From positions 1 to 59,156 of the forward strand of contig DUMA01000009.1 in NCBI GenBank assembly GCA_012840135.1: a stretch of 59,156 nt of DNA, read 5' to 3'. Below, in pieces: positions 1-59,156 of the stretch (positions are counted from its first letter, which is position 1; the number at the start of each line of letters is the position of its first letter). The DNA comes from Thermoanaerobacterales bacterium. Lineage in GTDB: Bacteria > Bacillota > Thermosediminibacteria > Thermosediminibacterales > Tepidanaerobacteraceae. The position numbers were made by a program, and so were the translations under genes. The notes under the pieces were generated by a model. The model made no database searches and was not told the DNA's origin. It worked only from the letters and a program-made list of their open reading frames with translations.

Positions 1-150
1 AGTTATAAGTCATTTTTTAAAGGCCTGGATGATTATATAAAATTTTATCTTTGCGAAAGGCCCCATGAATCTTTGAATTATATGACACCTTCAGCATTTT
101 ATGAAGCATTTTTAAGAAATACTGTGAATCGTGGCGTGTTGGTCGTTTAA
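1..150 (+). pseudogene. C-terminal end of an IS transposase (integrase-core type), cut by the window edge
   Basis: Frame 1 is open from the first base to a TAA at 148-150 and encodes 49 residues. The segment ERPHESLNYMTPSAFY is the typical C-terminal end of DDE integrase-core (rve) transposases of the IS3/IS481 type, where the reading is usually 'ERPHxxLxxxTP'. The catalytic part lies outside the window, so I cannot say whether the gene is intact. It sits just upstream of the CRISPR leader, so an insertion sequence borders, or has landed next to, the array. Exact IS family is not decidable. Confidence 0.7.
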
Positions 151-479
151 GTCCAAATAATAGGGGGCCAGTACACAGTAAAGGAGCTTGGCTGACGTCC
201 ACCTCATGGGAAGGCTGAACGAAGGAATTTAGGCTACGAGCCAGTGAGACATGGGAGGTTTCGCCCCCTGAGAGGAAGTGGATTCCCTAGTGCCATAATA
301 TGGAAGATGAACGCGTCTTTATTTCTGCTACGCATACCTTCCATATATCAACAGAAATGTTATATTCAGCCATATTCCCTTATGAGTGCTCGCTGATACC
401 CTGGTGAAATTCTAAGAATGAGTGAGAAATATCAAGAAAATAAAAGATTATAGAGGGGGGAGGTGATACAATGGAGGTA
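151..479 (+). other. ORF-less region containing the presumed CRISPR leader
   Basis: There is no convincing gene here. The left half (about 175-300) is GC-richer and probably belongs to the IS-side flank; the right half, especially 410-479, is A/purine-rich and abuts the first repeat. I place the leader here because the degenerate repeat lies at the other end of the array and because the repeats read 5'-GTTG...GAAAC-3' on this strand, the usual crRNA direction. I did not identify terminal inverted repeats of the IS. Confidence 0.45.
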
Positions 480-3400
480 GTTGCTAGGATACCTATAAGG
501 ATTTGAAACCCATCATCGTACCCCTTCCAAAAATCTTCACTTGCATCGTTGCTAGGATACCTATAAGGATTTGAAACAAAATAAATCTTCTTTTATAGAA
601 TCTGCCCCTTTCGTAGTTGCTAGGATACCTATAAGGATTTGAAACTTCAAAAAATAGATGATTTAAACAAACAAATTCAAGAGTTGCTAGGATACCTATA
701 AGGATTTGAAACCTGTCTAATATCGTTGGAGGAATTAACGGTATTAGTTGCTAGGATACCTATAAGGATTTGAAACTTAGTAGCACATAAGAATCTTTTA
801 AAAAGAAGAATGTTGCTAGGATACCTATAAGGATTTGAAACTTCCTCCTTTCGGGGCCTTTCGGCCCCTTTATTGCCACGTTGCTAGGATACCTATAAGG
901 ATTTGAAACCTCAAGAGCCTTGCAGGCCTGAACTTTTCATATAGTGTTGCTAGGATACCTATAAGGATTTGAAACACTGCCGCATCGGCCAGGGCACCAG
1001 CAAGGGCTTCGATTTGTTGCTAGGATACCTATAAGGATTTGAAACCAAACATATCCAGTATGTTGACGGCCTTGATGAGCAGGTTGCTAGGATACCTATA
1101 AGGATTTGAAACGGGGTAAGTCGTGATGATGCCCAGATGGCGGATTGGGTTGCTAGGATACCTATAAGGATTTGAAACCGTCGACGACTGGAGCGGGCAG
1201 GAATATACAAAAGGTTGCTAGGATACCTATAAGGATTTGAAACACATTATTAATATCTATAACATCGTATCCCCATAATGTTGCTAGGATACCTATAAGG
1301 ATTTGAAACAAATATTGATTTTATTTAAAAATCAAAAATGGAATTTGGTTGCTAGGATACCTATAAGGATTTGAAACTCTGATATTGAGAATATGAAGCA
1401 TGATGTAGGAATTAGTTGCTAGGATACCTATAAGGATTTGAAACTACCGAAGCGTAAGCGTTAGCATCCTGAACAGGTTCGAGTTGCTAGGATACCTATA
1501 AGGATTTGAAACAGTATTTGCCAGGCTTTGTATCGAGCGGTTTTGAAACGTTGCTAGGATACCTATAAGGATTTGAAACGGGTGAATCTTGCTATGCCCC
1601 GGGAAATATCCCGCAGCGTTGCTAGGATACCTATAAGGATTTGAAACCCATGTAAGCATATATACCGATTAGCAATCGAACTAGTTGCTAGGATACCTAT
1701 AAGGATTTGAAACATGTAAGGAGGGATAGAGGGTGGCTAAAATACAAGGAGTTGCTAGGATACCTATAAGGATTTGAAACCCAATTTCTCCATCATGGAT
1801 AAAAATTGATGCTATGTGTTGCTAGGATACCTATAAGGATTTGAAACCTAAAAGGCCTTTTGAAGCAAATTCAAGGCAGCACTGCGTTGCTAGGATACCT
1901 ATAAGGATTTGAAACAATCATTTTCCATGCTGTTTGCTATGCATTTTGCCAGGTTGCTAGGATACCTATAAGGATTTGAAACCTGGCGAGATCGAGATGG
2001 ATATAAGATTATATTTCAAAGTTGCTAGGATACCTATAAGGATTTGAAACTTTAACCGAGGACATAGTGAGCATAAAACTGATAGAAGAGTTGCTAGGAT
2101 ACCTATAATGATTTGAAACGGAAGTTTATAAAAAGACTAAATTACAGGATTTACGGGTTGCTAGGATACCTATAAGGATTTGAAACAAATTAACTTTTTC
2201 ATTATATCACCCTCTTATTTTTGTTGCTAGGATACCTATAAGGATTTGAAACTAGTTTTTTATACATTCTTCAAGAATTTGATTTGAAGTTGCTAGGATA
2301 CCTATAAGGATTTGAAACACATTTGCAATATCAATATTCCCATCCGGGACACAGTTGCTAGGATACCTATAAGGATTTGAAACTAAACAACCATTACATA
2401 ACGGTTAGCAAGTCGTGAAGGTTGCTAGGATACCTATAAGGATTTGAAACTATGTAATAGTAGCAGTAAAATATATTAAAGAAAAAGTTGCTAGGATACC
2501 TATAAGGATTTGAAACTAGACGAATAAAGGCGTTTTTTGGGGAGGAAAAGGCGTTGCTAGGATACCTATAAGGATTTGAAACATTGGTTCCTGTAACCAG
2601 TTTGAAAAGCTCCACCAGATGTTGCTAGGATACCTATAAGGATTTGAAACAAACTACCTTGATTTCTCCTCTATACGAATTATCTATGGGTTGCTAGGAT
2701 ACCTATAAGGATTTGAAACTTTCATTTAAAATACTTGCAGTTTGCGGATTGTCAAGAGTTGCTAGGATACCTATAAGGATTTGAAACAGCCTTTCTTTTA
2801 TTTCTTTTAAACTAAACATTTCGTTGCTAGGATACCTATAAGGATTTGAAACCTATAAATGTGGCATATTATGCAGGAAATTATGGGTTGCTAGGATACC
2901 TATAAGGATTTGAAACAATTCTCCTAATTGAGATGGACTATATATATTCTTGTTGCTAGGATACCTATAAGGATTTGAAACGCGCCATCTTTATACCATT
3001 TTCCAGTCCTTCATAAGTTGCTAGGATACCTATAAGGATTTGAAACTTATTTGGATTATATTCCTCTACTTGCACCATTTTTGTTGCTAGGATACCTATA
3101 AGGATTTGAAACTGAGGGAGTTGAGAATGGCTTAAAAATGGCGTTAAAAGTTGCTAGGATACCTATAAGGATTTGAAACCCTTTATTTCCTCATTAATAT
3201 CTTTACATATATCCCGTTGCTAGGATACCTATAAGGATTTGAAACTGCCGAAGATTTTTGCTCCTGGAGCCACAGCATGGAGTTGCTAGGATACCTATAA
3301 GGATTTGAAACCTGGCGGAAGGCTACCGAAGGAAGCGACAAAGCTGCCGTTGCTAGGATACCTATAAGGATTTGAAACGTTAAATATTTGGTTCTCTTTT

Positions 3401-3841
3401 GTATGAAATATAATTGGTTGCTAGGATACCTATAAGGATTTGAAACCAACATAGTCGTTTTTGTCGGTAATGGTCTTAAAAGTTGCTAGGATACCTATAA
3501 GGATTTGAAACCGAAGCCTACGCCGTAGCCAGACAGAATGGCTGGGTTGCTAGGATACCTATAAGGATTTGAAACTCTTTGAGCCATTGATACACTTCTT
3601 CTTTGGCATCTGCGTTGCTAGGATACCTATAAGGATTTGAAACATTTCTTCTTTTACTTCTATGATTTTTTCGACAATATGTTGCTAGGATACCTATAAG
3701 GATTTGAAACTTAAATCTATACGAAATACACCGTCGCACCATAGGTTGCTAGGATACCTATAAGGATTTGAAACAGGTCTTCGCATTGTGGTTGGCGGCG
3801 TCTATATGGATGTTGCAAGGATACCTATAAGGATTTGAAAG
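480..3841 (+). CRISPR. CRISPR array, 51 repeats of 30 bp and 50 spacers
   Basis: The 30-bp repeat begins GTTGCTAGGATACC and ends TATAAGGATTTGAAAC. I count 51 copies, the first at 480-509 and the last at 3812-3841, with spacings of 64-70 bp (spacers 34-40 nt). Two variants stand out: the copy at 2090 has AATG in place of AAGG, and the last copy reads GTTGCAAGG and ends in G, marking the trailer end. The repeat has a short TAGG-ATA-CCTA hairpin. The ATTTGAAAC end is like repeats of type I-B/III systems in Clostridia, but no cas gene is in the window, so the type is an inference. The near-perfect repeats and high copy number suggest a maintained array. Confidence 0.97.
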
Positions 3842-4141
3842 CCGAAATGTTCCTATACTTTTCCGTTTGCATCAGCCACGTTCCAAATAGAGACCTGAAA
3901 GCAATAGGACTGAAAATTAAAAAGATGCTGAACTTGCATCTATTTCAAGTCGATGTTAAATATATCATCAATTTCATGAATTATCTCATGTATCAAAGTG
4001 CTTTTTTTGGACGTCATCAGTATATTTTGCAATCATTATGTCGAATAACTCGCATAATATAATGTCATACCGTTTATAACATCACCATCTATTTTTTGTA
4101 TTTTATATCTTTGTATTCTATTTTCACTTTGTCCGGAATTT
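3842..4141. other. CRISPR trailer flank, no gene
   Basis: AT-rich DNA without a credible coding region. A plus-strand open frame (3835-4062) starts inside the last repeat, has no ribosome site and matches nothing I know. The only recognisable item is a 36-nt segment at 3880-3915 that matches part of the phage MuF gene at 5626-5661 (see the repeat entry). Confidence 0.5.
3880..3915 (-). repeat. Diverged 36-nt copy of part of the MuF gene at 5626-5661
   Basis: About 30 of 36 positions are identical to 5626-5661, starting GTTCCAAATA and ending GACT-AAA on the plus strand. On the minus strand both copies read LLSGLYLE, and most differences fall in third codon positions, as expected of homologous coding DNA rather than chance. 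Similarity stops sharply on both sides. It may be a scrap of a second, related prophage. Confidence 0.5.
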
Positions 4142-4471
4142 TCATTTTACAACCGCAAATCTTTTAATACTTTCCGGAGGTTCCTCCTCCAGCTCCCGAC
4201 ACAATGTTATAAGTTTCCTGGCCGCCTTCCGTTTCTGTTCCATTGGCACATCGACACCGCCCCTAGCTCCCGCCAGGGCAGCTGCTGCTGAATGAACACC
4301 GTTTCGGTTTAATATCCCGTCTGGCTCCCGCACTAGAAGTTTGCATTGTGACTTTGCCGTAGGTGCCCCATCATGTAAATGTATCAAACATGCCCTATGC
4401 CACTGCTGAACATTGTAATCCGATTCATGAATGCTTCCCCAGGGCTTGTTTGAGATAGCCAATGTCATCAC
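4142..4471 (-). CDS. Phage-derived protein with conserved KLxVREPxGxLNRNGVH domain
   Basis: A 109-residue ORF. Its central block (CKLLVREPDGILNRNGVHSAA) followed by a K/R-rich AARKLITL helix and the EEEPPESIKR end is a domain I recognise from phage structural or prohead-protease-associated proteins (DUF6582-like). It looks like only that domain, so it could be a C-terminal fragment of a larger phage protein, though the ORF begins with two Met codons close to the end of a noncoding gap. It lies in the same direction as the MuF remnant. Molecular function unknown. Confidence 0.55.
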   Translation of the reverse strand: MMTLAISNKPWGSIHESDYNVQQWHRACLIHLHDGAPTAKSQCKLLVREPDGILNRNGVHSAAAALAGARGGVDVPMEQKRKAARKLITLCRELEEEPPESIKRFAVVK

Positions 4472-4525
4472 TTCCTTATTTCGGACCTAAAAATACCGCC
4501 TTGACTTTACCCGTCTTGGCGGTTA

Positions 4526-4705
4526 CTAATGGGCTTTTGCTATCCATAACACTTTATATATTTCATCTTCTTTTATCGTTTCAGTGTCTCCGTCGTCAAA
4601 TTCAATTTCACATGCTTGCGGCAAGATAGCTGCAGGATATTTATGAACCACCGTTTCCTCTCGCACATCTTTTAATTTTACAACATCTAATTCATCTATC
4701 TCCAT
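4526..4705 (-). CDS. Small acidic protein, DUF4926-like, possible immunity partner
   Basis: This 59-residue ORF starts MEIDELDVVKLKD and contains the pattern D-V-V-x-L-K-D-x-R-E-x-T-V-V-H followed by an acidic CEIEFDDGDTE segment, as in DUF4926 proteins (usually about 60-75 aa). A GGTGAT ribosome site precedes the ATG. It begins 9 bp after the stop of the upstream ORF (4715-5044), so the two are probably co-translated. DUF4926 genes often accompany small nuclease-like toxins, which makes an immunity role plausible but unproven. Confidence 0.55.
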   Translation of the reverse strand: MEIDELDVVKLKDVREETVVHKYPAAILPQACEIEFDDGDTETIKEDEIYKVLWIAKAH

Positions 4706-4714
4706 ATTATCACC

Positions 4715-5044
4715 TTAATCCACATAAAATGTTGTCAATCGTGGTATATCTGAACCTTTATCTATTATCCAACCAGTTTTTACTTTTGCAGTTTTACCGT
4801 CAGGCCCTGTAATCATCATTGAGACTTTATACAATTTCCCATATTTCGATTCACCTTTAGGTATGGCTGGGTAATTATTAAGATTATCTTTTACGGCTTT
4901 GATTAAATCTTTATAATTGTCTTTATTATATCCTAACGCCATCTCTAAAGCAATAGCCTTATCTTTACCTTTAGGATGTTCTTTATTTAAAGCATATCCC
5001 AATATTTTATTATCTGGAATGTTTGCATTGTCGGGTGTTATCAA
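4715..5044 (-). CDS. DUF6883-like protein, possible MuF-linked toxin domain
   Basis: A 109-residue ORF with a TTG start; key blocks are LGYALNKEHPKGKDKA, ALEMALGY and a C-terminal TGWIIDKGSDIPRLTTFYVD. This resembles DUF6883-type domains (GYALNPEHPxGxxKAxVF...LG) found in polymorphic toxins and phage proteins. In frame immediately upstream, after one stop codon, lie residues KIGYK that follow the MuF remnant in a neighbouring frame, so this may once have been the C-terminal module of a MuF fusion. The ribosome site is weak. Activity not established. Confidence 0.55.
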   Translation of the reverse strand: MITPDNANIPDNKILGYALNKEHPKGKDKAIALEMALGYNKDNYKDLIKAVKDNLNNYPAIPKGESKYGKLYKVSMMITGPDGKTAKVKTGWIIDKGSDIPRLTTFYVD

Positions 5045-5078
5045 ACCATATTTGAATTACTTGTAGCCAATCTTTATA

Positions 5079-5680
5079 TTATTTTAAAATTGCTGCATCA
5101 GCGCAAACTGGTTTCGTTCCTGTTTTATCATACGATTTTTTAAGTTTTTTAGCCGCTTTCACTTTTTCCACCATGGGTATATTTTCACTTAATAGAACCT
5201 CCCTTGCCCTTTTCCGGTTGGTAGCAATCGTCACCGCATCCCTCATTTCCATGTAAGCCTGTTTTTCCGCTTCGCTTCGTGGAACTTCCGTTAATGAAGT
5301 ATTGCTATACTTTTGTGTTTCATCTCTGCATTAGGGTCAAGTTCACGAACATAAGGCATCAAAACATGTCGGCAATTAGGGTGAACGGGGATCCTCACCC
5401 TATCACCATCATATTTGGGATATCTCTTATCTTTCCCTGATAAACTGAAAACCTTCCTCTGAAGAGGTGCACATAGTTCACATGTCGGATCGTGCGTCGA
5501 TATCCTTACCAGGTCAACACCAAATTCCTTGCACTCATTTATTGTTGCTATGGTTGCCGCTTTTCTGGTTATCGTCCGTGCTACCATCTCGGCATAGCTG
5601 CCAAGTCTCCATTTCCTTCCAAGTTGTTCCAAATAAAGACCCGAAAGTAAGGGGACTAAAAGTTTTTCAAAGGCAAACAT
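5079..5680 (-). pseudogene. Truncated, frameshifted phage MuF-type minor head protein
   Basis: Frame 1 (5680-5291) reads GRKWRLGSYAEMVARTITRKAA and DPTCELCAPLQRKVFSLSG, then HPNCRHVLMPYV; the Cys/His pattern and 'HPNCRH' are hallmarks of MuF/minor capsid protein 2 domains. It begins in mid-domain (an in-frame stop lies just upstream and the asp23 terminator follows at 5702), so the N-terminal half is missing. After DPNAE the frame breaks; the continuation is in another frame (ETQKYSNTSLTE ... EMRDAVTIATNRKRAREVLL ... KAAKKLKKSYDKTG) and stops at 5079. One frameshift near 5320 therefore splits the gene. MuF proteins join the portal in phage heads and often carry C-terminal toxin domains. Confidence 0.75.
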
Positions 5681-5701
5681 TTTTTATCAGCGGCAAGATT
5701 C

Positions 5702-5753
5702 AAAAAAAATAACCCCCTCCGCCTGAGGCGAACTGAACCATAAGGCAGAGGGG
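5702..5753 (-). terminator. Rho-independent terminator of the asp23 gene
   Basis: The arms CCCCTC-C-GCCT (5714-5724) and AGGC-A-GAGGGG (5743-5753) pair with one mismatch; on the minus strand the stem is followed by TTATTTTTTTT. It ends the 5780-6178 transcription unit and marks the boundary between host genes and the phage remnant. Confidence 0.85.
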
Positions 5754-5779
5754 AATTTTATTTTGCGAGGGCAAAATTG

Positions 5780-6178
5780 TTATTCCTCTTCATCGGCTTT
5801 TTCTTTATTTTCTTCTGCCTGCTCGGGCTTTATAATTTTTTCGATGGTGATATCGACCTTTTCTACCGAATATCCTGTGAGGGTTTCTATCTCGCTGACT
5901 ATTTTTTCTCGGACCTTTCTTGCCACTTCCGGGATGTTGACTCCGTAAAGCACGCTGATTTTAACATCGAGGGATACTGCACCGAAACTGTTCTCAACTG
6001 CCGTGCTTTCGGTCTTTTTCACGGTGATCTGCGGGGCAAACCTTTCGGTAAAGGCGCGGGTGAAGCCCAGCAGGGCTCCTTTCTTTTCCTTGCGGAAGAC
6101 ATCCTCCACCTTCTGCATTGCCTCCCGGGCTATTTCCACGAACACGGAATCATTGATGGTAGTTTTACCCTCCATCAT
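5780..6178 (-). CDS. Asp23/Gls24 family envelope stress protein
   Basis: 132 residues covering a whole Asp23 domain: INDSVFVEIAREAMQKVEDV at the N terminus, FGAVSLDVKISVLYGVNIPEVARKV in the middle, and LTGYSVEKVDITIEKI, then an acidic tail. Family members are abundant membrane-associated proteins linked to cell-envelope homeostasis in Firmicutes. A GGAGGTGA site lies 9 nt before the first of two ATGs. It stands alone, with its own terminator at 5702-5753. The natural order in many Firmicutes places Asp23 near nusB or dak genes; that is not the case here. Confidence 0.88.
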   Translation of the reverse strand: MMEGKTTINDSVFVEIAREAMQKVEDVFRKEKKGALLGFTRAFTERFAPQITVKKTESTAVENSFGAVSLDVKISVLYGVNIPEVARKVREKIVSEIETLTGYSVEKVDITIEKIIKPEQAEENKEKADEEE

Positions 6179-6278
6179 GGTCTGTCACCTCCATAAATTC
6201 TTACCATTAAATACTCTTCTTATGTTATTCTACATTTTATTCAATATTCCTTTTATAAGTGGAAAATTTAACATAAGT

Positions 6279-6797
6279 TCAAGATATTATGATCTTTCTA
6301 AAACGATTGCAGTAGTAGCTGATGACGATGGTAAAGACCCGGTCGTAAAAAAGAAAGGCTGTCTGCAGAGCTGTGATTATGATCCATAGGGGAAGGGGCA
6401 GTTTTATTTCAGACATGGAGATGCTGATAATAAGACCGGCTGAAAGGTATATAACAAAAAAGCAAATATTGAAAAAAATGAACTTAAGTATATACTGAAA
6501 GATACCGGTTATATGCTTTTCTATTAATGCTTTGGCAAAACCGTATATACCGAAAAATGAAATATAGAGGATGGGCATGGTTTTATCTGGTACCAGCAAA
6601 AATGCGAGGATGGATGTGGCTCCGTAAAACATGAGGCCGGTTGCAAGTCCACCTTCTATGATGACTACGGACACCGCAAAGGAACACAGGGACAGCAAAA
6701 AAAGCCTGCTGGTATGCAGGACGGCTGCAAGATAAAGAAGAATCACTACCAGGGCCGATAATATACCTCCCAATGCTATCTTTCTGGTTCCGTACAT
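6279..6797 (-). CDS. Polytopic membrane protein, last gene of the DUF5685-DnaJ operon
   Basis: 172 residues from the ATG at 6797 (GGAGGTG 5 nt upstream); an upstream extension of the frame overlaps the preceding gene and is not likely coding. It begins MYGTRKIALGGILSALVVIL and has about five hydrophobic segments with short basic loops, ending in RFRKIIIS. The start resembles small integral membrane proteins conserved in Clostridia (DUF2232/ECF-transporter-like topology), but I do not recognise a function. It starts 34 bp after the J-domain gene, so it is likely co-transcribed with it. Confidence 0.75.
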   Translation of the reverse strand: MYGTRKIALGGILSALVVILLYLAAVLHTSRLFLLSLCSFAVSVVIIEGGLATGLMFYGATSILAFLLVPDKTMPILYISFFGIYGFAKALIEKHITGIFQYILKFIFFNICFFVIYLSAGLIISISMSEIKLPLPLWIIITALQTAFLFYDRVFTIVISYYCNRFRKIIIS

Positions 6798-6831
6798 GAG
6801 CACACCTCCGTTAGCAGACGATTGGCATGAA

Positions 6832-7464
6832 TTAGCAGCAGGTGCACAGGTCTCCTCCCATACATTCACAGCAGGTATCGCAGGCCCACAGGGTGCATAG
6901 AGCCTGACAGCAATCGTCATTGTCCCTGCGGGTAGTATAGTAGACATTCTGCCGGTAATTTTGGGCGGCATAATTCATTTGGTTGAAGGCTTGAGCATAT
7001 TCTGGATTGCCGGGGTCCATGTCCATGGCGGTCTTGAAACAGTCGCGCGCTGCACCGAACCTGTTCCGACGGTAATTGACATGCCCCATGAGGTAAAACC
7101 ACCGGGCATCTCGGTGGCGGATGCTGTTTAAGATACTTTCAGCCCTGAAGAGATCATTCCGGTTAAGAGCATCGGTAGCCTCCCAGTAAGGATTGGAGTC
7201 ATCGCTGTAAGTATTTTGCTTGCCGTTTCCGAAGCCCTGGCTCCCGGAGCCGAAGTTGCGGCCGAAATCGTATCCCGCAGCGCCTTCGGTTATCATGCGG
7301 TAGGCCTCGTTTATTTCGCGGAGCTTTTGTTCGGCCAGATCTTTTAAGGGATTGTCCCCATACTGGTCCGGATGGTATTTTTTAACCAGTTCCCTGTAAG
7401 CTTTTTTTACCTCTTCGGGAGAAGCGCCCTCCCTTAAGCCTAAAACTTCATACGGGTTTTGCAT
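6832..7464 (-). CDS. J-domain protein with TPR-like segment and Cys-rich tail
   Basis: 210 residues. An N-terminal J domain ([21 protein letters not shown], with the HPD motif at about residue 31) is followed by a Gly/Asn-rich linker, one or two TPR-like repeats ([23 protein letters not shown]) and a C-terminal tail with ten cysteines in the last 28 residues. It is not DnaJ itself (no CxxCxGxG zinc centre, far too short). J domains stimulate Hsp70 ATPase; the Cys tail could bind metal or anchor the protein. It overlaps the DUF5685 gene upstream by 25 bp, indicating translational coupling. Confidence 0.85.
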
Positions 7465-8348
7465 TTCTTTTCTCCCTTCATTATTCTTTCCAGTTCTTTA
7501 TAAAGCCCGATCTTAACCACATTTTCGATTATTCCCCTGTTTTTTCTGAACTTAAGTTTATCAAAATTTTTATCTATCAGGCTCAATGTGAACGTCAGGT
7601 TGAAATGCACCCATTCCCTTATTTCTTCTTCAACCGATTCCGGGAAATGAAAATTGCCGTTTTCATTTTTTATGCCATGTCCGAATCGGGCAAGGATAGG
7701 ATTGTAGCTTTGGGTTTTCATGTCCCTGTGCATATCGTCATAAGCATCGATAATATATATGAATCTACCCAGATTATATGCTATATATTCCAGGATCGTC
7801 AACGTAGATTCTTCGAATGTCATGCCGGGATAGAGCAATATTTCTTTCATAAGATTGGCGAAAGGCTCTGCGGCCTCGTCTATGTTTGAGCATTTTTGCT
7901 TTTCCAGAGTGTCCTGGGCATCAAGATGTCGTTTTATGGCGGAATCCTTTTCGGGGTATCTGGCTTGAGCTTTTTTGAACTGGTTGTAAAAGATTAGACT
8001 CCCTGCGGTGCCCGAAAGATATTTTTCATCCTTTTTCATATCCTGGAATTTATAGTACGTGAGTAGGATATTCATATCCGCTGCATAGGATATATATTCA
8101 TTATCCCTTATCACGGGCCTTTTGCTAAAGGGGTGGACGGCACACGGCTCCAGGCGCATGTCGATGTTTTCATCGCTCAGGGCGGACAGGATTATGGCTA
8201 AAAATGCACTCTCGTAGTTTAGCGTAAACCTGGCAAGCTGGCCGTACTTTTTGCCCAGCTCCTTGCACAGCCCGCAATAATAGGCTTTGAATATGTCGTA
8301 TTCTTTTATCTTCATTTCAGGCTTATATGGCTTTATATATCCGAACAT
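7440..8348 (-). CDS. DUF5685 family protein
   Basis: 302 residues starting [18 protein letters not shown], followed by [19 protein letters not shown], the conserved Cys-x2-Cys N-terminal motif of DUF5685. The rest is helical, with [15 protein letters not shown] and [12 protein letters not shown]. In other Clostridia this family lies beside a small J-domain gene, as here. No enzymatic role is known; the pairing suggests assembly or folding of a Cys-containing substrate. It is the first gene of a three-gene operon. Confidence 0.8.
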
Positions 8349-8387
8349 ATTAATATAAATTCAATACCGCTTAAAAAAATCCTTTTT

Positions 8388-9239
8388 TTACTGATAGAAA
8401 AATACCGCCAGGCAACCCGGGCCCGTATGGGAGCCAATACTGGCGGAAAGTTCGCCTATTACCACTTCCATGACATGGAATTTTTCCTTTATCTGTTCGG
8501 CAAGCCTTACGGCTTCATCGGGCACATGGGCATGCACCACCCCTACTGTCTGCCGGGACAGATCCCCGCCCTTTTCGGCCATAAGTTCCAGGAGCCTTGC
8601 TACGGCTTTACGTTTGCCCCGCACCTTTTCCAGAGGTTCTATTTTCCCGGCGGCATTCAGGTGCAGAATAGGCTTTATATCTAGCACCGTCCCAAGAAAG
8701 GCCTGAACTTTTGTGACCCGGCCGCCTTTTAGGAGATATTCAAAAGTATCCACCGTAAATATGGAAGCTAGTTTTTGCTTTAGCTGTTCTATAACTTGTG
8801 CGATTTCGGAGGCGGTCCTGCCCTCCTCGGCCATTTTTGCGGCTTCATATACCAGCAGGCCCTGGCCGGTGGAAGCCGAAAGGGAATCTACGATATGTAT
8901 CTTTTCCTGCTCCTTTGGGTCGAACTCGGCTTTTGCCATGAGGGCGCTGTCATGGGTCCCGCTCAATCCCGAGGATAGGGTTATCACCACCGCTTCAAAC
9001 CCTTTTTCCAGGGTGGCCTTTATGAGCTCATAAAAGGCGCTGGGGGACGGCTGGCTTGTCCGGGGGATTTGACGGGCATTGATGAGCCTCTCATAAAATT
9101 TTTCGCGGGTCAGATCCACCCCATCCAGAAATGTTTCATTGTCAAAGGTAATGGATAATGGAGCAAATCTTATGCCGTACTTCTCCAGTATTTCTTCTGG
9201 CAGGTCATTGGCTGAATCGGTAATTATCTTTGCTTTCAA
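8388..9239 (-). CDS. DegV family fatty-acid-binding protein
   Basis: Starts KAKIITDSANDLPEE and contains the DegV signatures TSQPSPSAFYELI, VVITLSSGLSGTHDSA and YLLKGGRVTKVQAFLG, ending in SIGSHTGPGCLAVFF. Length (about 283 aa) is usual. DegV/FakB-like proteins bind fatty acids and, in some bacteria, present them to a FakA kinase; no kinase is nearby. The AAGGAGG ribosome site directly abuts the ATG at 9248, leaving no spacing, whereas the in-frame TTG at 9239 has an ideal 9-nt gap, so I choose TTG. The alternative start adds three residues. Confidence 0.9.
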   Translation of the reverse strand: MKAKIITDSANDLPEEILEKYGIRFAPLSITFDNETFLDGVDLTREKFYERLINARQIPRTSQPSPSAFYELIKATLEKGFEAVVITLSSGLSGTHDSALMAKAEFDPKEQEKIHIVDSLSASTGQGLLVYEAAKMAEEGRTASEIAQVIEQLKQKLASIFTVDTFEYLLKGGRVTKVQAFLGTVLDIKPILHLNAAGKIEPLEKVRGKRKAVARLLELMAEKGGDLSRQTVGVVHAHVPDEAVRLAEQIKEKFHVMEVVIGELSASIGSHTGPGCLAVFFYQ

Positions 9240-9296
9240 AATCTTCATCCTCCTTATTTCAAGTCTACCATTTTTGACAGAATTAATAAATATCTT

Positions 9297-9647
9297 TTAG
9301 AACTGCCTCGGAGAAAAGTTATCAGGAAAACCAAGTTTTTTATAAAGCAGGAATAAACAGTAGTCATAAACCTGCTTTTTATCATTTTCGTCCAACTGGG
9401 TATACACCTCCAGCAGCTTTTTTTGTTCTTCGCTTAATTTGGATCTTTCCTTGCCCGTTAGCAGCCAGTCTGTAGATACATTGAAGAATTCAGCCAGAGC
9501 TATTACGGAGGAAATCGATGGGCAAAAGCGTCCCGACTCATAGCTGCTGATATTGCCGCGCGTGACTCCCGTGGCGTCGGCCAGCTCCTGCTGGGTCAGT
9601 TTTTTTTCCTTTCTCAGCTTTAAAATTCTTTCTCCGATATTCTCCAT
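9297..9647 (-). CDS. XRE-family (SinR-like) transcriptional regulator
   Basis: 116 residues. Residues 1-60 form a Cro/CI-type helix-turn-helix (RILKLRKEKKLTQQELADAT, GNISSYESGR, ALAEFFNVSTDWLLTGK). The C-terminal half is helical and acidic (SEEQKKLLEVYTQLDENDKK) and may oligomerise. Two ATGs are possible: the first (9653) touches the TTGGAGG site, the second (9647) lies 6 nt from it and is preferred. The gene lies divergently from the FapA-family gene, so it could regulate that promoter or its own. Confidence 0.85.
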   Translation of the reverse strand: MENIGERILKLRKEKKLTQQELADATGVTRGNISSYESGRFCPSISSVIALAEFFNVSTDWLLTGKERSKLSEEQKKLLEVYTQLDENDKKQVYDYCLFLLYKKLGFPDNFSPRQF

Positions 9648-9752
9648 TTTCATCCTCCAATGTTACTTTAAATGAACTTAAAAAAATTGCAAAAAAAGGA
9701 AGAAAAATGACGAAAATGCTTGAAAATAGTACAAAATAGAGTGTAATAAAAC

Positions 9753-9781
9753 TTGATATGCTTGAAAACAAACATTATAAT
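9753..9781 (+). promoter_or_regulatory. Sigma-A type promoter upstream of the FapA-family gene
   Basis: TTGATA (9753-9758), a 17-nt spacer, then a perfect TATAAT (9776-9781). It lies about 210 nt upstream of the FapA start in a 340-bp AT-rich divergent intergenic region (9648-9994) that otherwise shows no gene; the long 5' leader is unexplained. Confidence 0.65.
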
Positions 9782-9994
9782 AGTTACAAAGTGAAAGAAG
9801 GTTTTTTAAAATACGTTATAATTTTCATCCCATCACCACCGAACAGCATAATTTAAATATATTCGACATATGGAGGTAAAATTCTTTTTTATTAGAATGA
9901 AATTTTCAAAAAAATAGTCTATCAAAAATAAATTAGAAATGTTTAAGGGGTAAACAGAACAAAAATAAAAGAGAAAATAGATGGGGGCATTTTA

Positions 9995-11563
9995 ATGGAA
10001 TCTGAGGGGCTTTTACTAAACATTAAAGATGATAGTAAAAAATACTTTCATCTTTTTTTGTCCAGAGATGAAATTTCGGTGGTGCTGAGGGTATTTCCGA
10101 GAACTGTTTCCGACGGTAAAGTGGTGGACTTTAAAAGCCGCGGTATGATGAAAAACGCTTTAATCGGTGAAATCTTTAAAGAGATGTCGGACAATGGAGT
10201 CGTGTACGGCGTAGATGCGGCGGCAATATACAGTGCCGTTGAAAAGGCCGATGGAATTCCTGTGATAGCCGCAAGAGGCGTTTCCCCAGAAAAAGGCAGG
10301 GACGGCTACATAGAGTGGCTTGTACCGCTGGAACCGGTGCCCATAAACTATGATGAAGACGAAAAGGTAAATTACTGGGAAAGGTGGCATATTCCCGTCG
10401 TAAAAGAGGGGGAAGACATTGCGGTGGTCCATCCCCCTGCGCCCGGAAAAAAGGGTATAACCGTAAAGGGGCATCTGGTGGAGCCGCCGCCCGTTAAGAA
10501 AGCGGTCTTTTCCCTGAGGGAAGGCGAGGTCGCATTTAGGGAGGACGGCAGAACTATATATGCGCTGAAGACGGGGAGGCCGATAGTCGGCGATTACCCT
10601 AAAGAAATCGGAATAAGCTCATTGTATATACATGATGGCAATGTAGACCTGGACTTTGGCAATTTGAAATTTGACGGAGATATTATCATAAACGGCAATG
10701 TCAATGAAGGCATGGAAATTGTGGCTTCCGGCAATGTTGAAATAAAAGGCAGCGCCTATTTTTCTAAAATAAGGGCTGGAAGAAACATTATTGTTGATGG
10801 CAGTCTTGTGAATTGCGACGTGGTGGCGGGCAAATCCCACATGCGAAGAAATTTGAAGGATTTGCTGGATTTATTGAAAGCCGATTTTGAGAGCTTGTAT
10901 GAAAAAATTACATTTATTGTGAGTTCTCCCATCAACAAGACCACCATAATGAATAACGTAAAGGACATCAACGATACACTATCGGAGATGCAAAGCACTC
11001 TTGCAAAAATAAATGAGATGATAAAAGGCGCCGGCAACGGGCGAAAAGACGAAATGCAGATTCTGGTGTCAAGAGTGCAAAGGTTTTTGGGAAACTCTAT
11101 AGTGACCGTGATACAGTCCTCTGACGAAATTAAAAACATCATATCCATGATAGTTGCCGTCCAAAAGCTATTTGCCTTTCAGTCTTTTGAACCGTGTTAC
11201 ATAGCTGCAGACTGGGTGCAGGGCGGCAATCTTTTTGCCACGGGAGATATCCTTATAAAAAACTATAAAGGCTGCTACAACACCCGCATGGAAGCCGGCC
11301 TGAACATATCGGTTCCCGGCATAGTTCGCAATAGCCAGCTTACGGCGGGGAAAAAGATAGTTATCGGGGAAGCCGGTTCCCCGCTATCGGGTGAAGAAGT
11401 GTATATAATAGGAACGGAAAAGAGCATCGTGAAGATAAAGCGATCTCATCCGGGGGTCGTGATTATACTGGGTAACCGGCGCTATCAAGTGAGCAAAACG
11501 AAAGATTATTTTAGACTGTTCATGGATAATAAAACCGGGTACATTATCGAAGGGAGCTTTTGA
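9995..11563 (+). CDS. FapA family protein (DUF342)
   Basis: 522 residues. The N-terminal third has the FapA domain (GVVYGVDAAAIYSAVEKADG, then the signature VHPPAPGKKGITVKG). The middle is a beta-helix-like segment with repeated G-N/D-V turns (INGNVNEGMEIVASGNVEIKG split by short loops), a coiled region (320-385), and a second G-rich beta section. FapA-type proteins occur in flagellar/type IV pilus clusters and in isolated copies in Clostridia; function here is unknown because no motility gene adjoins. Its 3' end overlaps the convergent dnaE by 20 bp. Confidence 0.85.
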   Translation: MESEGLLLNIKDDSKKYFHLFLSRDEISVVLRVFPRTVSDGKVVDFKSRGMMKNALIGEIFKEMSDNGVVYGVDAAAIYSAVEKADGIPVIAARGVSPEKGRDGYIEWLVPLEPVPINYDEDEKVNYWERWHIPVVKEGEDIAVVHPPAPGKKGITVKGHLVEPPPVKKAVFSLREGEVAFREDGRTIYALKTGRPIVGDYPKEIGISSLYIHDGNVDLDFGNLKFDGDIIINGNVNEGMEIVASGNVEIKGSAYFSKIRAGRNIIVDGSLVNCDVVAGKSHMRRNLKDLLDLLKADFESLYEKITFIVSSPINKTTIMNNVKDINDTLSEMQSTLAKINEMIKGAGNGRKDEMQILVSRVQRFLGNSIVTVIQSSDEIKNIISMIVAVQKLFAFQSFEPCYIAADWVQGGNLFATGDILIKNYKGCYNTRMEAGLNISVPGIVRNSQLTAGKKIVIGEAGSPLSGEEVYIIGTEKSIVKIKRSHPGVVIILGNRRYQVSKTKDYFRLFMDNKTGYIIEGSF

Positions 11564-14500
11564 TGCAGCTCCTCAATGGCCTGACCTTTTCAACCACCAC
11601 CGTGCGGTGGCCGTCATCGTTTAAATCGGTCCAGCCGTCGACTATGACGGGAGAACCGGTGAAAAGATATTGTGAAAAAAGTTTCATCTCCCGGGGGAAG
11701 ATCACCAGCTCCACAGAACCGGTCAGGTCTTCGAGCCGCACGAACATCATGCGCCCGCCGTTTCGGGTGCGACCCCAGCGGGGGTCCAGCAGGATTCCCG
11801 CCAGGCGCACCCTTTTCTTTTTATTTATTTCGTCCACATCGGCGGTGGTGTGGCTGCGGAACTCCCGGGCCACATTTTCCCACATTTCCATGGGATGGAC
11901 GGTGATGTAGTGGCCCAGCGCCGAAAGCTCCTGATTTATCTTTTGCTCCGGAGAAAAGTCCGGCAGGAACACGTCGCTGGCCAGACGCTCTGCCGGAGAG
12001 TCTTCGGGCAAAAGACAAATTTGACCGGAATATCCGGCGCCATATGCAGCCGATTTTGCCTCCAGAATGGCGGACTTTAAAGAAAGAAGCAGGGCGGGGC
12101 GCGGGACGCCGAAGGCATCGAAGGCTCCGGCCAGGATCAGGGATTCGAGGGCTTTGATGGTTACAACCCGCCTGTCGGTGCGCCGGCAGAAATTGAAAAA
12201 TCCGGTAAAGGGGCCTTCCTCCCGGGCCTTCAGGATTTCTTCGATGCCCCGGGCACCCAGGTTTTTGACCAGAGCAAATCCGACCCTGATTGTGTCACAG
12301 GGACGGTTTTCTTGACACATTGCGACGGATTGCGTCACGGAAGCTTGTGTCACGGGGACGGTTCCGTTGACACATTGGGCTGGGGTCGCTGGGGTCACAG
12401 GCGATGCCATAGGAATGGTTCCGGCAGCACATTGGACCGGGGTTATTGGAATCGTTTCGGCGGATCGGCCTGCAATCGGTTGTGTCATAAGAACCGTCCC
12501 ACTGACAGTCGATGTGTCACAAGAACCGTCCCCGTGACATGCGTGACATGACTGGCGTGCGGAACATGGTTCGGGGGAAAAGGCAACGCCGCTTTTGTTT
12601 ATGTCCGGCAACAGCAGCTTTATGCCTTTTCTGCGGGCTTCGGAAAGATAAAGCTGAAGGCGCGAGGGAGTGTCCATGTAAAGGGAAAGCAGTGAAGAAA
12701 AGTATTCCAGAGGGAAATGTTCTTTCAGATAAACGGTCCTGTAAGCCATGATGGCATAGGCTATGCTGTGGGACTTGTTGAAGCCGTAGTCTCCGAAGGC
12801 TTCCAGCACCGAGAAGATTTCTCCAGCGGTATTTTCATCGATGCCATGCTGCCTGGCCCTCCGAATGAATATAGGCCTTTGCCTTTCGATTTCCTCCTTT
12901 TTCTTTTTGGCTATGGCTCGCCTGAGAAGGTCTGCTTCCCCCAGGGTATAGCCGGCTACGACGTGAGCGGCCTGCATGAGCTGCTCCTGGTACAGGAAAA
13001 CCCCGTACGTATCCGCCAGCACCGGTTCCAGGGCCGGGTGAGCGTAGGTGACGGCCTTTCTGCCCCGGCGCCGCGCTATGAATTCCTCTGCCATGCCGCT
13101 CTGCAGCGGCCCGGGCCGGTAAAGGGCCAGCACCGCCGAGAGGTCTTCGATACTTTCAGGCTGGACCCTCCGGAGCATATTCCTCATGCCGGTGCTCTCC
13201 AACTGAAAAGTGGAGGTGGTGTCGCCCCGACGGAGGGCTTCAAAAGTTTTTTTATCATCCAGAGGGATATCCTTTACGGACATGTTGATTTTCCGCCGGG
13301 ATTTGACAAGTTCCAGCGTGTCACCGATCACCGTCAGAAACCGGAGGCCCAGCAGGTCTATTTTCACCAGACCCAGGTCCTCCAGCATTTCCATATCCGC
13401 CTGGGTGATGATTTCTTCTCCCGAGGCCCGCTGCAGGGCCACATAGTCCGTCAGGGGCCCCCCGGCTATCACCACCCCTGCAGAATGCTGGGTCATGTGG
13501 CGGGGGAGGCCCTGCAGGTGCCGGGCCGTTTCGAAAGCGCGCATTAGCTCCGGGTCCTGGCGCACCAGGGCCGAAAGCTGGGGACTCTGGTCCAAAGCGC
13601 CTTCAAGACTTATGTGTGAATAGGGGATGCAGGAACACATCCTGTCCACCTTTTCATAGGGTACGCCCAGGGCCCTGCCGGTGTCCCGCAGCACCGCCCG
13701 GGCCTGAAGGGTGGAAAAAGCTCCCGCATGGGCTATTCTTTCCCTGCCGAAGCGCTGCCTTATGTATTCCAGCACCTCCCGCCGGCCCCGGTGGCACAGG
13801 TCCACGTCTATGTCGGGAGGAGTTACCCTTTCGGGGTTTAAAAACCTTTCGAAGATGAGGCCGTATTTTAAAGGATCCACATCGGTGATGCCCAGGCAGT
13901 AGCTCACGAGGCTCCCGGCAGCAGAGCCGCGGCCGGCACCCACGGGAATGCCTCTTTTTCTGGCATAGTCCACGATGTCCTTTACTATGAGGAAATATCC
14001 CGCATATCCTGTCTGCCCTATCACCGAAAGCTCATATTCCAGGCGTCGCTGGACGTTTTCCGGCAGGGGCCTGCCGTAGCGGCCGCAGGCCCCATCGATG
14101 GTAAGCTTTTCCAGAAAACCTGCGGTGTCGTATCCGGCAGGTACCGGAATTTCGGGCAGGTTCATGCTTCCCAGGGAGAGCATGACATTGCATCTTTCGG
14201 CTATGTTTTCTGCATTTCTTAGAGCTTCCGGAACATCGGTAAAAAGCTTTTCCATTTCCGAGGGGGTCTTCAGGTAGTATTCCTTGCCCTCCAGGGAAAC
14301 GGATTCTCCCAGCATTGAAAGGGTCTGCACCGAAAGGAGCGCCCTGTGGACCTCAGCATCTTCCGGAGCCAGGTAATGAACGTCATTGGTGGCCACAAGT
14401 CCTGCACCCAGTTCTCTGGCCAGGGTCCGAAGCCAGAAATTGGCTTTTTTTTCCTGGACCAGGCCGTGGTCCTGTATTTCCAAAAAGAAATTTTCTTTCC

Positions 14501-14987
14501 CGAAGATATCTACATATTCTGCCGCCACCTGCCGGGCTCCGTCCATATCTCCTTTTAAAATGAGATCCGACACCTCGCCCCGTATGCAGGCGCTCAGGGC
14601 GATGAGGCCCCGGCTGTAATATGAAAGCAGCTTTTTATCCACCCGGGGACGATAGTAGAACCCCTCCAGGTTGGAGGCCGTCACTAATTTTAGCAGATTT
14701 TTGTAGCCCTCTTCGTTTTCGGCCAGCAGCACCAGGTGATGTGGGGATTCCTTTCCCTCTTTTTTGCGCATGTTGTCCACCATATAGACCTCACAACCGA
14801 GGATGGGTTTTATGCCCTTCTCCACGCACAGCTTGTAGAAGGGCACCGCCCCCCAGAGCCCTCCGTGGTCCGTCAGAGCTATGGCCGGCATGGAAAGCTC
14901 CGCAGCCCGGCTTACGAGTTCCGGCAGGCGGCACAGACCGTCCAGCAGGCTGTATTCGGAATGCACATGCAGATGGCAGAAAGACAT
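11544..14987 (-). CDS. dnaE: DNA polymerase III subunit alpha, DnaE
   Basis: 1147 residues from ATG 14987 (GAGGGTGAT upstream). An N-terminal PHP domain (FCHLHVHSEYSLLDG, then ALTDHGGLWGAV) precedes the C-family polymerase core: GRGSAAGSLVSYCLGI, the catalytic PPDIDVDLCHRGR, and the FNKSHSIAYAIMAYRTVYLK fingers motif. A C-terminal OB fold (VRLAGILLDPRWGRT) ends the protein. Between LLPDINKSGVAFSPE and IRVGFALVKNLG, where other DnaE proteins have a loop of about ten residues, about 90 extra residues rich in T, P, C and V are encoded by REP-like DNA (12291-12570). The promoter carries two LexA-type boxes. In Firmicutes DnaE works with PolC, mainly extending lagging-strand primers. Confidence 0.95.
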   Translation of the reverse strand: MSFCHLHVHSEYSLLDGLCRLPELVSRAAELSMPAIALTDHGGLWGAVPFYKLCVEKGIKPILGCEVYMVDNMRKKEGKESPHHLVLLAENEEGYKNLLKLVTASNLEGFYYRPRVDKKLLSYYSRGLIALSACIRGEVSDLILKGDMDGARQVAAEYVDIFGKENFFLEIQDHGLVQEKKANFWLRTLARELGAGLVATNDVHYLAPEDAEVHRALLSVQTLSMLGESVSLEGKEYYLKTPSEMEKLFTDVPEALRNAENIAERCNVMLSLGSMNLPEIPVPAGYDTAGFLEKLTIDGACGRYGRPLPENVQRRLEYELSVIGQTGYAGYFLIVKDIVDYARKRGIPVGAGRGSAAGSLVSYCLGITDVDPLKYGLIFERFLNPERVTPPDIDVDLCHRGRREVLEYIRQRFGRERIAHAGAFSTLQARAVLRDTGRALGVPYEKVDRMCSCIPYSHISLEGALDQSPQLSALVRQDPELMRAFETARHLQGLPRHMTQHSAGVVIAGGPLTDYVALQRASGEEIITQADMEMLEDLGLVKIDLLGLRFLTVIGDTLELVKSRRKINMSVKDIPLDDKKTFEALRRGDTTSTFQLESTGMRNMLRRVQPESIEDLSAVLALYRPGPLQSGMAEEFIARRRGRKAVTYAHPALEPVLADTYGVFLYQEQLMQAAHVVAGYTLGEADLLRRAIAKKKKEEIERQRPIFIRRARQHGIDENTAGEIFSVLEAFGDYGFNKSHSIAYAIMAYRTVYLKEHFPLEYFSSLLSLYMDTPSRLQLYLSEARRKGIKLLLPDINKSGVAFSPEPCSARQSCHACHGDGSCDTSTVSGTVLMTQPIAGRSAETIPITPVQCAAGTIPMASPVTPATPAQCVNGTVPVTQASVTQSVAMCQENRPCDTIRVGFALVKNLGARGIEEILKAREEGPFTGFFNFCRRTDRRVVTIKALESLILAGAFDAFGVPRPALLLSLKSAILEAKSAAYGAGYSGQICLLPEDSPAERLASDVFLPDFSPEQKINQELSALGHYITVHPMEMWENVAREFRSHTTADVDEINKKKRVRLAGILLDPRWGRTRNGGRMMFVRLEDLTGSVELVIFPREMKLFSQYLFTGSPVIVDGWTDLNDDGHRTVVVEKVRPLRSCIKSSLR
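12291..12542. repeat. Cluster of four REP-like palindromes inside dnaE
   Basis: Two elements run one way (12291-12320 and 12346-12375: TGTGTCA...GGGACGGTT...TGACACA) and two the other (12481-12509 and 12514-12542: TGTGTCA..AGAACCGTCCC..TGACA). Each has complementary 5-7 bp ends able to fold. Diverged copies seem to lie between. All fall in the extra loop of DnaE and keep its frame open through 93 or so codons. They belong to the same GGGGAC family as the intergenic elements elsewhere in the window. Confidence 0.8.
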
Positions 14988-15025
14988 GATATCACCCTCT
15001 TCGATGGACGAGATCCAAGTATAAC

Positions 15026-15067
15026 AAACATATGTTCTATATATATTATATAGCAAAACATATGTTT
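15026..15067 (-). promoter_or_regulatory. dnaE promoter with two LexA (DinR)-like boxes
   Basis: AAACATATGTTC (15026-15037) and the perfect palindrome AAACATATGTTT (15056-15067) both fit the Firmicutes SOS core GAAC-N4-GTTC with one mismatch or better. Between them, on the minus strand, is TATAAT (15045-15050); the upstream box occupies the spacer where RNA polymerase would bind and the downstream box covers the start-site region. This geometry predicts LexA repression of dnaE. A clear -35 is not visible. Confidence 0.7.
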
Positions 15068-15261
15068 TTAAAGTGGAAAATGATTCCACAATTAATTCGC
15101 AAATAGGAAATACAGGAATAACCCATGTATAACGAAATATGTCCTTTTACATAATGAATTGATTATTAAGAATGGTCAAATCGAAGAGGCTTTTAATGTA
15201 TCAGAAGGCCCTACAGAATTATGATTTTTATTCTGGACTTTATACTCTTGGCGGCGATGGA

Positions 15262-15461
15262 TACCCCCCGAAATTATACCTCCCCCGTCGATGGGCACCA
15301 CTATGGCGTCGGCGTCAGGCAGGTCTTCGAGGATTTCGAGCCCGATGGAGCCCTGGCCGGCAATTACTTGAGGGTCGTTAAAGGGGTGTATAAAGATGGC
15401 GCCGGTTTCTTTTTGCAGACGCATTGCTTCGGCATATGCCTCGTCATACACGTTACTGGAG
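15262..15461 (-). pseudogene. Internal fragment of threonine dehydratase
   Basis: The minus strand encodes NVYDEAYAEAMRLQKETGAI and HPFNDPQVIAGQGSIGLEI followed by VVPIDGGGIISGG, the middle of a PLP-dependent threonine ammonia-lyase (IlvA/TdcB); the tetraglycine phosphate-binding loop reads DGGG. Both ends are lost: homology stops at about 15262 and at the junction near 15460. No start or ribosome site belongs to it. Confidence 0.75.
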
Positions 15462-15669
15462 GGCGCTGACGGTAAAGGCCACCATGGTAAAGGGCATCTT
15501 CCGCCCGATGCCGGCAAAACGGCGGATTTCCCTGTTACCCGAGCCGTGGATCATGTTTCCCGCCGCAAGAAACAGGTTACTCTTTGTCAGGGCATGGTTC
15601 ATTATGTGAAATAGCGCTCCCACCATGCTCATTTCATTGGCAAGACTCCCCGGAGCCGCAGCACGTTCT
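15453..15669 (-). pseudogene. Fragment of a proton-conducting membrane transporter (NuoL/M-MnhD type)
   Basis: In another minus-strand frame the sequence reads SLANEMSMVGALFHIMNHAL, TKSNLFLAAGNMIHGSG, then RRFAGIGRKMPFTMVAFTVSAL, a conserved stretch of antiporter-like subunits of complex I, hydrogenases and Mrp antiporters. It is fused directly to the threonine dehydratase fragment, so a deletion joined two unrelated genes. Confidence 0.65.
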
Positions 15670-15717
15670 GGTGAAGTCGTGATTTAAAAATGGCTTTTAA
15701 AAATTCTCGAATAATTG

Positions 15718-15723
15718 TATAAT
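15718..15723 (+). promoter_or_regulatory. Probable -10 element of the methylase gene
   Basis: A perfect TATAAT lies 45 nt before the GTG start, with only a weak -35 (TTTTAA) 17 nt upstream. Confidence 0.4.
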
Positions 15724-15767
15724 GTAATGTGTCCATAATCTGTAAAATAGTAAAAGGAGGTGGCCCT

Positions 15768-17645
15768 GTGGTCGTGGATGTTCCCATAGACCATGCCATA
15801 CCCCCGCAAAGGGATTGCGCCCGCTACAAGATGCACAAGTACTGGGCGGGAAAACCCTGGTATGTGGTGTCGGAGTACATAAGGCATTTTACAAAAGAAG
15901 GAGAAATCGTGCTGGACCCCTTCTGCGGGGGCGGGGTTGTGGGATGCGAGGCCCTTATAAACCGCAGGAAAGCGGTATTAAATGATTTAAATCCCATGGC
16001 GGTTTTTATCACAAAAAACACCTGCCTTTCCCCGGTGGACCTGGATTTATTCTCCATGGAGTTTGAAAGGATAAGAGGCCGCTTAAAAAATGAGATAATG
16101 GAAATGTACCGGTTGAGAGATAAATGTCCGCTATGCGGCAGCGACCTTTATGCAAAACATGTGGTGAGAGGGCCGGCTTTAAACGGCAGATGGATTGTGG
16201 AGGCCCGGTGCCCCAAAGGGCATGGAAGGAATGCCCGCCTCCGGCGGCTCCTTACTCCGGAGGAAATAGCCGACATAGAAAAAATTGAAACCCGTCGCAT
16301 TCCTTTTTGGTATCCGGATGATGAGTTTCCCGACGGGAGGGAGATCATGAGGCTGAAAAATGCGGGGATAACCCGTGTACATCAGCTTTTTACGAAAAGA
16401 AACCTGTGGGCCCTTTCCGCGATTTTCCACGAGATCCAGGAAATCCGCGATGCCGTAGTTAAAGACATGATGCTTTTGGCGTTCACCAACACCATCCTCC
16501 ATGTGAGCAAATTGAAAAGTGAAGACCTGCGCCCCATGTCGGCCAACTCTTATTACTGCATGGGGGACTGGATTGAGGAGAATGTCTGGGTGCGGTTCGA
16601 GAACAGGGTCATGTGGCGGTGGGGGGTCCATGAGGGTAAGAAGGAAACCAACAGACTCATCGGCAGTTTTTACAATCCAGTACAGGATTTTGCGGGGCTT
16701 TGCGAGGAGGGGACTTTTATGCTTTCCAACGGCGCTGCCCAGGACCTTTCGGGCATACCCGATGAAAGCATCGATTACTGTTTTACCGATCCTCCCTACG
16801 GCGGCAGCATACAATACGGCGAGCTTACTCTTCTGTGGCGATCCTGGCTCAGGATGGGGAATGGTTTTGTAAAAGATGAGATAATAGTAAATGATTTCCA
16901 GAATAAAAAAGAGCAGGATTTTGAAAAGATGCTGAAAGAGGCCTTTTGTGAAATTTATAGGGTCTTAAAGCCCGGCCGGTGGCTCTCGGTAACCTTCAAC
17001 AATCGGGATCAGCGGATATGGATGGCACTCCTGGACGCATGCAGGGCAGCGGGCTTTGAAAAGGTGAACATAGTGCCCCAGAAGCCCCTGGGCAATTCCT
17101 TCGTGCAGTCCTGGACCGGCTATTCGTTGAAAAGGGACCTGATACTGAATTTTAGAAAGCCTTTGAAAACAGCAATTTTCCGGAATGAGAAATTTCCTTC
17201 CCGGGAGAAAATAGATAAAGGCGTTTCGGTAAATGCATCTACTATATCATCCCGGCGTATAGAAAAGCTCGGTGACAGTGATATATCGAGAAAATTTGAG
17301 GTGAAAGACATTATAATCTCCGCTGCCAGAGAATATATGGCAAAAAATCGTAAGGCCACCCTGCCTGAACTTTTCGAGGCCGCCATAATAAAGTGGATAG
17401 ATATAACATACGGTCAGGTGGAGATTGATGCCGGGCAAAAAGGCAATACCGGATGTCCGGATGACAAATGTTCAAAAAGCGGATGTTATGAAGACCGGGA
17501 TTCCAGAACGGCATGCGACTGCCGGGAGCTTTCGGAAGAAGCCGCCTTCGATATGGCCATTGTTGACCGCTACCTGCAGCAGGAACCTGCCTTTCAAAGA
17601 ATGGAAGAAAATAAGAATATTATTTATTTACTTGATATGGAATAA
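15768..17645 (+). CDS. Orphan adenine/cytosine-N DNA methylase with Zn-ribbon (COG1743-like)
   Basis: 625 residues from the GTG at 15768, which lies 7 nt after AAAGGAGG; an ATG 39 bp upstream lacks a site. SAM-binding motif I is LDPFCGGG (D about 50), a Zn-ribbon begins CPLCGSD (C120, C123; further C148 and H152) and catalytic motif IV is TDPPYGGS (D341). The order FxGxG-insert-DPPY and the Zn-ribbon fit COG1743-type amino-methyltransferases of DNA. A Cys-rich segment near the C terminus (CPDDKCSKSGC) may bind a second metal. No restriction, BREX or DISARM gene adjoins, so it may be a solitary methylase or a broken defence system. Confidence 0.8.
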   Translation: MVVDVPIDHAIPPQRDCARYKMHKYWAGKPWYVVSEYIRHFTKEGEIVLDPFCGGGVVGCEALINRRKAVLNDLNPMAVFITKNTCLSPVDLDLFSMEFERIRGRLKNEIMEMYRLRDKCPLCGSDLYAKHVVRGPALNGRWIVEARCPKGHGRNARLRRLLTPEEIADIEKIETRRIPFWYPDDEFPDGREIMRLKNAGITRVHQLFTKRNLWALSAIFHEIQEIRDAVVKDMMLLAFTNTILHVSKLKSEDLRPMSANSYYCMGDWIEENVWVRFENRVMWRWGVHEGKKETNRLIGSFYNPVQDFAGLCEEGTFMLSNGAAQDLSGIPDESIDYCFTDPPYGGSIQYGELTLLWRSWLRMGNGFVKDEIIVNDFQNKKEQDFEKMLKEAFCEIYRVLKPGRWLSVTFNNRDQRIWMALLDACRAAGFEKVNIVPQKPLGNSFVQSWTGYSLKRDLILNFRKPLKTAIFRNEKFPSREKIDKGVSVNASTISSRRIEKLGDSDISRKFEVKDIIISAAREYMAKNRKATLPELFEAAIIKWIDITYGQVEIDAGQKGNTGCPDDKCSKSGCYEDRDSRTACDCRELSEEAAFDMAIVDRYLQQEPAFQRMEENKNIIYLLDME

Positions 17646-17728
17646 TATTTTATGAGAAATTATTATTAGCCCGTGGCAAGTGGAGACGTTACATCTTTCG
17701 GGAGGCGGTTTAAATAAATTCCCCATTT

Positions 17729-18136
17729 TTGAACATACAATATGCACACCTTGGAATATCCATCTTAGCGGGTTTGATTGCCGCCATCATATCCTATTAT
17801 CTGAATGGCAAAGCCCTTATGTTCATCGGAGAGAATGCAGTAACTTATGGTGCACCGGTAGTGGAAGAGATTTCAAAGACCGGTCTTGCCCTACTTTTTG
17901 GGGGAAACATCCTTTTTTCACATGTAGTCTTCGGCACGGTAGAGGCATTATACGATATTATAAAAAACCGAGGCATGCTTTCCTACACGGCGGGTGTTAC
18001 GAGTTTAATAAGCCATGCCGTTTTTGGGATAATCACCGTTTATGCGGGGAGCTTTTTTTTCGGTCCCATTTCGGGCATCGCAACTGCTATTGCTGCACAT
18101 ATGCTCTGGAATCGCATTATAATAATATTGGAATAG
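17729..18136 (+). CDS. Small polytopic membrane protein with EE-x2-K motif
   Basis: 135 residues with a TTG start and at least four membrane segments. It carries APVVEEISKTGLALLFG and, later, SHVVFGTVEALYDI and ISHAVFGIITVY. The EE-x2-K and later His residues within membrane helices recall the glutamic-type intramembrane proteases of the PrsW/CPBP group, but the protein is shorter than usual. No ribosome site with correct spacing was found (GGAGGCGG is 25 nt away). A longer overlapping frame (17680-18171) is a shadow. Confidence 0.6.
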   Translation: MNIQYAHLGISILAGLIAAIISYYLNGKALMFIGENAVTYGAPVVEEISKTGLALLFGGNILFSHVVFGTVEALYDIIKNRGMLSYTAGVTSLISHAVFGIITVYAGSFFFGPISGIATAIAAHMLWNRIIIILE

Positions 18137-18199
18137 AAGAGATCTGCGAGCTACCAATTCTCCTTTTTTGACGCCCAGCAGATCCGGCAGAATGTGAGT

Positions 18200-18228
18200 T
18201 TGCAATAAGTCAATATTTGGGGTATAAT
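18200..18228 (+). promoter_or_regulatory. Sigma-A promoter of mfd
   Basis: TTGCAA (18200-18205), 17-nt spacer, TATAAT (18223-18228), about 112 nt upstream of the mfd start. A REP palindrome and a terminator-like hairpin lie within the predicted leader. Confidence 0.7.
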
Positions 18229-18233
18229 AGGTA

Positions 18234-18258
18234 AGGGGACGCAGAAAGACTGTCCCCT
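18234..18258. repeat. REP-like palindrome in the mfd leader
   Basis: AGGGGAC (18234-18240) pairs with GTCCCCT (18252-18258) across an 11-nt loop. Same GGGGAC family as the copies in dnaE and at 21.9, 28.8 and 30.1 kb. Confidence 0.7.
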
Positions 18259-18281
18259 GTGCAGAACGATCAAAAAACGGT

Positions 18282-18309
18282 AAGCCCTTTACCTGTATAA
18301 GGGCTTTTT
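18282..18309 (+). terminator. Terminator-like hairpin in the mfd leader
   Basis: AAGCCCTT (18282-18289) pairs with AAGGGCTT (18299-18306), followed by a short T-run. It lies between the mfd promoter and its start codon, so it may be an attenuator or just a stray terminator. A role is not shown. Confidence 0.45.
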
Positions 18310-18340
18310 GATGTTTGTCAGAATATTCTATAAGGAGCGT

Positions 18341-21300
18341 ATGATGTTAAGCATTACCAAAATCTGTGAAGAAATTCCTGAGTTTAATAAACTTGTAAAA
18401 GATCTGGACAAAGGGCTTTCGAACCTTTTTGCTTACGGTATTTCCGATTCCCAGAGGGCTTTCTTGATAGCCGCACTGAAAAAAAAGACCAAGTCTCAGA
18501 TTCTTGTGGTTGTTCCCGATTCGCTGGAGGCAAAAAGGATTGCAGATGACCTTTCGTTTTTCCTGTTGCCAGAAGAAGTGGCCCTTTTCCCCGCCAGTTC
18601 CGTCATCCCTTACGAAACGGCGGCCAGGAGCCTTGAATCCACGGCTCAGAGACTTAAAGTCATGGAGATGCTTCTGGCGGAAAAAACTGCTGTAGTTGTA
18701 GCCCCCGTACAGGCCCTTTTCAATAAACTGGTGCCGCCCAATATAGTGAAAGATTTCACATTACATTTTAAAGTTGGAGAATCTATTCCTCTGGAAGATG
18801 TTATATTAAAACTTTCCGCCATGGGTTATGAAAGGGTGGATATGATCGAGGGCCGCGGTCAGTTTGCGCTGAGAGGTGGAATTCTGGATATTTACCCGCT
18901 GACGGCCGAATATCCTTACCGTTTAGAATTTTTCGACGATGAGGTGGACTCCATCCGTGAATTTCTTCCCGAAGACCAGCGCTCAAGAAACAAGCTGGAA
19001 GAAATATGTGTCGGTCCGGCCAGGGAAGTGATATATGATGAGGAAACCGCAAAAAGAGCGGCCATGAACATCGCCGCCGAACTTAAAAAGCGCGGGGAAA
19101 TATTGAATTCCATGGGCCAGGATACCATTGCACGACACCTGGAAGAAAGAGTGCAGGAACACATTGAAAAGCTTCAAAACGGGCTTTTCTTTGAATCGGC
19201 GGAGCTTTATATCTCTCACCTTTATCCTTTTCCGGCCACTCTGATGGATTATTATTCCCGAAAGCCCATAACGGTGTTCATAGAACCGGGTCGGATCCGC
19301 GAAGCTCGGGAGAATGCCGCCTTTGAAGCAGAGGAAACTTTTAAAGGGTTGCTGGAGAGGGGCGAAATACTGGCTTCCCAGGCTAACATCTATTGCAGCC
19401 CCTTTGAAATGCTGGAAAAGCTGAAAGAATCAAAAACCATCTATATGTCCGTGCTTCCAAAGATACATCCGGAATTTGAACCCCGGGCTCTTTACTCTTT
19501 CCAGTTTCGATCCATGACGCCCCTTTATGGCAAGCTGGACCTGCTGGTAGAAGAAATAACCCGACTCAAGAAGAGAAAATATAAGGTGCTGATACTGTCG
19601 GGAACTGCCGAGAGGGGCGAACACATGTTAAAAAGCCTCAAGGAGAAGAACATAGAAGCCAGCATGTTTATAAATCTTGAGGAACTTCAACCCGGTCAGG
19701 TGGCCATCATGCCGGGCACACTGGAAAGGGGATTTGAAGAACCCCACACCAAATTTGCCATCATATCCGATGTGGAAATTTACGGCAGACCCAGAAAGCA
19801 GCAGCCCCGCCCCAGACCTGTGGCAAAGGGCAGGAAGATTACCACTTATCACGATCTCACAGTGGGAGATTATGTAGTCCATACCGCTCACGGCATAGGT
19901 AAATACCTTGGCGTTGAGACCCTGGAAGTGGCAGGTCATAAAAAAGATTATTTTGCTATAAGCTATGCCGGTGGAGACAAGCTCTATGTACCCACCGACC
20001 AGGTGGATATGATACAAAAATATATAGGCTCTGACGAAAATCCTCCCAGACTCAACAAGTTGGGGGGCAGCGAGTGGAACAAGGCTAAAAGCAAAGCAAA
20101 AGAGGCTGTCCAGGAGATGGCACAGGAGCTCATAAAGCTTTATGCCGCCCGGCAGGCTTCAAAAGGTTTTGCCTTTTCCAAAGATACTCCGTGGCAGAAA
20201 GAATTCGAGGACATGTTCCCTTATGAGGAGACACCCGATCAGCTTACCGCCATCGAAGAGGTCAAAAGAGACATGGAGAGCGACAAACCCATGGACCGGC
20301 TGCTGTGCGGCGATGTGGGATACGGCAAGACGGAGGTCGCCCTGAGGGCTGCCTTTAAGGCGGTGATGGATGCCAAGCAGGTAGCTGTGCTGGTGCCCAC
20401 GACCATACTGGCCGAACAGCATTACCACACTTTTACCGAAAGGTTTGCACCCTTCCCGGTGAAGATCGATGTCATCAGCAGATTTAAATCTGCTGCAGAA
20501 CAAAGGGAAATACTAAAAAAACTCAAATCCGGAGAGATAGATATCATCATAGGCACCCATCGCCTGCTGCAAAAGGATGTGAGATTCAAGGACCTGGGGC
20601 TGCTGGTGGTGGATGAGGAGCAAAGGTTTGGCGTAGCCCACAAGGAAAAGATAAAACAGCTCAAGAAGAATGTGGATGTGCTGACCCTCACGGCAACGCC
20701 CATCCCCAGGACTCTGCACATGGCCATGAGCGGCGTGCGGGACATGAGCATCATAGAGACGCCGCCGGAGGACCGCTTCCCCATCCAGACATATGTGGTG
20801 GAGCATAACGAATCCCTCATCAGGGATGCCATTCTTCGGGAACTTTCCAGAGGCGGCCAGGTCTACTATGTGCACAACAGGATCGAAACCATCAATGAAG
20901 AGGCAAGGAATATTCAGAAGCTGGTGCCCGAAGCCAGAGTCGCCGTAGCCCACGGCCAAATGCACGAGGATGAACTGGAAGAAGTAATGCTCAACTTCTA
21001 TGACCACAATTTTGATGTGCTGGTATGTACCACCATCATTGAGACGGGCCTTGATATACCCAATGTGAATACCCTTATAATCACCTCGGCGGATAAACTG
21101 GGATTGTCCCAGCTTTACCAGCTAAGGGGAAGGGTGGGGCGATCCAACCGCCAGGCTTTTGCATATTTGACGTATAAAAAAGACAGGGTATTGAGCGAGA
21201 CTGCCGAAAAGAGACTTTCAGCCATAAGGGAATTTACCGAATTCGGGTCCGGATTCAAGATAGCGCTGAAAGACCTGGAAATCCGCGGCGCCGGCAATCT

Positions 21301-21877
21301 GTTGGGCACCGAACAGCACGGGCATATGATGGCTATAGGATATGACCTTTACACTAAGCTTTTATCGGCGGCGGTGAAGGAACTCAAGGGCGAGAGGATG
21401 GAGGAAGAGGTGCAGCCGGTAATAGAGCTTTCCATCAGCGCTTATATTTCCGATGATTTTGTGAGCAATGCTGCCCACAAGATGGAGATTTACCGCCGCA
21501 TCGCTGCAGTGGAAAGCATAGAGGAAGCCGATGATCTGGAGGAGGAAATCGAAGACCGGTTTGGCGACATACCCGAACCCGCCAGGAATCTCATAGAGAT
21601 TGCAAGGATCAAGGTGCGTGCCAGGAAGCTGAAAATTGCCAGCATAATACAGCAGGGAGATAACATTAAATTTCAGTTCCAGGATGCCCGGGCCCTCTCC
21701 CCGGAAATGATTTTCAGGCTCAGTGCGGCTTTTCAAAAACAGCTGAGCTTTTTGGGCAGTGCGGTGCCGTCATTTACTATGAAGACCCGGGGCCTTGAAG
21801 GCTACAAATTGCTATCACGCATAGAGAAGATGCTGGATGAAATGAATACTATGCAAGAAACCTGCAGTGTAGTATAA
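18341..21877 (+). CDS. mfd: Transcription-repair coupling factor Mfd
   Basis: 1178 residues from ATG 18341 (AAGGAG 6 nt upstream; an ATG 33 bp earlier lacks a site). It has the UvrB-like N-terminal region (VPDSLEAKRIADDL, RGGILDIYPL), the RNA polymerase interaction domain (GDYVVHTAHGIGKYLG), a helicase core with Walker A GDVGYGKTEV (K about 663) and DEEQ (about 758), TATPIPRTL, and the QLRGRVGRS motif VI, then the TRCF C-terminal domain. Mfd displaces stalled RNA polymerase and recruits UvrA. Location next to spoVT matches the Firmicutes order. Confidence 0.97.
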   Translation: MMLSITKICEEIPEFNKLVKDLDKGLSNLFAYGISDSQRAFLIAALKKKTKSQILVVVPDSLEAKRIADDLSFFLLPEEVALFPASSVIPYETAARSLESTAQRLKVMEMLLAEKTAVVVAPVQALFNKLVPPNIVKDFTLHFKVGESIPLEDVILKLSAMGYERVDMIEGRGQFALRGGILDIYPLTAEYPYRLEFFDDEVDSIREFLPEDQRSRNKLEEICVGPAREVIYDEETAKRAAMNIAAELKKRGEILNSMGQDTIARHLEERVQEHIEKLQNGLFFESAELYISHLYPFPATLMDYYSRKPITVFIEPGRIREARENAAFEAEETFKGLLERGEILASQANIYCSPFEMLEKLKESKTIYMSVLPKIHPEFEPRALYSFQFRSMTPLYGKLDLLVEEITRLKKRKYKVLILSGTAERGEHMLKSLKEKNIEASMFINLEELQPGQVAIMPGTLERGFEEPHTKFAIISDVEIYGRPRKQQPRPRPVAKGRKITTYHDLTVGDYVVHTAHGIGKYLGVETLEVAGHKKDYFAISYAGGDKLYVPTDQVDMIQKYIGSDENPPRLNKLGGSEWNKAKSKAKEAVQEMAQELIKLYAARQASKGFAFSKDTPWQKEFEDMFPYEETPDQLTAIEEVKRDMESDKPMDRLLCGDVGYGKTEVALRAAFKAVMDAKQVAVLVPTTILAEQHYHTFTERFAPFPVKIDVISRFKSAAEQREILKKLKSGEIDIIIGTHRLLQKDVRFKDLGLLVVDEEQRFGVAHKEKIKQLKKNVDVLTLTATPIPRTLHMAMSGVRDMSIIETPPEDRFPIQTYVVEHNESLIRDAILRELSRGGQVYYVHNRIETINEEARNIQKLVPEARVAVAHGQMHEDELEEVMLNFYDHNFDVLVCTTIIETGLDIPNVNTLIITSADKLGLSQLYQLRGRVGRSNRQAFAYLTYKKDRVLSETAEKRLSAIREFTEFGSGFKIALKDLEIRGAGNLLGTEQHGHMMAIGYDLYTKLLSAAVKELKGERMEEEVQPVIELSISAYISDDFVSNAAHKMEIYRRIAAVESIEEADDLEEEIEDRFGDIPEPARNLIEIARIKVRARKLKIASIIQQGDNIKFQFQDARALSPEMIFRLSAAFQKQLSFLGSAVPSFTMKTRGLEGYKLLSRIEKMLDEMNTMQETCSVV

Positions 21878-21882
21878 TGGTA

Positions 21883-21967
21883 AGGGGACGCACCTCCTTT
21901 TCATGGGTATTCCTCTGGGGTAGGCGGAGGAACGTCCCCATTAAAGGGTTAGGGGACGCACATCCTT
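21883..21967. repeat. Compound REP/BIME-like hairpin after mfd
   Basis: GGGGACG...CCTCC (21884 onward) pairs with GGAGG..CGTCCCC (to about 21940), extended by AATGG/CCATT flanks; a further half element GGGGACGCAC follows at 21953. It fills the gap between mfd and the foldase gene and may also act as a terminator. Confidence 0.65.
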
Positions 21968-22040
21968 ATAGCAGAGGTCGGATTTCAGAGGTCAGATTAA
22001 GTTGGATTTACCGAAAATAAAAAAATACGGGGAGGATGCT

Positions 22041-23006
22041 ATGAAACTGAAAACAAAGGTCATAGGTCTTGCAGTAGCAATTCTTATAGGAATTTCCGGC
22101 TGCGGCATCATACAAAAGGATACCACCGAGGGAAGAATTATTGACGGCAAGGAAGTCATCGCAGTGGTCAACGGAGAGAACATCCTGAAATCCGATTTCG
22201 ATATCCAGGTAAACCAGGTGAAAAGCGCCTTGGAGTCTAACGGCCAGGATTTTTCCACTAACGAAGGCAAGAAGAACCTTCAGGAAATGAAAAAGAAAGT
22301 GCTGGACAGCATGATAAAGGATGTGCTGGCCCTGCAGCAGGCAAAGAAAGAGAATGTGACTTTAAAAACCGGCCAGTTGGAAGAGGCCATCAGCCAGCTG
22401 GAAACTTACCACGGCGGCAAAGATGCCCTGGACAATTACATCAAGCAGCAGGGCCTGGACAGGAAGAGTTTTGAAAAGCTCCTGCAAGATCAGCTCATCA
22501 TAAATAATCTGAAGGATAAACTCACCGCCGACGTGAAGGTCACCGATGAAGATGTTAAAAAATATTTTGACAGCAATAAGGACATGTTCAAGCTTCCTTC
22601 ACCCGAGATCAGAGCAAGCCATATACTGGTCCCCACCGAGGATGAAGCCAATAAGGTGCTGGCCGAAATAAAGGCGGGCAAGGATTTTGCGGAACTTGCC
22701 AGAAAGTACTCTACCGATCCCGGTTCAAAAGAAAAGGGCGGGGACCTGGGGTATTTCGGCAAGGGCCAGATGGTTCCCGAATTTGAGAAAGCGGCTTTTG
22801 CCCTGAAACCGGGGCAGGTAAGTCAGCCGGTCAAGACCCAATACGGGTATCATATTATAAAGGTTACCGGAGAGAGGACTTCCCTGAGCTTTGAAGATGT
22901 AAAGGACTATATCAAGAGCAATCTTGAAAGCAGCAGGAAGGATGAGGAATTTAGCAAATTCCTTGATCAATGGCAAAAACAATCGAAAATAGAAAAATAT
23001 CTATGA
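22041..23006 (+). CDS. PrsA/SurA-like peptidyl-prolyl isomerase lipoprotein
   Basis: 321 residues from ATG 22041 (GGGGAGG 5 nt upstream). A lipoprotein signal peptide ends in ISGC, so the mature protein is anchored outside the membrane. It has a SurA-N-like chaperone domain ([20 protein letters not shown]) and a parvulin domain ([41 protein letters not shown]). PrsA-type foldases help secreted and cell-wall proteins fold. It is a typical neighbour between mfd and spoVT in Clostridia. Confidence 0.92.
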
Positions 23007-23096
23007 TTTTTCTATGCTTTACCTCCGATGAATAGAACAGGTTAGAACGTTATATACTATATACGAAAGAAAAACCTGACTTAAGGAGGGATAGCA

Positions 23097-23657
23097 GTGA
23101 AGGCAACAGGAATTGTGCGGCGCATAGATGATCTGGGCAGAGTCGTGATTCCCAAGGAAATACGAAGGACTCTCAGGATTCGCGAAGGAGATCCTCTTGA
23201 GATATTTACCGATCGAGAAGGGGAAGTAATACTTAAGAAATATTCCCCGATAGGAGAATTGGGAGACTTTGCCAAAGAATATGCAGATTCCCTTCATGAT
23301 TCCGTAGAACACATCACATGTATTGCAGACAGAGACGCAATCATAGCCGTAGCCGGGGCGCCAAAGAAGGAATACTTGGACAAACCCATCAGCCCGGTCC
23401 TTGAAAAGATTATGGATGAGCGCAGGACTGTTCTGATAAGCAAGACCAGTGAAAAAGACTATGTCAAGATCACCCTGGATGAAGAAGATGGAAAACCAAG
23501 ATACACCAGTCAGGTCATAACCCCCATCATTGCAGAAGGTGACCCCATAGGAGCGGTCATACTGCTCTCCAAGGAACCCAATGTAACCATGGGAGAACTG
23601 GAAGTGAAAGTAGCCGAGACTGCTGCGGGTTTCCTGGCAAAACAAATGGAGCAATAA
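23097..23657 (+). CDS. spoVT: Stage V sporulation regulator SpoVT
   Basis: 186 residues; GTG start after AAGGAGGG. The N-terminal AbrB-like swapped-hairpin DNA-binding domain (TGIVRRIDDLGRVVIPKEIR) is nearly invariant in SpoVT, and the remainder is a GAF-like domain. SpoVT is a late forespore regulator that in Bacillus is made by sigma-G and tunes its regulon. A clear sigma-G promoter was not identified. It ends in a bidirectional terminator shared with pckA. Confidence 0.96.
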   Translation: MKATGIVRRIDDLGRVVIPKEIRRTLRIREGDPLEIFTDREGEVILKKYSPIGELGDFAKEYADSLHDSVEHITCIADRDAIIAVAGAPKKEYLDKPISPVLEKIMDERRTVLISKTSEKDYVKITLDEEDGKPRYTSQVITPIIAEGDPIGAVILLSKEPNVTMGELEVKVAETAAGFLAKQMEQ

Positions 23658-23660
23658 AAA

Positions 23661-23690
23661 ATACCAGCTTTAAGCTGGTATTTTTTTTAA
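23661..23690. terminator. Bidirectional terminator between spoVT and pckA
   Basis: AATACCAGCTT-T-AAGCTGGTATT forms an 11-bp stem with a run of T on each strand (8 T on plus, TTTTTTATT on minus), serving both convergent genes. Confidence 0.92.
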
Positions 23691-23702
23691 CGATTTTTAA
23701 CT

Positions 23703-25274
23703 TCAAACTTCGATATCAGGCCCCGCCGCCAGGACTTCCGGGGCTATGCCCTGGAACTTGCCTATATTCTTTTTGAAACTTGCGGCAAGTTTTCTGGCGG
23801 TTTCATCATAGGCGCTCTTGTCTGCCCAGGTGTTTTTGGGATTCAATAAATTTTCGGGGACTTGCGGACAGGTCTTCGGAATCATGAGCTTGAAAATGGG
23901 GTCCTGCTCATAAGCCACATTATCCAGTTCTCCGTTCAGAGCGGCTTTTATCATGGCCCTGGTATATTTGAGGTTCATGCGGCTTCCGACGCCGTAAGGT
24001 CCTCCCGACCAACCGGTGTTGACAAGAAATACGCTGACATTGTGCTTTTCGATCTTCTCTCCCAAAAGTTTAGCGTAAACCATGGGCGACAATGGGAGGA
24101 ATGGCGAACCGAAGCAGGAGGAAAAGGTGGCCTGGGGTTCGGTGATACCTCTTTCGGTACCGGCCAGCTTGCTGGTATAGCCGGAGATGAAGTAGTACAT
24201 AGCCTGCTCCCTGGTAAGTTTGGCTATAGGAGGCAGGACTCCGAAGGCATCGGCGGTCAGGAAAATAACGGTCCTGGGATGGCCGCCCACGCCTGGGATG
24301 ACCGCTCCCGGGATGAAGTCAACAGGGTATGCCGCCCGGGTGTTTTCGGTCACCCTGTCGCTGTCGTAGTCCGGTTTTCTTTTTTCTTCATCTATAACCA
24401 CATTTTCCAGTACTGCGCCAAATTTTATGGCTCTGTATATCTGCGGTTCCCTCTCTTCGGTGAGGTTGATGCACTTGGCATAACATCCGCCTTCGAAGTT
24501 GAAAATTCCGTCATCGGACCAGCCGTGTTCATCATCGCCTATAAGCATCCTGTCTGGGTCCGCCGACAGCGTGGTCTTTCCGGTGCCCGAAAGCCCGAAG
24601 AAGAGAGCGGTGGCCCCATCTTTGCCCATGTTGGCAGAGCAGTGCATGGAAAGCACTCCCTTTTTAGGCATGAGGTAATTCATTATGGAAAACACGGATT
24701 TTTTGATTTCTCCGGCGTACTGGCTTCCACCGATGATGATGAGCTTTTTCTCGAAGCTTAGGATTATAAAAACTTCTGAATTAGTGCCATCCAGCTCCGG
24801 ACAGGCCTTAAAACCGGGGGCAGCGATCACGGTAAACTCCGGTTCATGGTCTTTCAACTCATCGTCAGTGGGTCTTAAAAAAAGCTGGTGTGCGAAAAGA
24901 TTCTGATAAGCACTTTCATTTATGACCCTGATGGGAAGCCGCAATTTTGGATCGGCGCCTACAAATCCGTCGAAGATGAAGAGGTCGCGGTTTTGCAGGT
25001 ATGCCTGCAGCCTGTGCAGCAGTTTTTCAAATTTTTCCGGCGATATGGGTTTGTTGTTGCCCCACCAGATATCATCGTGCACCGATGGCTCGTCCACGAT
25101 GAACTTGTCATTGGGTGATCTGCCGGTATATTTTCCGGTATAAACGTTAAAGGCTCCGGTATCCGTCAAAAAGCCTTCCTTCCTTTTCAGCGCTTCCTCG
25201 ATCAAACGGGGTACCGAGAGGTTTTTATAAACCTGTTTTACGTTTGTCAGGCCGATTTTAGCAAGTTTTTCCAT
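23703..25274 (-). CDS. pckA: Phosphoenolpyruvate carboxykinase (ATP)
   Basis: 523 residues from ATG 25274, 8 nt after GGAGG. Signatures: [24 protein letters not shown], the P-loop [13 protein letters not shown], the metal/kinase block [13 protein letters not shown], and [12 protein letters not shown]. Length and motifs fit the ATP-dependent class. It interconverts oxaloacetate and PEP with ATP. Antisense frames opposite it are shadows. Confidence 0.97.
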
Positions 25275-25407
25275 GCGGCAAACCTCCAATCAAAAATGGA
25301 TAGATAAAAACTTAACATAGAAATTTGGATTCTATTATAATACATTTTTAAAAATAATACTAGAAATCTTGTTAGGTATTTTTTTAAACTTTTTGTGAAT
25401 TTTTTAT

Positions 25408-25511
25408 GACTCCGATATTTTCTCTATTGATACAGGACTGAAGGATTTTTATGAAAATATTGTTGGACGAAAGGTTCAGACTCCGATATTTTCTCTATTG
25501 ACACGGGACTG
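25408..25511. repeat. Two 33-nt direct repeats in the pckA-mtaD gap
   Basis: 25408-25440 and 25479-25511 share 31 of 33 bases (GACTCCGATATTTTCTCT, then ATTGA-AC-GGACTG), 71 bp apart. They lie in a 390-bp gap (25275-25665) with no convincing gene; a minus-strand TATAAT near 25336 is a plausible pckA -10. The repeats may be regulatory sites or remnants of a duplicated sequence. Confidence 0.7.
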
Positions 25512-25665
25512 CAGCGGTGATACGATTTACACGATAATAAAGGATTGCGTGACAATAAAGGGCTTGGCGGTCTATTTGCGCAAAGATTTGTACTGGGCCG
25601 GCTTGCTCTAAAGTCCGGCAGCCCGGGCTCGGATTGACTTGAATATGCGGGGAGGGAAAGGGTAA

Positions 25666-26958
25666 GTGAATATTTTGATAAAAAATGCCGCACTTATATC
25701 AATGGATGGCAAAGATGAACCTGTCAAAAACGTGAATGTGGCCATCGAAAAGGACAAGATAAAATATATAGGCGATGTTCCGAAGGATTTTTACGCAGAG
25801 AAAGTCATAGATGCCAGAGAAAACCTGATAATGCCGGGCCTTGTAAATGGCCATACCCATGTGGCCATGTCGCTTTTCAGAAATTATGCCGATGACCTGC
25901 CCCTCATGGACTGGCTCAAGACCAGGATCTGGCCCGTAGAAGAAAAGCTTACGGAAGATGATGTATACTGGGGATCCATGCTGGGTGTGGTAGAGCTCAT
26001 AAGGTCGGGGGTTACATGTTTTTCAGATATGTATTTTTTCATGGAGGAAACAGCAAAGGCCGTGGAGGAATCAGGCATAAGAGCTGTCCTTGCCAGGGGC
26101 CTTGTAGGCAGTGACGATGATGACGGCGGCAGCAGGTTTAAAGAAACCAGGGAGCTTTATAGAAACTGGCATAATGGTGCCGGGGGAAGGATAAAGGTCA
26201 TGGCGGGTCCTCATGCTCCCTATACCTGTAGCCCTGGATATTTAAAAAAAGTTATAGAACTGGCAAAGGAGCTCAATGTAGGCATTCATATTCATCTTTC
26301 GGAAAGCGCCGATGAAGTGGAAGAAAGTCTTAAAAATTACGGCAAATCTCCGGTGAGGCATGTATATGACCTGGGATTATTTGATGTACCCACGGTGGCA
26401 GCCCACTGCGTGCACGTTTCCGACGAAGATATAGATATTCTAGCTGAAAACATGGTAAGTGTCGTGAACAATCCGACCAGCAACTTGAAGCTTGCCAGCG
26501 GCTTTGCACCGGTGGAGAAAATGATTAGAAGGGGCGTCAATGTGGCCCTGGGCACCGACGGTCCAGCCAGCAACAACAACCTGAACATGTTTGAGGAGAT
26601 GAATCTGGCCGCCATAGTGAATAAAAGCATAAACCGTGATGCCACATCCATTCCTGCCATCACCGCCGTCAAAATGGCTACGGTAAACGGGGCAAGGGCT
26701 CTGGGCCTGGAAAAGGAAATAGGTTCCATCGAGATAGGTAAAAAGGCGGACTTGATAATAATCGATATACACAAACCGCACTTTTACCCGAGGCATAACA
26801 TTATTTCCTCTCTGGCCTATTCGGCCCAGGCTTCCGATGTAAAGACCGTGATAGTAGATGGGGAAATTGTCATGGAGGATTATGAGATAAAAACCGTGGA
26901 TACCGAGCGAATTATGTTCGAAGCCGAAAGAGCTGCCAAATCTCTCATAGGGAGATAA
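25666..26958 (+). CDS. mtaD: 5-methylthioadenosine/S-adenosylhomocysteine deaminase
   Basis: 430 residues; GTG start after GGGGAGGG. An amidohydrolase-fold metalloenzyme: metal ligands in [21 protein letters not shown]-type segment (GPHAPYTCS), [17 protein letters not shown] and the catalytic [14 protein letters not shown]. This matches MtaD of Clostridia, which deaminates methylthioadenosine to methylthioinosine (and SAH to SIH). First gene of a salvage operon with mtnA and a MtnP-family phosphorylase. Confidence 0.93.
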
Positions 26959-27010
26959 AAAAGGTATTGTTGTTGCAGAGTAAAGTCAGAAATCAGAAAA
27001 GGGTGATATC

Positions 27011-28051
27011 ATGTTGAAAATAAAGACCATTGAATTTAAAGATGAAAAGCTATATCTGCTTGATCAGAGAAAGCTTCCCAACGATTGCGAGTTTTTCGTG
27101 TGCGAAACTTTTGAAGATGTGGATTTTGCCATAAAGGACATGGTGGTGCGGGGAGCTCCGGCCATAGGGGCCGCTGCCGCTTACGGCGTGGTGCTGGCTG
27201 CCGGGCAATTCATGAAAGAAGACAAAGATGTTTTTGTAAAAAGGTTGCAAGAAGCCTGCGATGTGCTTTACAATTCAAGGCCCACTGCGGTCAACCTTAT
27301 GTGGGCCGTAAATAGAATGAGAAGGGTTCTGGAAAAAAATGAATCTCTGGGGAACCAGGAAATTTATGACAGGCTGAGGGAGGAAGCAGACCGCATTTTT
27401 AAAGAAGACCTTTCAACGAACAAAAAGATAGCGGAGTTCGGGAACAGTATATTGCCTCAAAAGGCCACCATACTCACCCACTGCAATACCGGCGCTCTGG
27501 CTACCACGGGATACGGAACGGCCCTGGGGGTCATAAGGGAAGCTTTTTACTCCGGCAAGGATATATTCGTCTATGCCGATGAGACCAGGCCCAGGCTGCA
27601 GGGTGCAAAGCTTACGGCATGGGAACTGGTGCAGGAAGGCATACCCTCAAGGCTTATAGCAGATAGTGTGGCTGCCACTTTAATCCGGGATGGCAGGATT
27701 GACCTCATTCTCGTGGGTGCCGACAGGATAGCCTCCAACGGCGATACGGCCAACAAGATAGGCACTTTCATGCTGTCGGTGGTAGCGAAAGTCTACGGCG
27801 TGCCTTTTTATATAGCAGCACCCACTACCACCATAGACTTTGAGATAGAGTCAGGCAAAGAAATTAAAATAGAGGAAAGGAGCGCCGAAGAGGTAACGCA
27901 CATATCTGGCGTGAGAGTAGCACCGGAAGGGATAAATGTATATAATCCGGCCTTTGATGTTACGCCTGCTGAGAATATAACAGGCATTATAACAGAAAAA
28001 GGCATCGTGAAAAAACCGTTTAAGGAAAACATACTTAAATTGAAGGAATAA
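27011..28051 (+). CDS. mtnA: S-methyl-5-thioribose-1-phosphate isomerase
   Basis: 346 residues. RGAPAIGAAAAYGVVLAAG, NTGALATTGYGTALGVI (with catalytic Cys in HCNTGALATTGYG), the DETRPRLQGA block and VGADRIASNGDTANKIGT are eIF2B-like MtnA signatures. It isomerises 5-methylthioribose-1-phosphate to the ribulose form. It follows mtaD by 52 bp and precedes the phosphorylase gene by 17 bp, the order of the pathway being deaminase, phosphorylase, isomerase. Confidence 0.95.
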   Translation: MLKIKTIEFKDEKLYLLDQRKLPNDCEFFVCETFEDVDFAIKDMVVRGAPAIGAAAAYGVVLAAGQFMKEDKDVFVKRLQEACDVLYNSRPTAVNLMWAVNRMRRVLEKNESLGNQEIYDRLREEADRIFKEDLSTNKKIAEFGNSILPQKATILTHCNTGALATTGYGTALGVIREAFYSGKDIFVYADETRPRLQGAKLTAWELVQEGIPSRLIADSVAATLIRDGRIDLILVGADRIASNGDTANKIGTFMLSVVAKVYGVPFYIAAPTTTIDFEIESGKEIKIEERSAEEVTHISGVRVAPEGINVYNPAFDVTPAENITGIITEKGIVKKPFKENILKLKE

Positions 28052-28068
28052 AAAGGGGGAGTCGATTC

Positions 28069-28839
28069 ATGGAAGGTGCTGTCATCGGCGGGACGGGAGT
28101 ATATGATTTGAGCGGTGAAAGCTATTCCCGAACTATAAACACGCCCTATGGCGCGGTACAGGTGGATATTGTCAGGATCGGCCATAAGGAAGTGGCGTTT
28201 CTTGCAAGACACGGCAAGGGTCACTCGGTGCCACCCCATCTCATAAATTACAGGGCAAACATGAAAGCGCTCCAGCAACTAGGGGTAAAATATGTATACG
28301 CCACGGCAGCGGTGGGTTCCTGCAATGAAGACTTTGCCCCCGGGGATATAGTGGTCATAAAAGATTTTATTGATTTCACAAAGGCGAGGCCGATGACTTT
28401 TTACGAGGGTGGGAAAGAAGGTGTAGCCCATGTCGATATGAGCGCCCCTTACTGCAAAAACCTCAGAAAAAAGTTTTATGATGTTGCAAAACAGGATGCA
28501 ATAGATGTGAAGGGCGACGCCGTCTATGTCTGTACCGAAGGGCCGAGGTTCGAGACCCTTCATGAGGTGAAGATGTACAGGCAGCTGGGAGGCGATGTCA
28601 TAGGGATGACCAATGTGCCGGAGGTCGTGCTGGCAAAGGAACTGGGCATGTGCTACGCAGCGGTAGGCATAGTGACCAACTGGTGTACGGGTTTAAAAGG
28701 TGAAGCGATAATGATGCACGATATCGAGGGCGCACTGGCAAAAAGCAAGGAGAAGGTAACCAGAGCTTTTATTAAATGCCTTGCGGGGGATTTAAGCCAG
28801 GAAAACTGTTCGTGCTCAAAAGCCCTTATCCTGATGTGA
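28069..28839 (+). CDS. mtnP: MTAP/MTIP-family methylthio-nucleoside phosphorylase
   Basis: 256 residues; trimeric purine nucleoside phosphorylase family with AVIGGTGVYDL, FLARHGKGHSVPPHLINYRAN, EGPRFETLHEV and GMTNVPEVVLAKE. Where human MTAP has Asp in T-D-Y-D (N6-amino recognition), this protein has TNWCTG, with Asn, as in 6-oxopurine phosphorylases. Together with MtaD upstream this suggests methylthioinosine rather than methylthioadenosine as substrate. I use mtnP as the family symbol. Confidence 0.9.
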   Translation: MEGAVIGGTGVYDLSGESYSRTINTPYGAVQVDIVRIGHKEVAFLARHGKGHSVPPHLINYRANMKALQQLGVKYVYATAAVGSCNEDFAPGDIVVIKDFIDFTKARPMTFYEGGKEGVAHVDMSAPYCKNLRKKFYDVAKQDAIDVKGDAVYVCTEGPRFETLHEVKMYRQLGGDVIGMTNVPEVVLAKELGMCYAAVGIVTNWCTGLKGEAIMMHDIEGALAKSKEKVTRAFIKCLAGDLSQENCSCSKALILM

Positions 28840-28862
28840 GTCAGGGGACGTTTCTTTGACTC
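28838..28862. repeat. REP-like element after mtnP
   Basis: GAGTCA, GGGGACG, then TGACTC: the ends pair (6 bp), and the GGGGACGTTTC core matches the other elements. The first bases overlap the mtnP stop. Confidence 0.6.
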
Positions 28863-28924
28863 AAAATTGTAAGCCTGAGGACAACGGCTATGTTACTCAA
28901 TATTGTTGATTGGGGAGGCCGCAA

Positions 28925-30115
28925 ATGGAGAAAGATAAAAAATTCAGGTTTGATACCATGGCCATCCATGCGGGGAGCGAAGGAAAGAATCCGGAAAACG
29001 CCCTGAATCCGCCCATATTTCAAACCTCCACCTTTACCTTCGACAGCATAGAACAGGTTGAAAAGGCCATGTCGTTTGAAAGTGACGATTACGTATATAC
29101 CAGAGGCAACAATCCCACCCTGAAGTTATTTGAAAACAGAATGGCGGCTCTGGAGGGCGGCAATGCGGCGGTAGCTTTTGCTTCTGGCATGGCTGCCATA
29201 TCCTCAACTCTTTTTTCTTTTTTAAAGCCCGGGGACAATCTGGTGGCCAGCAACTGCCTTTACGGTTCCACTTACACCGTCATCACCAGATTGATGCCGG
29301 AATACGGAGTGGATTGCAGGATAGTGGATATGACCGACATGGAGCGGCTGGAGGCAGCAATAGATAAAAATACGAGGGTCGTATATTTTGAGACACCTTC
29401 CAATCCCAGCCTTAAAATTATCGACATAAAAAAGGTGGTGGAAATAGCCGGGAAAAAAGGAACAAAGGTGATAGTAGACAATACCTTTGCCACACCCTAT
29501 TTTCAAAGACCGCTGACCATGGGAGCGGATGTGGTGGTCCACAGCGCCACGAAGTACATATCGGGGCATGGAGATGTGGTGGGAGGAGTGGCGGTTTCTA
29601 AAGATGCGGAGTACATCCACAGGCTGAAGTTCGATTATATGTGCGAACTGGGACAGGTATTGAGCCCCTTCAATGCATGGCTGCTGCTTCGCGGAATGAA
29701 GACTCTGGGTGTCAGAATGAGGCAGCATGAGAAAAATGCCCTTGAGCTGGCAAGATTTCTGGAAGGTCATCCCAGAGTAAAAAGTGTATTTTATCCGGGC
29801 CTTGAAAGTTTCAAAGGGCACGAGACTGCAAAAAAACAGATGAGCGGCTTTGGGGCAATGCTGAGCTTTGAAGTGGATGGGGGCATTGAGAAAGCAAGGA
29901 AAGTGGTAAACAGTGTGAGGTTGATCAAGCTTGCGGTGAGCCTGGGGGACTGTGAAACTTTGATAGAGCTACCGGCAGCCATGACGCACCTGGGTTACCC
30001 GAAGGAGAAGCTTTCTGAATATGATCTGACGGAGAGCATGATAAGGATATCGGTGGGGCTGGAAAACGTGGAAGACCTGATAGAGGATATAGACGGCGCA
30101 TTGAACGCCATATAG
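28925..30115 (+). CDS. Cys/Met metabolism PLP enzyme, methionine gamma-lyase-like
   Basis: 396 residues from ATG 28925 (GGGGAGG upstream; an earlier TTG overlaps this site). Fold-type I trans-sulfuration enzyme: FQTSTFTF, YTRGNNPTLKLFE, VAFASGMAAISS, SNPSLKIIDI, VDNTFATPYFQRPL and the PLP lysine in HSATKYISGHGDVVGG. Overall most like methionine gamma-lyase, but the active-site Cys of that enzyme (YGCT) is Ser here (YGSTYTVI), so cystathionine or homocysteine chemistry is possible. It follows the salvage operon and may recycle or degrade methionine. Confidence 0.85.
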   Translation: MEKDKKFRFDTMAIHAGSEGKNPENALNPPIFQTSTFTFDSIEQVEKAMSFESDDYVYTRGNNPTLKLFENRMAALEGGNAAVAFASGMAAISSTLFSFLKPGDNLVASNCLYGSTYTVITRLMPEYGVDCRIVDMTDMERLEAAIDKNTRVVYFETPSNPSLKIIDIKKVVEIAGKKGTKVIVDNTFATPYFQRPLTMGADVVVHSATKYISGHGDVVGGVAVSKDAEYIHRLKFDYMCELGQVLSPFNAWLLLRGMKTLGVRMRQHEKNALELARFLEGHPRVKSVFYPGLESFKGHETAKKQMSGFGAMLSFEVDGGIEKARKVVNSVRLIKLAVSLGDCETLIELPAAMTHLGYPKEKLSEYDLTESMIRISVGLENVEDLIEDIDGALNAI

Positions 30116-30121
30116 CGCAGA

Positions 30122-30139
30122 TCAGGGGATGTCCCCTGA
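30122..30139. repeat. REP-like perfect palindrome
   Basis: TCAGGGGA-TG-TCCCCTGA, 18 bp, same GGGGA core as the family, placed between the PLP enzyme gene and the promoter of the SpoVB-like gene. Confidence 0.7.
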
Positions 30140-30158
30140 CTCATTGGAAAATAAAATA

Positions 30159-30187
30159 TTGATGCGGGCTTTTGAATAGAATATAAT
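30159..30187 (+). promoter_or_regulatory. Sigma-A-like promoter of the SpoVB-like gene
   Basis: TTGATG (30159-30164), 17-nt spacer, TATAAT (30182-30187), 37 nt upstream of the TTG start. Confidence 0.6.
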
Positions 30188-30224
30188 AAATGGCAGAGCT
30201 TATACAGGAAAGGCGGATTTTTTA

Positions 30225-31829
30225 TTGACTGAGAAGAAGAATTCATTTTTAAAGGGCGCTTTAATTTTAACCGTGGCCGGGTTTGTCGTAAAAATCCTGG
30301 GGGCTGTTTACAGGATCCCTCTGGCTTTGATGATAAAGGATGAGGGTATGGGTCTTTATCAGATGGCCTATCCCATATATGTCACCCTTCTGTCGATATC
30401 CACCGCAGGACTGCCCACCGCCATATCCAAGATGGTGGCCGAGGATGTGGCTACTGGGCGATATAAAAACGCCTACAGGATATTCAGGGTTTCGGTGGTG
30501 GTGCTCTCGCTGGTGGGACTTTTTTTAACCCTGGTGCTGATAGCCGGGGCAGAAACTCTTTCGGTAAGATTTCTGGGAAATCCCAAAGCCCTTTATCCCA
30601 TCATAAGCATAGCACCGGCCATTTTCTTCGTTTCCATCATGTCAAGCTTCCGGGGATTCTTCCAGGGCCTGCAGGATATGACTCCATCGGCCATGTCCCA
30701 GGTGGTGGAGCAACTGGGCAGGGTCATAGCGGTTTTTGTGCTGGCCACATGGCTTCTCCCGTATGGAGTGGAATATGCTGCCGCAGGCGCAGCTTTCGGC
30801 CCGGTGGTGGGAGCTCTGGCAGGCCTCGGCATACTTATGGTCGTTTATATAAAAAGAAGGAATGATATTTTATTTAACCTGCAGAGGGATAACACAAAAG
30901 TTCTGGAAAATCCTTTTCACATAATTTACCGGCTTTTTACCTTTGCCATACCCATAACCCTGGGTGGACTCATCATACCCGTCATGAACCTGGCCGATGC
31001 CGCCATTGTCAACAGGCGGCTGCAATTTGCTGGGTTTACTGTAAAGAGGGCAACGGAGTTATACGGTCAGCTTACCGGAATGGCAGCACCTCTCATAAAT
31101 CTTCCGGCCATAGTTACCATTGCCCTTTCCGCCAGCCTGGTTCCTGCCATATCTGAGGCCGTGGCGTTGAAAAACATAAAACTTGCGGCTTTGCGGGCCG
31201 AGACCGGAGTGAGAATAAGCATAATTTTCGGGCTTCCGGCAGCCGCAGGCATGTTCGTGCTGGCAGAGCCCATATCCATGCTGCTGTACAGGAACCCCAA
31301 TGCCGGAATACCGCTGGCGGTAATGGCCTGGGGCGTTATATTCCTTTCGTTGAACCAGACCACCACCGGCATACTGCAGGGCGTGGGCAAAACACTCATC
31401 CCTGTAAGAAACCTTATGATAGGAGCTTTTGTCAAGGTAGTAATAAATTATGCGCTTACTGGAATCCCGGCCATAAACATAAAAGGTGCGGCCCTTGGAT
31501 CGGTGGTGGGCTACATGATATCATCACTTTTAAATTTTGCAGCGGTCGTCAGGTGGACCGGTCTTGCCGTCGATTTAAATTACATGATAATAAGGCCGGT
31601 TATGGCAACAATATTAATGGGCATATCCGTATATTTCGCTCACGGCGAGCTCATGAACCTGGGATTTGGTCGGGACATGGCAACTCTCTTTGCTGTAATT
31701 CTGGGTGCTATAATTTATGTATTCTTTTTGATTGTCATGGGTGGAGTCAGGAGAGATGATATCAGCATGCTTCCAGGCGGCAGGCGCATCGTCATGATTT
31801 TAAATAAATTTGGTACTTTCAGGAGGTAA
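30225..31829 (+). CDS. spoVB: SpoVB/MurJ-family lipid flippase-like membrane protein
   Basis: 534 residues, TTG start. About 14 hydrophobic segments; LGAVYRIPLALMIKDEGMGLYQMAYPIY at the N terminus (read as two blocks) and SSFRGFFQGLQDMTPSAMSQ are typical of SpoVB/YkvU proteins of the MVF family. SpoVB is needed for spore cortex, presumably moving peptidoglycan precursors across the membrane. Gene order spoVT-spoVB-mazG agrees with Bacillus except for the metabolic genes inserted between. Confidence 0.88.
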   Translation: MTEKKNSFLKGALILTVAGFVVKILGAVYRIPLALMIKDEGMGLYQMAYPIYVTLLSISTAGLPTAISKMVAEDVATGRYKNAYRIFRVSVVVLSLVGLFLTLVLIAGAETLSVRFLGNPKALYPIISIAPAIFFVSIMSSFRGFFQGLQDMTPSAMSQVVEQLGRVIAVFVLATWLLPYGVEYAAAGAAFGPVVGALAGLGILMVVYIKRRNDILFNLQRDNTKVLENPFHIIYRLFTFAIPITLGGLIIPVMNLADAAIVNRRLQFAGFTVKRATELYGQLTGMAAPLINLPAIVTIALSASLVPAISEAVALKNIKLAALRAETGVRISIIFGLPAAAGMFVLAEPISMLLYRNPNAGIPLAVMAWGVIFLSLNQTTTGILQGVGKTLIPVRNLMIGAFVKVVINYALTGIPAINIKGAALGSVVGYMISSLLNFAAVVRWTGLAVDLNYMIIRPVMATILMGISVYFAHGELMNLGFGRDMATLFAVILGAIIYVFFLIVMGGVRRDDISMLPGGRRIVMILNKFGTFRR

Positions 31830-31835
31830 GTCCCG

Positions 31836-32978
31836 ATGGCAAGATTCTGCATGCAGGACCTTATAGATATCATGGCAAGACTCAGGGGAGAAAATGGCTG
31901 TCCCTGGGACAAGGCCCAGACCCATGAGTCGTTGAAACCTTATGTACTCGAAGAAGCCTATGAGGTAATCGATGCCATAGACAGAAAAAATAGAGAGGAT
32001 ATCATTGAAGAACTGGGCGATCTCCTCCTTCAGATAGTGTTTCACAGCCGGCTGGCCCAGGAGCGGGGAGATTTTGACATGGGGGATGTAATAGACGGAA
32101 TATGTGAGAAGATGATCCGCAGGCACCCCCATATCTTTGGCGATATAAAGGTGGAAAGCGCCGGCGAGGTTTTGAAAAACTGGGAGGACATAAAGCGGGA
32201 GGAAAAGGATGTAAAGACTCAGACTCAGAGCATGAAAAGCCTGCCTAAAAACCTGCCAGCGCTGATGCTGGCTTTCAAGGTGCAGGAAAAAGCAGCCAGG
32301 GTTGGATTTGACTGGGACAATGTGGAAGATGCTATGAAAAAGGTCGCCGAGGAAATGGAGGAGTTGAAGGAGGTATATAAAGGTAAAAATGGTGATAAAA
32401 TAAGAGAAGAAATGGGAGACCTGCTGTTTGCCGCAGTAAATGTGGCAAGGTTTCTTGAGGTCAATCCCGAACTGGCTCTTAGAGAGGCTACAAGGAAATT
32501 TATACGCAGATTTGATTATGTCGAACAGGCTGCAGCAAAATTAGACAGGAATCTACAAGAAATGACCCTGGAAGAGATGGATAATTTGTGGGAAGAAGGG
32601 AAAAAATATGAAAAAAAGTTTTATTTTTCCTGTGTACAAGAAGGATTTTCGGATTCTATGGAGAATAGTCCTATAGTAAAAATCATCAAGGAGGGAAATT
32701 TAGTGAACAAAGCAGATCTAATATCCATTATGGCCGAAAAAAGCGGTTTGACCAAAAAAGATTCCGAAAAAGCATTGAACGCTTTTGTCGAAGCAGTAGA
32801 GGAAGCTCTTGCAAAGAGGGACAAGGTCCAGTTAGTAGGTTTCGGTACTTTTGAGGTTAGAGAAAGAAGTGCAAGAAAAGGTCGCAATCCCCAGACGGGC
32901 GAGGAAATAGACATTCCAGCCGCTAGTATGCCGGCGTTTAAAGCAGGAAAAGCCTTAAAAGACAGCATTAATAAATAA
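31836..32978 (+). CDS. mazG: MazG nucleotide pyrophosphohydrolase reading through into HU
   Basis: The frame encodes 380 residues. Residues 1-258 are a tandem MazG protein ([47 protein letters not shown], then [11 protein letters not shown] and [16 protein letters not shown]), whose usual length is 255-270. No stop follows; about 30 residues of unrelated linker lead in frame into complete HU. Adding one A to the A6 run near 32601 would restore a TGA at the expected MazG end. ATG 31836 is preceded by AGGAGGT inside the end of spoVB. MazG hydrolyses NTPs to NMPs. Confidence 0.88.
32703..32978 (+). CDS. hup: DNA-binding protein HU, own start inside the mazG frame
   Basis: From GTG 32703, which lies 8 nt after AAGGAGG, 91 residues match HU over its whole length: [40 protein letters not shown] and the C-terminal [16 protein letters not shown] is a small dimeric nucleoid protein. 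The dedicated ribosome site says free HU is made; whether the MazG-HU read-through product also exists is open. A strong terminator follows at 33000. Confidence 0.93.
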
Positions 32979-32999
32979 ATGAATCTGGTAACATTTAAG

Positions 33000-33025
33000 A
33001 CAGGTCCGCAGGACCTGTTTTTTTT
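33000..33025 (+). terminator. Terminator after hup
   Basis: ACAGGTCC-GCA-GGACCTGT stem followed by eight T. Confidence 0.92.
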
Positions 33026-33193
33026 ATTAATTCGACTTTTTAATTCGACTTTTTGCGCGGAATTTTTTATGAGATAGTATACCATAATAAAAGTAGAAAC
33101 TTTCATATGTGTCGGGAGCCTTGTGACATATCGTAAATTCCACCGGATGATCGAGCGACTTTGAAATAAAAAGAAAACAGGAGGATCATAAGC

Positions 33194-34174
33194 ATGATGA
33201 ATCGTTGCAGGTATATTGTGATGATATTGCTGGCATTGATGCTGATGTCGATAATTACAGGGTGTGCCGTAATGCGAAAAGGCCCCGCAAGAAAACCCGC
33301 ACTGCCGAAAATCCCTGACAAGATAAGCCGCGGCGCAGGAGTAGAGCCCAGCCTTGTGGTGTACGACATACAGACGAAATCCACCAGGAAAATGAACCTT
33401 GAGGATTATGTGGCCGGGGTCGTGGCGGGGGAAATGGAAAATTACTGGCCTGTGGAAGCCCTGGCGGCTCAAGCCATCCTGGCACGCACCTATGTTCTTG
33501 AATTCATTGCCGACAAAGGCGGATCCAAATACGCCAATGCCGACATATCCACCGATTTCGAAGAGGCCCAGGCATGGAATCCGGGCAATATAAACGAAAA
33601 CATCAAAAAGGCCGTCTCAATGACGAGGGGCAAGGTGGCCACGTACCAAGGCAAATACATCAAAGCATGGTTTCATTCCCACGCAGGAGGCATCACCGCC
33701 ACGGCCAAAGAAGGGCTGAATTTTAAGGAAGCAGAGCCTCCGTATATAAAGGTGGTAAAATCTCCCGATGCCAACGCGGGACCCGCCGGCAAAAGGATCT
33801 GGTCGGCCACTTTTACCAAGAGTGAACTGGCGACCGCACTGAAGAGCATTTCAGGGCAGGATCCGGGCTCCATAGACAGCGTAAGAATTGTCGCCAGAGG
33901 ACCTTCGGGGAGGGCCACCCGGATTAAAATAGGCAATGCTACGGTGAGCGCTCCGGATCTAAGAATTGCTCTGGGGAGTATGAAAATGAAATCCACCCTG
34001 CTTACAAGCCTTAGGGTGGAAGGCGATAAGGTTATTATGGCCGGGAAGGGTTTCGGGCACGGCGTGGGCCTTTCCCAGTGGGGCGCCAATGTAATGGCAA
34101 AACAGGGCAAATCCCCGGAAGATATTATAAGGTATTACTTCAAAGATGTGAATGTAGTAAAACTTTGGAAATAA
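33194..34174 (+). CDS. SpoIID/LytB-domain lipoprotein
   Basis: 326 residues, ATG start 9 nt after AGGAGG. A lipoprotein signal peptide ends in ITGC. The SpoIID domain spans most of the rest: NLEDYVAGVVAGEMENYWPVE, the catalytic-type E in VAGEM, LAAQAILARTYVL, AWFHSHAGGITATAKE and GFGHGVGLSQWGANVMAKQG. SpoIID is a lytic transglycosylase that strips stem-peptide-free glycan during engulfment; this lipoprotein paralogue may act in vegetative or spore walls. It follows hup directly but is separated by a terminator. Confidence 0.88.
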   Translation: MMNRCRYIVMILLALMLMSIITGCAVMRKGPARKPALPKIPDKISRGAGVEPSLVVYDIQTKSTRKMNLEDYVAGVVAGEMENYWPVEALAAQAILARTYVLEFIADKGGSKYANADISTDFEEAQAWNPGNINENIKKAVSMTRGKVATYQGKYIKAWFHSHAGGITATAKEGLNFKEAEPPYIKVVKSPDANAGPAGKRIWSATFTKSELATALKSISGQDPGSIDSVRIVARGPSGRATRIKIGNATVSAPDLRIALGSMKMKSTLLTSLRVEGDKVIMAGKGFGHGVGLSQWGANVMAKQGKSPEDIIRYYFKDVNVVKLWK

Positions 34175-34237
34175 GTTGATATTTATAATATGTAACATCC
34201 TTGTCAATAAATGTATCTATTTACTAATGAGTCAAAG

Positions 34238-34272
34238 GGATGAGTAAAAGGTTTTTAACTCATCCGTTTTTT
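34238..34272 (+). terminator. Terminator after the SpoIID-like gene
   Basis: GGATGAGT (34238-34245) and ACTCATCC (34258-34265) pair; GTTTTTT follows. Confidence 0.88.
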
Positions 34273-34298
34273 GATGAATTCTTAAAGGTATCGAGGGG

Positions 34299-35501
34299 AT
34301 GAAAAAACCTAGAGATACTTTCCTTTCCGAGATTGTGGCTGCACTGTCGCTCATGATGGATTTTAGTGAAAATCGAAAATTATATCATGCTTGGCGGGTA
34401 GCAATTCTATCAGAAAAGCTTTCACAAAAATTATTTCCAAACTATAGAACGGAAATGTTTTATGCTGGTCTTCTCCACGACATTGGCGCCATATCCTTAC
34501 CGTATCATATAGTTCATTATGAAAAAATTGAAAAACCTTGCAAAAGTTCTATTTTGTTTAATCATCCTCAAAAAAGTGCAAATATAGTAAAAAACCTAGG
34601 TTTTCTTTTTTTAGCATCGGATATAATCCTAGATCATCATGAGCGATGGGATGGTAGCGGTTATCCTCGAGGTATTTCAGGGAATGACATAACTTTAGGG
34701 GGGCAGATTCTTCGAATAAGTGATACTGTTGATGTTCTCCTTAGGGATAATTTTACAAGCCTAGGAAACATCAAGAAAAAACTTTTACTCCAGCGAGGAA
34801 AGGAGTTTTCTGATAAGATTTATGAAGCTATGGAAGTAACTCTTGATGAAAATGATTTTTTTGATAATATTATATCTGAAGAAAGCATTTCTCAAATAGT
34901 GTTAAAAATCATGAAAAATTTAACGCCGCCTAATATGGTTCCCTTTGAAAGTGAAATGGATGAAATTGTAAAAGTATTTGCAGATGTGATAGATGCAAAA
35001 CATAATTATACAGCCGGACATTCTAAAAGAGTGGCAATTTATACATATAACATTGCTAAGGCATTAGGTATTCCAGAAGAACAAGCAAAAAAGTTAAAAG
35101 TAGCAGGCTATTTGCACGACGCTGGAAAGGTGGCTATTCCAAGAGCTATATTAGATAAGCCAGGACGTCTTACCATGGATGAATATAAGCTAATAAAAAA
35201 TCATCCTGTTTTCACTATGGAAATAATGAGTATGATACATTGTTTAAAAGACATGGTAATTATAGCTGGAAGTCATCATGAACGCTATGATGGCATGGGT
35301 TATCCGGGGAGATTGTCGAGAGATACAATTCCACTTGGAGGAAGAATAATGGCAATTGCTGATGCTTACGATGCTATGACATCTGAAAGGCCTTACCAAA
35401 ATAAAAGGAATTCTGTAGAAGCAAAAGACATATTAATAAAAAATTCAAGAAGCCAATTCGATCCAGAAATAGTAAAAGTAGCTGTTAAGGTATTGTCATG
35501 A
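34299..35501 (+). CDS. Tandem HD-GYP domain protein
   Basis: 400 residues with two HD-GYP modules. The first (1-185) carries LLHDIGAISLP and HHERWDGSGYP; the second (210-400) has GHSKRVAIYTYNIAKALGI, YLHDAGKVAIP, HHERYDGMGYP and ADAYDAMTSERPY. HD-GYP domains hydrolyse c-di-GMP; both modules keep the HD and GYP motifs. No sensory or membrane segment is present. Base use is AT-richer than the neighbours, and the gene interrupts the conserved sporulation order, suggesting insertion. The ribosome site is weak. Confidence 0.88.
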   Translation: MKKPRDTFLSEIVAALSLMMDFSENRKLYHAWRVAILSEKLSQKLFPNYRTEMFYAGLLHDIGAISLPYHIVHYEKIEKPCKSSILFNHPQKSANIVKNLGFLFLASDIILDHHERWDGSGYPRGISGNDITLGGQILRISDTVDVLLRDNFTSLGNIKKKLLLQRGKEFSDKIYEAMEVTLDENDFFDNIISEESISQIVLKIMKNLTPPNMVPFESEMDEIVKVFADVIDAKHNYTAGHSKRVAIYTYNIAKALGIPEEQAKKLKVAGYLHDAGKVAIPRAILDKPGRLTMDEYKLIKNHPVFTMEIMSMIHCLKDMVIIAGSHHERYDGMGYPGRLSRDTIPLGGRIMAIADAYDAMTSERPYQNKRNSVEAKDILIKNSRSQFDPEIVKVAVKVLS

Positions 35502-35532
35502 TAGGTTTTTTATAACCCATCAAGCCGCACAG

Positions 35533-35557
35533 TAAAGCAATGGCTTTATTTTTTTTT
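35533..35557 (+). terminator. Terminator after the HD-GYP gene
   Basis: TAAAGC-AATG-GCTTTA followed by nine T; short but well placed. Confidence 0.7.
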
Positions 35558-35752
35558 ACTGACTCTTTTTCTCCTTTCGGAGCGTTTTATGCTCTGCTTT
35601 ATTTTTAATTTTTTTTGATATATTTAATGATACTCAAAAAATAGACATTTAACTGTTTAAAGATATGCATATTGCATAATAATTTTATTTGCAATAAGCA
35701 ATCATTTATTGTAAAATTATTTATATTTAATGACTTTAAGGGAGTGAATTGG

Positions 35753-35920
35753 ATGACAGAACAACAAAAACTAGAGATAGCCAAAAAAATACTGAACAAT
35801 GCCGCCGAGATAAACATAAGTAAAAGTTTGCTGCTCAAAATAAGCCAAAAGACCGATGAATACATCGCAAAATACTTCTGCAGCCGTATGAAGGAAAGAG
35901 CAAAGAAAAATATTTGTTAA
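35753..35920 (+). CDS. Spo0E-like aspartyl-phosphate phosphatase
   Basis: 55 residues from ATG 35753, preceded by AAGGGAG; an upstream in-frame extension is AT-rich non-coding. The central SLLLKISQKTDEYIAKYF follows the Spo0E-family pattern (SQxLDxxIxxY), with SQKTD in place of SQELD. Spo0E proteins dephosphorylate Spo0A~P and delay sporulation. Location between two c-di-GMP genes hints at a checkpoint role. The loss of L before D keeps this at moderate confidence. Confidence 0.65.
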   Translation: MTEQQKLEIAKKILNNAAEINISKSLLLKISQKTDEYIAKYFCSRMKERAKKNIC

Positions 35921-35944
35921 AAAAACTACATGCACAAATAAATA

Positions 35945-35973
35945 TTGTCAAAAATATGCCAGTAAGATATAAT
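35945..35973 (+). promoter_or_regulatory. Sigma-A promoter of the diguanylate cyclase gene
   Basis: TTGTCA (35945-35950), 17-nt spacer, TATAAT (35968-35973), 53 nt before the ATG at 36026. Confidence 0.72.
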
Positions 35974-36025
35974 TTTTACAAATTTATATAAGTTTATGGT
36001 AAAATTAGAGATAAGGGGTTTTTTT

Positions 36026-36907
36026 ATGAGGGGAGTGCCTATAGGGTATGTATTTAAAAAAATATCTTTGAAGTTTTAGTTAGCAATTGTAATATCGCTG
36101 ATCGTTCCGATAATCAGGGAAATTTATTTCCCGTATTTTTTTATAGACGAAGTATGGAACCTCTATCTCATACCCGTGGCCATCCTGGCTTATTATGACG
36201 GTCTCAGGGGAGCTTTAATTGCAATGATACCGTGCTGCATGATATTTCTCGCTATAGAGTTTAAAAGCATGTTAATTGAAAAGAGACCGCTTATGGATAC
36301 GGGTCAGGCTTTTTCCTTCATGCTTATAATAGCAGGGATTTCTTTATTGATAGGAAATCTTACTGAAAAATTACATGAAAAAGAGAAGAAATTAGAGGAA
36401 TTAAACTTATCACTGGCAGAGTTGATTGTGGTGGATCCGTTGACGGGGCTTTATAACAGAAGATACCTTGAGATGCGCATTGAAAGCGAGATAAAGCGGG
36501 CAAAGAGAAAAGGGTACTCCGTGTCCTTTCTGATGATAGATGGAGATAATTTTAAGCAAATAAATGATACATTCGGTCACCCCGAGGGGGATAGAGCTTT
36601 AAAACAAATTGCCGACAAACTCAAATCCCTCGTGAGGGATGAAGATATAGTCGCGCGCTACGGTGGCGATGAATTTTGTGTGCTTTTGCCCGATGCGGAT
36701 AAAAAAGTGGCTATGGATGTGGCAAAGCGGATGTGTCAGGCATCTAATGATGCAAAACTTTCTATTTCCGTGGGGTACGCCAGCTATCCCGAGGATGCGG
36801 AAACCAGTGATGAATTGATAGAGGCGGCGGACAAAGCCCTTCTCGAGGCTAAAAGACAGGGGAAAAGCAAGGCTGTTTGCTACAACCCGGCGGAAAATAC
36901 GACTTAA
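36026..36907 (+). pseudogene. Membrane diguanylate cyclase with an in-frame amber stop
   Basis: From ATG 36026 (AAGGGG upstream) the frame reads MRGVPIGYVFKKISLKF, then TAG (36077-36079), then continues LAIVISLIVPIIREIYFPYF without further stops to 36907. The N-terminal part would have several membrane helices; the GGDEF domain is intact (DPLTGLYNRRYL, RYGGDEFCVLL, I-site RDED five residues before GGDEF). A CAG-to-TAG change would explain the stop. Reinitiation at GTG 36176 could still give a 243-residue cyclase with two membrane helices, so activity may survive. Confidence 0.75.
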
Positions 36908-36938
36908 ACCGGGTTATGACAGCTCTCATAAAATAAAG

Positions 36939-36988
36939 CCCTCCCGAATATATTTTTTAATGGAAAATATATGAAGGGAGGGTTTTTT
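36939..36988 (+). terminator. Terminator overlapping the yabP ribosome site
   Basis: CCCTCCC (36939-36945) pairs with GGGAGGG (36976-36982), with an inner ATATATTTT/AAAATATAT stem; six T follow, then the yabP GTG. The 3' arm is the yabP Shine-Dalgarno sequence. Confidence 0.85.
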
Positions 36989-37270
36989 GTGGAAGATAAA
37001 GCCGCAAAGCAGCATAAAGTAACCCTTACGGGCAGAGAGATGTTGGATGTGAGCGGAATAATAAATGTAGAAAAATTTACCGATGAAAATGTGGTTCTGG
37101 AAACAGAGCAGGGCATTCTTGATATAAAAGGGGAAAAGATGCATATGAAACAGTTAAATCTGGATGGAGGGCTGATCATTGTAGAGGGTCATATAAAATC
37201 CCTGACTTACTCCGAAGGTACTTTTTCAAAAGATAAGAAAAAAGGGTTGCTGAGGAGCATTTTTAAATGA
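36989..37270 (+). CDS. yabP: Sporulation protein YabP
   Basis: 93 residues. The GTG start lies 6 nt after AAGGGAGGG. KQHKVTLTGREMLDVSGI, VVLETEQGILDIKGEKMHMKQL and LDGGLIIVEGHIKSLTY match YabP/YqfC, a spore envelope protein of the mother cell. Its ribosome site is buried in the terminator hairpin of the cyclase gene. The S4-domain gene rqcP (yabO), normally just before yabP in Firmicutes, is not here. Confidence 0.93.
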   Translation: MEDKAAKQHKVTLTGREMLDVSGIINVEKFTDENVVLETEQGILDIKGEKMHMKQLNLDGGLIIVEGHIKSLTYSEGTFSKDKKKGLLRSIFK

Positions 37271-37310
37271 GCCGATTTTTGCAGATGCTTTTTTAAAGGG
37301 GGTGCGGAGT

Positions 37311-37751
37311 TTGAACTTTTATGAAAACAGCGAGCAAGCGGCTCTGCTGGCACTGGCCATTGCGCTCGGGCTTTTTGCCGGATTTCTTTTTGATATATAC
37401 CGCCGTATAAGGAATCTCATCGCCCCCGGTCCCCTGCTTACAGCCCTAGGAGATCTGGCTTTCTGGGGAATCGTCACCGCGGTGACATTTTACTCCCTGT
37501 TCAATCTGAACTCCGGTGAGGTGCGCGGCTATCTTTTCCTGGGTTTTTCAATCGGGCTCCTGTTTTATATATCCTGGATAAGCAGGCATGTCATAGCGGC
37601 CTTTGTGCTTTTTGACACCTTTGTAAGAAATAATTTTAAAAGGGCGTCTTACTCCCTGGGCCGATTAAAAAAGCAAAAGATCTTTGTTCTGCTGGCGAGA
37701 GTATGTTCCGATGCTAGGAGAATATTTATTAAGACGAGGTTCAAAAAGTAG
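37311..37751 (+). CDS. yabQ: Spore cortex protein YabQ
   Basis: 146 residues from TTG 37311 after AAAGGGGGTG (a GTG nine bases earlier overlaps the site). LLALAIALGLFAGFLFDIYRR, four or five membrane helices and a basic C terminus match YabQ, required for cortex formation. Directly follows yabP as in other spore formers. Confidence 0.9.
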   Translation: MNFYENSEQAALLALAIALGLFAGFLFDIYRRIRNLIAPGPLLTALGDLAFWGIVTAVTFYSLFNLNSGEVRGYLFLGFSIGLLFYISWISRHVIAAFVLFDTFVRNNFKRASYSLGRLKKQKIFVLLARVCSDARRIFIKTRFKK

Positions 37752-37821
37752 CAGGATTTTTCTGGAATAAGTCGAATTTTATATATATAACTATAAATGG
37801 TATATAAAAGGAGGCTTTAAG

Positions 37822-38106
37822 GTGGCTGCCAGAAAGAGATTTAAAATACGCCACCTGATCATTTTATTTTTTCTTGTCTATGTGATTTACACACTGGTGG
37901 TGCAGCAGCTTAAAATGATGGACCTTGCCCGTCAGGAGGCCGAACTAAGGCAACAGATCGAAATGGCCGTGCAGCAGAGGGAACAACTTAAAAAGCAGAT
38001 TCAGCTGCTTCATACCGACAGCTACATAGAAAAGGTGGCCAGAGATAAGCTGGGACTTGTAAAGCCCGATGAATACGTTTATAAAACTAACAAATCGGCG
38101 CCATGA
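37822..38106 (+). CDS. divIC: Septum formation initiator family protein, DivIC
   Basis: 94 residues; GTG start after AAAGGAGG. Basic N terminus, one membrane helix (LIILFFLVYVIYTLVV), a coiled coil (about 35-70) and the conserved end YIEKVARDKLGLVKPDEYVY of the DivIC/FtsB family. It bridges divisome components FtsL and DivIB. Position between yabQ and yabR fits. Confidence 0.93.
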   Translation: MAARKRFKIRHLIILFFLVYVIYTLVVQQLKMMDLARQEAELRQQIEMAVQQREQLKKQIQLLHTDSYIEKVARDKLGLVKPDEYVYKTNKSAP

Positions 38107-38182
38107 GCATTATTGACGAATATAGCAAGGTGCAGTATAATTATCGTATTGAAGGAAAATCTAAAGGAGGAATTCTTTAAGT

Positions 38183-38572
38183 ATGCCTGTTGAGGTAGGC
38201 CAGATAGTGGAAGGGAAGATCACGGGTATCACAAAGTTCGGCGCATTTGTAGAACTCCCGGGTGGTGTGACAGGGCTTGTCCATATTTCAGAAGTTGCTG
38301 ACAGTTTTGTAAAAGATGTCAAGGACTTTTTGAAAGAAAATGACCTGGTAAAGGTCAAGGTCATCGGGGTTTCCCAGGATGGCAAAGTCAGTCTATCCAT
38401 CCGCAAGCTCAAGGAAAACTCCCGCGACAGGAGGGCAAGAGAAAAGGACAACCTCAGTTTCGAGGATAAGCTGGCTAAATTTATGAAGGATAGCGAGGAA
38501 AGACTGCTGGATATCAAGAGAAGCCACGAAGCCAAGAGGGGTTCCTACGGGAGGAAGAGAGCACTTTATTAG
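38183..38572 (+). CDS. yabR: S1 RNA-binding domain protein, YabR-like
   Basis: 129 residues, ATG after AAAGGAGG. Residues 1-73 are one S1 domain (VGQIVEGKITGITKFGAFVEL, GLVHISEVAD, KVKVIGVSQDGKVSLSIRK); the tail is charged and basic. Length and position after divIC fit YabR (general stress protein 13 type). Confidence 0.92.
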   Translation: MPVEVGQIVEGKITGITKFGAFVELPGGVTGLVHISEVADSFVKDVKDFLKENDLVKVKVIGVSQDGKVSLSIRKLKENSRDRRAREKDNLSFEDKLAKFMKDSEERLLDIKRSHEAKRGSYGRKRALY

Positions 38573-38630
38573 CAATCATATTTTTATATTATGCTAATAA
38601 TCATATGAAATTGTACCAGTATTGAAATAT

Positions 38631-38654
38631 ATCCGGGGTAAATCCCGGATTTTT
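38631..38654 (+). terminator. Terminator after yabR
   Basis: ATCCGGG (38631-38637) pairs with CCCGGAT (38644-38650), followed by TTTT and a second T-run. It closes the yab cluster. Confidence 0.88.
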
Positions 38655-38708
38655 CAGTTTTTAAAGTTAATCTGGCTCACTTGGTTCAATCGATGGAGGG
38701 ATGTCTAG

Positions 38709-39692
38709 ATGAAAGTTGCTGTTATTGACATTGGTTCTAATTCCATAAGGCTTCTGGTGGCAAATTATGACGGAAAGTCCGTCATCCCGATCGAAAGGCA
38801 GCTCATAACTACACGACTGGGCCGAGGAGTGGCTGAAAACAAAATGCTGGATGAAACCTCCATGGGGGATACGCTGTCTGCCCTGGAGCATTTTAAAAAA
38901 AAGGCGCGGAACCTGGAATGTGATATAATACTGGCCCTGGCTACCAGTGCGGTGCGGGAAGCAGAGAACGGCAGGGATTTTCTACATATTATAAAAGTAA
39001 AAACCGGGATCGATGCGGAAATTATTTCTGGAGAGAAAGAGGCGTACCTTTCCTTTAAGGGCGCAATAGCGGGACTGGGCCTTGAAGGGCCGGCGCTGGT
39101 GGTAGATATCGGTGGAGGCTCAACGGAGCTTTGCCTGGGAGATAACACGGCTTTTAAAAGCACCAGCCTTCCCATGGGAGCGGTGCGTTTCACAAAAAAT
39201 TACCTTGTGTCGGATCCACCAACAATCGATGAGGTTTTGACAGCCTCATCGGCAGCGGCAGAGTTGCTTTCCGATTTTGCTGAGTATTTTAATAGGCATG
39301 TACAGGTAGAACACTTAAGGACAATAGGGATTATGCCGGAATCCGAGCCTTTCCGGACCTCCGGCAACAGTGATAGGTGCATAACCGCCGTAGGAGTAGG
39401 AGGTACTGTCACCACTCTGGCAGCCGTGGTGCAGGGTCTTGCGGTATATGACCCGGCAAAGGTTCACGGTTTTTCCCTGAAGCTGCAAGATGTGGAAGGC
39501 ATCTTTGAAAAGTTCTGCCGGTTGACCTTAGAAGAAAAGAAGAGTATTCCCGGCCTCATGCCTCAAAGGGCCGATATCATCACAGCCGGGACCCTCATTC
39601 TTCTGGGGATCATGCATAAATTAAATCTTCCCGCCATCAGAGTCAGCGAATCAGACCTTATGGAAGGATATATTATAGAAAATTTATCCTGA
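38709..39692 (+). CDS. Ppx/GppA phosphatase family protein
   Basis: 327 residues. Actin-like ATPase fold: VIDIGSNSIRLLVA (phosphate-1), ALATSAVREAENG, VVDIGGGSTELCL (phosphate-2), PMGAVRFT and VGVGGTVTTLAA. Of the short (about 300-aa) Ppx class, lacking the C-terminal HD domain. It should hydrolyse polyphosphate or pppGpp. It is also a usual neighbour of yabR in Clostridia, and stands just before the stressosome operon. Confidence 0.93.
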   Translation: MKVAVIDIGSNSIRLLVANYDGKSVIPIERQLITTRLGRGVAENKMLDETSMGDTLSALEHFKKKARNLECDIILALATSAVREAENGRDFLHIIKVKTGIDAEIISGEKEAYLSFKGAIAGLGLEGPALVVDIGGGSTELCLGDNTAFKSTSLPMGAVRFTKNYLVSDPPTIDEVLTASSAAAELLSDFAEYFNRHVQVEHLRTIGIMPESEPFRTSGNSDRCITAVGVGGTVTTLAAVVQGLAVYDPAKVHGFSLKLQDVEGIFEKFCRLTLEEKKSIPGLMPQRADIITAGTLILLGIMHKLNLPAIRVSESDLMEGYIIENLS

Positions 39693-39802
39693 GCCGTGGC
39701 TCTGTGGAGCAAACTTGAAGCGAGCGAAAAAGGGTTATCTATATCAATGACGCAGCACTTACCATCATGCATTTTTACTGGGAATCTCTAAAACCTAAAA
39801 AC

Positions 39803-39829
39803 TTGTTGATTTTTGTCCAAGATTATAAT
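39803..39829 (+). promoter_or_regulatory. Candidate promoter of the stressosome operon
   Basis: TTGTTG (39803-39808) and a perfect TATAAT (39824-39829), spacing 15 nt, with an overlapping AATAAT at 18 nt. About 60 nt upstream of the first gene in a 198-bp gap. Spacing is not ideal. Confidence 0.45.
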
Positions 39830-39890
39830 AATATCATTGTAAATAGAGAACTACAACTGAATTTTGCGAATACGGGAGGCTGCATTAATA

Positions 39891-40628
39891 ATGAAAGATG
39901 TTGTGATTTCAAGGCTCGGTGAACTTGTGGAAGGCCTGGCAAAAAAGGATGAACAAAAGAAGGCGTGGGAGGATTTTCTAGTAGAATTTGCCGAAGTTTG
40001 CGGAAAATCGGATTTAAAAGAAAAATTGAAAGCCCCCATTTCCAATCTCTTAGATCGTATAAGTGAAAAGGAACTGTCGGACGGCATAGAACTTTTGCAT
40101 GAGAAGTTAGACAATTTTCCTACAGTTGATGTCTACAAAGCAATCATAGAAGCGCTCGGAAAAAAGAATGATGAATATCTTGTAAAGATAGCAGAGCTCC
40201 GTGATGTTCTTTCTGAACTTTCGACCCCGATTATACATCTGTGGCAGGATGTGCTTCTTGCCCCTGTGATCGGCACGCTTGACAGCCAGAGGGCGCAGAA
40301 CATGGCTGAAAAACTTCTTGAGAACATTGCCGACACCAGGGCTAAAGTCGTAATTGTTGATGTGACTGGTGTGTCTATGATAGATACGATTGTTGGGGAA
40401 TTTTTAATTGAAATGTTTTCCGCCGTGAAACTTCTTGGAAGCGATGTTATTCTGACGGGCATAAAGCCGGAGATAGCCCATACCCTTGTAAAGCTCGGCA
40501 TTGATTTTAATATGGTTATTATAAAGCGGGACCTGGAAAGCGCGCTTAAGTATACTATAGGGAAGTTTTCGAAAGGCACCGAAAAAAAACAATCCAACAC
40601 AAAAAGAGGGGATATCGATGAAAACTAA
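39891..40628 (+). CDS. rsbR: RsbR-type stressosome co-antagonist
   Basis: 245 residues from ATG 39891 (GGGAGG upstream). The N-terminal 100 residues are helical, a variable sensory domain of unknown ligand; a linker helix (YLVKIAELRDVLSELSTPII) leads into a C-terminal STAS domain (VIVDVTGVSMIDTIVGEFL). The phosphorylatable Thr of RsbR STAS (T171 in Bacillus) is here T166, and a second Thr is in VILTGIKPEIA. RsbR and RsbS form the stressosome. First gene of a nine-gene cluster, overlapping rsbS by 11 bp. Confidence 0.9.
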   Translation: MKDVVISRLGELVEGLAKKDEQKKAWEDFLVEFAEVCGKSDLKEKLKAPISNLLDRISEKELSDGIELLHEKLDNFPTVDVYKAIIEALGKKNDEYLVKIAELRDVLSELSTPIIHLWQDVLLAPVIGTLDSQRAQNMAEKLLENIADTRAKVVIVDVTGVSMIDTIVGEFLIEMFSAVKLLGSDVILTGIKPEIAHTLVKLGIDFNMVIIKRDLESALKYTIGKFSKGTEKKQSNTKRGDIDEN

Positions 40629-40986
40629 GTTTACTATGGTTGTGCCGACGATAAAACTTTACGATTATCTGATTGTCCCCATACAGATTGAATTGGACGA
40701 TTTAACAATAGAAAAACTCCAGATGCAGCTGTTAAACGAAATAAGTGAGAAAAAAATCCGGGGAATAATTTTAGATGTCAGCATGGTGGATGTAATAGAC
40801 AGCTACATATCATTTGTGCTTTCGGAGACTGCCGCTATGGCCAAAGCCATGGGCTGCCATACAGTAATCTGTAAAATTCAACCACAGGTGGCGCTTACAC
40901 TTGCACAGATGGGCATAAAACTGAAGGATGTTTTTACAGCAAACAGCCTGGAAGGTGCTGTTGATATACTGAACCGGCTTGATTAA
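40618..40986 (+). CDS. rsbS: RsbS-type stressosome scaffold, STAS domain
   Basis: 122 residues, a stand-alone STAS domain: IKLYDYLIVPIQIELDD, IILDVSMVDVIDSYIS (Ser62 matches the phosphorylated Ser59 of RsbS) and a GCHTVICKIQPQVALTLAQM helix. RsbS sequesters RsbT until it is phosphorylated. GGGGATATCG before the ATG lies within the end of rsbR, so the two are translationally coupled. Confidence 0.93.
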   Translation: MKTKFTMVVPTIKLYDYLIVPIQIELDDLTIEKLQMQLLNEISEKKIRGIILDVSMVDVIDSYISFVLSETAAMAKAMGCHTVICKIQPQVALTLAQMGIKLKDVFTANSLEGAVDILNRLD

Positions 40987-41022
40987 ATGTTCGTTTGTGT
41001 TTTTAGTAACGGAGTGATGATA

Positions 41023-41478
41023 GTGGATGATAAAAATTTTAATGATATTGATATAAATATTAATGATTATGATATAGTTTTAAAGATAAAAGACGAAAAC
41101 GACATTGCAGTTTCCAGGCAGATGGCAAAAAGCTTTGCTCAGAAGAACAATTTTTCGCTTGCTGACGTTACAAAAATAGCTACGGCAGTATCGGAACTTT
41201 CAAGAAACATATACAGGTATGCAAAAGAGGGGTATATTTACATAAAAAAGAAAGAAACAGAGCCGGATAAAGATGTATCTATAGAGATTATTGCATACGA
41301 TAGAGGCCCCGGCATAGAAAATGTGGAGCAAGCCGTGGCCGGAGGCTATACAACGTCCGAAAGGAGTCTGGGTTTGGGATTGTCGGGTATCAGAAGACTT
41401 ATAGACAGCTTCTATATAAAGTCTGAAGTAGGGAAGGGTACTGTTGTGATGGCCGAAAAGAGGAGGCGTAGATTTTGA
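41023..41478 (+). CDS. rsbT: RsbT-type switch kinase
   Basis: 151 residues from GTG 41023, 8 nt after GGAG (an ATG at 41017 is too close). GHKL kinase with N box ATAVSELSRNIYRYAKEGYI, G1 DRGPGI and G2 SLGLGLSGIRRL. It phosphorylates RsbS/RsbR and, when freed, activates a downstream partner. In Bacillus that is the RsbU phosphatase; no RsbU is here, so its target may be a cyclase or the KaiC-like protein. It has a longer Asp/Asn-rich N terminus than usual. Confidence 0.9.
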   Translation: MDDKNFNDIDININDYDIVLKIKDENDIAVSRQMAKSFAQKNNFSLADVTKIATAVSELSRNIYRYAKEGYIYIKKKETEPDKDVSIEIIAYDRGPGIENVEQAVAGGYTTSERSLGLGLSGIRRLIDSFYIKSEVGKGTVVMAEKRRRRF

Positions 41479-42455
41479 ACGAAGGGCTGAAGGTTGATAT
41501 TGATATGGAAGCTGATCTGTTCATATTAGAGCATAAAATCAATAAATATTTGCAAAAAATCTGTTCGGACCTGCCTTCGGTCCCTCTTGTAAATTTAGTG
41601 GCAAGGGAACTTGCCACTAATATTTTAAAATACGGTGGAAAAGGTTTTGTTACTGTGAAAAGAGAGGGGTATAAGCTGATAGTTTCCGCTGAGGACGAAG
41701 GCATGACAAATCGTGAGGGCAAAATTGATAAAACCAAAAAAAGTCTTGGAATAGGGCTGGATGTTACTAAAAAGAACTGCGACAAGCTCGATATTGAGCA
41801 AAAACCAGGCGGAGGAATGGTTGTAAAGGCGGTGTTAAATCTTTCGCAGCAGCGTAAGGAAAAAGGCTTTGTTCTGCATGTGGGAGTGGCTTCAAAACCG
41901 CATTATCTGGAGGAAGACAATGGAGATATTTGCTTTTACAAAGAGTTGGGTGGCAAATATTTTTTGTTTGTTGCTGATGTGCTAGGCCACGGCAAAAGGG
42001 CCGGAGCTGTTGCAAAGGAGATTGAATTATACTTAAAAAATCTTAATGAGATACATATTGAAAAAATATATGCCGGTCTTGAAAAAATATTGCAGACCAC
42101 CCGCGGCTGCGCGGCTTTCTTGGCGGTTGTTTCCCGAAGTGGGCTCGAGTACTTGAACGTTGGCAATATAAAAGGCTGGCTTATAAATTCGGGTTCTGTA
42201 AGGAAATTAAATGGAGTGAATGGAGTTATTGGAAGAACACCTGTTAGACTAAAAATATTTAAAGAAATTTTATTCCCGGATTTTGTATTAGTTGTATGTA
42301 CTGACGGCATAAAAAAACGGCTTATTCAGGCAGATGATCTGAAATGGCTGAAAACGATGAAGACTGAGGAGGCAGCGAAAAAGATATTGCAGGAGTTTTC
42401 AATTAAAGAAGATGACGCAAGCGTTTTAATAGCAAGCGGAGGGGAATGGCTTTGA
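41475..42455 (+). CDS. Fused HATPase and PP2C (RsbX-like) protein
   Basis: 326 residues, TTG start overlapping the rsbT stop by 4 bp. Residues 1-130 are a second RsbT-like HATPase domain (ARELATNILKYGGKGFVTVK, DEGMT, SLGIGLDVTKK); residues 135-326 are a PP2C-type phosphatase of the RsbX/SpoIIE group (VADVLGHGKRAGAVAKE, VVCTDGIKKRL, EDDASVLIA). RsbX resets the stressosome by dephosphorylating RsbS/R. The kinase-like plus phosphatase fusion occurs in RST modules outside Bacillus. Confidence 0.88.
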   Translation: MNEGLKVDIDMEADLFILEHKINKYLQKICSDLPSVPLVNLVARELATNILKYGGKGFVTVKREGYKLIVSAEDEGMTNREGKIDKTKKSLGIGLDVTKKNCDKLDIEQKPGGGMVVKAVLNLSQQRKEKGFVLHVGVASKPHYLEEDNGDICFYKELGGKYFLFVADVLGHGKRAGAVAKEIELYLKNLNEIHIEKIYAGLEKILQTTRGCAAFLAVVSRSGLEYLNVGNIKGWLINSGSVRKLNGVNGVIGRTPVRLKIFKEILFPDFVLVVCTDGIKKRLIQADDLKWLKTMKTEEAAKKILQEFSIKEDDASVLIASGGEWL

Positions 42456-42657
42456 AGGATATAGAACTTTTTGTTACGGAGTATAAAAACTATCTTTCCA
42501 GATACATTTTAAAGGGAGGCCAGGACTTAAAGAGAGTATCGAAAGGGATCCACTGACGGGGATTTATGACAGGCTGACAATGAAAAACGTTATCAAAAAT
42601 TGGGTGAATGCTCAGGAAAAAAACCGCTTTTACAGCCAGCTGAATGGCAAAAAATAA
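42446..42657 (+). pseudogene. Collapsed GGDEF (diguanylate cyclase) gene
   Basis: An opening segment (KDIELFVTEYKNYLSRYIL, starts ATG 42446 or TTG 42452 behind GGAGGGG) ends early in TGA, but another frame continues LKESIERDPLTGIYDRLTMK and then, with about 120 residues missing, the C-terminal GGDEF end KNRFYSQLNGKK and TAA. A frameshift plus a large internal deletion have removed the active site. It lies inside the stressosome operon without disrupting it. Confidence 0.75.
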
Positions 42658-42688
42658 AAGGTTCAGGTATGACAAGGAGTGATTGTTT

Positions 42689-44413
42689 GTGAGCTTTTCA
42701 AATGGGATAGAGTTTTTTAAAAAACTAACCTCCCGAAACGAGCAGTTAGACTTTGATAATCTAAAGGAAGTCATCGACAGGCTGACGCAAGAATACATCG
42801 CCCGAGTTCGAACCTTATTGGGACAAACAGGGCAAGAAACAAACGAGGTAGAATGGAGGGAAGCAGTAAGCGACTTATTGGCTTTATTTACCGGAAAATA
42901 TGACAATGAACTCTTCGCACGGCGTATAAAATTTGGTAGAAAACTGGGCGCTGCAGAAATACCTCTTGAACAGCTGATAAAATTATATGATTCTTTATTT
43001 GATCGATGCTGTGACGAAATAGCTTCAGTTTACCAATTTTCGAAAGAAGAAATACAAATCGTAAGGTACGGTGCTAAATCATTGTTTATAGACTTTGGTC
43101 TGCAGCTTTTGGGATACGAAGGAGAGATGTTCAACACCAGGAGAGTGCTTTCAACAATAGATGTTCTGACAGGCCTTATGAGCCGCAGTAAGTTTGAGGA
43201 AAAGCTGCAGCTGGCAATCGAATTTGCCCAGAACACAAAAACAGAATTTTCTTTCTACTATATAGACATTGACAATTTAAGGCTCATTAACGATGTTTAT
43301 GGATACATCGTGGGAGATATTGTACTTAAAAATGTGGCCGATCATTTGCAGGAGGCATTGACTGATCCCTTTGTAGTCGCTCGCATAGGTGATGACGAGT
43401 TCGGGGTTATACTAATGGACGTAGGGCCTGCTGAAGCCCTGGCAAAGGCGCAGGTTCTATGCAAAAGTATTGCTGAGATGGAAATTAATCCCTTGGGTGA
43501 TGACGGCATTTTTATTACGAACAGCATTGGCGTTGCTTCATATCCTCACAATGGACAAGCGTTAGATGACCTCATGCTGGCTGCCGAGGTTGCTTATATA
43601 ACTTCCAAGAGGAAAGGAAAGAACCGGGCGCAGCTTTTAGATACGGTTAACGACAACATAAATCCTACTGTGGTTCACGAGAGAATTCTTATTTTGCGTG
43701 AAGCTCTAAGTTCGAAAGATAGTATAGTTCCTTTCTATCAGCCGATTGTAGACCTGGCGACTGGCGAGCCTATGGGTTACGAAGTGCTTGCTCGCGTGAA
43801 GAGAGGAGAAAATTTTCTTTCTGCCGGGCTTTTTGTTGATGCAGCAGAAAAATCCGGCCTTATGCAAGAAATTGGCGAAAGAGTCATAGAACAGGCAATG
43901 AAAGAAAAAAACAGCCCTTGGGCAAAAGACAAACTTTTCTTTATTAATTTTTCTATGCGTGAGGTGGAAAACCTGGATACTATACGGTTCTTGGCCGACC
44001 TTTTCAACCGTTATCAAATTGATCCTGAAGATATTGTTGCCGAAATTACAGAACGAGAAACCGTGAGAGATATTAATGCTGTGCATACTTTTGCCAAGGA
44101 GTTAACTGAACTCAGGGTGCGGCTGGCGGTAGACGATTTTGGCAGCGGTTTTTCTTCATTTCTTTATCTTCGTTACTTTGACTGCTATTTTGCGAAGATT
44201 GAGGGCTCTTTGGTGCGTGATATAACAAGGAGCGGACGTTCAAGAATGATAGTAGAAAATATGGCAAAGCTTTTGCAGAGGCTTTCAATAGAAGTAATAG
44301 CCGAATTTGTAGAAAACCGCGAAGTGGCTAAAATATTGGAAAACGCAGGCATCCGATTCGGACAGGGATATTATTTAGGAAAGCCGTCGCGGTGCCCTGG
44401 CAACGGAAGTTAG
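42689..44413 (+). CDS. Sensor-GGDEF-EAL c-di-GMP protein
   Basis: 574 residues from GTG 42689 (9 nt after AAGGAG). Residues 1-150 are a helical sensor whose ARRIKFGRKLGAAEIPLEQLI recalls globin-coupled or RsbU-N-like domains. GGDEF: VLTGLMSRSKFEEKL, then ARIGDDEFGVIL at 234-238, where GGDEF is GDDEF and the I-site is lost, so probably inactive. EAL: YEVLARV, NFS, ITERE, VDDFGSGFSSF, KIEGSLVRD, EFVEN and QGYY keep the metal and catalytic residues, so it is likely a phosphodiesterase. Confidence 0.9.
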   Translation: MSFSNGIEFFKKLTSRNEQLDFDNLKEVIDRLTQEYIARVRTLLGQTGQETNEVEWREAVSDLLALFTGKYDNELFARRIKFGRKLGAAEIPLEQLIKLYDSLFDRCCDEIASVYQFSKEEIQIVRYGAKSLFIDFGLQLLGYEGEMFNTRRVLSTIDVLTGLMSRSKFEEKLQLAIEFAQNTKTEFSFYYIDIDNLRLINDVYGYIVGDIVLKNVADHLQEALTDPFVVARIGDDEFGVILMDVGPAEALAKAQVLCKSIAEMEINPLGDDGIFITNSIGVASYPHNGQALDDLMLAAEVAYITSKRKGKNRAQLLDTVNDNINPTVVHERILILREALSSKDSIVPFYQPIVDLATGEPMGYEVLARVKRGENFLSAGLFVDAAEKSGLMQEIGERVIEQAMKEKNSPWAKDKLFFINFSMREVENLDTIRFLADLFNRYQIDPEDIVAEITERETVRDINAVHTFAKELTELRVRLAVDDFGSGFSSFLYLRYFDCYFAKIEGSLVRDITRSGRSRMIVENMAKLLQRLSIEVIAEFVENREVAKILENAGIRFGQGYYLGKPSRCPGNGS

Positions 44414-44472
44414 CGCAGCACAAGCTGCTGTGCTATAATATGGCTATAATATATGAGTTTGGAGGGATAATT

Positions 44473-44841
44473 TTGAATGATCTTGTTGACAACAAGGTCG
44501 AACGCTATGAAAATTTGCTGCGAGAGATGTGGGCTGCGTCTGAGAAGTACCTCGGGGCGTTTTCTGTTAAACTTTTGGTGGAAAGGGTTGTGTGGGATAT
44601 TTCTAGGGAGTATAGGGAAATAGAACTGCTGCACTACGATGAGGGCAGGATATCGTGTGCAGAAATAGCGGTCAGTATGAAGGAAAATCCAAACCTGCCG
44701 GTTGATGATATGTTCATGAAGTTTATTACCAGATATCTAGAAATTCTAGACAAGCTTATTGGTCGTGAAAAAACGGACAAAATAGCGAAGAAGCTGAAAG
44801 AAGAATTCGGGAATATTCCTTTTGACTCAAAGGAGGAATAA
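44473..44841 (+). CDS. Small helical protein of unknown function, KaiC-linked
   Basis: 122 residues from TTG 44473, 7 nt after GGAGGG (upstream extension overlaps the previous gene). All-helical, charged; key blocks are ENLLREMWAASEKYLGAFSV, KLLVERVVWDIS and KFITRYLEILDKLIG. I do not recognise a family. It ends 3 bp before the KaiC-like gene, so the two are almost certainly co-translated and may interact, perhaps as a regulator of the ATPase. Confidence 0.7.
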   Translation: MNDLVDNKVERYENLLREMWAASEKYLGAFSVKLLVERVVWDISREYREIELLHYDEGRISCAEIAVSMKENPNLPVDDMFMKFITRYLEILDKLIGREKTDKIAKKLKEEFGNIPFDSKEE

Positions 44842-44844
44842 GAG

Positions 44845-46248
44845 ATGGATAAATTGAAAACAGGAATTAAAAATCTTGATGGCATTCTTTCCGGCGGTAT
44901 ACCTGTGTATTCGCTGAACATTGTTTCCGGTTCTCCGGGCAGCGGAAAAACGATATTCGTTCAAAACATTATTTTTAACAGCGCAAGGAACGGTCTTAAA
45001 AGTTTATACCTGACTACTATCTCTGAATCACAATTCAAGATGGTAAGGCATTTACAGGAATTTGAGTTTTTTTCGGACGATTTCCTGGGGGACAAGTTTA
45101 TTTACGGTGATCTGGGAGCTGTTCTGCACAAACAGGGCACTGAGAAGGTTCTTGAATACCTTACCGAAATGATCAAAAGACATCAACCCAATATACTTGT
45201 AATCGACAGTTTCAAGGCCATAAGAGATATTTTTCCTGATGAGAAGACTTTTAAGGCTTTTGTTTTTGACCTGGCCGCTGCTTTATCGATATGGGAGGTT
45301 ACTGTGTTTCTCGTGGGCGAGTATGAAGAAAAAGAACTCACTCTCTTAAGTGAATTTGCTATCGCTGATGGGATTTTTCACCTTTACGGCCAGGAAGAAA
45401 AAAGGTTTCAAAAAAGGTATTTGCGTATTCTGAAGATGAGAGGTACCAATTTTGAACAAGGAGAGCATCTGTTTCAAATAAGCCCAGCAGGAATAGAAGT
45501 CTATCCGAGGATAAAGCCGAAGGGCGAAGAACTACAGTACGATGTCAAACCGGGGAAAAAAGGATTTGGAATCACAGGCCTGGACGAAATGCTGAATGGT
45601 GGATTTAGAGAAGGTACTATTACGCTAATTTCCGGCGGCACAGGCACGGGTAAAACCACTCTTGCACTTAAATTTTTACTGGATGGGGCTGAAAAAAACG
45701 AAAATGGGCTGTTTCTTTCTTTTGAAGAGCCGGTTTCCCAGCTTATAGATAGCGCCCGCCATCTGGGATGGGAGACGGATAAATATCTGAAAGACGGCCG
45801 CCTTGATATCAAGTTTATTTCTCCAATAGAACTGGACGTAGATAAACACGCTTTTGAAATACTGGACATGATCAGCAATAAGAAGATAAATAGGCTTGTT
45901 ATTGACAGCATATCTTCTTTTGAAAGCAGCGTTTCTGATATGCAAAAGTATAAAGATTATCTTTGGGCGATAGCACAGCAGATCAAAAGACGGCATATCA
46001 CTGCTATATTTACTGCACTAAACGAAGACCTCTTTTCGCCGGCTTCAGTAACAAAAAATCAAATATCTTTGTTAGCAGATAATATAATTATTCTTCGCTA
46101 CGTGGAAGAAAATTCAAGCATCAAAAAAGTTCTGGGAATCCTTAAAGCCCGCGGTACCAACCACGACAGAGACATTAGAGAATACGAGATTACCCCCAGT
46201 GGAATAAATGTTCTCGGAAAGTTAGATAAAGCAAACATGTTGAGATGA
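44845..46248 (+). CDS. Double-domain KaiC-like (RecA/RAD55) ATPase
   Basis: 467 residues with two KaiC domains. Domain 1: Walker A GSPGSGKT (29-36), NILVIDSFKAIRD Walker B, and RILKMRGTNFEQGEHLFQIS. Domain 2: GGTGTGKT (264-271), LFLSFEEPVSQLIDSAR, RLVIDSISSFE and KARGTNHDRDIREYEITP. The catalytic Glu pair (FEE) is present in domain 2, but domain 1 reads TTISES there, so the first domain may bind rather than hydrolyse ATP. It is shorter than cyanobacterial KaiC (about 519). No KaiA or KaiB is present, so a clock role is unlikely; related proteins act in signalling. Confidence 0.92.
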   Translation: MDKLKTGIKNLDGILSGGIPVYSLNIVSGSPGSGKTIFVQNIIFNSARNGLKSLYLTTISESQFKMVRHLQEFEFFSDDFLGDKFIYGDLGAVLHKQGTEKVLEYLTEMIKRHQPNILVIDSFKAIRDIFPDEKTFKAFVFDLAAALSIWEVTVFLVGEYEEKELTLLSEFAIADGIFHLYGQEEKRFQKRYLRILKMRGTNFEQGEHLFQISPAGIEVYPRIKPKGEELQYDVKPGKKGFGITGLDEMLNGGFREGTITLISGGTGTGKTTLALKFLLDGAEKNENGLFLSFEEPVSQLIDSARHLGWETDKYLKDGRLDIKFISPIELDVDKHAFEILDMISNKKINRLVIDSISSFESSVSDMQKYKDYLWAIAQQIKRRHITAIFTALNEDLFSPASVTKNQISLLADNIIILRYVEENSSIKKVLGILKARGTNHDRDIREYEITPSGINVLGKLDKANMLR

Positions 46249-46258
46249 GGTGGGTTAA

Positions 46259-47677
46259 TTGCCGACAAACCTTTTATTAAGTGTTTCGTTAAAATATTGG
46301 CAGGATTTCCAGGATACTCTTGCAAGGGTAATGGATGCGAACATTTACATCTTTGATACAAATGGCAGCTCTTTTTCCCACTTCAGTCGAGAAGCCGAAC
46401 TATGCCGGAACGTAAATAAAGGAGAAAAGATCTGCAACGAAAAGTGCGTCCGTTTTTATAAAGAAATCTTGGGTTCATTGAAAGATAAAGGCATATTTAC
46501 ATGCCCTTACGGGATTAAACTTTATGCATACCGCCTGGGCACCTATGCTCAAAAGATAGGCTTCCTTATCGTTGCTCCTACCGGGATAAGAACCCGAGCA
46601 GGCAGCGAGGAAGAAAATACTTTTATCACCAAAGCGCACAGCATTTACCAGACTATCAATGAAGTTCTTAAGGCCATCCTTGAAAAAAACCTTTTAGGAT
46701 TGCGAAGCCTTGAGCTGAACAGCATTTATGAAATCAGCCGCCTGTTGACCTCAACTGTCGAACTGGATAAGGTTATGGAGCTCATAACGAATTCCCTGAT
46801 CATAATATATAAGGCTGAACTGGGTTTTGTTGGCCTTCGAGAGGGTGATAAAATAAGGATAGCTCAGGCCAAAGGTGATCACGGCGACCTTTTGATAGGT
46901 AAGGAATGGCCGATGGTACAGCCGTTGATTGAAAATGTTTTTTCCAAAGTCGAGCCGTCATTTTTGAGTATTGATGAATTAAAGACCTTACCGGACCTTT
47001 CCGATTTGGAGCTTGATTCCAGGGATAAAATCATGGTTTATCCGCTATGGACATCTTTGGGTGCTGTCGGCCTGTTGGGTATAGTGTTTTCACCTGATTC
47101 AATGGATGACAACGATACCAGAAACCTGCAGATTTATGCGAACTTTGCTGCGATAGCTTTGGCTAATGCAAAACTTGTAAGCCGACTGGAAAAAGAGGCT
47201 GAAACCGACTTTTTGACAGGGTTTTTTAATAAGCGTACAATCCGCAAAATACTGGTTAATGAACTCGAAAGGACAATCAGGTACGGCATTCCTTTAACGG
47301 TTATTTTCCTAGATATTGATAACTTCAAGGCTTATAATGACACCTTTGGACATGTTGCCGGCGATGTGGTGCTGCAGAAGACGGCAGATATAATAAAAAA
47401 CTCTATAAGGACAGTGGATATTGCGGGACGCTTTGGAGGCGAGGAGTTTGTAATTATTCTTCCTGGGACAAAAGAAGAAGGCGCTGTCGCTGTTGCTGAA
47501 AGAATACGAAAATCTATAGAGACCTATCCTTTCCCACATCGCAAAGTTACTGCAAGCCAGGGTATAGCCTTAGCAAAAAAAAGTGACTCTATTGACACCT
47601 TGCTTGAAAAGGCAGATCAGGCCTTGTATCAAGCAAAAAGACAAGGGAAAAACCGCTTTTACTTGGATCCATCGTAA
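46259..47677 (+). CDS. PocR-GAF-GGDEF diguanylate cyclase
   Basis: 472 residues, TTG start 10 bp after the KaiC-like gene. N-terminal PocR sensory domain with clustered cysteines (ELCRNVNKGEKICNEKCVRF, later FTCPYGI), a GAF domain (about 150-310) and C-terminal GGDEF: DFLTGFFNKRTIRK, DIDNFKAYNDTFGH, RFGGEEFVIILPG with I-site RTVD, and YQAKRQGKNRFY. All catalytic residues are present, so it should make c-di-GMP under allosteric feedback. PocR domains can sense small metabolites or redox. Last gene of the operon. Confidence 0.92.
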   Translation: MPTNLLLSVSLKYWQDFQDTLARVMDANIYIFDTNGSSFSHFSREAELCRNVNKGEKICNEKCVRFYKEILGSLKDKGIFTCPYGIKLYAYRLGTYAQKIGFLIVAPTGIRTRAGSEEENTFITKAHSIYQTINEVLKAILEKNLLGLRSLELNSIYEISRLLTSTVELDKVMELITNSLIIIYKAELGFVGLREGDKIRIAQAKGDHGDLLIGKEWPMVQPLIENVFSKVEPSFLSIDELKTLPDLSDLELDSRDKIMVYPLWTSLGAVGLLGIVFSPDSMDDNDTRNLQIYANFAAIALANAKLVSRLEKEAETDFLTGFFNKRTIRKILVNELERTIRYGIPLTVIFLDIDNFKAYNDTFGHVAGDVVLQKTADIIKNSIRTVDIAGRFGGEEFVIILPGTKEEGAVAVAERIRKSIETYPFPHRKVTASQGIALAKKSDSIDTLLEKADQALYQAKRQGKNRFYLDPS

Positions 47678-47823
47678 CAATATCACCTTAAATTGTCTTA
47701 ATACAAACACAGGTCAAGCATTTTAAGGTTTCCCAGATTAAAGCTGTAAAGGCATTATTAATGCGGTTGCGAATCATAAAACATAATATGTCATATAATC
47801 CTGTGGGAGGCGAGCTTAAGCTA

Positions 47824-47985
47824 TCAAATGATATAAGCATAAGGGGGGAGGGCGGGGCCCTTGTAACTTTCTATCCAGCCTTTGGCTATAAAGTAAGTTG
47901 CTTTCATGCGTTCAAACTTTTCTTTCGGTTTACTGAGTAGCATTGAAATGCAGTCGTCAAATGAACTATATAGGGTAGAATTCAT
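47824..47985 (-). pseudogene. Fragment resembling DUF1638 protein C terminus
   Basis: 53 codons from an ATG: SSFDDCISMLLSKPKEKFER, then KATYFIAKGWIESYKG. The FDDCIxxLL...TYxxxxGWIE pattern is typical of DUF1638 proteins, which are usually much longer. No ribosome site; both sides lack continuing homology, so it is probably a relic. Confidence 0.45.
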
Positions 47986-48030
47986 GAAAAATAATTTTCA
48001 TGCTTCAGCTCTGAAAAATTTATGGTATTA

Positions 48031-48059
48031 TTGACAAAAAAGGGTCTTTGTGGTATTAT
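48031..48059 (+). promoter_or_regulatory. rpoBC promoter
   Basis: Perfect TTGACA (48031-48036), 17-nt spacer, TATTAT (48054-48059), about 188 nt before rpoB. Its presence fits rpoB heading its own operon here. Confidence 0.75.
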
Positions 48060-48246
48060 AATAAATTGCATGATTATATGCAAATTTCGTGCCACAGATT
48101 CTTTTTTTTATCCCTTCTGTATAATATTCCCTTTTATAGGAGATAGTATAATAGATAGTCCATTGCAAAAATCCCGATGCAACGGGGTTCGGGGACTGGC
48201 TTTTTTTGCTTTTGGCTTTTAATAAAAAAAGGGGTGAGGAAAACTA

Positions 48247-51200
48247 ATGGTTCATCCTGTAAAAGTGGGGGAACGCACCCGATGGAGTTTTTCAAAAATC
48301 GAAGAAGTTATGAGCATGCCCGATCTTATCGAGATTCAGAAGGATTCTTACAAATGGTTTTTAGAAGAAGGGCTTGCGGAGGTTTTCAAGGATATTTCAC
48401 CTATTGAGGATTTTACCGGGAATCTTTTGCTGGAGTTTATCGATTACACCCTGGAGAATAATCCCAAGTACTCGGTGGATGAAGCCCGGGAGAGGGATGT
48501 CACCTATGCAGTGCCTCTTAAAGTCAAGGTAAGGCTCATAAACAAGGAAACCGGTGAGGTAAAAGAACAGGAAGTCTTCATGGGCGATTTTCCTCTCATG
48601 ACCGAAAACGGCACCTTCATCATCAACGGAGCGGAAAGGGTCATAGTAAGCCAGTTGGTACGCTCGCCAGGTGTATACTTTGACAGGCAGCGGGACAAGA
48701 ATGGCAGGGACCTGTTTAACGGCACCATAATCCCCAACAGGGGTGCCTGGCTGGAAATGGAGACGGACCCCAATGAAGTTATATACGTAAGAGTGGACAG
48801 GACCAGAAAAGTCCCCATCACCACACTCCTCCGGGCGCTGGGGTACGGCAGTAACTCCCAGATAATGGAGCTCCTTGGGGAAGACGAAAAGATACTCCGA
48901 ACTTTCGAAAAAGACAATACTGAAAATCAAAATGAAGCTCTTCTTGAAATATATAAAAGACTGAGGCCCGGTGAACCCCCTACAGTGGAAAACGCCAGGG
49001 CCTTGCTGGAATCCCTGTTTTTTGACCCAAAGAGATATGACCTGGCTCATGTGGGTCGCTATAAATTCAATAAGAAACTGAGACTCAGAAACCGTATCGT
49101 GGGCAAGATCAGCGCAGAGAATGTGGAAGACCCGAAGACCGGCGAGATAATCCTTAAAAAAGGCGAAAAGATTACAAGGAAGATGGCGGAGACCCTGGAG
49201 GCACTTAAGATAAAGGAAATAAAGGTCCTGGTTGTTGATGACAGGGCTGAATCCAGGGAAAAGGCGGTAAAGGTAATAAGCAACGGTTATTCTGATGATA
49301 GCCGTGACGGATTTCCTACCGAGAAACACATACTCGTGGAGGACATAGTTGCGTCGATAAATTATCTTTTAAATCTTTCTTACGGTATCGGAGATATCGA
49401 TGATATAGACCATCTGGGCAACCGGCGCTTAAGGTCGGTGGGAGAGCTGCTCCAGAATCAGTTCAGGATAGGTCTTGCCCGCATGGAAAGGGTGGTCAAA
49501 GAGAGGATGACCATCCAGGACGTGGACACCATAACGCCTCAGGGACTTATCAACATAAGACCTGTTGTGGCTGCCATAAAGGAGTTTTTCGGTTCAAGCC
49601 AGCTTTCCCAGTTTATGGACCAGACCAATCCTCTGGCGGAACTTACCCACAAGAGAAGGCTCAGTGCCCTGGGGCCTGGAGGCCTGTCCCGGGAAAGGGC
49701 CGGTTTTGAAGTGCGCGATGTGCACCATTCCCACTATGGCCGCATGTGCCCCATAGAGACACCGGAAGGCCCCAACATCGGCCTCATCGGCTCCCTCAGC
49801 ACCTATGCCAGGGTAAACCAGTACGGGTTTATCGAGACCCCATACCGCAAGGTCGACAAGGAACGGGGAGTTGTCACCGATGAAATAGAATACCTTACCG
49901 CCGATGAAGAAGAAGCCTTTATCATAGCCCAGGCCAACGCACCGCTGGATGAGGAAGGCAGGTTTATCCAAAAGAGGATCACGGCCCGACACAAGGATGA
50001 GACCATAGTGGTGCCCGCGGAAGATGTGGACTACATGGACGTTTCCCCGAAGCAACTGGTCAGTGTTGCCACGGCCATGATTCCATTCCTGGAGCACGAT
50101 GATGCCAACAGAGCTTTGATGGGTTCCAACATGCAGCGCCAGGCGGTGCCGCTTTTAGTCACCGAGGCCCCTCTTGTGGGCACCGGTATTGAATATAAGG
50201 CAGCCTTGGACTCGGGCGTAATGATCCTGGCAAAAAACGATGGTATCGCGGAAAGGGTCACAGGCCGGGAAATAGCGGTAAGAAGGGATATTGACGGCGG
50301 CCTTGACGTATATAAGGTCCATAAATTCATGAGATCCAACCAGGGAACTTGCATAAACCAGAGGCCTATCGTAAAAAAGGGCCAGAGGGTAGTCAAGGGA
50401 CAGCCCATAGCCGACGGGCCTTCCACGGACCATGGCGAGCTGGCTCTGGGACGCAATGTGCTGGTGGCCTTCATGCCCTGGGAGGGTTATAACTACGAGG
50501 ATGCTATTTTGCTGTCCGAACGCCTTGTAAAAGACGATGTGTTTACATCGATTCACATAGAACAGTACGAAGCTGAAGCACGGGATACAAAGCTGGGTCC
50601 CGAGGAAATCACGCGGGATGTGCCCAATGTGGGCGAAGAAGCCCTGAAGGACCTGGATGAAAGGGGCATCATAAGGATTGGAGCCGAGGTCAGGGCCGGC
50701 GATATTCTAGTGGGGAAAGTAACACCGAAAGGGGAAACCGAACTGACCGCCGAAGAAAGGCTGTTGCGCGCCATCTTCGGCGAGAAAGCCCGGGAAGTCA
50801 GGGATACTTCCCTTCGGGTTCCCCACGGGGAATACGGGATCGTTGTGGATGTCAAGGTTTTCACCCGGGAAAATGGAGATGAGCTTCCGCCGGGAGTTAA
50901 TGAGATGGTAAGAGTATACATTGCCCAGAAGAGGAAGATATCCGAGGGCGACAAAATGGCCGGACGCCATGGAAACAAGGGTGTCATTTCCAGAATACTT
51001 CCTGTGGAAGATATGCCCTTCCTGCCTGACGGCACTCCCGTAGATATAGTTTTGAATCCTCTGGGTGTCCCTTCCCGAATGAACATAGGGCAGGTGCTGG
51101 AGACACATCTGGGATGGGCAGCAAAAGCTCTGGGATGGCATGTGGCCACGCCGGTATTTGACGGCGCCAAGGAGGAGGAGATAATAGAGACTCTCAAAAA

Positions 51201-51921
51201 AGCGGGGCTTCCCGAGGATGGGAAAACCAACCTCCGGGATGGGCGATCGGGAGAGTATTTTGACCGCAGAGTCACTGTGGGCTATATGTATATGCTAAAA
51301 TTGGCCCACCTGGTAGATGACAAGATCCACGCCCGCTCTACAGGGCCGTACTCCCTGGTTACCCAGCAGCCTCTGGGAGGCAAAGCCCAGTTCGGCGGCC
51401 AGAGATTCGGCGAGATGGAAGTCTGGGCTCTGGAAGCTTATGGAGCCAGCTTTACACTGCAGGAACTTTTGACGGTCAAGTCCGACGATGTCCTGGGCAG
51501 AGTGAAAACCTATGAAGCCATTGTCAAGGGAGAAAATGTTCCGGAACCCGGCATACCGGAAGCCTTTAAAGTTCTCATAAAAGAACTTCAATCCCTGTGC
51601 CTTGACGTAAAGATACTGTCGGAGGATGCCAAAGAGATAGAAATCAAGGAAACCGACGACGACGATGAAGAGCAGCCCCTGGATGTAAACATGGAGGGCA
51701 TGGAAGATGAAGTCCAGCCCGATAAGGATTATGAAGAACACGAGGAAGGCGATGAGGAAGAGGAACCCGAAGAGCCGGACGAGGAAGACATTATTTACGA
51801 TGATTACACCGAGGATGACGATAAAACGGATTTCGACGATGATGTGGATTTGAATGACGAAGACCTGGAACACGATTTTATCCCCGGCAAGCATGATGAC
51901 GACGATACCGAAGAATTTTGA
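48247..51921 (+). CDS. rpoB: DNA-directed RNA polymerase subunit beta
   Basis: 1224 residues; ATG 9 nt after GGGGTGAGG. Conserved regions include the rifampicin cluster [31 protein letters not shown] (read in parts), [35 protein letters not shown] and the C-terminal [20 protein letters not shown]. No resistance-type change was noticed at the D, H or S positions of the rifampicin cluster. After the usual end the protein runs on for some 90 residues made almost entirely of D/E, an unusually long acidic tail. Confidence 0.98.
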
Positions 51922-51975
51922 TGTCGAACCTCGAACTTCGAATATCTAACATGGAAAATGAAGGGAGAGAAACAG

Positions 51976-55518
<3,543 letters not shown>

Positions 55519-55541
55519 CGGAACCGGCATGGGTTTTAATA

Positions 55542-55570
55542 TTGACAGTAAAATACTATGATGATAAAAT
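55542..55570 (+). promoter_or_regulatory. Promoter before the L7Ae-like gene
   Basis: Perfect TTGACA (55542-55547), 17-nt spacer, TAAAAT (55565-55570), 53 nt before the next gene. Confidence 0.72.
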
Positions 55571-55622
55571 ATATTGGTGTGTTTAATCAGCTCTCTTTAA
55601 AAGTCAAGGGGAGGGCGAGAAA

Positions 55623-55871
55623 ATGCTTGAAAAATTAAGAGAGGCCCCCGCTAAAACCATAGGAACAAAACAGACATTGAAAGCGCTGGAAAAGGATAAA
55701 GTCGCAGTCGTCTTTTTAGCCCAGGATGCCGAAGAACATGTAGTTTCCAGCCTCAAGGAATTGTGCCTGAAAAAAGGTGTGAAGATTGTACCTGTGGCTA
55801 CCATGAAAGAGCTGGGGGATGCCTGCGGAATCCAGGTAGGGGCGGCATCGGCTGCAATCTTAAACCAATAA
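55623..55871 (+). CDS. L7Ae-family kink-turn RNA-binding protein (YbxF/L7Ae-like)
   Basis: 82 residues: KTIGTKQTLKALEKDKVAVV, LAQDAEEHVVSSLKELC and the end GIQVGAASAAIL match bacterial L7Ae-like YbxF. It binds kink-turn RNAs and the ribosome. The position between rpoC and rpsL is conserved in Firmicutes. It has its own promoter and terminator, so it is at least partly uncoupled from rpoBC. Confidence 0.93.
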   Translation: MLEKLREAPAKTIGTKQTLKALEKDKVAVVFLAQDAEEHVVSSLKELCLKKGVKIVPVATMKELGDACGIQVGAASAAILNQ

Positions 55872-55881
55872 TTTGCTTTTA

Positions 55882-55909
55882 AGATGCCCCTATAGGGGCA
55901 TCTTTTTTT
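55882..55909 (+). terminator. Terminator between the L7Ae-like gene and rpsL
   Basis: AGATGCCCC-TATA-GGGGCATCT followed by seven T. It would separate rpoBC/L7Ae from the str operon, or attenuate read-through; no separate rpsL promoter is evident in the short gap. Confidence 0.92.
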
Positions 55910-55933
55910 AATTTAGTGGAAGGAGGTGTGACA

Positions 55934-56308
55934 GTGCCGACCATAAATCAGCTGATAAGGAAAGGCAGACAGAAAGTGGAGTATAAATCTACTGCTCCGG
56001 CCCTTAAAGGTTCTCCTCAAAAGAGAGGGGTTTGTACGGTCGTTAAGACGACGACTCCCAAGAAGCCCAACTCCGCTCTGAGAAAAATCGCAAGGGTAAG
56101 GCTTACCAACGGTATCGAAGTAACGGCTTATATACCCGGTATCGGCCATAACCTTCAGGAGCACTCCGTAGTTTTGATAAGAGGAGGCAGGGTGAAGGAC
56201 CTTCCCGGCGTGAGATACCACATTATTCGAGGAACTCTCGATACAGCCGGAGTTGCCAACCGTAAACAGGGAAGGTCGCTCTATGGAGCAAAAAGACCTA
56301 AAAAATAG
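55934..56308 (+). CDS. rpsL: 30S ribosomal protein S12
   Basis: 124 residues from GTG 55934, after [38 protein letters not shown] (wild-type Lys at the streptomycin site) and [16 protein letters not shown]. First gene of the str operon rpsL-rpsG-fusA-tuf. Confidence 0.98.
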
Positions 56309-56315
56309 CAGTTAA

Positions 56316-56798
<483 letters not shown>

Positions 56799-56844
56799 AA
56801 AGCACTGAACTTCAAGGGAAACTTAGCGGAAAGGAGTGTAAATT

Positions 56845-58911
56845 GTGCCTAGGCAAGTACCACTAGACAGGCTACGAAATATAGGTATTATGGCGCATAT
56901 TGATGCCGGTAAGACCACGACCACGGAACGCATACTTTTCTATACCGGCAAGGTTCATAAAATGGGAGAGGTCCACGAAGGTTCAGCGGTAATGGACTGG
57001 ATGGAGCAGGAGCAGGAAAGAGGAATAACAATAACATCAGCGGCAACTACATGTTACTGGAAGGACCATCGCATAAACATCATCGATACGCCAGGGCACG
57101 TGGATTTTACGGTGGAGGTAGAGCGTTCGCTGCGGGTTCTCGACGGTTCAGTGGCTGTGTTTTGTGCTAAGGGAGGCGTGGAGCCTCAGTCAGAAACAGT
57201 ATGGCGGCAGGCCGATAAATACCGTGTTCCCAGGATAGCCTACGTCAACAAGATGGATATCATGGGAGCGAACTTCTATAATGTCATTGAAATGATGAAA
57301 CAAAGGCTGGGAGCCCATCCCGTGCCGATACAGCTCCCTATAGGCAGTGAAGACACCTTCAAAGGAATCGTGGACCTGGTCCGTCAAAAGGCATATATCT
57401 ACACCAATGACCTCGGCACTGAAATCCAGGAAATCGACATCCCGGAGGACATGAAGGAAAAGGCCCGCGAATACAGGGAAAAGATGCTGGAAGCTATATC
57501 GGACGTAGATGAAGAAATAATGGTGAAGTACCTGGAGGGCGAGGAGATCTCCGAAGAAGAGATTAAGAAAGCCATACGTAAGGCATGCGTGGAGGTAAAA
57601 ATAACTCCCGTGCTTTGCGGTTCTTCTTACAGAAACAAGGGTGTACAGCTTCTGCTGGATGCGGTGGTGGATTACCTTCCGTCTCCTCTGGATATCCCGC
57701 CGGTCAAAGGCATTTCTCCCGATACCGGAGAGGAAATTCCAAGGCAAGCCAGCGATGATGAACCCTTCTCAGCTCTGGCATTTAAGATAATGAGCGATCC
57801 TTATGTGGGTAAGCTCACGTATTTCAGGGTTTATTCCGGAAAATTGAGTTCCGGTTCCTATGTATATAATTCCACAAAGAACAGGAAGGAAAGAATAGGC
57901 AGGATACTTTATATGCATGCCAATCACCGGCAGGAAGTGGAAGAAGTCATGACCGGGGATATTGTGGCAGCCGTAGGCCTTAAAGACACCACCACCGGTG
58001 ATACGCTGTGCAGCGAAGAACATCCCATAGTGCTGGAATCCATGCAATTTCCCGAACCGGTTATTTCGGTGGCCATCGAACCCAAAACAAAGGCTGATCA
58101 GGAAAAGATGGGAGTTGCTCTTGCAAAACTTGCGGAGGAAGACCCCACATTTAAGACTCATACCGATCAGGAAACGGGTCAGACCATTATCAGCGGCATG
58201 GGAGAACTTCACCTGGAGATTATCGTCGACAGGATGTTCAGGGAATTCAAAGTGGAGGCTAATGTGGGTAAACCCCAGGTGGCTTATAAGGAAACCATTC
58301 GAAAGGCCGTTAAATCCGAGGGCAAATTCATACGTCAGTCCGGCGGCCGGGGCCAGTACGGTCATGTGTGGATAGAGCTTCAGCCTCAGGAACCCGGGAA
58401 AGGCTATGAGTTTGAGAACAAGATTGTAGGCGGCGTCATACCAAAGGAATACATCCCTGCCGTAGATGCCGGCATTCAGGAGGCACTGGAGAACGGTGTG
58501 CTGGCAGGATATCCTGTGGTAGATGTGAAAGCCACACTCTACGATGGTTCGTACCATGAGGTGGACTCTTCGGAAATGGCCTTTAAAATTGCAGCTTCCA
58601 TAGCGTTCAAGGAAGGCATGAAAAAGGCACAGCCGGTGCTTCTCGAACCCATAATGAAGGTAGAAATAGTGGTACCGGAGGAATATATGGGTGATGTAAT
58701 AGGTGACGTGAACTCCCGCCGGGGCCACATCGAAGGTATGGAACCCCGCGGAGGAGCTCAGGTCATAAGAGGATTCGTGCCGCTGGCCGAAATGTTCGGC
58801 TACGCCACCGATTTGAGATCAAAGACCCAGGGGCGCGGCACCTATACCATGCAGTTTTCGCATTATGCGGAAGTGCCCAAGAGCATAGCGGAATCTATCA
58901 TAAACAAGTAA
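56845..58911 (+). CDS. fusA: Elongation factor G
   Basis: 688 residues; GTG start after AAAGGAG. G1 [30 protein letters not shown] switch [13 protein letters not shown], domains II-V including [12 protein letters not shown] and the [12 protein letters not shown] of domain IV/V. Typical length. It translocates tRNA-mRNA on the ribosome. Confidence 0.98.
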
Positions 58912-58936
58912 AAAAAGTTTCATAAGGAGGATAAAA

Positions 58937-59156
58937 ATGGCAAAGCAAAAATACGAAAGGACAAAACCCCACGTAAACGTTGGAACCATAGGTCACGTAG
59001 ACCACGGCAAGACAACCCTGACGGCAGCTATCACAAAAGTACTGTCCAACACCGGGCTGTCGGACTTTGTACCCTTTGACCAGATAGACAAGGCCCCCGA
59101 AGAAAGAGAGCGCGGCATCACCATAGCCACCGCCCACGTAGAATACCAGACCGAAA
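58937..59156 (+). CDS. tuf: Elongation factor Tu, 5' part, cut by the window edge
   Basis: 73 codons visible from ATG 58937 (AAGGAGG upstream). P-loop [14 protein letters not shown] and [18 protein letters not shown] identify EF-Tu, which carries aminoacyl-tRNA to the ribosome. The rest lies outside the window. Confidence 0.97.

Follow-up and report, generated by a model that had tools for sequence, protein, structure and literature searches.

In-frame REP palindromes at the predicted hairpin tip of a second DnaE in a Thermoanaerobacterales bacterium

The DNA considered here, called the window, is a stretch of 59,156 nucleotides from a Thermoanaerobacterales bacterium, within which a gene for a DNA polymerase, a DnaE paralogue, is interrupted in frame by REP palindromes. 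Quite probably these are nested REPs within a permissive loop of a second, dispensable DnaE, and most simply they may be viewed as tolerated selfish DNA. The insert, that is, would be a nested cluster of REPs possessing the core GGGACGGTT, and REPs with a core of this kind flank RAYT (HUH tyrosine) transposase genes in the order. Copies would have entered the tip of a beta-hairpin after the window species had split from its congener and would persist there since, presumably, that tip tolerates changes in length. The polymerase would then be translated through the insert, whose approximately 92 residues would form a disordered loop. Mobilisation of the dnaE REPs by a RAYT, translation of the insert, and its neutrality are all inferred.

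An accessory polymerase as host gene

The interrupted gene is found on the minus strand of the window at 11,547-14,987, with its stop codon at 11,544-11,546. As delimited using Pfam, the open frame, and a 15-member ortholog alignment, it consists of 1147 codons from ATG and encodes PHP, NTPase/palm, finger, HhH, and OB-fold domains (Pfam PF02811, PF07733, PF17657, PF14579, and PF01336). A separate, canonical dnaE is present in the same genome, encoding 1145 aa and intact (contig C35, L106:3014-6451), and is located downstream of whiA in a cluster consisting of whiA, a CBS-regulator gene, dnaE, pfkA, and pyk. PolC is encoded as well, on contig C18. Of the 22 genomes of the order, 17 possess the paralogue, and four members of the same family that are 88-99% complete (G005, G006, G010, and G012) possess the canonical type only. 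A preliminary description of this DNA had viewed the REPs as residing in an essential gene, which is not borne out given the presence of both a canonical dnaE and polC along with the four family members that lack the paralogue. The latter thus is best called an accessory polymerase rather than the genome's main dnaE.

Identification of the paralogue instead as an error-prone polymerase of the DnaE2 / ImuC type was rejected, as the protein scores 708 bits against PRK05672, which is below the cut-off of 939, and passes PRK05673 (1164 versus 1002). Among the neighbours of the paralogue in three genomes, imuA and imuB were not seen; methyltransferase genes are among those neighbours. Such a methyltransferase gene adjoins dnaE both in G001, which is the congener of the window species, and in G004, which is from a sister genus, with an XRE regulator and a FapA-like gene found at this location here instead (window 9,297-11,563; L110:7880-10459). 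A homologue of the dnaE-adjoining methyltransferase is found on contig C54 next to the RAYT of the window genome, and a REP is located at the stop codon of this homologue. On the other side of dnaE is a remnant of a threonine deaminase gene (window 15,176-15,517, minus strand); the corresponding position in G001 is occupied by a full gene of 405 aa (L108:8906-10123). The canonical dnaE of G001, for its part, is broken up by an apparent frameshift, giving two frames that overlap (L107:3269-6707).

From a different perspective, the REPs might be viewed as marking a pseudogene, i.e., a dnaE paralogue that is in the process of decaying. Relatives can indeed do without this paralogue, and the adjacent threonine deaminase gene has itself decayed. 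The idea nevertheless is largely refuted, and very improbable, as the frame is intact over all of its codons, the catalytic motifs PDIDVDL and KIDLLGL are kept, and dN/dS versus G001 is low (0.13-0.16), namely 0.126 on one side of the insert and 0.155 on the other. Comparisons with the window genome (G000) in general give values of about 0.11-0.16 for either side. It is these flanking values that are used as evidence of selection, because an open frame across the insert, with a probability of 0.10 by composition (first-order Markov model), is weak evidence. On both flanks of the insert, the paralogue remains subject to purifying selection.

The insert and its palindromes

The insert consists of 92 codons (residues 808-899; window 12,291-12,566, minus strand), is without counterpart in G001, in G009, which is a congener of G004, or in other orthologues, and has a pLDDT of about 26. 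Its initially described extent, 12,280-12,575, does hold the insert, with the proper bounds being slightly narrower. As also was proposed at that point, roughly 90 residues have been added with the frame kept, the repeats are all within one DnaE loop, and the flanks are near-adjacent in a normal DnaE, with the flanking residues aligning to 880 and 887 of the Taq protein. In the 15-member alignment the insert falls between conserved PEP and IR (F-x-PE and IR-x-G motifs). The loop at this site is about 2 to 17 residues in length in orthologues from the order, including 17 residues in both G001 and G009, and reaches about 31 residues in G007 and about 61 in G004. In a scan of 119 genomes from the phylum, only the window gene is interrupted at this point among the DnaE matches listed (approximately the first 150 rows), and a large insert at this site was found in no other DnaE among these same matches.

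An AlphaFold2 model of the paralogue, as based on an alignment of homologues from viral contigs, has a mean pLDDT of 83.7. DSSP places one hairpin strand at residues 804-806 (12,570-12,578, minus strand), which enters the loop, and a second at residues 898-901 (12,285-12,296, minus strand), which leaves it. Between these strands, segment 810-895 displays a pLDDT of less than 50, to which the sparse alignment within the insert may contribute in part. As so modelled, the insert forms a disordered loop that extends from the tip of a beta-hairpin on the surface. Were it instead a domain of long standing, or an extension of DnaE with a genuine function, then its length would be understandable, and that is the one point in favour of this exceedingly improbable alternative. 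At the level of sequence it is refuted, since the insert is absent from the other DnaE proteins compared, among the matches listed. The insert furthermore is without a Pfam domain, is disordered in the model, and is built from repeats which otherwise are intergenic. Conservation in distant DnaE proteins, which the preliminary description had named as the observation that would tell against REP invasion, was seen neither in the ortholog alignment nor among the matches listed from the 119 phylum genomes.

The repeats themselves are 29-base palindromes, with arms TGTGTCA and TGACACA found around the core (layout TGTGTCA(C)-GGGACGGTT-TGACACA). Four copies are present within 12,291-12,541, two per orientation, which together make up two nested inverted pairs. 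On the plus strand these are TGTGTCACAGGGACGGTTTTCTTGACACA at 12,291-12,319 and TGTGTCACGGGGACGGTTCCGTTGACACA at 12,346-12,374, with weight-matrix scores of 41.1 and 45.9 bits, respectively, and on the minus strand ACTGTCAGTGGGACGGTTCTTATGACACA at 12,481-12,509 (27.2 bits) and CATGTCACGGGGACGGTTCTTGTGACACA at 12,513-12,541 (46.2 bits). With the matrix trained only on REPs outside of dnaE, these scores, i.e., 27-46 bits, compare with a best score of 0.5 bits when the region was shuffled 200 times. As an exact pattern, the spaced palindrome TGTGTCA-N5-30-TGACACA has two matches in the window, both of them in the dnaE insert, versus 0 in 100 shuffles of the window. The four elements as first recognised, two in each orientation, hence are upheld. 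With regard to the additional, diverged copies that had been thought to lie between them, one is retained, which is GATGCCATAGGAATGGTTCCGGCAGCACA at 12,403-12,431 on the plus strand (9.0 bits versus a 99th percentile in shuffles of 6.0), with the others no better than chance. No further site of more than 6 bits was found in the weight-matrix scan of the 59-kb window. Inner spacing of the REPs in dnaE is 144-158 bp, versus 45-60 bp for most of the intergenic pairs here. The end tag of the GTAG/CGTC super-family is absent, with the dnaE copies ending in TGACACA / TGTGTCA and the CGTC of CCGTCCC sitting between the arms.

On either strand, two of the three frames of a canonical REP are without a stop, and insertion of such a REP into a coding sequence should therefore be easier to tolerate. 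Tolerance, however, is not the only role that may be imagined. The insert could have been co-opted as a regulatory element, with nested palindromes that fold in the mRNA and thereby slow translation or stabilise the polymerase transcript. The sense strand is predicted to fold at -121.6 kcal/mol versus -97.7 +/- 5.8 in shuffles (z -4.1), pairing outer REP with outer and inner with inner, and a REP pair in the dnaE of G004 could fold likewise. Any inverted REP pair would give such folding, however, and the insert has neither an Rfam match nor a terminator-like site, is found 2.4 kb into the gene, and represents a trait that is missing in the closest relative of each carrier. Regulatory co-option would seem, on balance, quite unlikely.

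The REP family and a second carrier

Near-exact REP cores number 18 in the window genome, 11 in G001, and 26 in G004, as compared with 0, 2, and 0, respectively, for a reversed control pattern. The suggestion that the palindromes are REP-like thus is confirmed in terms of a genome-wide family, with about nine sites in the window genome besides dnaE, all of which are between genes or at gene edges. A match on contig C24 (L054), along with its G001 counterpart (L057), was discarded as a chance match to conserved coding sequence that has no second arm. At one gene edge, a reading frame of 654 aa takes both its final residues and its stop codon from a REP (L045, C8:51520), as also is seen with its G001 homologue (L062).

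A link with transposases is seen in G004, where a RAYT gene on contig C37 (265 aa) has REPs of form ATGTCA..GGGGACGGTTCT..TGACAT on both sides, at 103 and 9 bases from the frame, and these are of G004's own arm type. Other RAYT genes of the family are associated with the same GGGGACGGTTCT core and other arms. The NCBIfam model REP_Tyr_transpos gives matches of 1e-16 to 8e-24, some of which fall below its cut-off. The only RAYT of the window genome (on C54) is flanked by TTCAAGT-armed REPs, with no RAYT flanked by TGTGTCA-type REPs found in that genome, and a RAYT search in G001, which is a single contig, yielded IS200-like matches only. REPs found around different RAYTs (L001, L090, L091, L086, L097, and L096) are alike in their core, GGGGACGGTTCT, and unlike in their arms (TTCAAGT, GAATA, ATGTCA, GCGACA, or AACCA), as though the two parts evolved independently.

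The dnaE paralogue of G004 possesses an inverted, in-frame REP pair at the same hairpin (L017:3929-3957, plus, and 4078-4106, minus), with the two copies 158 bp apart and thereby, like the two nested pairs of the window, spaced more widely than the approximately 45-60 bp of most intergenic pairs. Its congener, G009, has a short, uninserted loop. The two carriers are not each other's closest relatives, as G004 and G009 group together with support of 100/99 in a tree of the gene's larger part, and dS is 0.55 between the window genome and G001 versus 0.98 between the window genome and G004. This raises the question of whether there has been one invasion or instead two.

REP arms differ between genera, with TGACAC seen in 12 of 13 REPs of the genus of the window genome and G001 (g1), and TGACAT in 17 of 21 from the genus of G004 (g4); subtype assignment is correct for 33 of 34 REPs upon leave-one-out. 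The REPs in the dnaE of G004 are of G004's own type (log2 odds of 13.8 and 10.3), and three of the four window copies lean towards the g1 type (log2 odds of 6.0-15.3). The remaining window copy, at 12,513-12,541, is slightly nearer to the G004 subtype (-1.8) and is ambiguous. Because the G004 pair is of G004's own REP subtype, invasion of the hairpin probably happened twice, separately, as judged from these sequence comparisons.

Rather unlikely, by comparison, is a single old insertion, i.e., into the ancestor of both genera with subsequent loss in G001 and G009, or one that was passed between lineages by recombination. Such an origin would account for the use of the same hairpin and of the same 3' junction in both carriers (REP end next to the IR codons, ATA/ATC-AGG), for the presence of GCATGTCA at the 5' side of both inserts, and for the subtype of one window copy, which slightly resembles that of G004. 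The two inserts differ in their interiors, however, and both G004 copies as well as three of four window copies match the subtype of their own genome. Furthermore, a sequence SSM(G/S)AIR is common to the uninserted G001, G009, and G007 and is missing from both carriers, and a single insertion would need two independent exact restorations of it. The short, uninserted loop of G001 (L016) holds a small tandem repeat of CTCGAAC units, which suggests that the hairpin tip is prone to change in length.

If there were two separate invasions, then the hairpin tip could represent a recurrent and indeed preferred landing site for RAYT-type REPs, with REP insertion into polymerase and repair genes indicating a functional link rather than mere tolerance. 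A reason might be that the REP machinery operates on single-stranded DNA at sites where these polymerases are active. This would seem unlikely as things stand, and the more probable reading continues to be that of selfish DNA within a tolerant loop. As insertions of this sort are known from other bacteria, interest in this system lies in the repetition of the hit on one hairpin and not in a novel type of element. With an uninserted close relative available in each genus, together with an apparent second hit, it can be asked whether polymerase genes are favoured targets or instead simply possess a tolerant loop.

Comparison with known systems

In-frame REPs have been described from DNA synthesis and repair genes of many bacteria, including those for DnaE2 and for the DnaE of Rickettsia conorii (BMC Genomics 2013, PMC3733652). 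There, intragenic clusters encode 43-82 residues in Thauera and R. conorii, and repair genes sometimes are the only REP-bearing genes of a species (PMC3733652). The claim that translated REP clusters of this sort are very rare must be tempered, that is, as in-frame REPs in both DnaE2 and a Rickettsia DnaE already have been published (PMC3733652).

The REPs of that study, designated GTAG/CGTC, occur as singles, dimers, and groups, possess a GTAG or CGTC end tag that is outside of the stem, and, for CGTC repeats, are without a flanking transposase (PMC3733652). What is shared with these is the presence of short palindromes, in frame, within repair or synthesis genes. What differs is the core GGGACGGTT found between the arms, the flanking of RAYTs by related REPs, and the 92-residue insert. 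Rickettsia palindromic elements (RPEs) similarly are in-frame palindromic repeats inside conserved proteins (PMC3733652) and, as here, represent a repeat within the intact frame of a conserved protein that is absent from orthologues. They are of another sequence family and host, however, and are found in many genes rather than in one gene only. With REPINs and other RAYT-associated REPs, lastly, the similarity is one of paired, inverted REPs, with same-type REPs flanking a RAYT in a related genome (G004). Those usually are extragenic, however, whereas the pairs in dnaE are nested and are more widely spaced (144-158 bp). The lineage-specific invasion described here, in short, is real and is the same kind of event as the cases of PMC3733652, with what is new being a phylum and a REP type that are not covered there. 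Polymerase genes invaded in frame by REPs thereby come to include one from a Firmicutes-type lineage, with a REP core that is linked with RAYTs.
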